This document shows positions 1 through 64,000 of a stretch of DNA of 64,000 nt, piece after piece. The notes under the pieces are model-generated. The model worked only from the letters and a program-made list of their open reading frames with translations. It ran no database searches and was not told where the DNA came from. How positions within the stretch are numbered: position 1 is the stretch's first letter; the number at the start of each line of letters is the position of its first letter. A program made the position numbers and the translations under genes. The stretch comes from Nautilus pompilius (lineage: Eukaryota > Mollusca > Cephalopoda > Nautilida > Nautilidae), in NCBI GenBank assembly GCA_018389105.1, contig JACATO010002130.1:434001-498000 (forward strand), read 5' to 3'.

Positions 1-700
1 ATGATGACTTAGTTCAAGTTTGTTGCTGTGAAAGTATTTAGTTCTTTGGCTCTTAATTTTCTATCAAGATGCTTCCACAAGTGCTCATTGGGGATTCATA
101 TTTAAGCTTTGTGGATTTCAGGGCAGCAGCTTTATTTAATCCATTTCACATCTCCAAAGCTATAGTGGTTCTGGATGCATACACTTTTTGCTCCATCTTC
201 ATGCAAGATATGGTGATTATGGTTGGGGATCCCTTGATTAAATAAAGGCTAGATGGTATTTTAAGGAATGAAAATGTAACCAGTGCAAATTTACACATTC
301 ATTTTTAAATGCAAGGTCTGTTGTTCCCCATGCAAAAGCTCCACCCATATTTATTGCTCTAAACCTGTGTGAATCATAGCTAGTTGTTGAAAACACCGGG
401 TCAAATGCCACACCTTTTTCAGACCCATATGGGGTCTGCCAAGGTGATGACCTTTATTTACATCTGCAACCAGTGGCTTTCATCAAATAATGCATCCAGT
501 ATAGCTGTTGATTCTGCATCAACTGAAAATAATTGGTGGTGGTCTACAAATTTTGTGGATAACAACTTGTTCTGTGAAAATAATCACAGTAGCAGCAGGT
601 TCAGGACATTGGTGTACAGTAGTGTAACTGACCACATTAATTATTTAATGCACATTACCTACAGATATTGAAAGATCGGAGGTAATACAAAATATGGATT
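1..700 (-). mobile_element. Decayed DNA transposon, probably Tc1/mariner-like
   Basis: Reading the - strand near 130-20 gives broken fragments resembling the DLNPxEHLWxxLxRK region of Tc1 transposases. The rest to about 700 has higher GC than the flanks but many stops. No ends were found. The + strand open frames at 384-671 and 699-932 look like antisense by-products. The element lies in an MSH5 intron. Confidence 0.3.
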
Positions 701-1903
701 GAATGGCCTTAGATCAATCAGTTTATGGACTCTGGGTAATTGGGGAAATATCTTAGTTATTTGTATTTTCAGTATGACAAAATTACTTTCTAGAAAAATG
801 TCTGCTTATCTTGATGGCTCATTTTATAGCAGTGATGATGGTTGGATTCACTGGAGGAAAAGTAATTTTTTACTTCATGGCATTTACATGACATTAAATA
901 TTGCATGTAGAAAACGTTTAAGTATCATTTAAAGATAATTTTCACTTTGTTCTTTATACTGGTCATTATATATAATAGATGAAACCTGTTTTGTGGGGAT
1001 ATTAAAATTATTATAGAAAGAATTTTTTGTTTTGTTTTGTATTTTTGAAATAATATTGTGTGGCAAGTTCAAAATGCATTGTGTGCTTATTTGAATTAAA
1101 TATTTTTTGAGCATTACCCACATACATTTTAGTGTTCATTTTGAGAATTAAGTAAAGCTATGCAAATATAAACGTGCAGTATTTTGAAAAAACGGTATCT
1201 TTGTTTTTTTATTGGAAAACTGAATATCATAAAAAAGAAATCTCAAGTTTTATTTGTGTATTTAGAGAATTTTTTTAATACGCTAAACAAAATTTAATTT
1301 GTTTTATTAGTAGCATTTTTTAGTAATACTTTTCATTAATATATAGAGTACTAATGTTGTTAACTGTCCAATCCAGTGTGACCATTAAATTAAATTTTAC
1401 AATATTTGATTTTTTTGCTTTTTAAACTTAAGAAAACGAACATTTAAAAAATTTGTTTCATTTTTACTTGTACTGTAAAAGTAAAGCTTAATAGTTTAAT
1501 ACATTAAAATTTTAAGTAGTTGTACTGTAGTTACTCTTTCTTAATTATAATTTCATCCATAAATACGTAAATGGATGAATGATTTGTATATGTATTTTAG
1601 ATTAAAATGAAATTAAATATTAAAATGTTTGTGTCATAAGTGAAGAATAAAAAATTTTCAAAGAAATAATGATTAATAATTTATTTTATAAATTTATTTG
1701 TAGCTGTAAAGCAGTTTATCTGTAATAAGAAAAAATACAACATGCTTATTTTACTTAGTATTTGTAAGAAATTTAAAAAGTAAAATAAAAGATATTTTAA
1801 ATAATCTAAATTATGTAAATCCAATTTTATGTTTATGAAATAGAGTTTGTAGCTGATTTTCTGTAAGATGTTTGATTTAAACCTTATTTGTTTTCTTATC
1901 TAG

Positions 1904-2050
1904 CTGTTTTTTAAAATCCCTTTTCTAGTATTAGAAACCTGTAAACGAAGGCTTCTGAATCTGGATCTACCATCAATGCCAAAACATTTTTTAGAAACAG
2001 AGAAAATTTTATTTCTTTCATCTTTGATTCCATTTGAAAATATATGTATG
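1904..2050 (+). CDS. MSH5: MSH5 exon (first seen in window)
   Basis: Exon of 49 codons in phase 0, ending before GTAAGC. It encodes the ETCKRRLL and [14 protein letters not shown] segments of the connector region. The acceptor TAG at 1901-1903 is chosen because it keeps the frame open. A second AG at 1926-1927 would remove 24 bases, also in frame, so the exact 5' edge is less certain than the others. Confidence 0.85.
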
Positions 2051-5000
2051 GTAAGCACTCTTATCTTTATTTTCTTAAGGCAAAATAAACTTGAATAATT
2101 TTCTGATGACTGCATATTTAAATAGTGTAATCTCTGAAATTACATGATTAAAATATAAAAGATCTGTGTTAAATATAAAAAGATGACGGTATTCCAGTAA
2201 TCTAAAATTTCTATAATACATGTTTTTCCTAGGACATTCCAAAGCATATTCCTTTATAAACTAATGTGGTTACATTGATAACTCATAGGTTGTTTGCATG
2301 TTGAGCATTAGCACTCTAAAAGTGTTACTTCAACACACTTTTTAAATAAAGGTAAATAAAGTATATGGTTAAAATGGCATATTTCTGAACTGTTACTGTG
2401 TTAACTTTTGCTTTTAAAATTTTGGTCAACATTTTATAAATTACTATACTGTATACTGTTTATAGGATAAGAATTTTTAGAAAGACATGCTATTTCTTAT
2501 TTCTAAGACTTTCCTGTGTGCATAAACAAGTTTAGCCTTTAATTTTAATAAATGGTTTATAAACTTTAAATGACATACTGTAAATATGTAAATTTTTTTC
2601 AGAAGTATTAGAGGAGCCATTCATTCTGTTTTGAACAGAGCTGCTTCATTTTTGGGATCTGCTTTCTACTAATTATGCTTTTTAGTGAAAAGAGACCATT
2701 AAAAACATGGGTGTCCGCAGGATAAATTACAGGGGAGGGGCCAAAATGACAAAATAATATCAAGTGCAGGGAATGTGCCTAGTAATGAAAGCATGCTAAC
2801 ATAAAAAAATAAAAAGATACTAATCTTTTTTTTCCTATCAAAAGTATTTGATTTTGATCAATAATTTTTTTATTTAGAAATATTTCTTGTGATTCATCTA
2901 AAGTTTTTAAAAAATTTAATTAATTTTTTCAACACTAGTATGCTTCCTTTGCTATTGTACTACCCCATCAGAGCTCATAATAACAAGCAAAAAAAAAAAA
3001 ACAACATATTTTAATCAACATTTTTATTCAATACAAATCGTAAATGTCTCTGGACTTGTCCAAATTTATCCATTACTTTTTGAATATGTTTGTGCTTGTT
3101 AGTTGTAGCTTCTGTTCTATGAAAACTTATGGTACAAAGTCCAGACAAACAATCATCTGCCATTATTGACCTCGGCCATGTTTTCACCCTTCTCATTGTG
3201 CTAAACGACCTTTCTGCTGTGCAAGTTTTACTCATAATGTTAGTACAATATAAATTACCTGATGAATGGAAGGAAATAGATCAGTGTACTCTAAAAACTC
3301 AAGGAGTCCATTTTAAAATTTGCTAACGCATTCTTCCCCCTTTTTTGGACCATATATCAAATCAGGTGATAGCTTCAACTTCTGAGTTTTCAATTTCATA
3401 CTTTTCATTTATTTTTACAATTGATTTTTGAGTTTTTCACATCCACTGTGCAAAATTTGTACAGGATGAAAGCAAAAAAAAGATAGAAATTTTGTTTATT
3501 TTCTATAGCAAAACATGTCACTAGTGATTGAGTCCAAATATAATATAAACAATGTTTGACAAAAATATTTCTCCATGATTGAGGCACCAACATTAGATCA
3601 ACATATCTGCTGTTTGCATTGTCTGGAAACAGATAATTCAATATTTAATTTCTTTGACAACTGTTGAAAAAGTTCATTGAATTGTTCTGTTTTTTGTTGG
3701 TGTTTATTGTTGTTGTTGTGTTGAGCGAGTTGGACTTCCGAACGAGGCTCTGCCAATGGCATCGCATCCCGTAAAGACAAGTGGCCCCATTCTCTGTCGA
3801 GTCCTCCTCGTTACTGAGAGATGTTCGTCGAGCCGCGGCCCGGTCCCCCGACACCGTGGGCCCCAAGGACCCGGGAGGTCTCTCTCACGTCGGACACCAA
3901 GGAGATGTTGTACAGCTGTTTCACGCTATGGCGATCATCAGCGACAACTCTCCTCCGACCCCAGCCTGGGATCGAACCCGGTACAGGAGCAACGGTCCCC
4001 TTACGGAGCTAACCCGCTACCACCTGCCCCACCAGGCCTGTTGGTGTTTATGAAACATTATCATTTACTTTCATGATATCAAGTTCAACAGCTTAGAGAG
4101 CTTGTGTTACAGATCTAGCATTGTGAAATAGCTAGAAATTACAGTAAGACAAAAATTAACATCATTATTGTTGAAGTAAATTCTAATTAGTGTGCATCTT
4201 GTGTTTTGCCTGAAGCTGTAGTGGACAGTATGATTAACTGATCAAAAATGCATTCAAAGTTGTTGGAAAAAATTTCAATACCTTTATGTTTTGCAGTCCA
4301 ATGTGTTTCAGATAGTAGTGGCACATTTGGGAAAACAAACCTCTTTGGACTCTCATGGAAAAATTAAAGATAGCTTTTATTGTACCATTAGTATTGCATA
4401 CCTCAGGTATACAATTAAAGTCGTTCAAATCAGATTGAGTTTATGAGCAGCAAAATCAAAAAAACAGCTTTTTCATTCTTACGTTTTACTATAGCTTGCA
4501 TGCCTCTTTACTTTCCTGCCATCGTAGAGCACCCATTGTATCCTTGGCCCCATTGTAGTTTTTCTAGATTCAAGCCAAACTTTGGACACTGATCAACAAT
4601 AGTATTGGCAAAGGAGGTAGCATCCAGTTCATATAGGCTTATGAATTTAAGAAAATCCTCTCAGATAAAATGTTCAACTGTTATGTTGATGAAATACACA
4701 CCCAGTGATAATTGTTTCTTTCCAGATATGTCAGCACTTTCATCAGCAATTATTGAAAATCCAGTGGAATTGTTTGCCGAAGAAATTATTTCTTCCCTGA
4801 TGGTTTCTCCTCAAAGAATGATTAGTTTATTTTATACATAAACAAATGTATAACAAGCATTAGTTGGAGCATTTTCCAAATGGTTTTGTAGTGTCTCATC
4901 TCCTGATTCAATACAAAAATTAAATGGGCTTTGAACATTTTCAGTTTTGTTTCCTTTACCATGTAAAGCAATGTCATGTGTACAAGAAAATAGAATGGTT

Positions 5001-8000
5001 GACAATATTGGATATAATAATTTCCAGTTCCGTTCATTACCTTGCTTTAAAGCATTGTCCAGTTGAGACACAATGTTCATTTCAGGTTTTTTCCTGATGG
5101 CTAAATAGTTAGTAGTTGCATCCACCTGCACATTTCTGTGCCAAGTGATAAGAATATGACTTATTTCACTTTCATGAAAGTTTTTATAACTTGTAAAAGA
5201 TGTCATGGTGAAGGCTCCCTGTGTTCCATGATGAACTGGCTGTGGGTAAATTGTACAGTATTTACAAATTGCTTCCTTAAGGTGTGGGGAATAACTAAAC
5301 CATGGTGAATATTGATTTAGCTATACGTGACAAACTCTGTGCTTCTTTTTGCTTCCTTTTTGAAATCATAATTTTCAAGAGACCAGTCACTTTTTACAAG
5401 TAGATTGCATTTAAGATTGTCCATTAGTTTTATAGATGGATTAACATGCGATAAAATACCATCAGGATTATCATCAGAATGATTGGGATTAATCATATTT
5501 AACTGCTGCTGCTGCTGTTGTTGTTTAGTCACCTCAAGTGCCTGAGGATTACCCTCAGAAGCGTCAAAGCTGCATGTGGGTGGCGCACCAATTTGTCAAG
5601 AGAAGAGCCCTGTTGGTGATGATGACGTTCACACATTAGAGCTGGGCACTGTAGCCAGAGATGTTCTGCCGATTCTTCCTCTTCACACAGTCGACAACAA
5701 ACACTGTCACTTTTCCCATGAGGAATAGCCATTGATGGAGCGCAGGGTGGTGACCCGAGCGGAAGCGGATCAGATCGGTTCGATCTGCCTTTACCAAATG
5801 TGCCTCCTCTGACTCGTTGGGTATTTGGGTATAAAGTTGGATAAAATAAGGGTGTTTAAGGGAGGGGTGGTGGGAATTCATGACTAATAAGGGCCTGACG
5901 GATTGAAGTGTCTGTTGGGGTGGCGGGCTGGGGGAGGGTTGAGCCTAATCTGGCCTGTTCATTGGCTAAATCATTGCCAAGAAGGTTGCAGTGGCACTGC
6001 TGCTGTTGAATCTGGACTAGAGATAGTGCAGCTTTGTAAGTTGTTACCTTCTCTGCTTCCTTCTAAGTGTTTCTAATTCTGCTTTGTTAAGTTAAAAACT
6101 TTCTGATATTCATTTTAAAAAAAATGAGGATTAACAAAATATATAAACAAATACAAATGTAAACCATACTTGACTTGACTTGACTGGGTCATTCGGCTAT
6201 TGCATGGGGATCTCTCAACCAATTTAAAGTGCTGCTAGGGCTACTAATTAACTGATCAAAGCACAGTTATACTACCCATTTGGTGACCCTTCATTTCTTA
6301 ATTAAGTATCAGCTTGTTTCTGAAAACTAGACAAAGAGATAGATAGTTTAGCTATTTACTTTGACTATGCACCATGCTCTGCCAGTGCCTTATATTGTAT
6401 TTGTCTATGCTGCTACTATCTTTCTAGCCTTTGACCTTTTGACCTTTGGCCAGGTGCAGTCAGACTTGTTATTTCTTGCCAGATTCACCACACACCAGTA
6501 AGCATGGTGAATCAGGCAAAAAATACTGCCATCATTATATTATCACCACCAACTTTCCAGGAGGGGAGGCAATTGTCTCCTTTTGTCTTTCTTTGTGGAT
6601 TCCCATGATTAAAGTTTTTTTTAAAACATGCTGTTCTTTTATTCCTCAAAATTTGTGTATTAAATTATCTGTTTAGCATTTCTAACAGTATAAGCAATGT
6701 AATTTTTACTTTTTGCTGGAGCACAACCATATTTAAATTTTGCTGAACTTGAAACTTGGTTGGAAATATAAACCATATTACCCTATTACTTCACTTAAAA
6801 TGGCATGCCATTACAAGCATGCTGTTATAAACGAGGGTGACATTATAAGTGAAATATACGTTTTTGTGGAGCAACCATGCCTCAGACTTTGGGCTTTGTT
6901 ACCCAATATATAGTGTTTGCATAAAATCCAACTTTTCAGACATCACTGTTGATGATGTTGAGTTGATCAAGTCAATTTCTGAGTGTTAAAGTGGCTCTGA
7001 TGACGAGATCATTCCTGTTGAAGGTGTTTAAGCTTTCAGTGATGGATTGGATGATGAAGAGAAAAATGAGGAATAAATCCAGAAATGTTTTGTTGGAAAA
7101 AGTTTTTGTCTGCTTTGTAAATTGTACTGAGCTGTACCAACATGATTTTTGCACTATTGTTGAAAAATAACTAACTTTTTGAATTTCACACATTATCTTG
7201 CTTATGATGGCATGCTGTTATTTGTGAGGCATTATGGTATTAGTTAAACTTGGAACCTGGTTGGAAGTGTGAACTATGTTATTAGCTTTTTACAAAAGTG
7301 AAAGGTTTTTAATCCAGAAGCTAAGCCTGCAAGGAATTTTTGATAAATTTAATTTATAGTGATGCTAGATGCATAATTAGAGACTGACAATTTCACTTCT
7401 ATCATAGGGAGTTAAAACCATTTCAAGATTAAATGATGGTGGTATGCTATCATGAATCATGAATCTATGTAAATGTGTTTTATACATGTTTCAGTTACCT
7501 TTAAATGTATTTGTGTGGTGTTTATACAGTGTCTTGCCACAATAATATGGAAATCTGTTATTACAATATATTAGTTTGTTGTAGAAAATAGAAAATGAAA
7601 ACAAGCAGTAAAGTGAAATTCTTCATTGAGTCGTTTTTGCAGCATGAAGAGCCTCTATCTTTTTTTTTTGCACTGAATCATTGAGATTTTGTATTGTGGA
7701 CTGATCTAAGTTACTTGATAAGAGTGACAAGTTAATCTTTTAATTCCATCATATTAGCAAGACATGAATGTGTTGTGATCAGCTTTTGATCCAGATGCTT
7801 CAGTTACTTAATCAGATTCATTTCAGAGCTTTTGGGTGCTTAGGGCAGAAGATGAATTTGATTCTTTTTCTAGATTGGTCATATGAGAAGTGATGCATAG
7901 CACCATCTTCCTGAAGAATATGGTAATAAAATGTTTGTATGTCTTGTTGGAATAATGGTAATATGTTTAAAATGGCCATATACCTGGAAGAATTGAAGCA

Positions 8001-11000
8001 TTCTTTGAGAATCATCAATTCTGTCTTTGTCATGTCAGATTGAAGCCTGTACCTTGACTTTATCATTTGCACACTTAACCATGGGCCAATGACATTGGGT
8101 CTGAAGGTTTTCATTAGGTCATCTTCAAATCCAGGTGTAACATAAATCTTGGGTCATCAGAGAAGAGTACCCGGTCTTTCCAGAAATATCATCTGACAGA
8201 CTTTTTGATGGGATTTATTCCTATTGGACAGAAAGGATTTGTTACTTTTGTAGCCAAGTCACTGGAGATGAAATTGAATGTTCTTTTGGTTCATTTATAT
8301 TGTGTGGGCAACATCAGCAAGTGAATTTTGATGGTGAGTTCAGATGTGGATTGCATTCTCTTATCCATGATGATAATGCTCAAGGTCTCCAGGTTGCTTT
8401 GCTATAGCAGTGACACTTGCTTTGGTGACTTTGGTATAATATTGGCCACAGATCCAAGGGAAATGTAAAGATCTTTGGTGGTCTGTCACTGATTGTGGTC
8501 ACATTCTGAAAAGCCTATAATACGACAGTGTGAATGTGAGATTCACCTGTCTTGGTCATGAGCACATCTGAAATATGCAAGTTTTGGTCAGATACATTAT
8601 TTTATTGGAGTAGTTAAATTAATATGATATGGCACTGTATGTAGGAAAGCCAAATTAATTTTATGATTTTTAAAAAGGTAAGTTTTGCATAATGTATGCC
8701 AAAGCACACACTACAAAATGATATATAAGTTACTTACATACACCTTCACAAGCATGCAAAAAATGAACCCCAAAGTAACATAATATAAAAACTGACAAAC
8801 ATTTTGTAATGACTTAATATTTATGTAGGCATATTTGGTCTTTTCTGTTTTTTGCTTAATGCATTTTTTAAAAAGTTTTTTGGCCTAGATAATATTGCAG
8901 ATTACTGTTTAAAATTAATTTTTAATTATAGTACCAATGAGAGTAGACTATCTTAAAAGTACCTTAATGACTGTTAGATTGTATTTTGGAATAGCCAGTA
9001 TTTTATGGCCTGCAATAAAATTGTGACTGATATTTTGTTTAGTACCTAGCAAGTCATGTAGACTGTAAGATTATTTAAATTTTTAAAAATTTGTTCTTAG
9101 GAATTATAATTCTAATGATGTAGTTTAATGTTGATAATTGCTTTTAAGTTAAGTTAATGCTCATAATTTATTTTAAATTGTGGTTTAATTTTCTGCTTTT
9201 AAATTTTAGATTCGAGCTGCTGGTAGTTTATTGAAATATTTAGAAAAAAAAAGAATTGGTGTAGAACTTGAAGATTCTGGTGTGAGAGTTCCAATTTTTA
9301 ATTTGAAAATATTTTCACTGTAAGTCAGTTGTAGTATTGCTTTTGTTTTAGTTATTATTTTTTTATAAACAATATTATTAATTTTTTGTTTAAGAAACTT
9401 TGATAAAAAAAGTACACAGCATTAATAAAGAACTATTAGGATGTACTAAAAACAGAACTGAACTAAAAAACGTTTCTTAACAAGGTACATATGCATTCAG
9501 TTTGATTTGCTCAATATGGCCATATAGAACACATGATGGTTGCAGAGTGAGCTTAGCAACCATTAATAAATGTTGATTTTAAATACTGATTTTGTATTGC
9601 TGTATTATCCAAAATAATTATTACAGCATTATTGCATAAATGCATGGACACAGACTTACCACACAAGTAAGATTTCTGTTGATTAAAAGAGAGTAGTGAC
9701 AGGTGACTTATTGCTCTTAGTCTAATGGAATAAGATATCAATAAACTTTTATTAGATTTATTATTTTATATTTAAATAAAGTATGCATGCTAAATTTAGT
9801 TTTTAAGAGAGCATACCCTTTGAAAATATTAATTTCAGTTTTTAAAACAATTATAAAATATATATATATTATATTTATGGCATTAGAACTAATTTTGTGA
9901 TTTAATGATTATTGGATGCTTTAATAGTGTTTCCTGTTAGGGGTAAAAGGACATGGTTACAACTGATGAATGTTTCTTAGCAGATAAACCTATTATTCAA
10001 AAATACCTTTTTTGTGGATTTGCTATTATTAATTTTTTATTTTTATATTTTTGTAGAAAAGACAGGATAATTGTTGATGAGACATCTTATAGGTAAATAT
10101 TTTATTATCATATAAGATATGAACATTGAGTTATTTATTGGTTTAAAAATACCTATAGAAATGTTTTATCATGTTAACATTGCATCTTTATTACCTTTGC
10201 AAGTAAAATCCAGCTCTTATGTGAAACATTATAAAACATGACTTTTTTTTTCTTATGTAGTATATAAGTTCATGGAAAATTTTTTTTCAGATTTATCTGA
10301 TGTATTTTAAATATTATTTATACTATATTTTAATAATATTGCATAATTATTTTGCTAGGGTTTATGTTAATAAAAATGCTACTTTCAGTGCATTACAGAT
10401 TTTTCAAAAGGAAAGCCACCCATCAGTCTATAAATCTGGTAAGATGAGTGGTACAAAGGAAGGAATGAGTTTATTTGGTATGCAAACTTTCTACAAAAAT
10501 AAATTAAGTGTTACATATAGAATTTTATACATTATTAATTTTGATTTTTTAAAAAAAAGATAACAAACATTACATGTGAAAACATGACATAGCAGCATGC
10601 ATTGCCCTACATCATAAACTGCAAATTCAATGGGGTTATAACAATATTGGTGAAATTTTTGACCATTTGGTTATGACCATTTCTGAAACACTTTCTGTGG
10701 AAATTACTAAACAAAACTAAAGTTACAACCACCCCATGAGATAATAATATCAAAATGTTTAGTTTTCTAATCTCTGCTTTGTCTCCAAGCACTAGAAGCA
10801 GTGCATAAGGTGGAAAGTCAGTCAGGTTCTGTTTCTGTAACCAGTTACCATATTTATAAGGCCAGGTGGTTAACTTGACACTTAGCTCTTCCTTCAGTAA
10901 CTGATCAAGGGACCAGCTACTACACTTTGGTGTATCAGATAGTTAAGCAGAAAGTTTCTACTAGAACACTCATTTTTAGACATGGGAGGAGACCCATGTG

Positions 11001-14000
11001 GCCAGTAGGTGAAGAAGAGCAAGAAGAAATCATGGCACGGAGATATGACAAACCAAGTGATCTCAACCAGGAATCAAACTAGCATCTTGACCTTTCAGTC
11101 CAGTAGACTAACTACTGTCACCAGTTGCCCATTTCCAGTCATGATTAAATTTTACATTAAACCAAAAAGACTTTTGTTGTTTTTCTCTTGACTTTAACAG
11201 TCCAGTACCCTAACCATTAGAATACTAGACAGCTCTGACTATCTGTTTTGCTGTGTAAAAACATCATCAGAATAATAAAACAATAGTGCAGCAAAATGTT
11301 TTCACATTTTTGTTTATATTTACTGAAATTGTTTTGAATTGAAGTGTATTTTTTATGCAAAACGATGTTCTTAAAATTTGAGCTTAATTTCTTGAAGAAT
11401 GTAACTGTATCATTTAGTCATTTTTCCAGTGACATGAAAGTGATGGTATGTCATGTCTTTTTATCTCTATAACAATGTAGAAAATTTATTAAAATTTATT
11501 ATTACATAAATTTGATTAGTTTGTGAAAAAACTAAATATTTAATTATATCAGAATATTAGAAGAACTTACATGTGCCAGTGAAAAAGAAAGCTACTTTAA
11601 AATGTTTAAAATTTAAAAGAGTGATTGTAAGATATTGGATAATATTGTTCATGAAATTCACAAGAGAGGGAAACTATGAGAGAAAACAATAAAAACTTTA
11701 TGAAATTAAACAAATCAAATAAAACACTAAAAAATCTTTTTTTACAAGGAATTTTTTTAATTTCTTTGTTTACTGTAAAATCTTTTTTTTTTTTTTTTTT
11801 TAAAAGCTGTCATTCATTCATTCTGGTATCTGAAAATTAAGGATAAAATTTGGCTTCACTCATTACCTGTAACTTACACTCAGATTTTAAAATTACTAAA
11901 AAGGCTTTTTTAATTAAACTATTTGAAAATTGGCCTAAAAAGCTAGTTTTTACATTTAAAAATAATTTTTAATTATGTATACAGAAAAGTATAAAACTAA
12001 AAACTACAAATCTTTCAATTTTTTCTTCTATTTTGTAGGTATTCTTAACAGATGCAAATCAAAGATTGGGAGTAAACTATTGAGGTTAGCACAAATAATA
12101 TCATTTTCAATAAAAATAAAATTAAAGATTTTTAAAATGCAATATTAAAAATTTACAACTTTAGAGATTGATAGTAAAAAAGTCCACTTGGCTTGCATGA
12201 TTGTTAAATTGAACTTATATGCACTGAAAATGTATGAAAATCATTAAGTAGTAACTTGTGTGTGGAAACAGGAAATGTTGAAAGAGTAGGAAAATGTTTT
12301 GTTTTGTAGAGAATCCATTAAAAGTTACAATTTAGAGAAGTTGGGGTTCTTAGAATGCTGATATTTGCCTTAGTCATTGAAAGTCACCTTGCTTCATATC
12401 ATTAAACTATAGGGATTAACAAAGACAGATCTAGACCTTTCAGGCCTATCTCTGATTGTTCGTTGTCAGTATTTTTTTGGTAGTACTGCTACTAATTGTT
12501 TTTCATTAGAAAGCAGTGATTTTTTCCTGGTAACTAGTTTGAACTTTATCACTTCTAAAATGCAGCAGTGCACAAAGATCAGTATCAGCAACAGCATTTG
12601 TTAATAGCTGCACACTATGTACAACAAAATTTCTCTTTTCAAAACCTAAAAATAATACTCTTATGATGTCATCAGCAATAATGCCATTTGACATCTATCA
12701 TTCAAAAAGAAAAAGAGAAGTTACATCAGTGCTAACTAATACCATCAAGCTTATAACAGAGAATAATATGTTTTCCAATGACTGAATTAGAGAAGTAACT
12801 TTTTCAGTTTTGTTTTGATAATTACTTTAAATAGAAAATTATAAAATTCATCTTACAAAATTTGTTACACACATGTATTATTTACAGGCATAACATTATC
12901 TCAAATTCCTCTTTTTATAGTTTGTTTAGACCATCAACTAGCTTACCCATACCCTGGACACTGGAACGTTGGTTCCACTTTTCTTGTAATTCCATGGCTA
13001 ATATTTTTTGTTGTTGTTATTTTTAATTGGCTAATTGCACTGACTTTTTTTTGAACAAGGTTAATGTTACATGAAAAAGCTGAGCATATAAATCTAGTTG
13101 TAAACCATTATTGTCACTAATAGTTTCTATGGTGGTGTTATTGGTAATTATTATTATTTAAAATGTTTTAATTGTTTTATGTCAATAAACTTTCATACTA
13201 GTTTATATGTAAAAATAAAAACAAACTGATTAATTTTATTTTTGTTGTTTGATAATAATGCTTGAAAAACATTGAACTGAAGGTGATCAATTGATCAATA
13301 TAAATTCATTAGTAGGATCAATTTAGTGCTTATACAATGGTTATATTTTTAGCTTACTGAAAGTTATTCTCTGCTGCATTACTTACACAGTACATATTTT
13401 TTTGTTTTTAAAATAATAATTTCTATGTTTAGCTTCTTATCACTTAATTTCTTTTTTGTCTAAGGCATTGGTTTTATAGTCCTTCAAAAAATCACGATGT
13501 ACTGAAGCAACGTCAAGATGCTATATCATATTTTATAAATTTACAAAACATCGAGACTTTTAAAAATTTGGGGGATTGTTTGAAGAAGATCAGACATATT
13601 TCAGTAAGTATACTGTATCTAAATAATTTTTGCTTAATACTAAATTTTTTCATAGAAGGCATTTTATAAATGTTTTGCTTTCATAATTCTAAGATTTTTT
13701 TTACTATCCTGTAGTTTTAATTTATTTAAAGTTAAGTCTTTGATGGCTTTAAAGAGTAGTAAAATTTGTTTTTGTAGCATATGCGTAATTTAAAATTTTT
13801 AATTTAAATTTATGAATTTCATGCTAGATTAGATTTAAAATCAGTTTGAGAAAAATGAACTTTAATAAAAATTATAACAACAATTATTCAATTTAAAATT
13901 GATTGTGCTTAAGCAGAAAAAATTATTTTTCCAAATAGACACAATTTTAAGAAAAATAATAATAAAATAAGCTTTGTTTTTATCTTTTATTTCATTTAGA

Positions 14001-17000
14001 AAATTTTATCACGGATGTTGCAAGCTCAGGCATCAGTAACTGATTGGCAGACACTTTACAAGGTATGCATTGTGTGAAAGTATATTCTGCTTTAATAGGT
14101 TCCATTTAAAATTTATAAAAATGGTTCTATTTGAGATTACAATTTAAGTTAAAAAGAAATTTAGACTACATGTTTCAAAACAATATATTATTGCTCAACT
14201 GTAAAAAAAGAAAAAAAATCAGAATTTTTTCCATATTGTTTTTTGATAAAGCTTGGCATTTGTTTGGCATTGAATTTAACACTTCTGTTTGTTTCATGGT
14301 TTTTTGCACATCTAATCTGTCCTCATGGATACATTTGTGCATCAAAGCAAACCTTGAATTTCCAAAGCTTTAGTGTCATCACTCCAGAATAATTTTTGCC
14401 CCCTTTTTTTCTTCATATTTGTAGAGGTAAAATTAATTTATCTTGGTTACAAGTTTTCTATCTAAAAATTGCTGTAACCACCTTTGAATCGTCCTATTAC
14501 AATTTTCTCAATGCCTGCATTACTATAAGGAAGGGAGAAACTCTTTAGAGCAGAAAAAGTTAGCTTAGGAAAACTTAAATTTCTCTACAAAAGGTGTCTT
14601 TGATCTTGACTTGGCAACTCAAAAAGAATTCATCCTTCACTCTCCAAACTATCAAATTTTCTTTTGGGATGAGGTGATAGCTTATGGACTATGTTGTCAT
14701 CCACAATGAAAATGTATTAGCTAATCCTTCCATTGCATTAATAATAATAAAAACTCTCTAGTTTTGGTTACAAAACCGGGTGTTTTCAATGTTAGAACTG
14801 TGAAAGGAAATTTCTGTGCTAAAATGGATGTAACATTTACATTAAAAATGTAATTGATAAGAAAACAGCTTTAAACCATTTCTTTATATCCAAACTAAAA
14901 TTTTCAATTTGTATATTTAATTGTTTTTTTTTTTTCTATGTGGATGAAGCATTTCATATACCCTAGATAAAGCATTAAAAATATTAACAGTAATAATAAT
15001 GTTATTTATATCTTTTTTATTTTCAGACTGTTTATCATGCAATATGCATAGGTGATATTTGTCGAACACAACCACAGAAAATAGACATTTTTCATAAAGT
15101 AGGTAAATAAAACATTAACTTAAGTACTGAGAACAAAATATTTTTATACATAAATTCAGATAACTCTTAATATTGATTAAACTGATCAAATATTTTTCCA
15201 AATGTATGGCTTAAAATAGTAATTTCTAGAAATATATTTTGCACATTCACTTGTCTTTTAATAAATTTCAGTTATTCATTTGAGATGGAGTGCATCATAA
15301 TTAATCATTCAACTTATGGTCTTGTCAAAAAATTAAAATAGATACAAAACAGTTCTGTTGTTTCCATAGGAAAAGATGTTTTTTTTAAAGTAAGTATATC
15401 TTTTAAAATTGCACTGGCTGTTTAATTAAAAGTAGTGCTGATAACCTCAACTACAACTTGAATAATAATACATTTCAACTCTAGTGCATTTGATGCCATT
15501 ATGAATATGAAGTCAGACAATAATAAAATCTATTTATAAATTCACCAAAATTTTAAAAAAGCATTTTAATTAAGTAAGAAAGTGTTTAAACTAGTTTTAT
15601 GCATTGCTGCTGCTGCTGCTGTTGTTGTGTGAACATGATAAATGTGTTATCTCAAAACTTTTTCGGTAAAAATAATGGTGTTTGCTCAAAAGAAACAGGA
15701 TGCAGTAGCTGAACTCTTAAAGTATACTACACAGATATGAAGATAAATTAGAGGTAATAAAATTTATTAATAATAAAATGTTGATTAAATGTATCCAATT
15801 ATTTAAATAAAATAATATCTGTAGATGGCATATAATGCATAGTAAAAATAGTAATAAATAAATATATATATATTTGAAACTAAAGTCTTAATAAGTTCTA
15901 AAAATTCCAAAGGTCTAATTAAAATAATTTAAAAAAAGTTAAAGAAAAGTTACTGCAACAGATAAATCCAGGTAAAATAATATTTTATGGAATTCTAAGA
16001 GATAACATTTGGGAAATAATGTAATCCAAGAGAAAAGCACAATTCTTGAAAATTTAAAGATTCTTATATTATGGATTCCATAAAACTTGTATCATGCCTG
16101 TAAATACCAACTCTTTGGATTTTTCTGGTCTAATACCAATATATGCTATGGACCCTCAGAAATTTACTGCACTGGTTAATCCATCCTCAACTACAAGTAC
16201 ATTTGCTGCACATGTCTTCTGGTCTGATATTGCTATAAGCCTGCAATAAACTTCCAGAAATCTACTGTTTGTTGCTCTTAATTTATATTTAAGGTTGGTA
16301 ATCAGAATAACAGAGTTCAACTACTAAGTTGACTTCAGTTTGATGGTAAAATAAAAGAAGCTTAAACAAATAATTATCTTTCTCTGCCAAGAAGTTATAT
16401 AACCCAAGCTTAGGTCAGAATGTCACAGCATTCATACTTAAAACAAACATATGAAGTAAATTAAACTCTGGGTATGATACAGTAACCTAAGGGAATAGCA
16501 CTATGGTAGATTCTCCAGGAAGGCTGCAATCATGATTCTAGAATGACAAATAATTATTGCACAAGTGAAAGGTCAAACGCAATTCAAATGAACTCTTGGG
16601 TGTGAAAAGTGAGGTAAAAACAAATTTGGACTTTTTGAAAATGCCGAAAGCATTCCACATAAACAATGACTAATAATTTAGCTAATTATTTTGCTATATA
16701 ATTGTCAGGGATTAATATCTTGCTATAAGTATAAATTAATATATTCCTATTTGAGTAATGATCAATATTAATTAAGTACTGTAATTATTAAAATATAATT
16801 TAAATAGGGCAGAAAAATTATAAAAATAGATCAGATTGGAACAAAATGTATTTTCTAACTAAATAAAACAAATAAATATGGAATTAGTCAACCTAACCTT
16901 CATTGTAATTTTTGATTTATCAATAAAGCTGAAATCACATTTTGTAGCTTTTACAACAACATGGACATTTATTTTCTACATATTTCAGGGAATTAAATAC

Positions 17001-20000
17001 TTTTTTAAAACAGTTTTTACTCTGTCTTTTCATATTACCAATCAGTACCTTTGAAAATTAAATTATAATTTAGTTTTAGAAATTAAAAATAAACTTCAGT
17101 TTTATTTAGTTCCCATTGCCTTTGAAATTTGCATATGCTAATTAGTTTTGAAAAATATTGAAAAATTTGTTTTCTTTCAGATTGCTCACACATTTACAAA
17201 AGATTTAAATCAGATTGCAACATTTATCAACAAAATTGTAAGTAGCCCTTGCTTTATTTTTTAATGGTATAATAATCATCAGAACTTGGGCATTATTTAT
17301 TTATTTATTTATATATAAATCTAAAGTTGTTTAAGCTATACAGAATATTTTAAGAAAAAATCTTTATGAAATTTTTAACATATTTTTGAATGTTTATGTG
17401 ACTCTTTTTAAAAATTATTATTATTTTTAATATTTCAGGTTGATTTTGATGAATGTATAACTCAAAATCGTTTTGTTGTCAAACCTAACATAGATTTTGA
17501 ATTGGATGAAAGTAAGAATCACATTACATTTTATTGTGATATCACCAATGTTACATGTGTACTATAAATCATCAAATATTATATCAAGATAAATTAGATA
17601 GGTAGATAGATATATGAAAAATAACTAGTAAAGTGAATGCATTTTTTATGATTGATTACTTTATTTTAGTGTATAGTATGTTAAAAAATATGTTACAATT
17701 TATTATCCTACTCTGTTATGAAGATCCATAAATTTATAAGACCATTTTATTATTTTAATAAACAAAAGTTCCATGTATTTGTTTTACAATATGCAAATGA
17801 ATGAAAATATAACTAAAAAAAAACATTGCAAGCTGTTCAGGATATTTATGTTGAATATATATTCCATTCATCACTTGTTGGGTTGGTTTCTAATAAGTGT
17901 CCTTAAATCTACATTGCAATTTTGAAATTTTGGTCCGACTACTCAACCCTTTCTGCCTTGCAGCAGCAAAACTGCCCTTTTGTTTAAAGTAAATAATTTT
18001 TAAAAGTTGTCCAAATACCAGTTTACAAAGAGTTCTTTTCATAGTGGTAAAGAAAGCAAGCAAGGGGAAAAGCACACAAAGGAAGATTCAAAAAGATATT
18101 TATCAACTGATAGCACTTGCACAAAACAAACAAAAGTACACACATCAGAGTATAAGAAGAATTTATTTCTTTATTTTTTTCAAGATTGGCTGCTCTTTGT
18201 TAATGCATGCTCTCATAATGTGCATGTTAGAGAAAATTTAATAGCATTATTTTGTTGGAAGATGCAGGATCATCCTCCTCAGCAGGTGTCATGCATTTGG
18301 ACCTCCAAAGAAATATTTTACTGGCAGTCATTATCACACTAATTAGGTGGTAAAGAAAGTCAAAATGAGAGAAAACATTTTTTTTGGTGGTATGTTTTCT
18401 TTAGAAACTAGATAATTCATTTGGGAATTTCCTCCCACTTTGCTAGCAGAACCAATTTAGAGACATACGTTTTGATGATCTTTTCCTGTTTCTATCATCA
18501 GGGTGTATGCCCTGAGATGGGCTCTTGAAGACATGATGTTAATTTGCAGCAGATGTTTGGAGTAGGTATTTCTGTTTTTGGATAATGCAAAGAGTTGATC
18601 TTGAACCAATGACTTGTTTGTTTGGAAGTCTTTTGATCTATTTCTCAGTCCAATGCTGAAGCCTACTGCTTCACCAGGGTATCTGCCTAAGTAGATAAAA
18701 CTTTTTTGAATATTTAAACTGTGTTGGTTAGTAGGGTACCCAGATTCTGCTGATGGTTTTATCAGTGTATTGGTGTTCCAGACCATGTGGCTTGCCTCTT
18801 TCACTTTGGCACAGTTTACCCATTTGACATGGTGATTGCATGACCATACATGATCTGCTATTACTGACGTTTCTAGATGATGAAGCCTAGCAGATCTTTT
18901 GTGCTGGTGGATTTATTTTTTTCAGCAATGTATTTCTTATCATAGTCACAGTCAATGCAGTTAATTGTACCCTTGGTTGGATAATGGGTCTTGCTTTTGG
19001 GACAGATGTGTTAATTGGTTTCTTTATTTGAAAGTACTTTTGTGATGCTTAATTCCTTGCAGTGTCAGGCCAGGCATTTGGAACTTCTTTTAATATATGG
19101 AACCACAATCTTTTGTTATTTATTATTGTAAATGTTGATTTGCTTAACTGGTTTGTCTTTCTGAAAAATTGTGCAGGATAGCCATTCTTCACAAAGCTGG
19201 TCAATGGATGTTGCTTTTCCAGTCCTAGTTCTCCTCCATAACATAATCTTTTTGTTCTTGTAGAAAGGCTCCATATGATGATTTGAGCCAAAGTGCAGGT
19301 AATGTCTAGATGTGTCTTTTTCTTCTACATACTGATAATCAGTGTTAACTCTTTTCTGAAAACTAGAACAACCAGAAAAGACAGCTGGTCATTGTTTTTC
19401 ATCACCATAGTAAATTTCATAGCTTGGTGAATGTTGTTTATATGTTCTGATAACTTTTTATAGATATCTCCTATCATATAGCCAGAAGAGGAAGATGCCA
19501 CTGACATATTCTAGCCATTTCTTAGGTATCTTTTCTGCAAATGTTATAGATGTTTGCAAGGAAATGGGAGAGAGGTAGGTTCATAGCCATTCTTTCAGTT
19601 TATTCATAGAATTCATCCTAGAATTGAAAGTATATTGTTGTTACATAGAATGTTTAATCAATGATTCTATCAATTTTTAGGCTGGTTCTGTTATTCAAAT
19701 TAGAGTCTTGTTGAAGTTTCTTTATTGTTAATGCATTCATTAATTGGAAAATTTGTGAGTCTTTCTACATCAAAGCTGACAAATATGTTTCTAATTATAC
19801 AAAATGACAGGAGTTTTAACATAAGAGATAATATGTCAAGTTAAAGGTGTCAGAATCATCTGAAGATATTTTACCAGGTTGGGTCAGTGATTCTAAACAA
19901 CTTGTTATGGATCTCAATGAACTATTATCTTTGTGTATCTTTGGAAGACCATACATGTGAGGCTGTTAGCTATAGAAGTGAAGTGTCTGTCTGTCTATTT

Positions 20001-23000
20001 CAGGTGCCATATCTTTGCAGAGCTTCATCTTAGTTTTTAGTCTCTTTTTAATGGATAATGTTGGATCTTTGGACAGTTCCTTGTACTTGCCACTGTGTAG
20101 AAATTCTTAGATCTTGCTCTGATATTCTTTTAAACTAATTATAACTATGCCACTACCCTTATCAGTTGGAAAGATAATGATGATATCCCTTTTGAGACTA
20201 ACAATTTCTTGTTCCACTTTAAGTGAAATGTTGGAGAGTTGAAGATTCGACTTCTGTAGAATAAGTTTCATGTGTAGTTTTTATTTGTCACCAGAATGGT
20301 ATAGAAGATTGATGGTAGAAATTTCTATAGCAACAGAAATATTTGATATAGACTGTTTGGTCTTATTCAAAGGTTTAAACCCTTAGATAATAGTCTCTCC
20401 TCTTGGGACTGTGGCAAAAGATGGTCACTAAGGTTACAAGAGTTAGACATAAATTGGGAATGACATAGGGGATAAGGTGTCTGAAACTTTCTTTGTTTCT
20501 TCATTTTTTTTGCTGATATTTTTCTTTCAAATGCATTGTTGCAGGCTTGTATTGTTTGAGTGTAATTATTATTGTTGGTAAGGTAGTTAATTTGTTGTTC
20601 TAAAGATGCTATTTTTGTTGAGCAATGATTTTTGTAATCTGCAGTATTTAACTATGTTCATAATCTTACATGATTACTACATCTTGTAGGTGACATATCA
20701 TACATTGGGCAGATGTTCAGTGGTGGGCTAATATTTTGGTCTGAAAAATACATAAAAAGACTTCACAACTAATAGATTATGAGCAAATACAGTTACTTGT
20801 ACTATTCAGAAGTAGAAATGCCTTCTGCAAACATCTGCTGTTTGCACACAAAAGCACTCCTCAAGACTACTTTCTAATGATGGTGATAGAGAAAGATTGC
20901 TGAAACATAGGTTTTCTAATTATTTTATGAATAAGGAGGTGGAAATGCCCAAACTAATTGTCTAGTTTTACAGGAAAGAAAGTTGTTCATCAATGTCAGA
21001 ATGCTGACCTTGCTATTCTTTGTCAATTCATTGTAAAATTTAATTTGCTTATTAATTTTAATTTGAAAGTCTTTGAATTAAAATACTATAACTACTATAT
21101 AATATAATAAATTAAATTTTAAAATTGTTTGCAGAGAAACGGACGTATAATGGATTACCTGATTTCATGACCAATGTTGCTAGAGAGGAACTGAACAGAC
21201 TTAGTGATGATATCACCGAATGCAATGTGATATATTTGCCGCAAGTAATTTGTTTGTTTGATATAACAGTAAGCTTTAGTTTTGTCACCACCACAGTACA
21301 TTTGCATTAAAATTGGATAATATTCTTATATTACATCACTAGTTACTGTTATCATTAAGACATTATGCTTATTACTTATAATTTCATAAAGTTTTTGTAA
21401 CTAGCAGAATTGTTTTTTTTTGTAACTTTTCATACCAAAATTAGGTATAGACTGTTATTATGAAATGTACAAATTAGTATTGGGCCTCAGTTCTTCTTTA
21501 ACTTTTTGAGAAGTATGTTTATATATTTATGGGGCATGGATATTGATCCTGACAGAATACTCCTATAATATACATTTCCAAGGTTCTTTTTGGCTGGAGG
21601 AGGCCTATACATGTAAATATATTTTTAAGGGATTATTTTATCAGGACCAGTACCCACAACTGTAAATATATGGACATACTCCTAAAAATGTTAACCTGAA
21701 ACATTTGAATGATTGCAAGTATTAGCTGCAGTTTGTTGAAATTAATGTTATCTAAAATTGACTGTTTTATTTTTTTATACTATAAGTACTGTTTTAAGTT
21801 AGATTTTCTACCATCCTTTATTGCTTGTTTCTAAGTTTTGCCTAAAACACACAAAGTAAAACAAAATTATTCAAGCAGTCAAATGAAACCAACTTAAACA
21901 TGAAAGTGCAATAATGCTTTTACTTCATACTTTACAAATATTCAATATTTTTGTTATCTTTTTTTGCCAAAGAATGATTTTTTTCATGATATAATTATTT
22001 ATGACAAGCAGTTATAAGCATAAATTAAAAATTCTTATCTAAAATATTGAATTTTTTATTTTTTTTTTTTAAAATTTTAGCTAGGATATTTGTTGGCTGT
22101 TTCTATAACTGAAAAAATGAAGGCAGATAATTTTGATGTTCCTGGACTTGAATTTGTGGTAAGCCAAGTAGTTAATTTTGTTTGGTTTCAGATTTTCTGT
22201 AGGTGCTTGGTAGTGTCAGTGTATTTCTATGTTTGTTATTCTGCAGTCTGCACAGACACCTTGACAAACAAATTACAAGTTATTATAAATGGTTTTACAC
22301 TTTTATATATATAATTTGAAATGTGTATTGTAGTAGAAGGATAGCAATGTTAAATTAAAAAAAAACTGATGTTATTAAAACTTTTCAGTTATTGTAGAAT
22401 ATCCATCAAAATTATGCATGAATCCTAGTTCATTGCATTAGTACTTTCAAGTATTTATGAGAAATTACCTTTTAAAATAAGAGAATTAACATTCATCCTA
22501 CTTTTAAAATATTTCAGATAAAATTAAAAGCTAAATCCAAACAAAAAAACAAACAAACATAAATCTTAAATAAAATACAAATGTTGGTGTGTTTAATTGA
22601 ACAAAATAATGATTATACATTAAATGTAATTATAAATACGTAATTAAGATTCATTCATTGGGTGGAATGAAGATGCTTGTGTAGTACAAAAGAAAAACAG
22701 CCTTGTGATTTTTAAATCAATCTTTTTTGATTTTATTGTTACTCATTACTAACGTTTTTGTACATTTAAAAAAATTTCAAATGCATTCCTTTGAAGTATG
22801 AGCCTAGAAGGTCAGTGCAGCTTGAATAAATATGGGAATTACTTTTACTTCAGAAAACACTATAAAAAATACACAAAAGTCACTAAACTCATTTTAATGA
22901 TTTTAATAATATACATTAATGAATAAAATATTTTAACTAACTTTTATTTTTAGCAAGATAAAATAAGTTAAAAATATTTTGGAATATATTTGAATAATTC

Positions 23001-26000
23001 AGAAAAATATTTTTAAAATACTAAACACTACCTCATTATTGATGTATGTCACACTTAGCATAATTTTTTATTTTAAAAAGAGAAATCTTGTAAAATAAAT
23101 ATTTCTTTTAAATGTATAAAACACCAGATATGTTTGTCAAGAATAAAGTGTGGTTATGCAACAAGTTTAATTACTGTCTATAAACAGTGATTTGCTGGTT
23201 ATGTGATGACAAACTGATATGTTTTTTTCCATAGTTGTTTTAAAAAAGTTTTGTCAGTAAATTAGTTCAGCACATTTATTCAGTTAAATTCGATGTGACA
23301 TCATCCAACTTATCGCATCTGACAACATAATTGAATAAAATAATTTTAGTTTCATTTCATGCCAATTTTCAAATCTCTGTGGGGAAATAAAATTTATCAG
23401 CCAAACTGACAATCAGATTTGCCATTTTAAAATCCTGTCGCTCACTTAATTTTTGAAAATTATAATTTAATACAATTATTTTTTGTTTTATTTTTGTGAT
23501 ATTTATTATGTGGAGTGTACACTGAAAATCTCAGTAAATAAATTTTTGGGCATTTTCTTTAATAGATTTTAGTTGTTTCAACTATTTCTATTACTTTTTG
23601 TTCACTTTTCAGAAAGAAAAGATAACTATAAACTAATTGTAGCTTTTTTATTATTTTTCATTTATGAAACATTAGGATTACAGTCTGGAAATAAGAGCAC
23701 TTTTTAAAATTAATGATAATTGTAATTATCTCATATCTTAATAAAGTTTTCATAACACTTTTAAAAAATGCTTGAAAAGACAGCTGTATTTATTCTTCAG
23801 AATTCCTTAATTTCTCTTACAGAAAGGCAAGCATTTATACTCCAAAGCGTATGGCTTTATATTCTGATGATTTTCTTAGGGAATTTTAAATTCTTTATAT
23901 TCATCCTCAGCAGTCTATAAAGCAATTCTAGGCAAATTACCAATTTGGGAAAGAATTTTGCATCAGGAAAAATATTTTTGAAATTCAGTCACCAAAGTGT
24001 AAACATTTCAGAGAACAGTAAAAGTACATTTTAAAATTTTCTTAGGATTTTACTTTCATTTTGAACTTAATGACTTAAAAGGGATTCAGACATGCTACCA
24101 TGAGTTTACTACCCACAATGCATTATTAGTAGGCATTTTCTACCTACATGCTCAACAGTATCACTCACTGATTCATATCAGTCAACTTCATTACTTTAGA
24201 TTATAGACAAGTGGTTAGTCATCACAAGTTAAAAGGGAAGTTTTTTTTTATTATGATCTGTCAGACTGCAAGATTTAAAAATTATTTTTTAGAATATTTT
24301 TCAATTCTATTTTTTTTTTTACAGTAATAATCATGTACCTTGTTACTATAATTGTTTCCTTCCACATCTAAAAATTAAGGAATTTAGTAGGTGCTTTCTG
24401 CTTAGCCACTTGCTATACCCTAATGTAATAGCTGATCCCTTGTCCGATTATTGTGGGAAAGGTTGAGTGCCAGACTAAGCCTGGCCTTGTAAATATGGCA
24501 ACTAGGAATGGATTTTCCACCTCATGTGCTGCTTCTTGTGCTGGGAGATAAAGAAGTTAATATAATTTTATGATTGCCATATTACATTGTAATTTTCTAA
24601 ATAAAAAAATTTAGATTAATTCATATAATTTTTTGTAAACCTGATTTGGATCAATATTCCTCAAGCTACTTAGCCAAATTACTAAAGATTTATCATAGTT
24701 TAAACCTACTTCAGTTATTTGAAAGCTTTCTTTTTTTTTCAGTTTCTCTCTAACAATATGGTTCATTACAAAAGTGCTAGCACAAGAAGTAAGTAATTAT
24801 TGTTCTTTAATGATTTGTGTATTTATCAAATTGGTGTAACATTAATTAAATGTTTTTGAGTTTGTCATGTCAAGCTGCTTAAGTATTTAGCAGATATGCA
24901 TATGTAGCATTCCCAAAAAGGAAATATAGTGGTCAGCTTTGTTTCATAGAGCAAATTTACAACCAGTGGCTTGCTTACATCTAATAATACATATTTTCAA
25001 GTGTCTGTATATTTGTTTATTACTTTTTAATGGCTGAACCATAGCACCTAGACTAGAGACTACAAATATTGTGTGTAGTTACTTTAGAATTTGGGCAAAG
25101 TTTTAAGCTACCATATGTTGGTCTTGAAGGCTGTTTTGAGATCACACTTAGTTTGCTGCACTCATTAAAAACAAGCAACCTAGTACTCTAAAATTATAAT
25201 GAAGGTACCTCAGGATCCAAGGCAGGATTCAAGAGTACCAGAGCCTGGTCTCAAAGGTCAATAAAGGCCATCTTTCATGGTTCAGAGTTACTACAGCTTC
25301 ACAGTACTCATTCAACTCAGAAGTGACCGCAGATTTAAATTTTGAAACAGTCAGCCTTGAAGACCATTTGAAAGCCATCAACGACAGCTTTTGATATCAT
25401 GGTATAGCTTTGAAAAATAAGAATAAAAATTTATTTAGTAGTTTGCTACAAGTTTGTTCTCATCTTATGTTAGCCCTATATTAGTCAAATACCTTTTCAG
25501 ATTCCTAATCAAGTCAGCTGAAACATAACCATTATGCAATTTTAATAGCCTGTTTTTTCATGATTCTATTTTTCAAGATAAAAATAAACTAGGCTCTTAT
25601 GGAACAAAGTTAAATTTAAGTGTACAGCTTGTAGAATGTTAAGAAATGTATCATTAGCATTAATTCAATGTTTAATCAGTGATTATGTTTAAACAAATTA
25701 CATATCTTTTTTCAAATTTATATAAAACCTTTTTTTATAAAAGCCATTTTTTTCTGTGCATTGCCAGGTACCCCAGCTACTTATTAAATGTCAAGAAAAT
25801 AAAACAACAATTTTATCTGTTTTTAACGATCATATAAATGTGAAAGTATTTTTCATCATGAAATTGTAAATTTTTAATGTTTTTTTCTTTTTACTCCTGT
25901 TATTTAAAATAAACTGAATAAAAAACAACAATAATAATATTAAGCACTATCATTTATTTTTCCAGATCTTGACAGGCTTCTTGGAGACACACAATGTGAA

Positions 26001-26132
26001 ATAACTGGTAATTTGTATAGGCTTTATAAACCTTTTAAAATTAATAATAAAGTGTATCTACAAAAATATATTAAAGGAAAACAGAACAGATTCCAGATTT
26101 CCCATGATCGACAAAACAAAATATAATAGAAC

Positions 26133-26184
<52 letters not shown>

Positions 26185-29100
26185 TAATAATAATAATAAT
26201 AATAAGAAATATAAATTCTAAAAATTTTTCTTTATTAAAAAAATTTTTTTTTTTTTTTTTTTATTTATATTTTTTTTTCATTTTGTTAACATTTAAAATA
26301 TTCAAAAATCATGAAAATTTTACATGTATATTACTTGGAAACTTGCATTCTCTTTGATGCCATTTATCAAATATCACCATTATGTTCTAAAACTGTGTAG
26401 AATTTGTTGCTAAAATTATTTAGAAATGCTTAAAATAATATTAAAATTTTTATATTCATAAATTAAACTAATTTTTATTTTTGAAAAATTGCTAAATGTT
26501 AGATTTTCTTTTACTAGACCTTGAAACAAGCATAATGCTTAAACTACAAAATACAATTCTGGAGCATTCAAAGGTGTTGATTGATATTATGCAGCATGTT
26601 GCTGAACTTGACTGGTAAGCAGAAAATTCAAAAATAGTGTTATGTAACCAGATAATTTCTTATTAAATCTATATTCCTAGAAGTGAAAAATTACAAATAA
26701 AATACATATATATCAGAATTTTATTAATAAAAAAACAAACAAAACCAATAAAATGGAGAAGAGGATTTTTTCTTTTTTTTATAGTTTTCTAAGAAATGCA
26801 AGTGCTTTGCATGTTGTTTCCATTATTATTTTTTTTCTGTGTAGAAATTGTAAGTTTTTTACATCTTGTTTCAGTTTAATGGCTCTTTCTCTATGCGCCA
26901 GAGAATTTGGTTATGTACGACCAATGTTTTCTAAAGACAATATCATACATATCATAGGTGGGAGGTAAGAACACGAAAATTTCTATTTATCTAAATTTAG
27001 TGCCTAAGTATATTCTATTCACTATGCCATTACCCTTGTTGTACAATAAATTGTTGTACATGTAACAGTTTTATAATTTCCCTCAAATAATTACTTTTAA
27101 AAATGCACACATACCTATGACTTTAAAGAAAGAGATGAATAAAGTATATTTTTTGTGCTAATCATCAAATAAAAATTGTTTTCAGACATCCATTGCAAGA
27201 AATTTGGTGTAGCCCATTTGTTCCCAATAATGCTGTTAGTGGAAAAAGTAATGGAAAAATACAAATTCTCACTGGTCCAAATGCATCTGGAAAAAGTGTG
27301 TTTTTGAAGCAGGTTGGTTTTTATATATCCAGTTTTTTCCTCTTTTTGTAGGTGAACCCCTGTTTTGACTTTTAAGGTCTAAGAACATCTCATATAGTGA
27401 GCTAGAAGGGGAAGGTGTGGGTATTAGTTTTGCTAACTAAATAAGTTATGTAGTTATGGTTGGGGGCTCTTGAGCAATGGTCAAGGTGCAGGTCAGTCAA
27501 AAGTTACCTGCAGAACCTTCATCACATGTAACTGGAAAACCTACTAAAACTTTATTTTTAGATGTGGGAGGAAACTGGAGTGCCCAAGGAAACCCACACA
27601 GCCAGTTGGTGAAGAGCAAAAAAGAAATCATGCCATGGAGGTATGCTAAACTGAGCTGGTCAATTGAGATTTGAATTTGGGTCCTCAACCCTAACCACCA
27701 GCTGCTCATATTTATAGTTTTAAATATTTATATAAAAGAAATTATATTGTGAGCTGCAGATTCAGCAAAATGTTGTGAATATTAAAGAACCTGGAAAATT
27801 TGCTGAAAAATATTATTAATAATTATAGTAAATGATTAGAAAATTTGTTAAAATCTTAACAGAAAATACAAAATTACAGGCTGACTGGTTACAAATTTGC
27901 AATTAATGGGAAATAATTATGAAACTATTAATTAAAATAGTTTAGAAATGGATTAGAATTCTTACTTTTATGCATAAGTAGTAAATACTTTATTAATACT
28001 AACAATAAAAAACAAAACGAATTCTTTGGTACAGTAAGAAAATAAACAAACAGTAGTCACTTCTTTGAAAACAAGTAACAATGAGAAAGTTGAAGTTAAA
28101 AACATCCTTTTCCTTGTCTTCTATATTCTGTAGATGTCTTATAGACCCCAAGAAGTTTCAGATGCTAATATAGAATACAATTATAAATAAATGTTTCCTT
28201 CAGACTGATATCAACAAGCTGACTTGAATGGGGATTTAGTAACATTGAATATCAGTTCAGAGTTAGATTTAGAAAAAAAAATGAATCAATTCAATAACAC
28301 ATTTTTCACATGATTCCATCAGTATTTCTGGAAATTTAAAAAAATTTTTCAACTCATCTACTATTTATCTTGGCACCAACTTTTAACAGTATACCAATAT
28401 ATATTCATTAAGGAATGCTTTCCCATTTAGGTAAAAACTGTTTATTTCACATTTTATTAACTATTGTTTCTGATATTAAACTTAAAAAAAATTATGCATT
28501 CTTTGAGTATGCACCATAAAAATCAATTCCAACTTGACACCTGTGATCCATAGATATTGCCATCTGCTGCAGAACCTGTTGTGAGATGCTAAACTGTTTC
28601 TAAGGTCTGAAGAAATTCCTGGTGTGTCTAAGGTGCTAGTTATAAATGTTAAACATGATGATTAAGCTTATTTTAAAGGTGTTTAGGTTTGAGAAACAAG
28701 ATAGCCAGGGTTGGCCACACTTGTGGTGTGAAGTTGAGTGTTGTCTTGCTGCAGTATTTCACCATGGGCCTACATGAGTAACATGACACTATATTGATTG
28801 CTGTCAAGATTCCCTGTTATGTGTACAAAATTGTTGTAAGACATTCCTCTGCACACTATAAGACCACCTAGACAATATATATCATTAGTTTATATGGAAA
28901 TAAACAATGGCCATTGACTATATGCTGCAGAAAACAGGACTGATCTCCAAACAATATTGTTGAACATTTGTGGCCAAATCCTATGCAAGTGATACCACTG
29001 AAGTTGGTTTGGACAGATGCTTGGCATAGTCCAGTGATACTTTAATATTGAAGTTGCAATGGTGAACTGATCCATTAAGTAATGTAGCTTTTGTAGCAGG

Positions 29101-32100
29101 TTATAGGCCTGTAATGTCATGCATGGTTGATCTGATCTTGAAACTAATTAAAATTTTAAAATAAATTTCCTTATTCAGAACAGTAATTCTATTATCTATC
29201 AATACTTATGTTTTCAACTTCTGAAATGCTTGTAAAAATTGATAGTAGTTTTTTTTTTGTTTTTTTTAAAATTTGGTCTACAATATCTTTCATTGAAGAT
29301 TTTTGTGAAATGCATAGACTGCCAGATCATGTAATCTTTTATATTTTTATTTGCTGTTGATAATTTATATATAAATAATTAGTGAATTCACTGTAGACTA
29401 CATTTTACCAAACTGTCAAGCACTTTTAATTTTTGGTTGCCATCTTTTGATATAGAATTAAAATTTCCTGTGTTTTCTTAAGTAATCTATAATTATCCAT
29501 GGATTTTTCTACTGATTATGTACTCATTAAGTTTTTTAAAACATTTTGTTATAAAGAAACATTAAAAAATTAAACAGTTTTTTAAAAATCAGACATGCTA
29601 AAACTGGTTATACTAAACTAGAAAATTGTTGTTTTTTTCACAGTTAGCACTGATTGTTTTTATGGCTCATATTGGGAGTTTTGTGCCAGCAGAAAGCTGT
29701 CAAATTGGAACAGTAGACAGGATATTTACTCGCATCAAATCCTTGGAGAGTGTTTCTGTAGGTTTGTCAACATTTATGTTGGACTTAAATCAGGTAGGAA
29801 TATATTTTTTTGAAAATTTTCATTTTAAGTGCTTATAAGTCCAAGAATAGAAAATTAACCAACCATGACAGATTTTATTCCTACTTAAAAAAAAACTACT
29901 ACAACTCAAATAAAATAATTAGCTTATTAGTATAAAAATAAAATTTTAAAACATTAAAAAAATTTTTCCCTATAGTAAGCAAATGTATAAAATTATTGTA
30001 TATAATGACCTTGTAAAACATCAAGAATATTATTTCTGAAAGCACTATTTTTATTTTAAATATTGGTTGGTTGCTTTGGCATTCATTGGTCTCTTTAGCA
30101 CTTCAAATTTATGATTCTATCCTGCCAAAAGTTAAGGCTGCATATCAGGAAGCATAGTTGGAGACTGTTTAATCTCTTTCCTTGACTTGACTTGTGTAGA
30201 TTGGCAAAAATTTGCTACTGCACTAAAGTGCTCAGAATGCCCACTAGGTAGACATGCACTTTGGTGTTGATGGTGAGCTTGTTTTTTTTAACTCTCTTGG
30301 TTCAGAAATGGTGGATGCTTTGCCAATGCACATCTTAGAATCTGCATCAAGAGATAGATTTTTTGTCACAGTGGAACCAAGGTAACAGATTTTGTTGACT
30401 ATCTCAAGCTCATAGTCACCATTGGAGATTGAATATGGGCTAGTTGCACCTAGCCTCATAACATTTATTTTCTTCAGGTTGATGGTTAAGCCAAATTTGT
30501 CACAAACATATGAAATGTGAAGCCTATAGCTAATGTTCAGTGTGTAAGACCAATGCAGCAGCATCAACAAATAAAAGCTCCCTGATCAGTGCTTGGTGCA
30601 CCTTGCTTTTGGCTCAGAAACAGGCTAAACTGAAAAGAACACCTTCAGATCTTATATGTAGATTTTCACCTTTAGATAAATATCCAAAAGTGTAACTCAG
30701 GAATAGAGAAATGATGATACTGGAGAGTTAGAGCAAGGAAAAATCCCTGTTTGATGCCACTTTGGATTTCAAATGGTTTAGACATGAAGCCATTGAACAT
30801 AACATTATTTTGCATCTTGTCATGAAAAGAGATGCTCAGACTCAGCAATTTTGGAGGACAGCCTATCTTCTCCAGGTACTTAAACAACCCCCTCTGCTGA
30901 CATGGTTAAAAGCTTTGGTGAGGTCAGTGAAGGCAATGTACAAAGACTTTTGCTGTTCTCTGCCTTTTCTTGAAGTTGTTCAGAGAGAAGATCATATCTA
31001 ACATTTATCTGTTTGATGGAAATCTACATTTTTCCTTAGGGTACACGTTCTATCTGTATCTGAAGTCTCTTGAGGATGAAATGCACAGGCCTTGCCTACA
31101 ACACTTAGAAGAGAAATAATGCAATAATTGTTGCAGTCACTACAGTCTCCTTTATCTTTTATAGAATTTGATGACGTTAGAGTCATGCATGTTTTGAGGT
31201 ACTACACCCTCTTCCCAGCACTGCAGCAGTAGATTGTATATGTGCAGGAGTAGGACCTCCTTTTTTGCACTTGGGTATTTAAGCAGTTCCCAAGTACCTT
31301 GCCACTTTTCAGGCTGTAAGTGACTTTGTTGAGCTCATCTACAATAGATTCTTTATTCAGTGCCCCTTGGGGAACTTGATTTTCTTTCAAGTTCAATGTA
31401 AGGTAATATTTTGCCCATCTTTCCATCTGTTTGTTCTTATCAGTGATTGGTTTTCCTGATTAATTTAAATATTCACATCACTATTAGAAGCTTATTTTTA
31501 TCTTTTCAGATGTATTGGAAAAAAAAGAAATTAAGCTAAAATAGTGGATAGGAAAACCTATAAAGTTTTAAATTCTGTGAGCTTTATTAGAAAACATTCT
31601 ACAATTTAGGCTACAATCCCCATGTTGATATGATTGATATGATCATGCTCTATGTGAAATTGTCAACTATTATTTTCTGTCTTTTCTCTAGAGTATGGGC
31701 AATTAGCTATAGATTACTCCACATTTTTACTGTCAATATTGTGTGGTGAGCCAGCTAATTTTAAAATTCATGAACAAAAAAAATAGATTAAAGTGTTTTA
31801 ACTATGATCTTTGTTATGGACTTGCAACATCTATTATCTGTACAACATACTGTGACAGCATGAACAAAGTTTAATTAAAGATAATCAAAATTTATTGACT
31901 AGAAATAATGTTGAAAATATATTACTATTTCTAAAAGGCATGAAAATGACAAAAAAAGCTAAAATGGATTCTTCTAAAATGTTGAAAGCAGATGCAATAA
32001 AACTAGATTAGTAAAACAAATAATAAAATTATTTAGTTATTTAATGGAGGGATTTTTACGTCAATTATAATTAATTATGTATTTATATTAAATAAAATTA

Positions 32101-32572
32101 GTATATTAATTGTATACAAACAAACTCTACTTAATTACACTCTCTGAGCAGCAATTTAAGTTAATTTATATGAAAGACTATAGTAATCTTTATTTGAAAC
32201 AGGGCAGCAAAATTTGATCAAATATAGACCAATCACATCATGACATCACAAATTATTGAAAGAAAAAAACCAAGTAAAAAGTGTTTTTATTTATTGAAAT
32301 GTACTTACACAAATATTTTTTAAAATTCTTAATTACAATAATTTTCTACTCTGCATTTCAAAGAATTAAGATTTTTAGCCTTTAGAATACTCTAAACTTT
32401 TATAAAATTTGATTTTAAAGAGACAAAAAATGTATTTAAAACAGTTAAATGTTTGTTTTTTATGAATTAATTGTTGTAAGTCTTTAAAATTTTAATTAGA
32501 GTACATTCTTGAACTATTATGATGATGATAAACAAATGTGACTATTTTTATACTGAAAAAATTTGATGTATA

Positions 32573-32609
<37 letters not shown>

Positions 32610-35600
32610 AGCTTGCTGGTAACTAAGCAGTACATGTAAACTGTTCACTTTTACTGTTCTAATAGTTCACATTTAAAATACAATAAAAAACAGATAATAA
32701 ATGGACACATTAAGTTTATAATCTATAAAAACCCGACTTTTCACAGATGTCTGATGCACTCAGGAATGCTACTGCTCAGTCTTTGGTTATTGTTGATGAG
32801 TTTGGAAAGGGAACTGAAAATGTAAGTAATGAAGTGCTTAAATTTATGTACGAAATTAGTTGAATTAAAAAATAAAACAGTAAACAAATTGTTAAATATA
32901 TAGGAACTTTTTTGTGCATTTTCTATGTATGTTACTGCAATATTTATTTTGTATTAGAAAACATTGTGCTAGTGAATAAGAATAAATTTCATCTAAACTA
33001 CTTTTAAAACACAATACTAGTTTATATTAACACAAAAATCAGATTTCATTCTCATATATATTATGAGTAACCAAAAGAAATGCTTAATACAGTCATAAAA
33101 TTAACTAATGCACAAGACTTATAAAGTATGGAGTCAAACAGTATCAATTTTCATTTCAAAATTATAAAGTTGGAACAACAACATTTGAATAAGTCTAGAA
33201 AAACCATCAACAAACAAATATTAATCTATGAAAGAAAATTTTTTTACTACAATTTTAATTCATTGATTAATTTATAAAAGATATTTAAAATTTAAAAAAA
33301 ATTAATTTTAGATACTAAATTTTTTCTTCATTGAAAACAAAATTATTGGAAAGTTTTATAGAATTAAAGACATTTGTTTTTTTTTTAAGATTGATGGACT
33401 GGCCTTACTTACTGCTAGTTTAAAGTATTGGATTGATATGAATGAAAATTGCCCACATGTAGTTCTATGCACTCATTTCCATTCTGTCGTAAAGCTTTTA
33501 CCACTTTCACCTACAGTTGTTTACAAGGTAAGTTTACAAATTCTGTTAAAAAAATCTGATTTTATAATAAACCAGCACTGAGTTTTATATAACATACTTT
33601 AACTGGTGATCTTTAATAAAATTTCCTGGTATACAGCAAGATGTTTTATGTACTGATAGTATATAAAATTCTAAAATAAATGTAAGGTTAATTTTTAATA
33701 TTTTAACACATGCTGACAAAGCTTTTTGTTATAAATGCTAATAGACTCCTAAATGATGATAATTTAATAATTTTTGTAGACCATGGAAACAATCAGCAAT
33801 GATGAAGAACTTGTATTCTTGTATCAGTTAATAGATGGCTTCACTAATTCAAGCTTTGCCAATCATATTGCTTTCCAAGCTGGACTGCCACAAGAAATTA
33901 TTAAAAGAGGAAAAGAAGTAAGAATTGTTGTATCAGACTTAGTCACACGAAATAGAATGATCATTGTGCACCATATTAAAAAACAAAAAAAAATATTTGT
34001 TAAGTTAACAGTTAAAGTTTACTTTCGGAGTATTTTGAGAATTTTAATATTATTTACTACATTTATAATTTTTTGACTACATATGTGTTTTTATAAATAT
34101 TTTAATTGACATTTAATAATTTTAATGCATTTTTATATACCAATGTTCTACATTTTGTTCTCTATAGGGATATAACTCTCATGTCCAAGGACTATAAAAT
34201 AGAGCATATAATTTAAAGAATTTATTTAAAAAAAAAACTTTTATTTTTGAATCATGAAAAATCTTCCATAATTTATTTACTTGATTAAATAAATCCCTTC
34301 ACACGTTAAAGAAAGAAAATTACAAGTTTACTAAACAGAAGTATCATTAAAAGCCTAGTATTTTGGAATAATTAATCTCTGTACATGCTTATATCCATGA
34401 AATAATATATGTACTTATAGTCTTTCTGCTTAAAAGCAGCTTTCCTTTCAAGCAACAAAATTTCCATTATTTTTAGCTAATATTGTCAATTTGTTCTTAA
34501 CCTCTCTATTTTAATCAGACATATGAAATTCAAATCAGTGTTTGCTTGAATATGATATATGCAACCATTAAAGGCTCAGAAAAACATTGTAAGATAATTT
34601 GGAAAAAGGAGCATTTATTTTTATTAGCATGTTACTTTCTGATTGCATACCTTACTGACACTAGTTATATTCATTATCTTTTAATTTTTAAATACTACTA
34701 TTTCTTTGTAATTAGAAAAAAATGTTATTAACAGAACAGTTTTGAACATGTTAGTTTTACTTTACATAACTATCTACCATCTCTCGCTCTCATGTGGAAT
34801 AGAAGTCATTTTAACAAGTATTTTATATTGTGATATGGAAAAAAATTTTGTTAATGATATTGGTATAAAATATTAGGATACCATATTAGCAACATTTGAA
34901 ACTAGCAACCTTAATTTTTGTTTATGTAGAGCTGTTTTTTTTTTTTTAAGATTCAAGAACTTTTCAAAGAAAATAAACCAGTGCGTCGATTAGATTCAGC
35001 AACTACTGATATGCAATTGAAATGGTAAATATTCAATGAATTATGAAATTATTATGAACAACTTTAAAAATGCAGTTTGCATAAATTTCAATGCAGTATG
35101 TTGACTATTTCAGGCGTAATGAGAATCTTCTTTAAAAAACGTTAAGGAACTGAAATTTGTTCTTGTTTTCTGTAGTTTTAAGACTTTCAGTAAAATACAG
35201 ATTTATATATACAGTGACAGAGAAAAGTTTAAGAATGATGGCTACATCAAACACCATAGAAGTAGCACTCTGAAAAACTGATGCTCAGACTGATTGGAAA
35301 ATCAAGCATCTCTCAATGGACAGGCACAAGGCATCCATTAACATTTTAAGTGATTTTGAGGATCTACCAGCTCCCACAAGAACTGTCCAGAGATAGTTTT
35401 GTGATTTCAAACCGATGGGATGTGTTGCCAGGAAAAAACCCTTTTTTCCTTTAAGAATCAAATGGCCTGAGTTCAGTTTACCAAAGACCATCTCCATTTG
35501 ACCCTGGAATTGTGGGTCAGGATTTCATCTGATGAATATGGTTCTAAAGGTTTATATCAGATAGTTGGACTTATGTGCAGCAAAGGTTCACTGGAGCATT

Positions 35601-37909
35601 TTATCTGGTGTACCAAACCAATAATCAAAGGTGGTGAGGGTGGGGGAGAATCCACTATGGTATGGGGCTATTTTTCCTGATAAGGGACAGCAGGCCCTAT
35701 TCATTTTATCCAGGGAATAATGAAACAGTTTGTTTACCTGGACCATTTGACCAATATATGAGAACCATATTCTGAGGACTGTCTCCCTCTCAGCTGAATT
35801 TTCCAACATGATGATGATCCAAAACATTCAGCTGCCATCATAAGCAATATCTCTTAGATCAGAAAATTCCAGTTCTAACATGGCCAGCTCAAAGCTCTGA
35901 TTTTAATTAAATAGAGAATCTATGGAATGATATGGATGACTTATCAAGATGAAAAAAAAAACCCATAAATTAGGATCAACTAATACTTTCTTCTAGAAAA
36001 CTGGTTTTTTGTGACAAAATTCTGAATATTTTTTATTTGTTTTTAAACTTTTGTTACCAGGAAATTCAGTTATAATGTAAGAAAAACAAGTGTAGCAAGA
36101 TATTTACTACTGATCATGTTAATGTATATGCCAGTTTTAAAAATTCATGAAGTTGTTTTTATATCAGTGTGATGCCTATGCTGGAATGTCTATTTTTAGA
36201 TAATTGATGTCAATTTGTTTATTCTGCCACTGTATATATAAAATTCAAAGAATATATTATATCAGAATTAGAAATATGTAAGAAATTTGTTGCATAAATT
36301 TTTTTTTTTTGTATAATGATTATTTAAATTTACTGTTTAGTTAGTTTATAATAAAGCAGTTAGAAATTTTGTTTTATCATTGTTATGGCACACTGTGAAG
36401 AAAAACTAGTAATTGTTTATAAAATCACTAAAATTCAGCTGTATCTTACTATTTTATTCACACAACATAAAACAAAGGATGTACATTGCTTACTTACATT
36501 TATATATTTACATTTGGCTAGTCACTTTATTAGGACTTTTGTATCCTTTCCCAGACTTGTGGCTGACAAGCTGCAATTGCAAATTAGGTTGACCCAGTAC
36601 TATATATATAATCTGGATATTCAAACAGATGTGGAGAAAGTCAAAGGCATTACAGCATTCAAAAGAGGCATGATAGTGGTTGGATGTCTAGCTGGTGCCA
36701 TAGTGGTCAAGATAGTTTCTTTGGTAAGCTGCTCCAAAACATCGATAATTCAAGTTTATCAGCAATGGCAAAAGGAGAAGAAAATGTCTGCTGTGAGGAG
36801 GGGGATTGTGGCTGCAAACATGGTGACAAAAAGAGGAGAAAAGCAATTAGACAGGATAGTAAAATCTAACTCTCATCAAATAGTAGTCTAATTGATAGAG
36901 ATGTTTGTGGCATGGCAATCCACACACATCTCCAGCTGTACCTTGTGAAAAACATTGCAAAAAATGGACAATGGCAGTAGGAGACTAATGTGTAAACCAC
37001 TAATCTCATATACCAACATGAAAAGAGACTTGTTTGGTGTAAAGAGCATAGTTATTGGACTGATGACTGGTGAAAAGTGATGTGGTGTGACTAGTCATGC
37101 TGCACCTTTTATTTGTTCAGATGGGAGAAGGGAGAAGACAGAGAAAGCCACCTGAATCACTCAAACCCCTCTTTGTGATTTCCAACTGTCCAGATCTCAT
37201 GGTATATCATGTTTGGGCCATATTTTTCTGGCATACCTTGAGCCTCTTGTTCAGTTTAGAAGGCAGAATGATTGCCAAAGCTTACCTCAGCATAATTTTT
37301 GATCAAGTTCAATGGTTCATGTGTACAGTTGGGGATATCTAAAAACCAAGACAATAATGCTCCCATCCACTGTGCTCACATTTTGTTCATGGTTTGAAGA
37401 ACTTGGAGGATTCAAGCAATTCCCATGGCCAGCACAATCCCTGGATCTCAATCCATTTGAGCATCTGTGGGATGAACTTGAAAGATGCATTCACCACTAT
37501 GATCCTTTGTTAACATCACTCATAAAATTGTGCACAATATTAATGACTTATGGGAAAATATCCCTCACATCACCTTCCAACACTGTGGATTCTCTGCTAT
37601 GTGCTATGCCTGTTATTCAGGCAAAAAGTGACAGCCTGTTATTGGGTGAAGGTCCTAATAAAGTGGCCAGTCAGTAAATATACCTGAGTTTATTTATTTC
37701 AGTAAAATCTTAACTAATTTTCATTTAATATTGTACTGCTACTGAGCAATGTATTCATTTTAAATCTGATGTTTTGTTTTTAAATTTCTTTTTCATGCAT
37801 AAGGTGTTCCACTTTGGGCTCTCGATTTATGGAACTTGACTTAGAAAAGGATGATTTATCCAACTTTTTGAAGAATTTCATCCTACCAACAAGTAAAGGA
37901 TGGTTATAA
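1904..37909 (+). CDS. MSH5: MSH5, meiotic MutS homologue (5' part outside window)
   Basis: MSH5 pairs with MSH4 to form a sliding clamp on recombination intermediates in the meiotic nucleus and stabilises crossovers; it does not repair mismatches. I joined 23 exons: 1904-2050, 9210-9319, 10057-10092, 10359-10477, 12039-12084, 13465-13603, 14000-14062, 15027-15098, 17181-17237, 17439-17511, 21135-21244, 22081-22158, 24743-24788, 25966-26007, 26518-26614, 26875-26964, 27186-27312, 29644-29793, 32747-32821, 33390-33527, 33780-33917, 34951-35024, 37804-37909. They total 2,133 bp, exactly 711 codons including TAA. All introns are GT-AG and phases agree. Human MSH5 is about 834 residues, so roughly 120-150 N-terminal residues are missing upstream. 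Signature blocks are [34 protein letters not shown] (Walker A, partial residues 472-479) and VDEFGKGT (Walker B, D551/E552). The [13 protein letters not shown] and GKGT-[N/E]-x-DG patterns mark MSH5 rather than MSH4. No frameshift or stop is seen. Confidence 0.96.
2051..2705. other. AT-rich MSH5 intron, nothing recognised
   Basis: Intron sequence between the donor at 2051 and the start of the hAT relic. No exon, RNA gene or repeat seen. Confidence 0.6.
3695..3707. repeat. Target-site duplication, left copy
   Basis: TGTTGGTGTTTAT, identical to 4039-4051 and abutting the SINE's CAA tail. Confidence 0.88.
3708..4038 (-). mobile_element. GC-rich tRNA-derived SINE inserted in the hAT relic
   Basis: A 331-bp unit read on the - strand. 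It starts GGCCTGGTGGGGCAGG, with an A-box-like GTGGTAGCGGGTTAGC and a good B box GGTTCGATCCC, continues through a GC-rich body and ends in (ACA)n. It is flanked by an exact 13-bp direct repeat, TGTTGGTGTTTAT. GC is far above the surrounding DNA. The open reading frames at 3756-4076 and nearby are by-products of the high GC. The intact target duplication suggests a fairly young insertion. Confidence 0.88.
4039..4051. repeat. Target-site duplication, right copy
   Basis: TGTTGGTGTTTAT, identical to 3695-3707 and abutting the SINE's tRNA-like head. Confidence 0.88.
5500..6080 (-). mobile_element. 5'-truncated non-LTR retrotransposon (LINE), 3' end of pol
   Basis: The - strand encodes an RNase H remnant ([17 protein letters not shown], about 5,990-5,940). 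A C-terminal zinc-knuckle-like block follows: [13 protein letters not shown], then [20 protein letters not shown] at about 5,700-5,640. The frame ends at a stop near 5,529, followed directly by an AACAACAACAGCAGCAGCAG tail (about 5,505-5,525). This is the usual layout of I/R1/Jockey-like LINE 3' ends. The 5' end is lost near 6,080. The polyglutamine in the adjacent frame at 5,317-5,532 is the translated tail, not a real protein feature. Confidence 0.75.
6471..6524. repeat. 20-bp-arm imperfect inverted repeat (hairpin)
   Basis: Arms 6471-6490 and 6505-6524 are complementary at 18 of 20 positions around a 14-base loop. The core is GATTCACCA / TGGTGAATC. Function unknown; possibly a palindromic end of a decayed element. 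Confidence 0.7.
6525..7523. other. MSH5 intron with possible decayed repeat pieces
   Basis: Two short near-repeats occur in direct orientation: a GAAACTTGGTTGGAAATATA-like string near 6,750 and 7,250, and GCATGCTGTTAT at about 6,818 and 7,211. A - strand fragment between them is not classifiable. No gene is seen. Confidence 0.35.
7526..8637 (-). mobile_element. Tc1/mariner transposon relic
   Basis: A 1,112-bp unit flanked by TA. The ends begin CAGTGTCTTGCCA (left) and, read inward from the right, CAGTGCCATATCA. The - strand carries transposase fragments: [12 protein letters not shown] near 8,160 (first catalytic region) and [10 protein letters not shown] near 7,900 (second catalytic region, D retained). 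The frame is broken many times. It lies antisense in an MSH5 intron. Confidence 0.72.
9210..9319 (+). CDS. MSH5: MSH5 exon
   Basis: Exon with [16 protein letters not shown], a hallmark MSH5 block in the connector domain. It starts after TTTTAG, ends before GTAAGT with two bases of a split codon left over, and follows a 7.2-kb intron. Confidence 0.95.
10057..10092 (+). CDS. MSH5: MSH5 micro-exon (36 bp)
   Basis: Tiny exon between TTTTTGTAG and GTAAAT. It supplies [11 protein letters not shown], linking the [11 protein letters not shown] and [17 protein letters not shown] segments. It is recognised only because both split codons agree with its neighbours. Confidence 0.85.
10359..10477 (+). CDS. 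MSH5: MSH5 exon
   Basis: Encodes [15 protein letters not shown] and [10 protein letters not shown], the most diagnostic MSH5 signature at the start of the core/lever domain. Acceptor TTTGCTAG; donor GTATGC splits a glycine codon after its first base. Confidence 0.95.
10800..11235 (-). mobile_element. tRNA-derived SINE copy (GGGAGGA core family)
   Basis: Read on the - strand, a tRNA-like head is seen near 11,125-11,060 with a B-box-like TTTGATTCC. The shared central core follows (GGAGGA/TCTCCTCC motif at about 10,985, next to CATTTTTAGA). A second truncated tRNA-like head lies at about 11,235-11,190. The same core occurs at about 27,560, 40,480 and 43,250 in this window. Confidence 0.6.
11236..12038. 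other. AT-rich MSH5 intron, nothing recognised
   Basis: Includes a long T run near 11,785-11,800. No coding or repeat homology recognised. Confidence 0.5.
12039..12084 (+). CDS. MSH5: MSH5 exon
   Basis: Short 46-bp exon giving [15 protein letters not shown], the classic MutS core-helix motif (LNRCxTxxGxRLLR type). Acceptor TTTTGTAG; donor GTTAGC. Confidence 0.93.
12085..13464. other. MSH5 intron, nothing recognised
   Basis: A - strand frame at 12,506-12,694 (62 codons) has no family resemblance that I can see. No splice-consistent exon is needed here, because the flanking exons join in frame. Confidence 0.5.
13465..13603 (+). CDS. MSH5: MSH5 exon
   Basis: Encodes [20 protein letters not shown], continuing the core domain (the position of WxxxPxxDxxxLxxRxxxI in MutS proteins), to KKIRHIS. 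Donor GTAAGT at phase 0. Confidence 0.95.
14000..14062 (+). CDS. MSH5: MSH5 exon
   Basis: Exon of 21 codons with [10 protein letters not shown], matching the MSH5 lever-domain KVSDWQVLYK block. Acceptor CATTTAG; donor GTATGC; phase 0 at both ends. Confidence 0.95.
14150..14800 (-). mobile_element. Possible Tc1-like transposase relic
   Basis: The - strand near 14,400-14,330 reads [10 protein letters not shown], close to the WxxxLWSDETK block of Tc1 transposases, and weaker HTH-side fragments appear near 14,640. Ends were not found and the region is heavily mutated. Confidence 0.35.
15027..15098 (+). CDS. MSH5: MSH5 exon
   Basis: Exon of 24 codons beginning [13 protein letters not shown] and ending before GTAGGT. 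A donor three bases downstream would not join the next exon in frame, so this one was chosen. Confidence 0.92.
15099..17180. other. AT-rich MSH5 intron with microsatellite
   Basis: Contains a (CTG)n(TTG)n run at about 15,606-15,629 and a short (TA)n run at about 15,861-15,872. Otherwise no gene or classifiable repeat is seen. Confidence 0.5.
17181..17237 (+). CDS. MSH5: MSH5 exon
   Basis: Exon of 19 codons ([19 protein letters not shown]), corresponding to the MSH5 IAxEFSDDLxxIAxxIxK lever helix. Acceptor CTTTCAG; donor GTAAGT. Confidence 0.94.
17439..17511 (+). CDS. MSH5: MSH5 exon
   Basis: Encodes [20 protein letters not shown], the clamp-domain entry (VDFEGSxxENRFxVxPNID in vertebrates). 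It leaves one base of a lysine codon at its end. The next intron carries the Penelope-like element. Confidence 0.95.
17880..20700 (-). mobile_element. Penelope-like retroelement relic (RT plus GIY-YIG)
   Basis: The - strand, read in order, gives: a reverse transcriptase region near 20,190-19,900 ([16 protein letters not shown], then [12 protein letters not shown], the YGLPKIHK motif typical of Penelope-like RTs); [20 protein letters not shown] at about 19,430-19,370, matching FxxExExxxxLPFLDVxV; and a GIY-YIG-like segment at about 18,972-18,921 ([15 protein letters not shown]). Stops and frameshifts break every domain, and the usual YIG is YIA. The boundaries given are approximate. The element sits antisense in the MSH5 intron 17,512-21,134. 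Confidence 0.78.
21135..21244 (+). CDS. MSH5: MSH5 exon
   Basis: Encodes [19 protein letters not shown] and ECNVIYLPQ, the clamp-domain segment. The acceptor is TTTGCAG; starting at 21135 restores KKR across the junction. Donor GTAATT. Confidence 0.95.
21245..22080. other. MSH5 intron, nothing recognised
   Basis: AT-rich sequence with a polypyrimidine tract before the acceptor. No repeats or genes recognised. Confidence 0.5.
22081..22158 (+). CDS. MSH5: MSH5 exon
   Basis: Exon of 26 codons, [20 protein letters not shown] to PGLEFV, matching the (I/L)GFLLSI...GLDFMF block. Acceptor ATTTTAG; donor GTAAGC. Confidence 0.94.
22159..24742. other. Long AT-rich MSH5 intron, nothing recognised
   Basis: No reading frame with family resemblance. 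The part at about 24,340-24,560 is slightly GC-richer and could be a worn repeat, but I cannot classify it. Confidence 0.45.
24743..24788 (+). CDS. MSH5: MSH5 exon
   Basis: Short exon ([15 protein letters not shown]) corresponding to FLSEEKLHYRSARTK. Acceptor TTTTTTTTCAG; donor GTAAGT; one base of an asparagine codon is left over. Confidence 0.93.
24789..25965. other. MSH5 intron, possible unclassified repeat
   Basis: The part at 25,020-25,420 has a different base composition from the flanks and no recognisable protein similarity. It could be a decayed non-coding transposon. Confidence 0.4.
25966..26007 (+). CDS. MSH5: MSH5 exon (42 bp)
   Basis: Very short exon for [13 protein letters not shown], matching LDxLLGDxxCEI of MSH5. 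Acceptor TTTTCCAG; donor GTAATT. Confidence 0.93.
26136..26205. repeat. (AAT)n microsatellite
   Basis: About 70 bp of AAT/ATA repeats with one slip, followed by poly(T) near 26,246-26,272. It lies in the MSH5 intron between the exons at 25,966 and 26,518. Confidence 0.95.
26518..26614 (+). CDS. MSH5: MSH5 exon
   Basis: Encodes the lever helix [19 protein letters not shown] and IMQHVAELD. The TG before the donor GTAAGC is completed to cysteine by the next exon. Confidence 0.94.
26875..26964 (+). CDS. MSH5: MSH5 exon
   Basis: Encodes [20 protein letters not shown], the LDxLxALAxxAxxxxYxRP signature at the edge of the ATPase domain, ending IIGGR, which continues as HPL in the next exon. Confidence 0.95.
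27186..27312 (+). CDS. MSH5: MSH5 exon with Walker A
   Basis: Begins HPLQEIW and contains the P-loop TGPNASGKS (GPNASGKS codons at 27274-27297) followed by VFLKQ. The glycine and lysine that bind nucleotide are intact. Vertebrate MSH5 usually has S instead of A before SGKS. Confidence 0.97.
27455..27715 (-). mobile_element. tRNA-derived SINE copy (GGGAGGAAACTGGAG core)
   Basis: Read on the - strand, the head GGTGGTTAGGGTTGAGGACC with a degenerate B box (AAATTCAAATC) lies at about 27,710-27,660. The conserved core, given here on the + strand as TGTGGGAGGAAACTGGAGTG, is at about 27,561-27,580, and CAAGGAAACCCACACAGCC follows. This core type recurs in several animal SINE families. The 70-codon frames on both strands here are artefacts. 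It is the best-preserved member in the window. Confidence 0.7.
27716..28480. other. MSH5 intron, nothing recognised
   Basis: AT-rich sequence; no gene or classifiable repeat seen. Confidence 0.5.
28500..29125 (-). mobile_element. Tc1/mariner transposase relic
   Basis: The - strand at about 29,010-28,890 reads [12 protein letters not shown] then [15 protein letters not shown], matching LQWxxxHxxWxxxxWxxVLFSDExRF with the first catalytic aspartate lost. At about 28,770-28,740 it reads [12 protein letters not shown], matching FQQDNAxxHTA with the second aspartate kept. Ends were not found. It lies antisense in the MSH5 intron. Confidence 0.68.
29644..29793 (+). CDS. MSH5: MSH5 exon, ATPase domain
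   Basis: Encodes [20 protein letters not shown] and [15 protein letters not shown], the MutS signature (STFM block) that acts across the dimer interface in ATP hydrolysis. 50 codons, phase 0. Confidence 0.97.
30240..31440 (-). mobile_element. Non-LTR retrotransposon reverse transcriptase relic
   Basis: Broken - strand frames follow RT order: [13 protein letters not shown] (31,426); [20 protein letters not shown] at about 31,155, matching [30 protein letters not shown] and [12 protein letters not shown] at 30,880-30,720, the GxKQGxxLxP block; and [17 protein letters not shown] with [13 protein letters not shown] at 30,500-30,340. Several frameshifts. No 5' endonuclease or 3' end was recognised. 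Confidence 0.8.
31441..32746. other. AT-rich MSH5 intron with long poly(T)
   Basis: Only a 28-base T run at 32,577-32,604 stands out. It may be the tail of an antisense retroposon or a simple repeat. Confidence 0.5.
32747..32821 (+). CDS. MSH5: MSH5 exon with Walker B
   Basis: Encodes [18 protein letters not shown]. The catalytic DE pair of Walker B is intact. The residue after GKGT is E, where vertebrate MSH5 has N. Confidence 0.97.
33390..33527 (+). CDS. MSH5: MSH5 exon, ATPase domain
   Basis: Begins [14 protein letters not shown] and contains [13 protein letters not shown], the THFH motif of MutS ATPases, whose histidine contacts the active site. Vertebrate MSH5 tends to have TNF here, so this is the ancestral-looking form. 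Confidence 0.96.
33780..33917 (+). CDS. MSH5: MSH5 exon, C-terminal dimer region
   Basis: Encodes [20 protein letters not shown] and the helix-turn-helix [16 protein letters not shown] used for dimer contact with MSH4. Acceptor TTTGTAG; donor GTAAGA. Confidence 0.97.
33918..34950. other. MSH5 intron, nothing recognised
   Basis: AT-rich. The + strand frame at 34,546-34,731 has low complexity and no family resemblance. Confidence 0.5.
34951..35024 (+). CDS. MSH5: MSH5 exon
   Basis: Encodes [20 protein letters not shown], matching the vertebrate SDLIRSGKPIKP tail region. Ends with two bases of a tryptophan codon before GTAAAT. Confidence 0.92.
35212..36232 (+). mobile_element. Tc1-type transposon relic with both ends
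   Basis: A 1,021-bp unit bounded by TA. The left end is CAGTGACAGAGAAAAG and the right end, read inward, is CAGTGGCAGAATAAAC. Fragments in + orientation are: [14 protein letters not shown] at about 35,640-35,680 (GGGSxMVWGxFS motif); [12 protein letters not shown] near 35,810 (second catalytic region); and WPAQSSDF then ENLW near 35,900-35,920 (third catalytic glutamate region). It is broken by frameshifts. It is one of only two intronic elements in the same sense as the host gene. Confidence 0.82.
36505..37680 (+). mobile_element. Second Tc1-type transposon relic
   Basis: Inverted ends: TTGGCTAGTCACTTTATTAG on the left and TGACTGGCCACTTTATTAG inward from the right. Inside, in + orientation, are helix-turn-helix-side fragments at about 36,740-36,870 ([14 protein letters not shown]) and, at 37,420-37,480, [20 protein letters not shown], which holds the third catalytic glutamate. 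The middle is frameshifted. The open frame 36,385-36,891 begins outside the element and is a chance fusion. Confidence 0.82.
37804..37909 (+). CDS. MSH5: MSH5 terminal exon
   Basis: Final exon: [15 protein letters not shown] matches KFMKLDLEDPNLDLN near the human C-terminus, then [10 protein letters not shown] and TAA at 37907-37909. It follows a 2.8-kb intron that holds two Tc1-type elements. Confidence 0.95.
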
Positions 37910-40355
37910 TCTAAATAAAAATAATAAAATAGTGAGGATACATTTTCATAGACATCTGTTTCATCTGAATTATTAATCAGTAGAAATATATTAATTTTAA
38001 TAATAAATGTTTGTTTTAATATTGTTAAAATATTCCTTATAAATAAAAAAAAAACAATTAAATTTTAATCTTGAATTTTCATTACATTTTGGGTTGTATA
38101 CAAAGGATAGCATTTATTGCTTTTTAAAAATATTTCTATATTTTAATTTGACTTTTTAATTGTATTTCCTTTATCTTCTAATTAGTTCATATTTCAGATA
38201 TTTTCATCTTTGAATATTACTAATTGGTAGCATGCTTTTTTGGTTTATTTTTTTATTTTGATTAATTCTAGTTTCTGTATCTTTACAAATAATAATGTTA
38301 AAACAAGTACAATTGTGAATACAGAAATTAATGAGTAGAAAAAGAGAAAAATAAAATATGCTACACTCAGATTTTGGATAGGCTTTGAAAAATACTGAAA
38401 TACCATAAATTAGAAATGCACACATATGGGAAATATTTCAGTCCAAAAATTTATAGAACCACCTAGAATTATTGTGGTTTGCTTAATTTATATGAATTAT
38501 ATTATATGATAATTTTAAACAATTTACTCGTTAAATAATCTCTAGTGATGGTGATATTTAGGTTTAAAGTATAAATGTTTTTGTACACAAGTTCTTTTTA
38601 TCATTTCTCAAAGATGAGAAAATGTTTTTATTTTCAGAATTGTATAAAATGATTGGGAAAAATGTTAAGTGAACATTAGTATATGATTGGACTTTGAGTG
38701 AGCAAATCACATAGTGACATGTCTAATATTCTTTGTAAAAACAACTATATGAGATTTCATGTCATTTGCAACTAAAGCATGGGGCAAGAGAGCACGAGAG
38801 ACCCATTAGGATTTGTACTTTTAGAAAATTTGGATTTATTAAATGACAATTAGCTAAGAAAAATAGTGTTTCCCAAATATGTTTTATAATATTTTCTAAT
38901 AACTGGCGAATTCCACAACAGAGAAGCAGCAATCATAAAACAAAACAAGAAAATCACATCAGAAGATACTTTAATGAGTAAATAAAGCTAAAGGCTGAAA
39001 TGAACTAGAGTTCAAAGTATGTGACTTTGAGTATACAAATTTGAACTAAGTGAAATAAAATATTATTAGACCATCTATTATTTATTTCTCCAATATTTGT
39101 TTCCTTTACCATTCATCAGGGTCACATACAATATATTGTGGATAATGTTAGCTTGACTGTGTCTCTTATTTTTCCTGGTTTATTTTATTACTTTGTTGAT
39201 AATGTAGTGTTTTCTGAAAATTTCATGTTTATCTTTTCCATCACTTTATTTTTAAATGTAAATTTACATTATCTTCTAAAGTTTAATGTAAACAAATTAA
39301 GAGTTTTATACCAAAGACTTAAGCAAAAAGATATTTACACAATGCTGACAAATAAAAATAGTGTAAAACATTTTCAATTAAAATTTTCATATTATTATAT
39401 ATTAAAAGAGACTGGCAAAATATGATTCATAGTGTACATGTTCTTAAATAAATAACTTCAAGTGAAAAAATACTAAAGAAAAATGCTGAAATTAATTTTT
39501 ATAGGTTTTTTTCTTTTTTCATCTGCTGCATAAAAAATATAAAAAAATTTTGATTTTGCTGTATGAAAAAGTTTTGACTTATATGAGTTCACCTTTGGAT
39601 GCCAATATTACCTTTTGACAGATGTACCACAAAAGGTAACTGACATTTTAATAGTGGGCTATCACAAATTTTTACAAACTTTTAATAAAATTACTACATA
39701 GAAATGTTCACATGAAGTCTATAAGGTCTAATTTGAATGATCATAAATCTTTTCACCAGCAAATCCAACTAAGTAATTAGTCTATTCTGTTGAGCATGAT
39801 TAGCTACAGGAAGTCAACAAGCTATGCTTGATGAATTTTGTTAGTCTTATCCTCATTTTTAGGACATTGGCCATTTAAGAAGACACTTTCCCTTACCATA
39901 TTGCTTATATTCCTATTGGAACTGCCAATGTTTTGTTTTATTTTAATGGTTTCAAAGGTCACATGGCAACGTTAGATATTTAATGAAAAGCATTTGATTT
40001 GGCTGGATATGTTTGCTAGCTTGATTGTCTTGCTTTCACATGCTTTGCAGATCTTATGTTGAATTCATTTTAAAAAATTAGGGAAGTCTGCAATTGACAA
40101 CACCTACAAAGACATTCAAATTTTTAAATTCCTTTGAGAATCAAGCATATTTCTTAAAGAACAGGTGTTCTGTAGCCTTGTGCATTGTCTTTTTTCTGTT
40201 TTCATTTGCTTCCTTTATCAGACATGAGCAACTGATAACATACCTTTATCTCCACTTTTCCATCATAAGCAGTTCACAAAATGTTTTTCACCCCTAGCCC
40301 AGCAAAATTGGAATTTCTTTGCCTTGTTTTTCAGAGCTGGTGTTTGTAGGGTATT
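37910..40355. other. Intergenic, downstream of MSH5
   Basis: AT-rich sequence after the MSH5 stop. The frame at 39,138-39,425 (95 codons) is low-complexity and resembles nothing I know. No repeat with recognisable ends. Confidence 0.5.
37914..38047 (+). terminator. Candidate MSH5 poly(A) signals
   Basis: AATAAA occurs at 37914-37919, five bases past the stop codon, and again at 38002-38007 and 38042-38047. The second and third are at a more usual distance from the stop. In DNA this AT-rich the hexamer alone is weak evidence. Confidence 0.45.
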
Positions 40356-40560
40356 ATTAGCCTTGGTGACCTAGGTACAACTGGGGCTTTTGAGCAGTGA
40401 TCAAAGTGCAAGACAGTCAAGTTACCCATGGAACTTCCACCCCAGGTACCTGGAAAACTATGCTAAAACCCTTCATTTTTAGATTTGTGAAGAAACCATG
40501 CCAGGGAGGTATGCCAATCTAACTGGGATTCAAACTCAGGTCCTCAGCTACTAATGATCT
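40356..40560 (-). mobile_element. Decayed tRNA-derived SINE copy
   Basis: Same layout as the copy at 27,455: on the + strand TTGAGCAGTGATCAAAGTGC, then CTTCATTTTTAGAT, then CCAGGGAGGTATGCC. On the - strand there is a tRNA-like head with B box GTTTGAATCCC at about 40,520-40,532. Confidence 0.62.
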
Positions 40561-42440
40561 CAGATATGACTATTTATAGGTGTGGTAATGAAGAGTGCCA
40601 GCAGCAGTTAGGGAGGATGCAGGGATAACATGTTAAGTGATGAGGTCAGCTGACCACTGCAACTAAACAGAAGTACTCTGCAGGATGGAGAAGATAGCTT
40701 CTGGCAATTCAATTGAGGCAAATAACAGGCACACTTCTGGATTATTACCCTGGCTCATGCTTCTGTCAGCCTTACATTAGACACTGTCTACTCCATCTGT
40801 TGATTTCCATTTTAAGGACTGAAATCACCTTTTCTCAAGTATCGTGATATAAATTTTAGAGAGCACAGATTACTTTAGATGGAATAAAAAAAATTATAAA
40901 TTTCTTAAAACTTAAAAGCCCCATCTCCGGAAAATAGGTAACATTTTCCAACTTTTAAAATACATTTGTAAGACATGTCACTGTATGAAAAAGGTATATT
41001 TTCAGAATATACTCCCCATAAATTTGTCTTTTTTTGTTTTTTAACAAACAAATCTACATAGCATGCTAATACCAACACATGCATGTCTTTAAAAAAAAAA
41101 CGAAAACTTCATAAAGGAATACACCTGAAGCCAAGAAAAACTACTCATTCCCAACTAAAACAAACTGATAAGAATATAACACCATATATAGCAACTGTTT
41201 GAAAAACAAACTTTACAAATTAGAAACATGCAATACACTGTGTAAAGCTTTTGTCATAAAAAAAACAGCAGAAATGGCAGAGCTAAACAGTAATATATTA
41301 AAACTTTATTGGACCATCATGACTTGGCTACAGACCTCATTCTAATTCAAGGGGCCTTAAGTAAAGTTTCAAGGAGACATTTCACGTACAGATGCAATTT
41401 ATTTTATATTTTAACTTTTGTAAATATCCATATGCCCCTTTATTTGTCGTCATTGTATAATTATGTGTTTTAAAAACTAGAAGCATTGAGGATCTCTAAA
41501 AAAATACAAATTATGGGCAAAGTTCTCATTAAAAGTGCTGTAAAACTAGTCCTCAATTTAAAGAATACCATGGCATCCGTTTTCCTCACCTTATTTTCGA
41601 TTCTGCGCAACACTGATAAATATGGTTGGAGAGGATTTTGTAAAGCTTTCTGTTTAGTTTCCAACTTGTATTATCCTGGTATGCAAACTTGTAAGAGAAG
41701 AATGCTTTATAAGCAAGTTAATCTATGATTTATACTAATAGAATACTGAGACTTCTAGGCCAAGAAATAGTTTTGTTTAAAAAGTTTTTTTTTTTTCAAA
41801 TTTTATAGCAAGTCTATTAGGTTATTGAAGAAAAATTCTGGATTGATTTGCAGTTCATACTGATGGAAACTGAATGTTTCATTAAAGAATTTTTAAAATG
41901 TTGAAATATTTTTTTAGAGATATTTAAATGTGAAATATGATTTATTAATTTTTTTAGAGATGTTTGGATGACAATGTTTTTCGTTTATATCTTACTTAAA
42001 AAAAATAATAACTTGTTAATTTCGACTCTTCTTTACTGCTTCAATGGCTACTAAAGTATTCGCTTGATTTCTTCTGTTGGCAGGTGGCAAACGGTCGCTC
42101 AAAGTTTGCAGGAAAATCAGTTGCACTAACAAGGTTTATTCAGCACAAAACATGCACAGGTCTCAGAAACAATATTCATAGGTATCCTTCCCTTTCTCGA
42201 GAGTCTGGAACAATGGCGGTATCCGGTAAAAAGGGGAGACTATAAAATAGCGAATGTAAAGAAGAATAAAAAAAACTTAATTAAAGGGCACTAACTCTGG
42301 CAATAGTATTACACTGACAATTAAAAAAACTTTTTGTTTTACTCGTGCTTATATTGAGTATGTATGTATTTTGTAGCTTTAAGAACAAGTTTATAAAAGG
42401 CAAGATATGAGTTAGAACCATTGTTTACATTGGCATCACT
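40561..42440. other. Intergenic, mostly featureless; LTR-like piece near 42,060-42,220
   Basis: On the - strand, about 42,200-42,060 contains AATAAA followed by a TTGTTAGTGCAAC-like stretch, reminiscent of an LTR R/U5 region. No second copy was found. The 42,211-42,227 string CAATGGCGGTATCCGG resembles a YY1-type initiator, or a start codon followed by a donor-like GTAAAA. All of this is unproven. Confidence 0.3.
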
Positions 42441-43189
42441 CAACACCGTTAGTGTTATGAAATGTACGAATGAGCCCGTGATGATGACAACGTAGGCTCG
42501 CTCGATAGTGCTGCAGAATTAAATTGGCCATGTCTCTTTCTCCATATATATAATATATTTGTAATAAATTGGTTCAAACTTAATAAATTTAACTCCGTGG
42601 TACTTCAGCTCCCTTAAAAAATTTCACCCAAATCCAATTTTTTGCTTTCGGAGATAAGCTTTATTTCGTGGTAATTTCCTACCCACGTGACCCCGTCTGA
42701 ATCCCGGATGTTGCGTCAAATGCAAACTTTTTTTTGGTTTGTTTTTGAGACGTACAGAAATTAACGGAGGAATTTCAAAAAATAGAAAAGTAAAAACGTC
42801 ACTTTGTGTACATACAGAACCTTCAAGATGTTAGTTTTTGTTCGGAACACACATTTGTATTTCTGGTACTACTAAAAGTTCATGGTTTTGCTTTGCAAAC
42901 TTAGAAAGTAGTTACGAAAGATTTCCTAATTTATTAAGTTATCTCCATTAAAGTGACAAATCTCATTATTGGTGGTTCATTTTGTGCCTCCGCACTTTAT
43001 TTCCGGCACAAAGATAGCGGTGAATGACTTCCTTAAACTTTAACATGTTCCATAAGCTAACGCGTTTTTAATTTCAGTAAATTACCAATTAAGTTCTTAA
43101 TGAGTATTCCTCTACCGCAGGGCGTTTGCGGCCGCCGTTCCGATATGAAATTAGAAAGGGGCGTTAGCCAGTTCCTCTTCCAGGTGACC

Positions 43190-43275
43190 TAAATCGAATT
43201 GGTAGAGGTATATCTGTCTTGGCAGGGAAACCCCTATCAGATCTCTTCATTTTTAGATGTGGGAGGAAACTGAAA
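43190..43275 (-). mobile_element. SINE core fragment
   Basis: CTTCATTTTTAGATGTGGGA followed by GGAAACTG at about 43,244-43,272 matches the core of the 27,455 copy. Flanking parts are lost. Confidence 0.45.
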
Positions 43276-44465
43276 TGTTACATAATTAGTAATTACTAAA
43301 TAGTTACATATTTAGGTAAATAATTGTGTAACTATTATTCAAGTCTAAAATCTAACTGTTATATACATTGTAGATGTAGTTTTAGAGGAAGGGAAAACCG
43401 GTCTTACATTAAATTTTGGTACCATATGCAGATATCATCTTCAAGGATTTTATTCCTATAGCAATCTTCTTAACATTGGATTTTCTCTCAATGACGTCTT
43501 CCACTATAACCGTTCACACTTTCTTATGGCTCCTACCTTTGTTAAATACCACAGTGTCTTGAAAGAAATGTACTTTTCAGCTGGTGTTTATGACTCTTTT
43601 TTTTCTTTCACACCTGTTCACTCACTCGCTAATCAAACGGTCACCGACCGATTGCCTCAGACATATAAGCAGCATGATCCGATTATGGCAAAGTCACACA
43701 AATTTAAAGTCTCCTGTTGTTTGCTCAGCAAAGAGAATATTGCAATTGACTTTAATCTCTTCGCACCACGTTCTCGAATTTCCTTTCTATAATAAACCCC
43801 CTTGTGAGACATTTTCGCAGACGAGTGTTGTAGAGATCCATCAGAAATCAGAAGAATCCAATTCGCCATCTTCCTTTGCATTTATTCGTGTATCAGTAGA
43901 TATAACCGAGAATAAAATTGGATTTTTTTAAAATGCTAAATTGGAAATTTTAAGTGCCATTTTTCATCGGCTAGATGTCGATTAGGGATCGAGAAAAACC
44001 TGGTGTATCTATCAGAACAATGAGAGAGACGAAGATAATGGCTTAAACACACGATACAGTACTTTGGAAATCGCCATATTTTGCAGACTTTTCGCATCTC
44101 TGATACTGCTGAGTATCGATATTTCCTCGACTTGCATTTGTATCAAAAAATTCTTTGTATTTTTCTCTACTTGTGTAAAATAATGAAATACAAAGATTTT
44201 AATAATAATATTTTACAAAGTGTCTGCGCGAAAAATCTCCCTGAAACAACTCATGCCAAACAAAATCAGTAGTGCGCATGATTCTAGCTTGTTTTTTTTT
44301 TTTAACAGAAAAACGTTTAAGTATGTTGTTTGCACTATTTGATTATACGTAAATTAAATTAATTAATAATAACTATATATGTATATATATATAACTTATA
44401 AGCGAATAAAATAATATATATTCACTGCTCGTACATGTTAAAATTTCTGCCGAACTACTGACCTT

Positions 44466-44473
44466 TGACGTCA
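44466..44473. promoter_or_regulatory. Palindromic CRE (TGACGTCA)
   Basis: A perfect CREB/ATF full-site consensus 89-96 bp upstream of the MFSD14 start codon, inside the CpG-richer stretch. Occupancy is inferred only from the consensus. Confidence 0.5.
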
Positions 44474-44534
44474 GATGTGCCGTTCGTGTATGGCTGTCGA
44501 AGGCGGCCACCTGTCTTGTAGGGAAATATTGTGA

Positions 44535-44558
44535 ATGATGGGTAACAGTATAAACTGA
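44535..44558 (+). promoter_or_regulatory. 7-codon upstream ORF before MFSD14
   Basis: ATG ATG then five codons and TGA, ending three bases before the main ATG at 44,562 and in the same frame. If transcribed, it could limit initiation at the main start. The transcription start is not known. Confidence 0.5.
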
Positions 44559-44561
44559 TAT

Positions 44562-44645
44562 ATGGTTATGTCTGGAAAGAAGAAGAAAAGGGCAAACACT
44601 AACGTTGCATGGGGTAGAAAAAGTGTAGTCAAAGAAAATAACTCT
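44562..44645 (+). CDS. MFSD14A: MFSD14 exon 1
   Basis: Cytosolic N-terminus with MSGKKKKRA, matching vertebrate MTQGKKKKRA. 28 codons, then donor GTAAGT. Either ATG 44,562 or ATG 44,568 could start it. Confidence 0.92.
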
Positions 44646-47600
44646 GTAAGTATTTCCTGTTCCTGTTTGGTGGCTCCGGTGAGTCTGGCAATAAGCGCGA
44701 ACTCATTTAGTATTTCAGTTACATCCTCCCTCCCTCCCTCTCTCCCTCCCTCAGTCCCAGGTAAATAAATGTACGTGTAGCTGCTATCGCCGGTTATGCT
44801 GCTGTGATGCAGTTATTTCACGTCAACCGTTCTGCAGCAAGCGCACGAATGATGAACAGGTAGCGCGGTGGACGATCTCGCCCTGCCCACTACCGTGTCT
44901 ACGTCATTTAAAAAAAAAATCTCCATCCCTGTATCAACCAAATTCTGGGGGGAAAGAGAGAGAGGAGAGAGATGGGGGGAGAGGGAGAGAGATCTAAACT
45001 TAAAAATACATTCTCACTTTAATTTAGATCTCTGTAACCATAAAATAATATAAATAAGTGAAGACTAGTTCTTCTGCACTGTGTTTTTTAGTTAGAGACT
45101 GACTTTTCACATTTCCCCTCCCTCTCTAGTTTCATACCAACACCTGCTAAATTAATACTGATTTTGATGTTTGTCTCTCTCTTCATGGATATTTTAAGTT
45201 TTTTTGAATTATGCTGAATCATTAATCGAAGAGCTTTCACTTTATGCTTTTGCCTTGTCTTACAGCTACACTATCTTTGCTATTGGTAATACGTTAACTT
45301 GTAACTTATATCCATATTTTCTTATGATAAATATTATTAAATTACAGCATAATGTTGTTTATAATTAGCAGTTACATCTGAGTTAAATGAATGTGTTACC
45401 AATCTTTAGAAAGACATTGAGATCCGTTTTTGTGAATGTTATAAACGATATTGATACTTAGGCCCTAACAGATCAGCTTTTCAAGGTCTGCGCTAGCAAA
45501 CACGACCTTTCTTTTACCTATATAGAATATTCTAATGGTTGGTAAAAGGTGGTTAAAATTAGTTTAGATGATCAGACATGTTTAGGTGGATTTCTGAGAT
45601 AATTTAGGGAATGTTTCTATTCTAAAGAATGAGATGATTTTGGTTTAATGTGCTGGCAGATGCTCACTCCTGGAAAAAAATTTTTCAAACATTTCTGAGG
45701 TCTCCTGATGTCTTAACTACTAATATTAAAACTTTTATTCAGTGACCACTTAAGACATGATTTAACATACCTAAATGAGCATAAACCAACTATCATTTAT
45801 ATTGCAATGACAAAATCATTTTTAATTTAATATCTGCAGACCAGATCATTACTTTAAAATTTTGTATTTGTTCAGAAGGATTATTTTCTCTACAAGTCTT
45901 GTTTATTGCACATAAGGAAAATATATGTAAATAACTCCACCAGGAATTGGTAATTCATTTTTATGTGATTATTAATTATGTATTATTAACAATGGAAGAG
46001 TAAGTTTAGAAATTTAATAATTTTAACTTCCCAAGAAAAGATCTAGCTTTTGGTCTGCAGCTTTTAAAAATAAAATGATAGAACAAATACAAAGTTAAAA
46101 GGTGTTTACATTGTTCTCTACAGGGGAGATTTTAAGTTTAATTAATAATGTTTTTTAATTGCACAATGAATTATTTACCCTTAAACTTTTAAATTCTTAT
46201 ATCTTAACAAAAACAGTTAAATATTTATATTTTATTAAAATTAATAATAAAAGTGATTTTTATTTTTTAGTCATCTGGTTTCAGTCAGCCAAGCATCTAT
46301 CATGCCTTAGTTATAATATTTTTGGAGTTCTTCTGTTGGGGACTTCTAATGTCTCCTGTGATAAAGGTAAGTTGCTTTTTTTATTTTTTATTATTATATG
46401 TTCTACAAGACTCTCAAACTATGAAATTGTACTGAGCTTAAACACTAATTTTGCTCTCTCTGTCTGTCTGTCTCTGTGTCTGGTGTTTTGTCCCTCAAGG
46501 AATTTGTTGGAAGTGATTTGTAATGTAGCTTTGTTTGTTTTTTCAGTAAGTCAGGAATATACTGATTACTTGGTGGTTGCTACCAATTCTTTTTCTATCC
46601 CTGTTTGGACTGTGATCTGTGTTAGATTTTGTTGTCAAAGTATACTACAAAACTTTCCTGTTTGAATTTAATTTTTAAAAATTTTTTACTCTGTACATGT
46701 ATTGCTTCACATTTGATTTGTGTTAAAGACGTGTTTTGCTGTTAGCTTTAACCCATTTTCAGTTTTTACTGATAGCATTATTTAAATTCAAATATATTTG
46801 CTAGCTTTGAATAGGGAAAGGTGGTTGTAGAGATAACATACATTGTTTTTGAATTTTGTCAAAATTTGTTTAGATCTACACAATGAATTATGAGAGGGTA
46901 CAAATATGCTGTCTTTGGACTCTAGTAAAAAAACCTATTTTAAATGTTTGTATCCCAGATAATATTAGCTCCATTTTTTAATAAATGTTTTAGACAGCAT
47001 TCTTTGATGGATTTGTCTTCAGACAGATCTAAGACCTGCAATTTTGCAATGGTAATTTTACTATGAAATTTGAAATTTTTTTTAATGGTAATGTTTTTTC
47101 TTTTTCAGTCAAATCTTCACATGTATAGTTTTGCAATAATATTTTAGTTTTATTTTACAATAATTACTGTTCATTTGTTGTACCAGAATTAATTGAATAT
47201 TATGACATTTAGCTTTTTTTCTTTAATGGCATTTTCATATATCACTGTTATAAATCATTGTTTTTTCATTTGATATTAAACATACTCAATTTTTAAATAA
47301 TGCATATGCCTGATAAAATATTTGTGCTTTATCTCAGAAATTAAAAAAAAAAAACAATTCAGATTTTGTAGTTATGATTGTGACAATTTCCACTATGTAG
47401 AGTTAAGATGTTATTTTCTAATCATTTTTCAGACATATTCAATAATTAAACTTTAGTTGGTGAAATTAAAACAAATTTTAATCTTATATGAGATTATTTC
47501 TAACAGTTATGAGTTCATTCTGCAGAAGCAATGTGGGTAGCACATCTAATTACTGTTACACAAGCTAAGACTTTAAATGTCTGCAAATGTGGTAGTCTTA

Positions 47601-50600
47601 ATAGATCTAAAGTAGTATCAGCTAGTTTTTCTATATTATCAAGTGAGTTCATTTTATTGTAAAACAAATTCCTTACATTTCTTAAATACATTGGAGAAAC
47701 ATTAGGTTGGTAATATGGTTCACACAAACTTAGATTATGGAAATGCTTTTTCTTAACTTTAGGTTCTCAATGACACATTTCCTAACCACACATTTCTAAT
47801 GAATGGGTTGATTCAAGGAGTAAAGGTAAGTATCTGTTTGCTACTTTTAAATTTGGTCTGGTGTTAGAAAATTCACAAAATACCATGAAATAGTGAATCA
47901 ATGTCCTGAGTTTATTTTACCGACAGTATTTTAATGCAGATGAAAAAATAATTTCTTTGGTAATAAGTCTCTAAAAATTCTGTAAAGTATTGAAAATGTT
48001 TACATATTCTCGAGAGCATTAACCAAAATACTCAGACAAGTTAGAATGACTTCCCATGTTCTTGCCAAAACTACTTGAAAGTGATAAACTTACCCTAAGG
48101 TGTGACTATCTACTAAATTCTGAAAGTACTGAAGGTGAAGATATTCAAAATACTTCTTTTTATAATGGAAATATCTAATACTAAAGTTTACCATTTTTTA
48201 AAAATTGTTGTCAATGATATTTTCCAGATGTCTATGTACATACAAATGTTTTACTTGTCTGAAATGTGGCATATTGGCATTATTTAAATGAGTTGCTACA
48301 GAGTTTAATAGCTTTTATAACAAAACAAATTTCTCATGCCAGTCATACATGCAGAAATCTGATCTTAGCTGACACCCGAGGGTGGAGTGTTGGATAACAT
48401 TTGATAATGAATATATTAAAGAAGCCTTAGTCAGAATAATGCTCTAGTACATTTTTAATCCTAAAATGTTATATAAAGAATAATTGAACATGCCTGCAAA
48501 ATTTTCTTAAATATATGTGTGAGAGAGTGAATATGTTGAATATTCTTTTTATTTTTTTCTTCAAGGGTATGTTATCATTTCTGAGTGCACCACTCATTGG
48601 AGCATTATCAGATGTTTGGGGCAGGAAGCCATTTCTCCTACTGACTGTATCATTCACATGCGCTCCCATTGTTCTCATGAAAATTAGTCCATGGTAAGTT
48701 TAACATGAAATTAAATTTACCTGAATTTGCTCCTTTAGATTAAAAATAATTTTAAGCTGATAGATATAGCTTGTTTATAATTTTTACATTCTATTTCTTT
48801 ATCAATTAGTTTCCTGTTACTACATATTTAGCTTTTCTTTGCATTGTGAATGTTATGCATTAATTTGAATCAGTGTCATTTATTAATTTACTACATTTTA
48901 AAATTTATTAAAAATGATTAGTATTTCCATTTCACATTAAGCAAAATCTATGTTTTCAAAGTTTTTTTTATTAATTTGTACATGCGGTTATTGCAGTAAA
49001 TAGCGTCCTTTCAGGTGGTACTTTGCTGTCTTGTCCATGTCAGGGATATTTGCTGTAACCTTCAGTGTTGTTTTTGCTTATGTTGCTGATGTAACTACAG
49101 AGGAAGAACGAAGTGCAGCCTATGGATTGGTGAGTTGAAATGAAATTTAAAATTTCCAGTTTAGTAAGAAATCATCAAACAAGTTACATGATTGTCTTTT
49201 CAAGTCTGCACTATTTTTCTGTGCAGCAGCTGATTGACATTTACTCTAAAAGCCTTCTGGTAGCCATGGAAACTAAAATTGTATTGAGGCAACTAACATA
49301 ATTGTGAGTCTATGGAGATTGTTGCCCTAGTTTTAATGGCAATACAGTAAACCCTGAGACTATAGTATAAAATCATTGAAGACTACAACCCGGTACTGAT
49401 ATGGATACTTGTAATCTAATGCACTTCAATAAAAATCAATAAAAAACAATAAAATACAAATGCTGTTTCAAATTTTATTTTAAAATTGTCCATTTTAGTT
49501 TGCTTTAAACATTTGATAGTCTGATTGCACTTCTAATAATCAAGCTGATATGATGTTCAACAGAGCTTTGCTGTTGGTGTGAGGTGCTCTGGTGCATATT
49601 TGTTCCAAGTAGTTTAGTATTGTAGCTGAAGAAATGATAGGTTGAGTGGTGCCATTGTTGTCATTGTTTGTTTTCTCTTCAACTGTTGTTTCAATGCTAT
49701 TTGTTTGTGCATCATTGTCACAATCGATGAAGTTGTTCCATGAAACGTCTTTAAGCAACAGTTTCATGTCATCTGTAGATTGTGGTTCTTGAGGTTCTGC
49801 TGATGAAGTGTTTGTTTTGAAGCCACAATGTGTGAAACATTTCATAAGTCTCTTAAGTTGTTGTACAGAGTCCCAGGCACGTTTGAGCCAATAGATGTCA
49901 TCCAGTATGTTGACCTGCCTGGCTAGGTCACTTGCGGTTGTTGCATCATCCATTTTCAACAGTGGATGTCATAAGAGTTGTTTTTGATATGTTGCTTTCA
50001 CGGCTTTGATGATCCTGCTGTCGCAAGGCTGTAGGCATGCAGTTGTTTGGTGGAAAAAATATCAACTTGATGTTAGAAAGTGCTAAATGTGGGTATGACA
50101 AACAGTTGTCACTGAAGAGCAGTATGGATTGGTCTTGCAGAACCATATGATTGTTTAGTTTCTTTAACCAGTCGGTGAAAATTCTCCGTCATCCATGCAT
50201 CTTTGTTCGAACGGTAGGTCACAGGCAGTGAGGCAATTTAAATCCTCTGAAGCACCAAGGTTTGGCTGAGTGGCCAATGATTAAAGATGTCAGTTTCTCC
50301 CGTCACACTACAGTCAAATAGAACAGTGATTCTTTCTTTTGAATTTTTACCACCCTTACAAGTGTCACCTTTGATGATGAGGGAACGGTTTGATAAGGCA
50401 CAAAGAGTCCTGTTTCCTCAGTGTTGAAGATATCTTTTAGTTCATAACCTTCGCAGAGTGACTAAATGTGTGCAACAATTGTTTACAGTCTCTTCCTTGA
50501 CAGCAGCTTCACCCAATAGAACTGCTCAAGAAATGTCATGTTCTGAATGATTGTAACCATCCATTTGATGAGGTAAAGTCATTGAGGATAAGCTGCCTAG

Positions 50601-53600
50601 AAACTGAGTGCATACCTCTGCAGTAATTTCCCTGACACAGGAATTGTTTTTAGGACATTTAACACAAAACTATTCAAAAACTCGATTCATTTCATAGTAA
50701 TGATGTCTTTCTTAACTTGGCGTTTGCCCTTGATTCCCATGTTTCCATGACTTTTGCTTTATCAGCAATTGTTTTAGATTTGAGTCTTGCCGACTTGTAA
50801 TGTGAATACATTTTGCACCTTTGTCATGATTTTTGATAACTTCTACCTTCTCTTGTAAAGTCAGGTGTTTGCATTTTTACTTTTCTTGAGGTGTTGTGAA
50901 TCAATGATATTTATATTGTTAGCTGTTGATGAGCTACTCAGAGGAATTACTAATCAATTTTATGCATCAAACATCTCAAGAAAACACCAAATCATCATGC
51001 TGATTGGTTGAAATATGATGTGTCCTGGTGAATGGATCACTTGATAGAATGCTAGCGATGACAATTTGCAACTGCTGTTGATTAACGAAGAAGTATTTCA
51101 AAATTATTTTATTCTTTTCTATCAGTTTAACATGAAATTCTTAAACATTTATCAGTTATCATTTCCATAATAGAATGAAAATTGCTACATTGATACATAC
51201 ATATCATTTTATTATAATATTTAGGTTGTTATTTAAAGGTCGTTTTGAGGTGGTATGCTGCATCTTCCAGGAAGTTGTTTGTGACAGGTTACTATGATGG
51301 GAAATCTGTCGGTGCATGGAAAAAAAAAGTATCTAAGAAAAAGTCATTCATGACAGGTGTTGTATCTTCCAGATTTTGCTGTAACACATTTTGAGGTTTC
51401 ATTGAAAATTTTTCATAATATCAGTTTAATCTGTCTGCAGATGTAAGAAAAAACTATTGAGGAGGTGTGAAAAAGTAACTTAAATTCTATAAAACAAAAA
51501 AAAAAAACACTGCTGTTAGTATATTTTGATTTTATATAGCAAACTGTTTTATTTACTTTAATCAGTTACTACATAGGAATTTTAAGAAAAAATTAAGGTA
51601 TATAAATATCGTCTGTTTCACTAGTTTTGTTTTGAATAATTGGTAGTATTACTTTGTGGCATAGTTAAAAAAAAACAAATTGCTATTTATTTATTTATTT
51701 ATATACAGTTCTGCTTACAAGTGAGTGATTATTATGTTGCTCTTGCTTGTAGAGTACTAGAGGAAAAATAATTTATGCATTTTAATGTAAAATTTAGCTG
51801 AAAAATATATTGCACATTTTGATGATTATATTTAAATAATGTCCAGTAATTGATATAACAGAAAATATTAACTTATATGAATATTTTTTTGTTTTGTTTC
51901 TAAACTGAAGTTATTCTCATTCAGCAAATTGTATGCCTGCCTTTTGCTTTTATCACTACTTAACATTTTTCTGGCATACTTTCAGTCAGGCTGTGAATGA
52001 ACTTTACTATTCGTTATGTAGAATCATCTGTAGTGTTTACATTTGAAATGTCTGATATTCCCTTAGATTTTCTATTGTCTTTAAATTGAGAGAAGGCCAT
52101 TTCATGAATTTTCATGTTTCTGTGTCTTTTTTCCTTTAAGTATTTTCTACGTAACTTTGGGGTATGCCTCCAGATTGCTTAGCTATTTTGATTTGCTTTA
52201 AACCTATCCCAGGTCAGGTAAAATAGTTCCAAACAAATACATTGCCTCTGCCATGTTTGCCTGTTGATCCATTCAGTCTGATTTCTCCTATGTATGTAAT
52301 TTTCTGTTGCTCCTAATCAATTCAGATTTCATTTCATTGTCGAAGATAATGTGTTTTCATTGTTTATTTACTGCCCACTCTAGCTATTGTAGACTTAACA
52401 GGGAGAAGATTTGATCAGCTATTAAATAACATAAAGGATCCCTTACAGTGATTCTGACAGTTCTTGGCTACATGTCTAGCAGTGGACTCTATCTTTTTCA
52501 AACTATTTTCATATAATGGTTTTCTCTTAGATGTGGTCCTGCTTACTACTCCTGACCTTTTCTCTGAATTGTTGAATGATTTCAGTTACTCCTTTGTTAA
52601 CTTTGATTCTAGCTTTTTTGCTGCTTCTCTAAACAACATTCCATCCATTGCCATCCTTATGAAAGTGCACAATTTCAAATCTTTGCTCATGTGATTTCAG
52701 TGACTCAGGAATTTTTGGTTTGTGAAAGACTACAAAAGCAGTCTTATCATCTTAGATTGTAATGAAAAAAAATAATTCAAAGTGTTCATCTTTATTATTC
52801 TAACTGATGATTCATGCATTTGAACTTGGAAATCTGCCAAATATTTTGATTTACTTTCTTAAGCATTCATTTAATGTTTTTCTTTTTTGGTGCATTTTAT
52901 CCTTAGTATATTTTAATAGTAAGGCAGTGTTCTAAGTAACCTTGAATTTCAAAATCTGAGTATTTTACAAAGGTTTGGTTTGGAGAAAGAAAAAATCTAT
53001 ATTGAGAATTTTGTTATTGAATTTAAATTAAATTTTTTTCTAGGTATCTGCAACATTTGCAGCAAGTCTTGTGACAAGTCCTGCAATTGGTGCATACTTA
53101 GAGAACTTGTACAGTGACACATTTGTCATATGGCTTGCTTCAGCTGTAGCCCTTCTAGATATTTTGTTCATATTGGTAGCAGTGCCAGAATCACTTCCTG
53201 AGAAGTTACGTCCAGCCAGCTGGGGGTCTCAGATTTCATGGGATAAAGCAGATCCTTTTGGAGTAAGTTTACTCAACTTTTAAAATTGTCAATTTATTTA
53301 GGGAAGTCAGGAAGTTTTAACTAGACATTTTTTTTTTTTTTTGTCACTGAATATTAAAACTGATTAATGATAGCTTTCAGAAATTAGTTTGTTTATATAG
53401 CGACTTCTAGCCACCTCTGACGCATTTTTCCAAACAATTGTTTAAAGAAAGGCTGAAGATAGCATCTGACCAGGCATTTTCTTTTTTACTTCAAGTAATT
53501 TTGAAGTTTAATTCTGTTTTGTAGTCATTGAAGAAAATTGGTCAGGACCAGCTTATACTGATGCTTTGTGTAGCAGTGTTTTTGTCGTATCTTCCAGAAG

Positions 53601-56600
53601 CTGGTGAATATTCCAGCTTCTTTGTCTATTTAAGATTGGTAAGTTTGTTACAGAAAGCTTTACTTCATTTTCTTCAAGGTGTTGTGATTGAAATATTTTT
53701 ATAATTCAAATGGTATAGGATTTTGTTAAATTGTATTCTCTTCATGTACATGAAAATCAAAATTAAACTTGTATCATGTTTATTACTTTGAGACAAGTCT
53801 AATCAGAAAAATCACCCATAATTCTTCTGCAGCTGCTTTACTATTTGATGCAAAAAAAATTCCCAAGAAACTAGAATGTTGAGAAGGATTGACATTATTT
53901 TTAATTCATTTTTATGGATTTTTAAACATGCCAAACAAATTTTAACATAACTTGGCCAGCTTGCATTGCTGTGAAGGTTGTGGAGTTTTATGTACTAGAT
54001 ACTGTACTTTATTAGACATTCTAGTTAAAAATGTCTAGTACTGTCCTATCAGGTTTACAAAGCCATATTTATTTGTAATATTATACATTGAAAATTTAAT
54101 ATAATAAACTCATTTGGATTAATAAAGCAGTAAAGAAAAATTATACTATGCTCATGTCTTTTTTTTTTCTTCAGAATATTTAATTTTTGTTGATATTTCT
54201 TGTCAGTGCTTTTAAATTAATACTGTTTTGAAATTAGTTATGCAAGATATATTTGAAAAGATATGCACCATGACTAATTATTTCTTTCTTTTCCTTTTAA
54301 GGTAATGAAATTTTCAGCTCAAGAAGTTGCATCATTTATTGCAGTTGTAGGTGTTTTATCAGTTGTAGCACAGGTGAGATTTTTGCTTTGCAAGAAATGT
54401 TTTCAGCAATTGAAATGAAATGACAATCAGTAAAATGGTTGATTAAAAATGCATGGATTTTAATGGTATTAACAATTGTGTGTGATATTGAATGAAATGT
54501 TATTGTTGTAAGTTTTAGCTTATTTGCTACAAAAAAAGATAAAAGCAATCATAAAGAAATAAGAAATTCTGTTGTTTTCAGACACTGGTGCTCACCTTAT
54601 TAATGAAATATCTTGGCCACAAACAGTCTATTATGTTTGGTCTTGTGTTTGAAATGGTACAGCTGGCTTGTTATGGCTTTGGATCTCAGACCTGGTATGA
54701 AACAACAACTTTTTAATAACTTCTGTTGACTAAGATGACCATCTGTCACCCCTACTTGATAATCTCTGACACTATGCAATCATTGTTTCTATTACTGAAT
54801 CAAATTTGCATACAATTTTTTTTAAATACAAGCATACCTCGGGGATATTGCGGGTTCGGTTCCAGACCACCGCAATAAAGCGAGTCACACCCATTTTTTT
54901 GGCTTCCCAGTGCATATAAAAGCCTAAAATAATGTTTACACTATAGTCTATTAAGTGCACAATAGTGCTAGGTCTAAAAAAACAATGTACTGTAAAATTA
55001 AAAATACTTTATTGTTAAAACTGCTAATCTTCATCATCTGAGCCTTCAGTGAATTGTAATCCTTTTTTGCTGGTGGAGAGTCTTGCCTCGATGTTGATGG
55101 CTGTTGACTGATCGGGGTGCTGGTTGCTGAAGGTTGGGGTGGCTGTGGCAATTTCTTAAAATAAGACAACAATGAAGTTTGCCGCATTGATTGACACTTC
55201 CTCTCACGAAGGATTTCTCTGTTGCATGAGATACTGTTTGATAGCATTTTACCCACAGTAGAATTTCTTTTGAAATTAGGGTCAATCCTCTCAAAACCTG
55301 CCACTACTGTATCAACTAAGCCTATGTAATATTCTAAATCCTTTGTTGTCATTTCAACAATGTTCATGGGATCTTCGCCAGGAGTAGATTCCATCTCAAG
55401 GAATTATTTTCTTTGTTCATCCATAAGAAGCAACTCTTCATCCGTTAAAGTTTTATCATGAGATACCAGCAATTCAGTCACTTCTTCAGGCTCCACTTCT
55501 AGTTCCAGTTCTCTTGCTATTTCCACCACATTTGCAGTCACTTCCTCCACTGAAGTCTTGAACATTTCAAAGTCAACCATGAGGGTTGGAATCAACTTCT
55601 TCCAAACTCCTGTTAATGTTGATATTTTGACCTATCATGAATCACAAATGTTCTTAATGCTTTCCATAAGGTTTTTAATTTACTTTGCCAAGACCCATCA
55701 GAGGAATCACTATCTATGGCAGCTATAGCCTTACGAAATGTCTGTCTTAAATAATAAGACTTGAAACTCAAAATGACTTTTTGATCCATGGGCTGCAGAA
55801 TGGATGTTGTGTTAGCACGCAGGAAAACAACATTAATCTTGTCTTACATCTCCATCAGAACTCTTGGGTGACCAGGTGCATTGTCAATAATCAGTAATAT
55901 CTTGAAAGGAACCTTTTTTTCTGAGCAGTGGGCTTCGACAGTGGGCTTAAAATATTCGGTAAACCACATTGTAAACAGATGTGCTGTCATCCAGGCTTTG
56001 TTGTTCTATTTATAGAACACAGGCAGACTAGATTTAGCATGATTCTTGAAGATCCTAGGATTTTCAGAATGGTAAATGAGCATTGGCTTCAACTTGAAGT
56101 CACCAGCTGCATTAAACCCTAACAAGAGAGTCAGCCTACCCTTTGCAGCTTTGAAGCCAGGCATTTATTTCTCCTCTAGCTATGAAAGTCCTCAGTGGCA
56201 TCTACTTCCAAAATAGACTGGTTTTGTCCACATTGAAAATCTGCTGTTTAGCGTAGCCACCACCTTCAATTATCTTAGTGCTCGTCTGGATAGCTTGCTG
56301 CAGCTTCTACATCAGCACTAGCTTTTTCACCTTGCATCTCTACGTTGTGGAGACGACGTCTTTCCTTAAACCTCATGAACCAACCTCTGCTAGCTTCAAA
56401 CTTCTCTTCTGCAGCTTTCTCACCTCTCTCAGCCTTCATAGAATTGAAGAGAGTTAAGGCCTTGCTCTGGATTAGGCCTTGGCTTAAAGGAATGTTGTGG
56501 CTGGTTTGGTCTTCTATCCAGACCACTAAAACTTTCTCCATATCAGCAATAAGGCTGACTTGCTTTCTTATCACTCTTGTGTTTACTGGAGTAGCACTTA

Positions 56601-58848
56601 ATTTCCTTCAAGAACTTCTCCTTTGCATTCACAACTTGACTAACTGTTTGGTGCATGAGGCCTAGCTTTTGGACTATCTCAGCATTCGACATGCCTTTCT
56701 CACTAAGCTTAACCATTTCTAGCTTTTGATTTAAAGTGAGAGATGTGCGACTCTTCCTTTCACTTAAACATTTAGGGGCCATTGTAGGTTATTAATAGAC
56801 CTAATTTCAATATAATAACAATGAAAAAGTTTGAAACACTGCGAGAATTGCAAGAATGTGACACGGAGACACGAAACGTGCAAATGTGGTAAGCAAAATG
56901 GTGCTGATCAATGTGATGTTACTGCCAAAAACCATCAGAAGGAGGCATGTTCTGAAAAAAATAAACATGAATAATTTGAAAAAAGTGCAATATCTGTGAA
57001 ACACGATAAAGCGAGGTATGCCTGTACTTATGCTGTTGTTGTTGTTGCTTTAGGTATAATTAAAATGTTATAATTTAGTTACTGGTTTATATATATATAC
57101 TTTTTAAAGCAGATGTGGCATCAGTATGTACTGCCTTTGGGTAATGAATCTGTTTGAACTCTTTCAGTAGAATAATACTTCACTAGTTTCAAGAAAAAAT
57201 ACAAGCTTTTTAAAAATTTAATGAATCTTTTTTCAATAATTCTTATTTTTGCTTTCACAATTTTAATGCATATTTCATTTGTTTTTAATCTGCTGCATTT
57301 CCTTTATACGTTTTAATAATAATAGGCATAACATTGTAATAATTTTGTTCATACACAATTGACATTTAATTGAAATGGACTTGGTATTCTTCAATTTTTA
57401 TTTTATAGAAATGTAGTAGTTTTTTGTCTGTGTGGTCTGGCTCTAATCTGTTGTTAATGTGAGCGTTTCACAAATGTTCAGTAATGATATTTATTGTATG
57501 CTTAAATGTTTATAGAACTGAAGCAGCTTTTTTAAAAATTAATAATTATACCTTGAAAAGAGAAATGTATATTTGTTTTTTGTTTTTGAATTATTATTTG
57601 CACTTTGTTCTAATTAAATTGTTTTGCATGCTTCATTACGGACATCTCCATTAAATAGATTGCTATCTTTTTTCTGTTCAACAGAACTTACTCATTTATT
57701 TTTTTAATAGTGCACTAACTAAATGTAAATACCTTTTTCTTTTAAAATAAATTTGTAAATTTTTAGAAAAATTACAATTTTTGGATGGTAACTATGAAAG
57801 TTTTTTTTTCTTCCCAGGATAATGTGGGCAGCAGGTGCTATAGCAGCAATGTCTAGCATCACTTACCCAGCTATCAGCGCATTTGTTTCTGCACATGCTG
57901 AAGCAGATCAGCAAGGTTTGTAAATAATTTTTATTTTAATAAATTTTGATAACATTTTAAAATTGTAATTTTCTTGTTAACTTTAAAACAAATCCTGTTG
58001 TTCTTTTGTTTCAGGTGTGGCACAGGGTATGGTGACTGGTATACGTGGTCTGTGCAATGGACTGGGTCCAGCTTTATATGGTTTTATATTTTATCTCTTT
58101 CATGTAGATTTAAATGAGACATCAGACCTAATAAAAACAAAAGTTGACTCTGCAGTTAACTCTTCTCATCCTGCCAGTCAAAACACTATTTTGGTAAGTG
58201 GTTTTATAAAACATTGCAAATGATGACGACTCAGAAAAGTGACTTCTTATAAAAGCCAATCTATTGTGAGGTGATAGTATATAAATGCAAATTAATGTGT
58301 TCTTTAAACAATTTTAATTTTCGAAAATTAATGAGCGATTTTTTTTTAGAAAGCCATTCTCAGCCTGTTTTCAGTCTAGTTATCCACAAGTTGAGAAGAA
58401 CATTTATTTCACTACACACAATAATTTAAATATCTATTTTCATTAAAAAACTATTATAAATGATTTAAAATTAAGCTTGATTTGCTATTATTTTTAGTTA
58501 AAGATAGTTCCTAGAAATGACATGACTTTGTTAAACATTAATTTTGGTTGAGTTGACAGATACTGTTCATTCACTTTCATGATACAGCAGGAAAACTGTT
58601 TATTATTTTATATTGGATTCTGTGATTATGGAAGTATAATTTTATAGATGATAAAATAATTTCCTCAATTTTAGTTTGATTTATTTAACAGAATATGGTA
58701 CCAGGTCCACCATTTGCATTTGGAGCCATACTGGTGATTTTGGCATTACTTGTGGCAATCTTCATCCCAGAAAATCCACATAGCTCTGGTATTAAATCTC
58801 CAACTAAAAGAATAGTGATGGCTTTTGAAACATTTCAAAAGGATCCAG
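44562..58848 (+). CDS. MFSD14A: MFSD14 (HIAT1-like) major facilitator transporter, last exon missing
   Basis: Orphan 12-TM solute carrier of the major facilitator superfamily, orthologous to vertebrate MFSD14A/MFSD14B (hippocampus abundant transcript), which sit in intracellular membranes. The substrate is not established. Exons: 44562-44645, 46271-46366, 47763-47825, 48566-48693, 49015-49129, 53044-53262, 53525-53638, 54302-54373, 54582-54694, 57818-57915, 58015-58193, 58692-58848. Phases agree throughout and give 479 complete codons plus one base; human MFSD14A is 490 residues, so only a short tail is missing. Diagnostic segments: [37 protein letters not shown] (MFS motif A), [56 protein letters not shown]-like [10 protein letters not shown]. 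An in-frame TGA at 44,556 fixes the start at 44,562, or at 44,568 for the second Met. The exact paralogue symbol is uncertain, as invertebrates usually have one gene. Confidence 0.95.
44724..44752. repeat. Polypyrimidine (TCCC)n/(TC)n tract
   Basis: 29 bases of C and T only except at the edges, about 80 bp past exon 1. Confidence 0.9.
44947..44992. repeat. Polypurine (GA)n/(GGGA)n tract
   Basis: A G/A run with only two interruptions by T, about 200 bp from the CT tract and roughly complementary to it. Confidence 0.88.
46271..46366 (+). CDS. MFSD14A: MFSD14 exon 2 (TM1)
   Basis: Encodes [20 protein letters not shown], the first membrane helix. Acceptor TTTTTTAG; donor GTAAGT; 32 codons, phase 0. 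The longer open frame 46,159-46,665 is intron read-through. Confidence 0.95.
46367..47762. other. MFSD14 intron 2, nothing recognised
   Basis: AT-rich sequence. The - strand frame at 47,515-47,727 shows no family resemblance. Confidence 0.5.
47763..47825 (+). CDS. MFSD14A: MFSD14 exon 3
   Basis: 21 codons, [20 protein letters not shown] to K, the loop and start of TM2, nearly identical in character to the vertebrate [20 protein letters not shown]8 begins an NHT glycosylation-like sequon. Confidence 0.95.
47826..48565. other. MFSD14 intron 3, nothing recognised
   Basis: AT-rich sequence; no gene or classifiable repeat seen. Confidence 0.5.
48566..48693 (+). CDS. MFSD14A: MFSD14 exon 4 (TM2-TM3, motif A)
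   Basis: Encodes [19 protein letters not shown], the MFS motif A loop with conserved D and R, then [13 protein letters not shown]. It ends in a split tryptophan codon before GTAAGT. Confidence 0.96.
49015..49129 (+). CDS. MFSD14A: MFSD14 exon 5 (TM3-TM4)
   Basis: Encodes [20 protein letters not shown] and [18 protein letters not shown]. The following 3.9-kb intron contains a pogo-type and a Tc1-type relic. Confidence 0.96.
49340..50900 (-). mobile_element. pogo/TIGD4-6-like transposon relic
   Basis: The - strand carries a CENP-B/DDE-type transposase in pieces. [16 protein letters not shown] at about 50,870 is the N-terminal CENP-B helix-turn-helix. [17 protein letters not shown] at about 50,340 follows, then [13 protein letters not shown] near 50,200 and [20 protein letters not shown] at about 50,130 (second catalytic D). 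The C-terminal [20 protein letters not shown] at about 49,900 matches TILDAIxxVxxAWxxV. The left end is probably near 49,345 (CAGTAAACCCTGAGACTA, a pogo-like terminus). The right terminus was not found. It is frameshifted and antisense to MFSD14. Confidence 0.82.
50901..51899. other. MFSD14 intron 5, between two relics
   Basis: AT-rich with A runs near 51,490. It may include the lost 5' end of the pogo-type relic. No gene seen. Confidence 0.45.
51900..52745 (-). mobile_element. Tc1-like transposon relic
   Basis: The - strand at about 52,650-52,600 reads [16 protein letters not shown], an HTH-like N-terminus. [14 protein letters not shown] follows near 52,470, and [13 protein letters not shown] near 52,240 matches HGGGNVMVWGCFS. 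The frame has stops throughout. Terminal repeats were not established. Confidence 0.65.
53044..53262 (+). CDS. MFSD14A: MFSD14 exon 6 (TM5-TM6)
   Basis: Largest coding exon, 73 codons: [19 protein letters not shown], then [20 protein letters not shown] and [10 protein letters not shown], the central cytosolic loop. Donor GTAAGT. Confidence 0.97.
53525..53638 (+). CDS. MFSD14A: MFSD14 exon 7 (TM7)
   Basis: Encodes [20 protein letters not shown] and [18 protein letters not shown]. 38 codons, phase 0. Confidence 0.97.
53639..54301. other. MFSD14 intron 7, nothing recognised
   Basis: AT-rich sequence; no gene or classifiable repeat seen. Confidence 0.5.
54302..54373 (+). CDS. MFSD14A: MFSD14 exon 8 (TM8)
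   Basis: 24 codons, [20 protein letters not shown] to VVAQ, matching IMKFSPESVAAFIAVLGILSIIAQ. Donor GTGAGA. Confidence 0.95.
54582..54694 (+). CDS. MFSD14A: MFSD14 exon 9 (TM9)
   Basis: Encodes [18 protein letters not shown] and [17 protein letters not shown], ending in a split W codon. The Tigger element is inserted 135 bp into the intron that follows. Confidence 0.95.
54827..54828. repeat. Tigger TA target duplication, left
   Basis: TA immediately before CAAGCATACCTCG, paired with 57,025-57,026. Confidence 0.85.
54829..57024 (-). mobile_element. Tigger (pogo-type) transposon closely resembling mammalian Tigger1
   Basis: A 2,196-bp element with both ends intact: CAAGCATACCTCG on the left, CAGGCATACCTCG inward from the right, flanked by TA at 54,827-54,828 and 57,025-57,026. 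The - strand transposase starts at 56,782 ([12 protein letters not shown], then [18 protein letters not shown], the CENP-B N-terminal HTH). It shifts frame near 56,560 to [20 protein letters not shown] and [17 protein letters not shown] (CENPB DNA-binding half). The DDE region at about 56,270-55,600 is interrupted. The end is [20 protein letters not shown] (55,595-55,404), one in-frame stop, then [15 protein letters not shown] and [20 protein letters not shown] to near 55,000. Stops and frameshifts make it inactive. From memory, both DNA and protein are strikingly close to the Tigger1 consensus of mammals. Confidence 0.95.
57025..57817. other. MFSD14 intron 9 after the Tigger element
   Basis: AT-rich with a short (TTG)n run at about 57,034-57,048 and a polypyrimidine tract before the exon 10 acceptor. 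Confidence 0.55.
57818..57915 (+). CDS. MFSD14A: MFSD14 exon 10 (TM10)
   Basis: Encodes [20 protein letters not shown] and [12 protein letters not shown], matching MMWAAGAVAAMSSITFPAVSALVSRTADADQQ. Donor GTTTGT splits a glycine codon. Confidence 0.96.
58015..58193 (+). CDS. MFSD14A: MFSD14 exon 11 (TM11)
   Basis: Encodes [20 protein letters not shown] and [14 protein letters not shown], then a variable luminal loop with NETS and NSSH sequons. Donor GTAAGT. Confidence 0.97.
58692..58848 (+). CDS. MFSD14A: MFSD14 exon 12 (TM12), last one seen
   Basis: Encodes [20 protein letters not shown] and [13 protein letters not shown], then a cytosolic tail to QKDP. It ends before GTAAGT with one base of a codon. 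Read-through would stop shortly after, so a further exon beyond the window is likely but intron retention cannot be excluded. Confidence 0.93.
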
Positions 58849-59545
58849 GTAAGTCTTTTTTCTCAGAGAGATAAAGAATGAGTGTGCTTGTGTGGCTTGT
58901 TCATTACTGTCATTGTTTAGCATTCCTTTTGTAACCTTGAATATCATTTGAGTTTGGATGTGAAGATTCAAAAAATTATTTTTTTGCTATAAATAGACCA
59001 CTTCTAAGCTACAAGAGCAAAACTTGATGCCATAACTGTCAGTGAAGCATGCATAGCTACAGAAATAGCTGAAGCACTTTGGTCATGAGAAGAGTGTTGC
59101 CTAATCATGAAATAGCATGTTATAAATAGACCAATAGACTATAAATGAGTGTCCTAATTTGAAATGCAATAATGGAGCCTGCTAATATATTGTTTTTATT
59201 TTTTTTTTGCAGCATTTAAGAACTGATTTATGTATTGAGAATGCAACCAAAAATTAAAATTAATATCCAAATTTCAAAACACTGGCCATCAAAGTAGCCT
59301 AGAATATATATTTGTTATAAAAGAAAATTTCAGGTCACTAAATTAATTACTCATAAAGGATTTTTAAATGACGTTTCAGATTTGTTATGAAATATGTTGT
59401 TTTGCTTGCTGTTGTTTATTCAACATTTTGGTCTCTAGTTTTGTATGCGCATAAAAATTACTAATAGAGCATTTAAAGGATTACTTTTTTTTTAGTATTT
59501 CCTTTGTATCAAATAAAACTCTATAAATATTTACTGATGCAAAAT
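58849..59545. other. MFSD14 intron 12 or 3' flank
   Basis: No terminal exon with the expected tail was recognised here or to the end of the window. No other repeat identified. Confidence 0.45.
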
Positions 59546-59720
59546 TGTTACATTTACTTGTACATTGAGATCAATATTTTTTTTGTTTCATTCACAAAAG
59601 ATGTCCAAAATGTCTACCTTTCTCTCTCCTGGACACTTGTAAACAAATTGAAATTTTGGTCAGTTTTTATAGGAGTAACTGTGAATGGCTACCTAAATAA
59701 ACTGTTGTTTTATTTCTGGT

Positions 59721-59785
59721 ACAGAGGTTAGCCATTTATACAATAATAAATGCAAATGAGTGTAGAGGTGTCAGCTTGTGCTACA
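59721..59785 (-). repeat. 3' LTR start (conserved part)
   Basis: Pairs with 63,478-63,544 in the same orientation. Shared strings include ACAGAGGT, ATTTATACA and AAATGCAAATGAGT. The LTR begins TGTAGCAC on the - strand at 59,785. It probably continues to near 59,546 with weaker similarity. Confidence 0.8.
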
Positions 59786-59795
59786 TCTCTCCCTT
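59786..59795 (-). other. Polypurine tract of the Gypsy element
   Basis: On the - strand AAGGGAGAGA directly precedes the TGTAG start of the 3' LTR, the expected place for the plus-strand primer. Confidence 0.75.
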
Positions 59796-62700
59796 AATAG
59801 TTCTTTATTGACCTGCTGGACTATTACACTCCAATCATTATAGGTCTCCAGATCTAATAACTATAGCATCTTTTGGTGGGTTGTTTTCCGAATGCACTGG
59901 GTGATGTCATGAGTGATGGTGTTGGTCTTGTCATTGTCATGAGTCTCATTTATTAGAGTTGTTGGCTGGCTTTTTTGTGTGTGCGCCAGTGCTTGTTGGT
60001 TTCTTCTGATGTTTCTAGGTTAGTACAACATGATATGATTTAGGATTGATGGATCAGTTGATAACTAAACCTTAGCAGTTTAGGTCTTTAATCCATAGTT
60101 GCCTTTTTCTAAGGGTGGTAAGGTAACTGCAGTGACATGTGTAGTTGTCAGCTGTTTTCTTTCACTATCTCTATTCCTTCTCTTTGGACAAATTCAGTGG
60201 CGAGGTTGCTGGACTTGTTCTCAAATGCCTTTTCATCAATAGTTTTTCAGAATTCATTAAAGCATTTGGATGAGTATTGTGGATTGTTGTCTAAGACCAC
60301 AACATTTTGAATATCAAGTAAACTAAATATAGACTTCATAGCATTCTCCACATTTTGTGAAGTTTTCTGGTTGAATAGTCATACATCATCTATCCAGGTA
60401 GGGAAGATGGTATGAGAGATTTTCTCTCAGGACGAAGGTTTAGATCAGACTGAATCTTGTACTTTTCCTGAATAGTTTTGCTTAAGAGAGACCACCAAAC
60501 ACTTATGAGGATTCTTGCTCTACATTTTGTGATCCTTAGGTGACCTTCATGTAACTGGTCTAATATTTCTAGTCATAGGGCACATGGTATGACAATGTTG
60601 TCGTCATACATCAGGAGCTTTTAGTGATGGCCAGATGATGGCAGTTCTAGTAGAGATGTTAACGAGTTTGTGGCATGTATGCTGGCCAGGTATTTTTGCA
60701 GTACTGTTTCACTTTGAGCATTCTACATCTGCATTTTGCACCTCTCTCTCCTGGTTTTTTCTGGTCTCAGGTTTTCATGCCATCACTGCTTAATCAACAA
60801 CATACTTCTCAACTTCTTTGAAAAATGACACCTGAATAACTTGGCTTACTGACTGGGTCATAGACAGCATATCAGCTGTCACTTGGTACATGTAGTACCT
60901 CTGGATTGAATCTCATCATTCTCAGTTGGAAGTGGAGTACTCTTGGTAACATCTTGTAGAGATTAGTGGTGGGGAGAAGTGGCACCAGTGGTTTGTGGTC
61001 TCTCTTGTGTGAAGCATAGTCAGAGGATATACTCAGAAAACTTCTCACATGCCCACATTGCTGCTAATGCTTCTGGATGACAGTGTACCAACTCTGAGCC
61101 ACTTAATGACATCAGTGCATAGCATGCAAGTTTTGTTTTCTTTTCCATCAAGTTGGAAAATAACAGTGCCTAACTTATTTTGGTATGCATCAGCTGCAAC
61201 AGCAGTGTGTCAGTTTGGATCATAGTGAGTAAGAATGTTAGTGGAAGCTAGTTTATTAATCATTTTTAAGGTATCTCATAGCTGCCTCATCCAAACTTGA
61301 CCCTTCTTGAGCAACTGACAAAGTGATCATTGATGTTTTCCAGGGTTTGAATGAATTTAGTCAGTTGATTTACCATCTGATTGAACCTCTAAACCTCTGA
61401 TATTTGGAATAGGAGGGAATTTACATAGCCTTTGTCTTAGCTGGATCTGTCAGGATACCCTCAGGGGTGATTATTTACCCAAAGAAGTGAATTCTTCTTT
61501 TTGAGAACTCATACTTGCCATTAAGAGTGAGTCCTGCTTTCCTTATTTTTGTTTCATGTTCAGGCTGATTAAGGTTGTGAATGAAGATATCTTTGTTGCA
61601 AATGATGGTGTCCAAATGTTCTAAGAGATTTGATGATGTCCTCTGGAAAATTTATGGTGCTGATGTTTGTGACAAAGATGGTCAACTATCTTGACTTTTT
61701 GCTGAGAAGAACCTGCCAAAATTTCAAGTTGCCATCTAATTTTGTGTAGATGACACTATCAAATAATTTTGAAGTTTTTATCAACTATAGACTGAGGACT
61801 ACCTTATTCAAGGAAGTGAAGTCTGCGCGCAATCATACTTGTGTATTTTTCCTTGGTACACATGCCCAAACAGGAAATTGGCTTGTTGACAGGGAAACAA
61901 CATTTTGCTTTTTCATGGAAGGTAATTCTTTCCCAATCTGCTTTAGCAGTGGATGCAGCATCTTTTTTGCTATGTATAAACACATTGTAGTTACTCCCAG
62001 CATGAGTGGTGTGTTGAGACATCTCAATTCGGGGAACTCTGCCCTGGAGACTGCCTGTGAAAACTAAACCTACTGGTGGATGCAACAGGTTAAGGCCCTC
62101 AGTCTGTCTTGCTGAGGACATTGTGTTTATGCACTTTCATTATAAAGCTATCTACTTGGACAGTTTTATTCCCTATTATTAGGCTTGCATTTGTGATCTG
62201 GTCTCGCATCTAATCAGTCAAGGGAACTGGCCTGATCTTCTGAAATGTTTCTTGGCAGGCTGCAAATGGATGTCTTTAATTCGTTTTGTGGCCCACTATT
62301 AATGCTCCTTTGTTGTCTACCTTTAAGATAGTCTACTTACCATTGACATTGATATCCAGTCAAAAGCTTGTTTAGTGATGCATTGACTTTGCCAAGAAAT
62401 GGGGCTCCCACATAATCTAGGTCATTGTCATCTACTTTGTTAACTGCCTTTTTTTTTGGACCTACCTACTGCAGAAAAGTTACCCCTTTTTTGGCATGTG
62501 TTGCAGATAATGTCTTGTTTGCTCTGCTCTGCTGGTGAGTGCGGGCTAGAGATTTATCATGTCACCTACATTGCTTGTTTTGGATAACTTTTATCTATGG
62601 TTAGCTATATTGATTTCCTTTTGCCCTGAAGATGATTAATTTCTCCTGTTTAATTGGCACTTAGCTCCATTCATTGCTTGTGAGTTTCAGATAACTCAAT

Positions 62701-63299
62701 AGCTCAGAGGCATTTGATGATTCTATTTAAATTGGGAGTGGGGTGCTCTTGAAGTAGTTGTCATAGCAGTTCCAATGACAAGACAGTCACAGAAGAATCT
62801 GTTGTTAACCTACAAGAAGCTGTAAGTTGTCTCAGTTGGCCAACAAATTCATCACTGTTTCAGCCTTTTGTACCATGGTGCTAAATTTATATTGTTCAAA
62901 GAGTACATGGTGTTTGGTACAAAGTGTGTTCTTAGCTTTGAGAGGGAGAATTTGTTCAGGGTCCTATTTATCAACATTCATTAATGTGGGTGGACTGTTC
63001 ATGATTTTTGAGTACTCGGTCCCTATTACTGAGCAAAGGATTGAAGTGACTTGAATTTTCCCAATGGATTAGGGGGGTGCCTTTCTGTGTCATTAGCTTT
63101 GCATTAAGCTCAGTAGCAATACAGTAATAGGACCATGCATTTTCAAAGCCTTGCCATTTTTCAGCAACATCTTTTAGAACTATAGCTTGAAGTGCATGGA
63201 TCTGATGGTTGCTAATATTTATTTTATTGCTATTGGTGACAGAAAATGTTACTGAGATATGTGTACCTGTGTTCATCCGGAAGTGGGTTCAACACTTAA

Positions 63300-63544
63300 A
63301 GTCCAGGGCAAGGGTAAAGATTGAATTGTTAGCCAATTAAAGTAAATAATGTGACCTGTATTTCCTTGTTTTAGTCTGAATTATAAAATTAACCCCACTG
63401 TTGCTATCATATGTGAGCTGTGAACATCAATGTAAATAAAATAAACATGTTGATAGAAATAAACTACTACATCTAACACAGAGGTCAGTTATTTATACAG
63501 TGGCAAATGCAAATGAGTAGGACAGGATGTCAGCTAATGCTAGA
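63300..63544 (-). repeat. 5' LTR of the Gypsy element
   Basis: The diagnostic part 63,478-63,544 repeats 59,721-59,785. The inner edge is set near 63,300, just before the gag-like frame at 63,276. No primer binding site was identified. Divergence between the LTRs points to an old insertion. Confidence 0.65.
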
Positions 63545-64000
63545 GTTTTCTATGGATTATCACTTTTGACACTAGTAATAGCATGGATAATGAAGTTTTT
63601 CAGTACAAGAATTGAAGGAGATTTCTTTTTAAACACTTAAAGCTCATAAGAAGTAGTGTAAAGGTGATGAGTCTGCTGGACTCATAGGTATGGGATGTCT
63701 GTCTTGTTTGAGCCATATATTTGGATGGTGGCCTGCTCTGTTCCAGTAATAAGTTGTTAGCATGGTAAGTACAATCATGGGTCTTCAAAAAAAGAAGATT
63801 AAATTCTTTATGAAACCAAACCATAACTTTGGGACAATGTAATGTTATTTCTCTGAGTGTTTTCAAGTTTTCAGAACCTGCAATTCTGTTCATTCCATTT
63901 AGGTATGTAGGACATTACTCAGAAAAAATTATGCTATTCATGTATACCTTACCATTCTCCAATATTACAGGAATGGTAACATCTTTCATCACTTTTATGC
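63545..64000. other. Sequence beyond the Gypsy element
   Basis: The - strand frame at 63,600-63,893 (97 codons) shows no family resemblance. It may belong to another relic that continues past the window. Confidence 0.4.

What the first reader, a model, noticed from the sequence alone, without database searches (positions are those of the whole stretch)
54829..57024. A Tigger1-like element of mammalian type in an invertebrate-looking genome
The element has exact pogo-type ends, TA duplication and a damaged transposase. Its DNA and protein look very close to the Tigger1 consensus known from mammals, far closer than vertical descent between an invertebrate and a mammal would allow. It sits inside an intron between two good MFSD14 exons, so a simple contaminating read is unlikely. 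Horizontal transfer, from a shared source into both lineages, is the natural explanation.
Basis: partly seen in the sequence, partly recalled or inferred. Interest (0 to 1): 0.85.

Follow-up and report, generated by a model that had tools for sequence, protein, structure and literature searches.

The report
Mammal-type Tigger1 transposon in chambered nautilus
A jumping gene thought of as a fossil of mammal genomes is also present, in dozens of decayed copies, in the genome of what is probably the chambered nautilus, which points to its having crossed between very distant animals.

Summary
Confirmed. Window 54829-57024 (minus strand) is a degenerate, nearly full-length Tigger1-type pogo transposon with a TA duplication, inside an intron. 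It is one of at least 37 loci on 33 contigs of its genome. The host is a mollusc, probably Nautilus pompilius: two clusters of seven molluscan hemocyanin units and 727.6 Mb against a published 730.58 Mb. The 26 aligned copies form a near-star, mean K2P 0.050 to their consensus. They decay neutrally (nonsynonymous/synonymous 2.56 against 2.62-2.74 expected), and all 26 carry frameshifts. The only mammalian reference in the tools, Rfam mir-1261, whose human locus lies in Tigger1 (PMC7345915), matches full length: E 1.1e-13, 67/82 identical, though below Rfam's gathering score. Horizontal transfer is well supported. The nautilus burst (roughly 14-50 My) looks younger than the eutherian one, so a third-party reservoir is likelier than direct exchange. 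Tigger transfers between phyla were already known; my searches found no report of this one.

The parts
54829..57024 (-). Tigger1-type pogo DNA transposon, degenerate, nearly full length (family consensus 2212-2227 bp)
54827..54828 (.). TA target-site duplication, left
57025..57026 (.). TA target-site duplication, right
54829..54851 (.). terminal inverted repeat (3' end of the transposase strand), 2 mismatches to the family end
57012..57024 (.). terminal inverted repeat, other end (CGAGGTATGCCTG)
55024..56656 (-). remains of the transposase reading frame (552-aa open frame in the indel-keeping family consensus; 7 stops and several frameshifts here). The N-terminal part reaches further upstream in copy L018, where CENP-B_N and HTH_Tnp_Tc5 are recognised; DDE_1 is recognised in L027 and L040
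56463..56547 (+). stretch matching Rfam mir-1261 (RF04055), whose human locus is annotated as Tigger1; not a microRNA gene call
   Evidence: (E 1.1e-13, 71.5 bits, below the gathering score of 91)
54582..54694 (+). exon before the element, MFSD14-like (name recalled)
57818..57915 (+). next exon after the element, in frame with the previous one

Best explanation
This is a dead copy of a cut-and-paste pogo-type DNA transposon of the Tigger1 lineage. An active Tigger1 element entered the germ line of an ancestor of this cephalopod (probably Nautilus) from outside. Its transposase cut the element out at its inverted ends and put it into TA sites, doubling the TA (mechanism from established knowledge of the superfamily; the TA duplications are shown). 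It multiplied in what looks like one burst to a few dozen copies, then stopped, and all 26 copies examined have since decayed without detectable selection. The same lineage entered the ancestor of placental mammals earlier. Between the two hosts the transposase evolved under purifying selection, as expected of an element kept alive by transposition in some other host. Shown: family, copy number, ends, TA duplications, star-like burst, neutral decay, resemblance to a mammalian Tigger1 locus. Inferred: horizontal transfer, the reservoir, the dates; the selection between hosts rests on a recalled sequence.
For: At least 37 loci on 33 contigs, 82-90% identical to the window copy in their largest pieces. 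TA on both sides in 11 of the 12 copies complete at both ends. Mean K2P to consensus 0.050, range 0.039-0.075, pairwise distance 0.92 of the star expectation (26 copies). Nonsynonymous/synonymous 1334/521 = 2.56 against 2.62-2.74 expected without selection; 26 of 26 copies carry frameshifts; outside CpG the coding and non-coding parts diverge alike, 0.0364 and 0.0385. CENP-B_N, HTH_Tnp_Tc5 and DDE_1 domains. Rfam mir-1261 full-length match, E 1.1e-13, 67/82 identical; 32 matches genome-wide, all 32 within the family loci, out of 56 candidates scored; miR-1261 is listed as DNA_Tigger1 (PMC7345915). Lead from memory: recalled Tigger1 consensus 93.9% identical over 2161 bases; dS 0.130, dN 0.031, ratio 0.24 over 425 codons. 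Yardsticks: N. pompilius to the mollusc L. gigantea 4.97 substitutions per fourfold site (PMC8257504); a highly conserved MSH2 ATPase stretch is 60/77 identical to the solved Msh2.
Against: The only mammalian sequence that came from a tool is an 82-nt Rfam consensus, matched below Rfam's gathering score (71.5 against 91). The host name is inferred from size and hemocyanin layout. No relative was searched for presence or absence, so patchiness is untested. Raw divergence is higher in the non-coding part (0.060) than in the reading frame (0.044); this goes away outside CpG. PMC9219625 already lists Tigger in 8 mollusc species, in clusters that also hold vertebrates. PMC8967140 compared cephalopod repeats with Dfam, found Tigger hits, and judged vertical descent equally likely for the elements it discusses.
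Confidence: 0.87

Rival explanations
1. Mammalian DNA contaminating the assembly, or chimeric contigs.
For: The element is very like a mammalian repeat, and mammalian DNA is a common contaminant (general knowledge).
Against: At least 37 loci on 33 contigs up to 5.75 Mb; flanks have mean G+C 0.33, range 0.24-0.44 (36 loci); TA duplications; exons either side of the window copy join in frame; the family consensus differs from the recalled mammalian one at 133 of 2173 sites.
Confidence: 0.02
2. Vertical descent: the family was in the common ancestor of molluscs and mammals and was strongly conserved.
For: Tigger elements occur in many animal phyla, molluscs included (PMC9219625). PMC8967140 thought vertical descent as likely for cephalopod elements with Dfam hits.
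Against: The 26 copies decay neutrally and are about 5% from their source, whereas neutral host sites are saturated even within molluscs (4.97 per fourfold site). The mir-1261 consensus is nearly as close to the nautilus family (67/82) as to the recalled mammalian consensus (69/82).
Confidence: 0.05
3. Direct transfer from a mammal (or a mammal's parasite) into the nautilus lineage, rather than separate invasions from a third source.
For: Eutherian genomes hold many Tigger1 copies (PMC3517439).
Against: Eutherian Tigger1 expanded before about 100 My ago (PMC3517439), while the nautilus burst dates to about 14-18 My at the published rate and 38-50 My at an assumed 1e-9. Mammals would have had to keep an active copy for tens of millions of years. 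No ecological link is known to me.
Confidence: 0.2
4. Transfer in the other direction, from a nautiloid to mammals.
For: None specific.
Against: The nautilus burst is younger than the eutherian one at both rates tried, though a rate well below 1e-9 would remove this. The copy number found is small.
Confidence: 0.03

Closest known systems
Tigger1 of placental mammals (pogo superfamily of Tc1/mariner-like DNA transposons)
   Same: CAGGCATACCTCGG ends (mammalian ends recalled), TA duplication, CENP-B/Tc5/DDE_1 transposase, DNA match to the Tigger1-derived mir-1261 locus; about 94% identical to the recalled consensus
   Different: Host is a cephalopod. Family consensus is about 2.2 kb, lacking a 196-base and a 17-base stretch of the recalled consensus (6 of 26 copies keep bases near the 17-base stretch). 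Only 37 loci found, and no short derivatives with the same ends were seen (26 of 26 listed end matches lie in the known loci). Apparently younger burst.
Tigger horizontal transfers between Eutheria and arthropods (PMC9219625)
   Same: Tigger elements more alike than host genes across phyla
   Different: That study reports Eutheria-arthropod as its only transfers between phyla (section 3.3 read). Its main text does not hold the words nautilus, cephalopod or octopus, but it lists Tigger in 8 unnamed mollusc species; its supplement was not readable here
TcMar-Tigger repeats of cephalopods with Dfam hits (PMC8967140)
   Same: N. pompilius is among its species; Tigger is among the DNA families with the most Dfam matches
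   Different: Passages read do not single out Tigger1 or mammals; the authors lean to vertical descent; its supplement was not readable here
Mariner_Tbel transfers between mammals and ants (PMC3517439)
   Same: Near-identical DNA transposon consensus in mammals and invertebrates
   Different: Different transposon family and host pair; TIGGER1 was used there as an older age marker (passages read)

Membership tests
pogo/Tigger superfamily | Transposase with CENP-B_N, Tc5-type HTH and DDE_1 domains | tested here: met
   on open pieces of copies L018 (first two domains), L027 and L040 (DDE_1), all above Pfam cut-offs; not on the broken window copy itself
pogo/Tigger superfamily | Terminal inverted repeats starting CAGG and TA target-site duplication | tested here: met
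   TA on both sides in 11 of 12 copies complete at both ends (the window copy's left end reads CAAG)
Tigger1 | DNA similarity to a mammalian Tigger1 locus | tested here: met
   Rfam mir-1261, 82 nt full length, E 1.1e-13, 67/82 identical (below Rfam's gathering score)
Tigger1 | At least 80% identity over at least 80% of the library consensus | tested here: inconclusive
Horizontally transferred element | Element far more similar than host genes | tested here: inconclusive
   dS 0.13 (recalled reference) against saturated host sites (within molluscs) and 60/77 identity in conserved MSH2; no direct host-mammal dS
Horizontally transferred element | Phylogeny incongruent with hosts | not testable with these tools
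   no collection of other eukaryote genomes was offered
Horizontally transferred element | Patchy distribution among relatives | not testable with these tools
   as above; the viral and prokaryote collections gave no relative

The most novel reading that the evidence does not exclude
The Tigger1 lineage did not die when it fell silent in early placental mammals. It stayed active for tens of millions of years in unknown, possibly marine, hosts and invaded a nautiloid within roughly the last 50 million years, so living or recent Tigger1 should be findable in other sea animals.
Probability: 0.5. Interest if true: 0.75.

Novelty: new member of a known kind. Interest (0 to 1): 0.6.

Why it matters
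Tigger1 is treated as an age marker for early placental mammals. Finding the same family in a cephalopod would show that it was not a purely mammalian lineage and that it travelled between animals with no obvious contact. It gives a second, roughly dated point from which the route and the reservoir can be sought, and it warns against taking Tigger1-like repeats as proof of mammalian contamination.

Tried and rejected
Mammalian references: scans of viral contigs for the 29-base end (0 hits) and for a 326-aa transposase piece (1 pattern match, not confirmed); scans of genome contigs for that piece (19 pattern matches, none confirmed) and for the 22-base end (0 hits). The N-terminal transposase piece of L018 has no solved relative better than CENP-B (E 0.11). 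Rfam at gathering score found nothing in the window or three copies; at E up to 0.01 mir-1261 was found in 5 of 5 further or repeated copies.

Host yardsticks: two MSH-type exons from the window match best MSH3, MSH2 and MutS in the PDB, so there is no MSH5-human distance. The MFSD14-like exon has no PDB match. Twenty window ORFs gave no Pfam hit. 18S rRNA was asked for twice without an answer, then dropped.

Idea dropped: that an 11-base deletion carried by 14 of 25 scorable copies marks a subfamily. No column splits with it, and it occurs in all four combinations with a 1-base indel (read by eye).

Full report
What is there. Window 54829-57024 holds a transposon on the minus strand. Its ends read CAAGCATACCTCGG...CGAGGTATGCCTG and it has TA on both sides. 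The transposase is ruined: seven in-frame stops and several frameshifting indels relative to the family's reading frame. It sits in the intron between exons 54582-54694 and 57818-57915, which splice in frame. The label MFSD14 for these exons is recalled.

It is a family, not a stray. A search of the host genome with the element returned 49 matching pieces, which I grouped into 37 loci on 33 contigs, the window included. The tool scored only 40 of 94 candidates, so this is a lower bound. An independent scan for the 23-base end with up to 2 mismatches listed 26 sites, and all 26 lie in those 37 loci, so no population of short derivatives with intact ends was seen. The family's first bases are CAGGCATACCTCGGAGATATTG; 11 of the 12 copies complete at both ends (window included) have TA on both sides, the other has TA and TC. 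Two loci, L024 and L035, differ by 1.4% and share identical first 300 bases, so they are a duplication of one insertion.

Host. The genome has 727,640,739 bases in 2558 contigs; the window is 31% G+C. Mollusc hemocyanin (PF14830) hits 14 times, in two clusters of seven on contigs C557 and C1362. Seven units per subunit is the layout of octopus and nautilus, whereas gastropods have eight (recalled). Mitochondrial fragments read in the invertebrate code look molluscan by eye. The published Nautilus pompilius assembly is 730.58 Mb and is described as the smallest cephalopod genome sequenced at that time (PMC8257504, passages read). I take the host to be N. pompilius or a close relative; no call names it.

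Dating the burst. I aligned 26 near-complete copies of the 37 (the other 11 are fragments or interrupted). K2P to the majority consensus averages 0.050 (range 0.039-0.075), or 0.038 outside CpG sites; pairwise distances are 0.92 of the star expectation. Of 1561 CpG positions examined, 645 have become TG or CA and 84 something else, as expected under methylation. At the paper's synonymous rate of 2.77e-9 per year the mean distances give about 14-18 My; at an assumed 1e-9 they give 38-50 My. The published rate is for coding synonymous sites, so the date is rough.

Decay without selection. Across the 26 copies the open frame has 1334 nonsynonymous and 521 synonymous differences from the consensus, ratio 2.56. 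The expectation without selection is 2.74 from the non-coding spectrum and 2.62 from the whole element. The raw pN/pS is 0.70. The reading frame is less diverged than the non-coding ends (0.044 against 0.060), which could have meant constraint; outside CpG positions the figures are 0.0364 and 0.0385, so CpG content explains most of it. Every one of the 26 copies has at least one frameshift relative to the consensus frame.

Is it Tigger1? Open pieces of other copies carry CENP-B_N, HTH_Tnp_Tc5 and DDE_1. Rfam contains a mammalian Tigger1 sequence by accident: mir-1261, whose human locus is listed as DNA_Tigger1 (table passage of PMC7345915). It matches the window full length with E 1.1e-13, 71.5 bits, with 67 of 82 bases identical and a 3-base insertion. 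Its local alignment score to the element is 80, against 26 for the rest of the window and at most 29 for 200 shuffles of the query. The score is under Rfam's gathering threshold of 91, and nothing passed that threshold, so this is not a microRNA gene call. Genome-wide, 32 matches reached E 0.001 among 56 scored candidates (of 86,160 first-look candidates), and all 32 fall in the family loci.

A lead from memory. To test whether I was merely echoing the window, I looked at the 100 sites where the window copy differs from its family: the recalled text sides with the family at 85, with the window at 10 and with neither at 5. It is 93.9% identical to the nautilus consensus over 2161 bases, 95.1% outside CpGs. 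Its longest open frame is 454 aa, shorter than the nautilus one, so it is not error-free as a coding sequence. Over 425 comparable codons of that frame dS is 0.130 and dN 0.031, ratio 0.24, well below the 0.70 seen among the decaying copies. The mir-1261 consensus agrees with the recalled consensus at 69 of 82 bases and with the nautilus consensus at 67 of 82. These figures must be repeated with the deposited entry. In this comparison the nautilus family lacks 196-, 17-, 15-, 10- and 5-base stretches of the recalled consensus and has stretches of 39, 7, 3 and 3 bases that it lacks.

Why horizontal transfer. Neutral sites are saturated within molluscs alone: 4.97 substitutions per fourfold site between N. 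pompilius and L. gigantea. A very conserved stretch of MSH2 from this genome is 60 of 77 identical to the solved Msh2. Neutrally decaying DNA cannot have stayed within about 6% of a mammalian family since the ancestor of protostomes and deuterostomes. Purifying selection between the two consensuses, against neutrality within the nautilus copies, is the pattern expected of an element kept working by transposition in other hosts.

Source and direction. Eutherian Tigger1 expanded after the marsupial split and before about 100 My ago (PMC3517439, passages read). The nautilus burst looks younger. If the mammalian consensus dates to about 90-100 My and the nautilus one to about 18 My, some 70 My or more separate them, and dS 0.13 corresponds to about 1.8e-9 per site per year along that path, a reasonable value (my arithmetic). 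This favours a shared reservoir over direct exchange, but it rests on the recalled sequence and on one published rate.

What is known. Tigger transfers across animals are documented. PMC9219625 (abstract, passages and section 3.3 read) finds Eutheria-arthropod as its only transfers between phyla; it also lists Tigger in 8 mollusc species, which the text I saw does not name, so I cannot rule out that a relative of this family is among them. PMC7325037 (passages read) places Tigger1 in its own pogo clade, apart from Tigger2. PMC8967140 (passages read) found Dfam hits for cephalopod Tigger repeats and thought vertical descent as likely. Searches for Tigger with Nautilus, for Tigger with horizontal transfer and cephalopod, for nautilus with horizontal transfer and transposon, and for Tigger1 with mollus, and two on Tigger1 and horizontal transfer, showed no report of Tigger1 in Nautilus in their listings or in the passages I opened. 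The library holds only open-licence papers, and supplements could not be read.

Verdict. It is a new instance of a known phenomenon, in an unexpected pair of hosts and with a timing that asks for a hidden reservoir.

Noticed in passing
L010, L011, L012 and many further places listed (117 matching pieces): Mitochondrial COX1 fragments recur with the same internal breakpoints (profile positions about 103-196, 196-283, 281-346, 374-436), many on small contigs, as if one rearranged nuclear mitochondrial insert had itself been multiplied.
   Followed up: no
26 aligned Tigger1 copies, alignment columns 1601-1611 and 1331: An 11-base and a 1-base frameshifting indel, each carried by about half of the copies, occur in all four combinations, with no linked substitutions for the 11-base one. 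This suggests recombination or gap repair between active copies, or spread of defective copies in trans.
   Followed up: partly
26 aligned family copies: About 41% of consensus CpG positions have become TG or CA (645 of 1561), a strong methylation-type decay for an invertebrate.
   Followed up: partly
L009 1501-2241: A COX1 stretch of about 231 profile positions, open in code 5, is embedded in a 1.18-Mb contig, apparently a fairly recent nuclear insert.
   Followed up: no
PMC9219625 section 3.3: One mongoose genome, Helogale parvula, mediates most of the mammal-fish and many of the mammal-arthropod Tigger transfers in that study, which looks more like contamination of that assembly than biology (my inference).
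   Followed up: no
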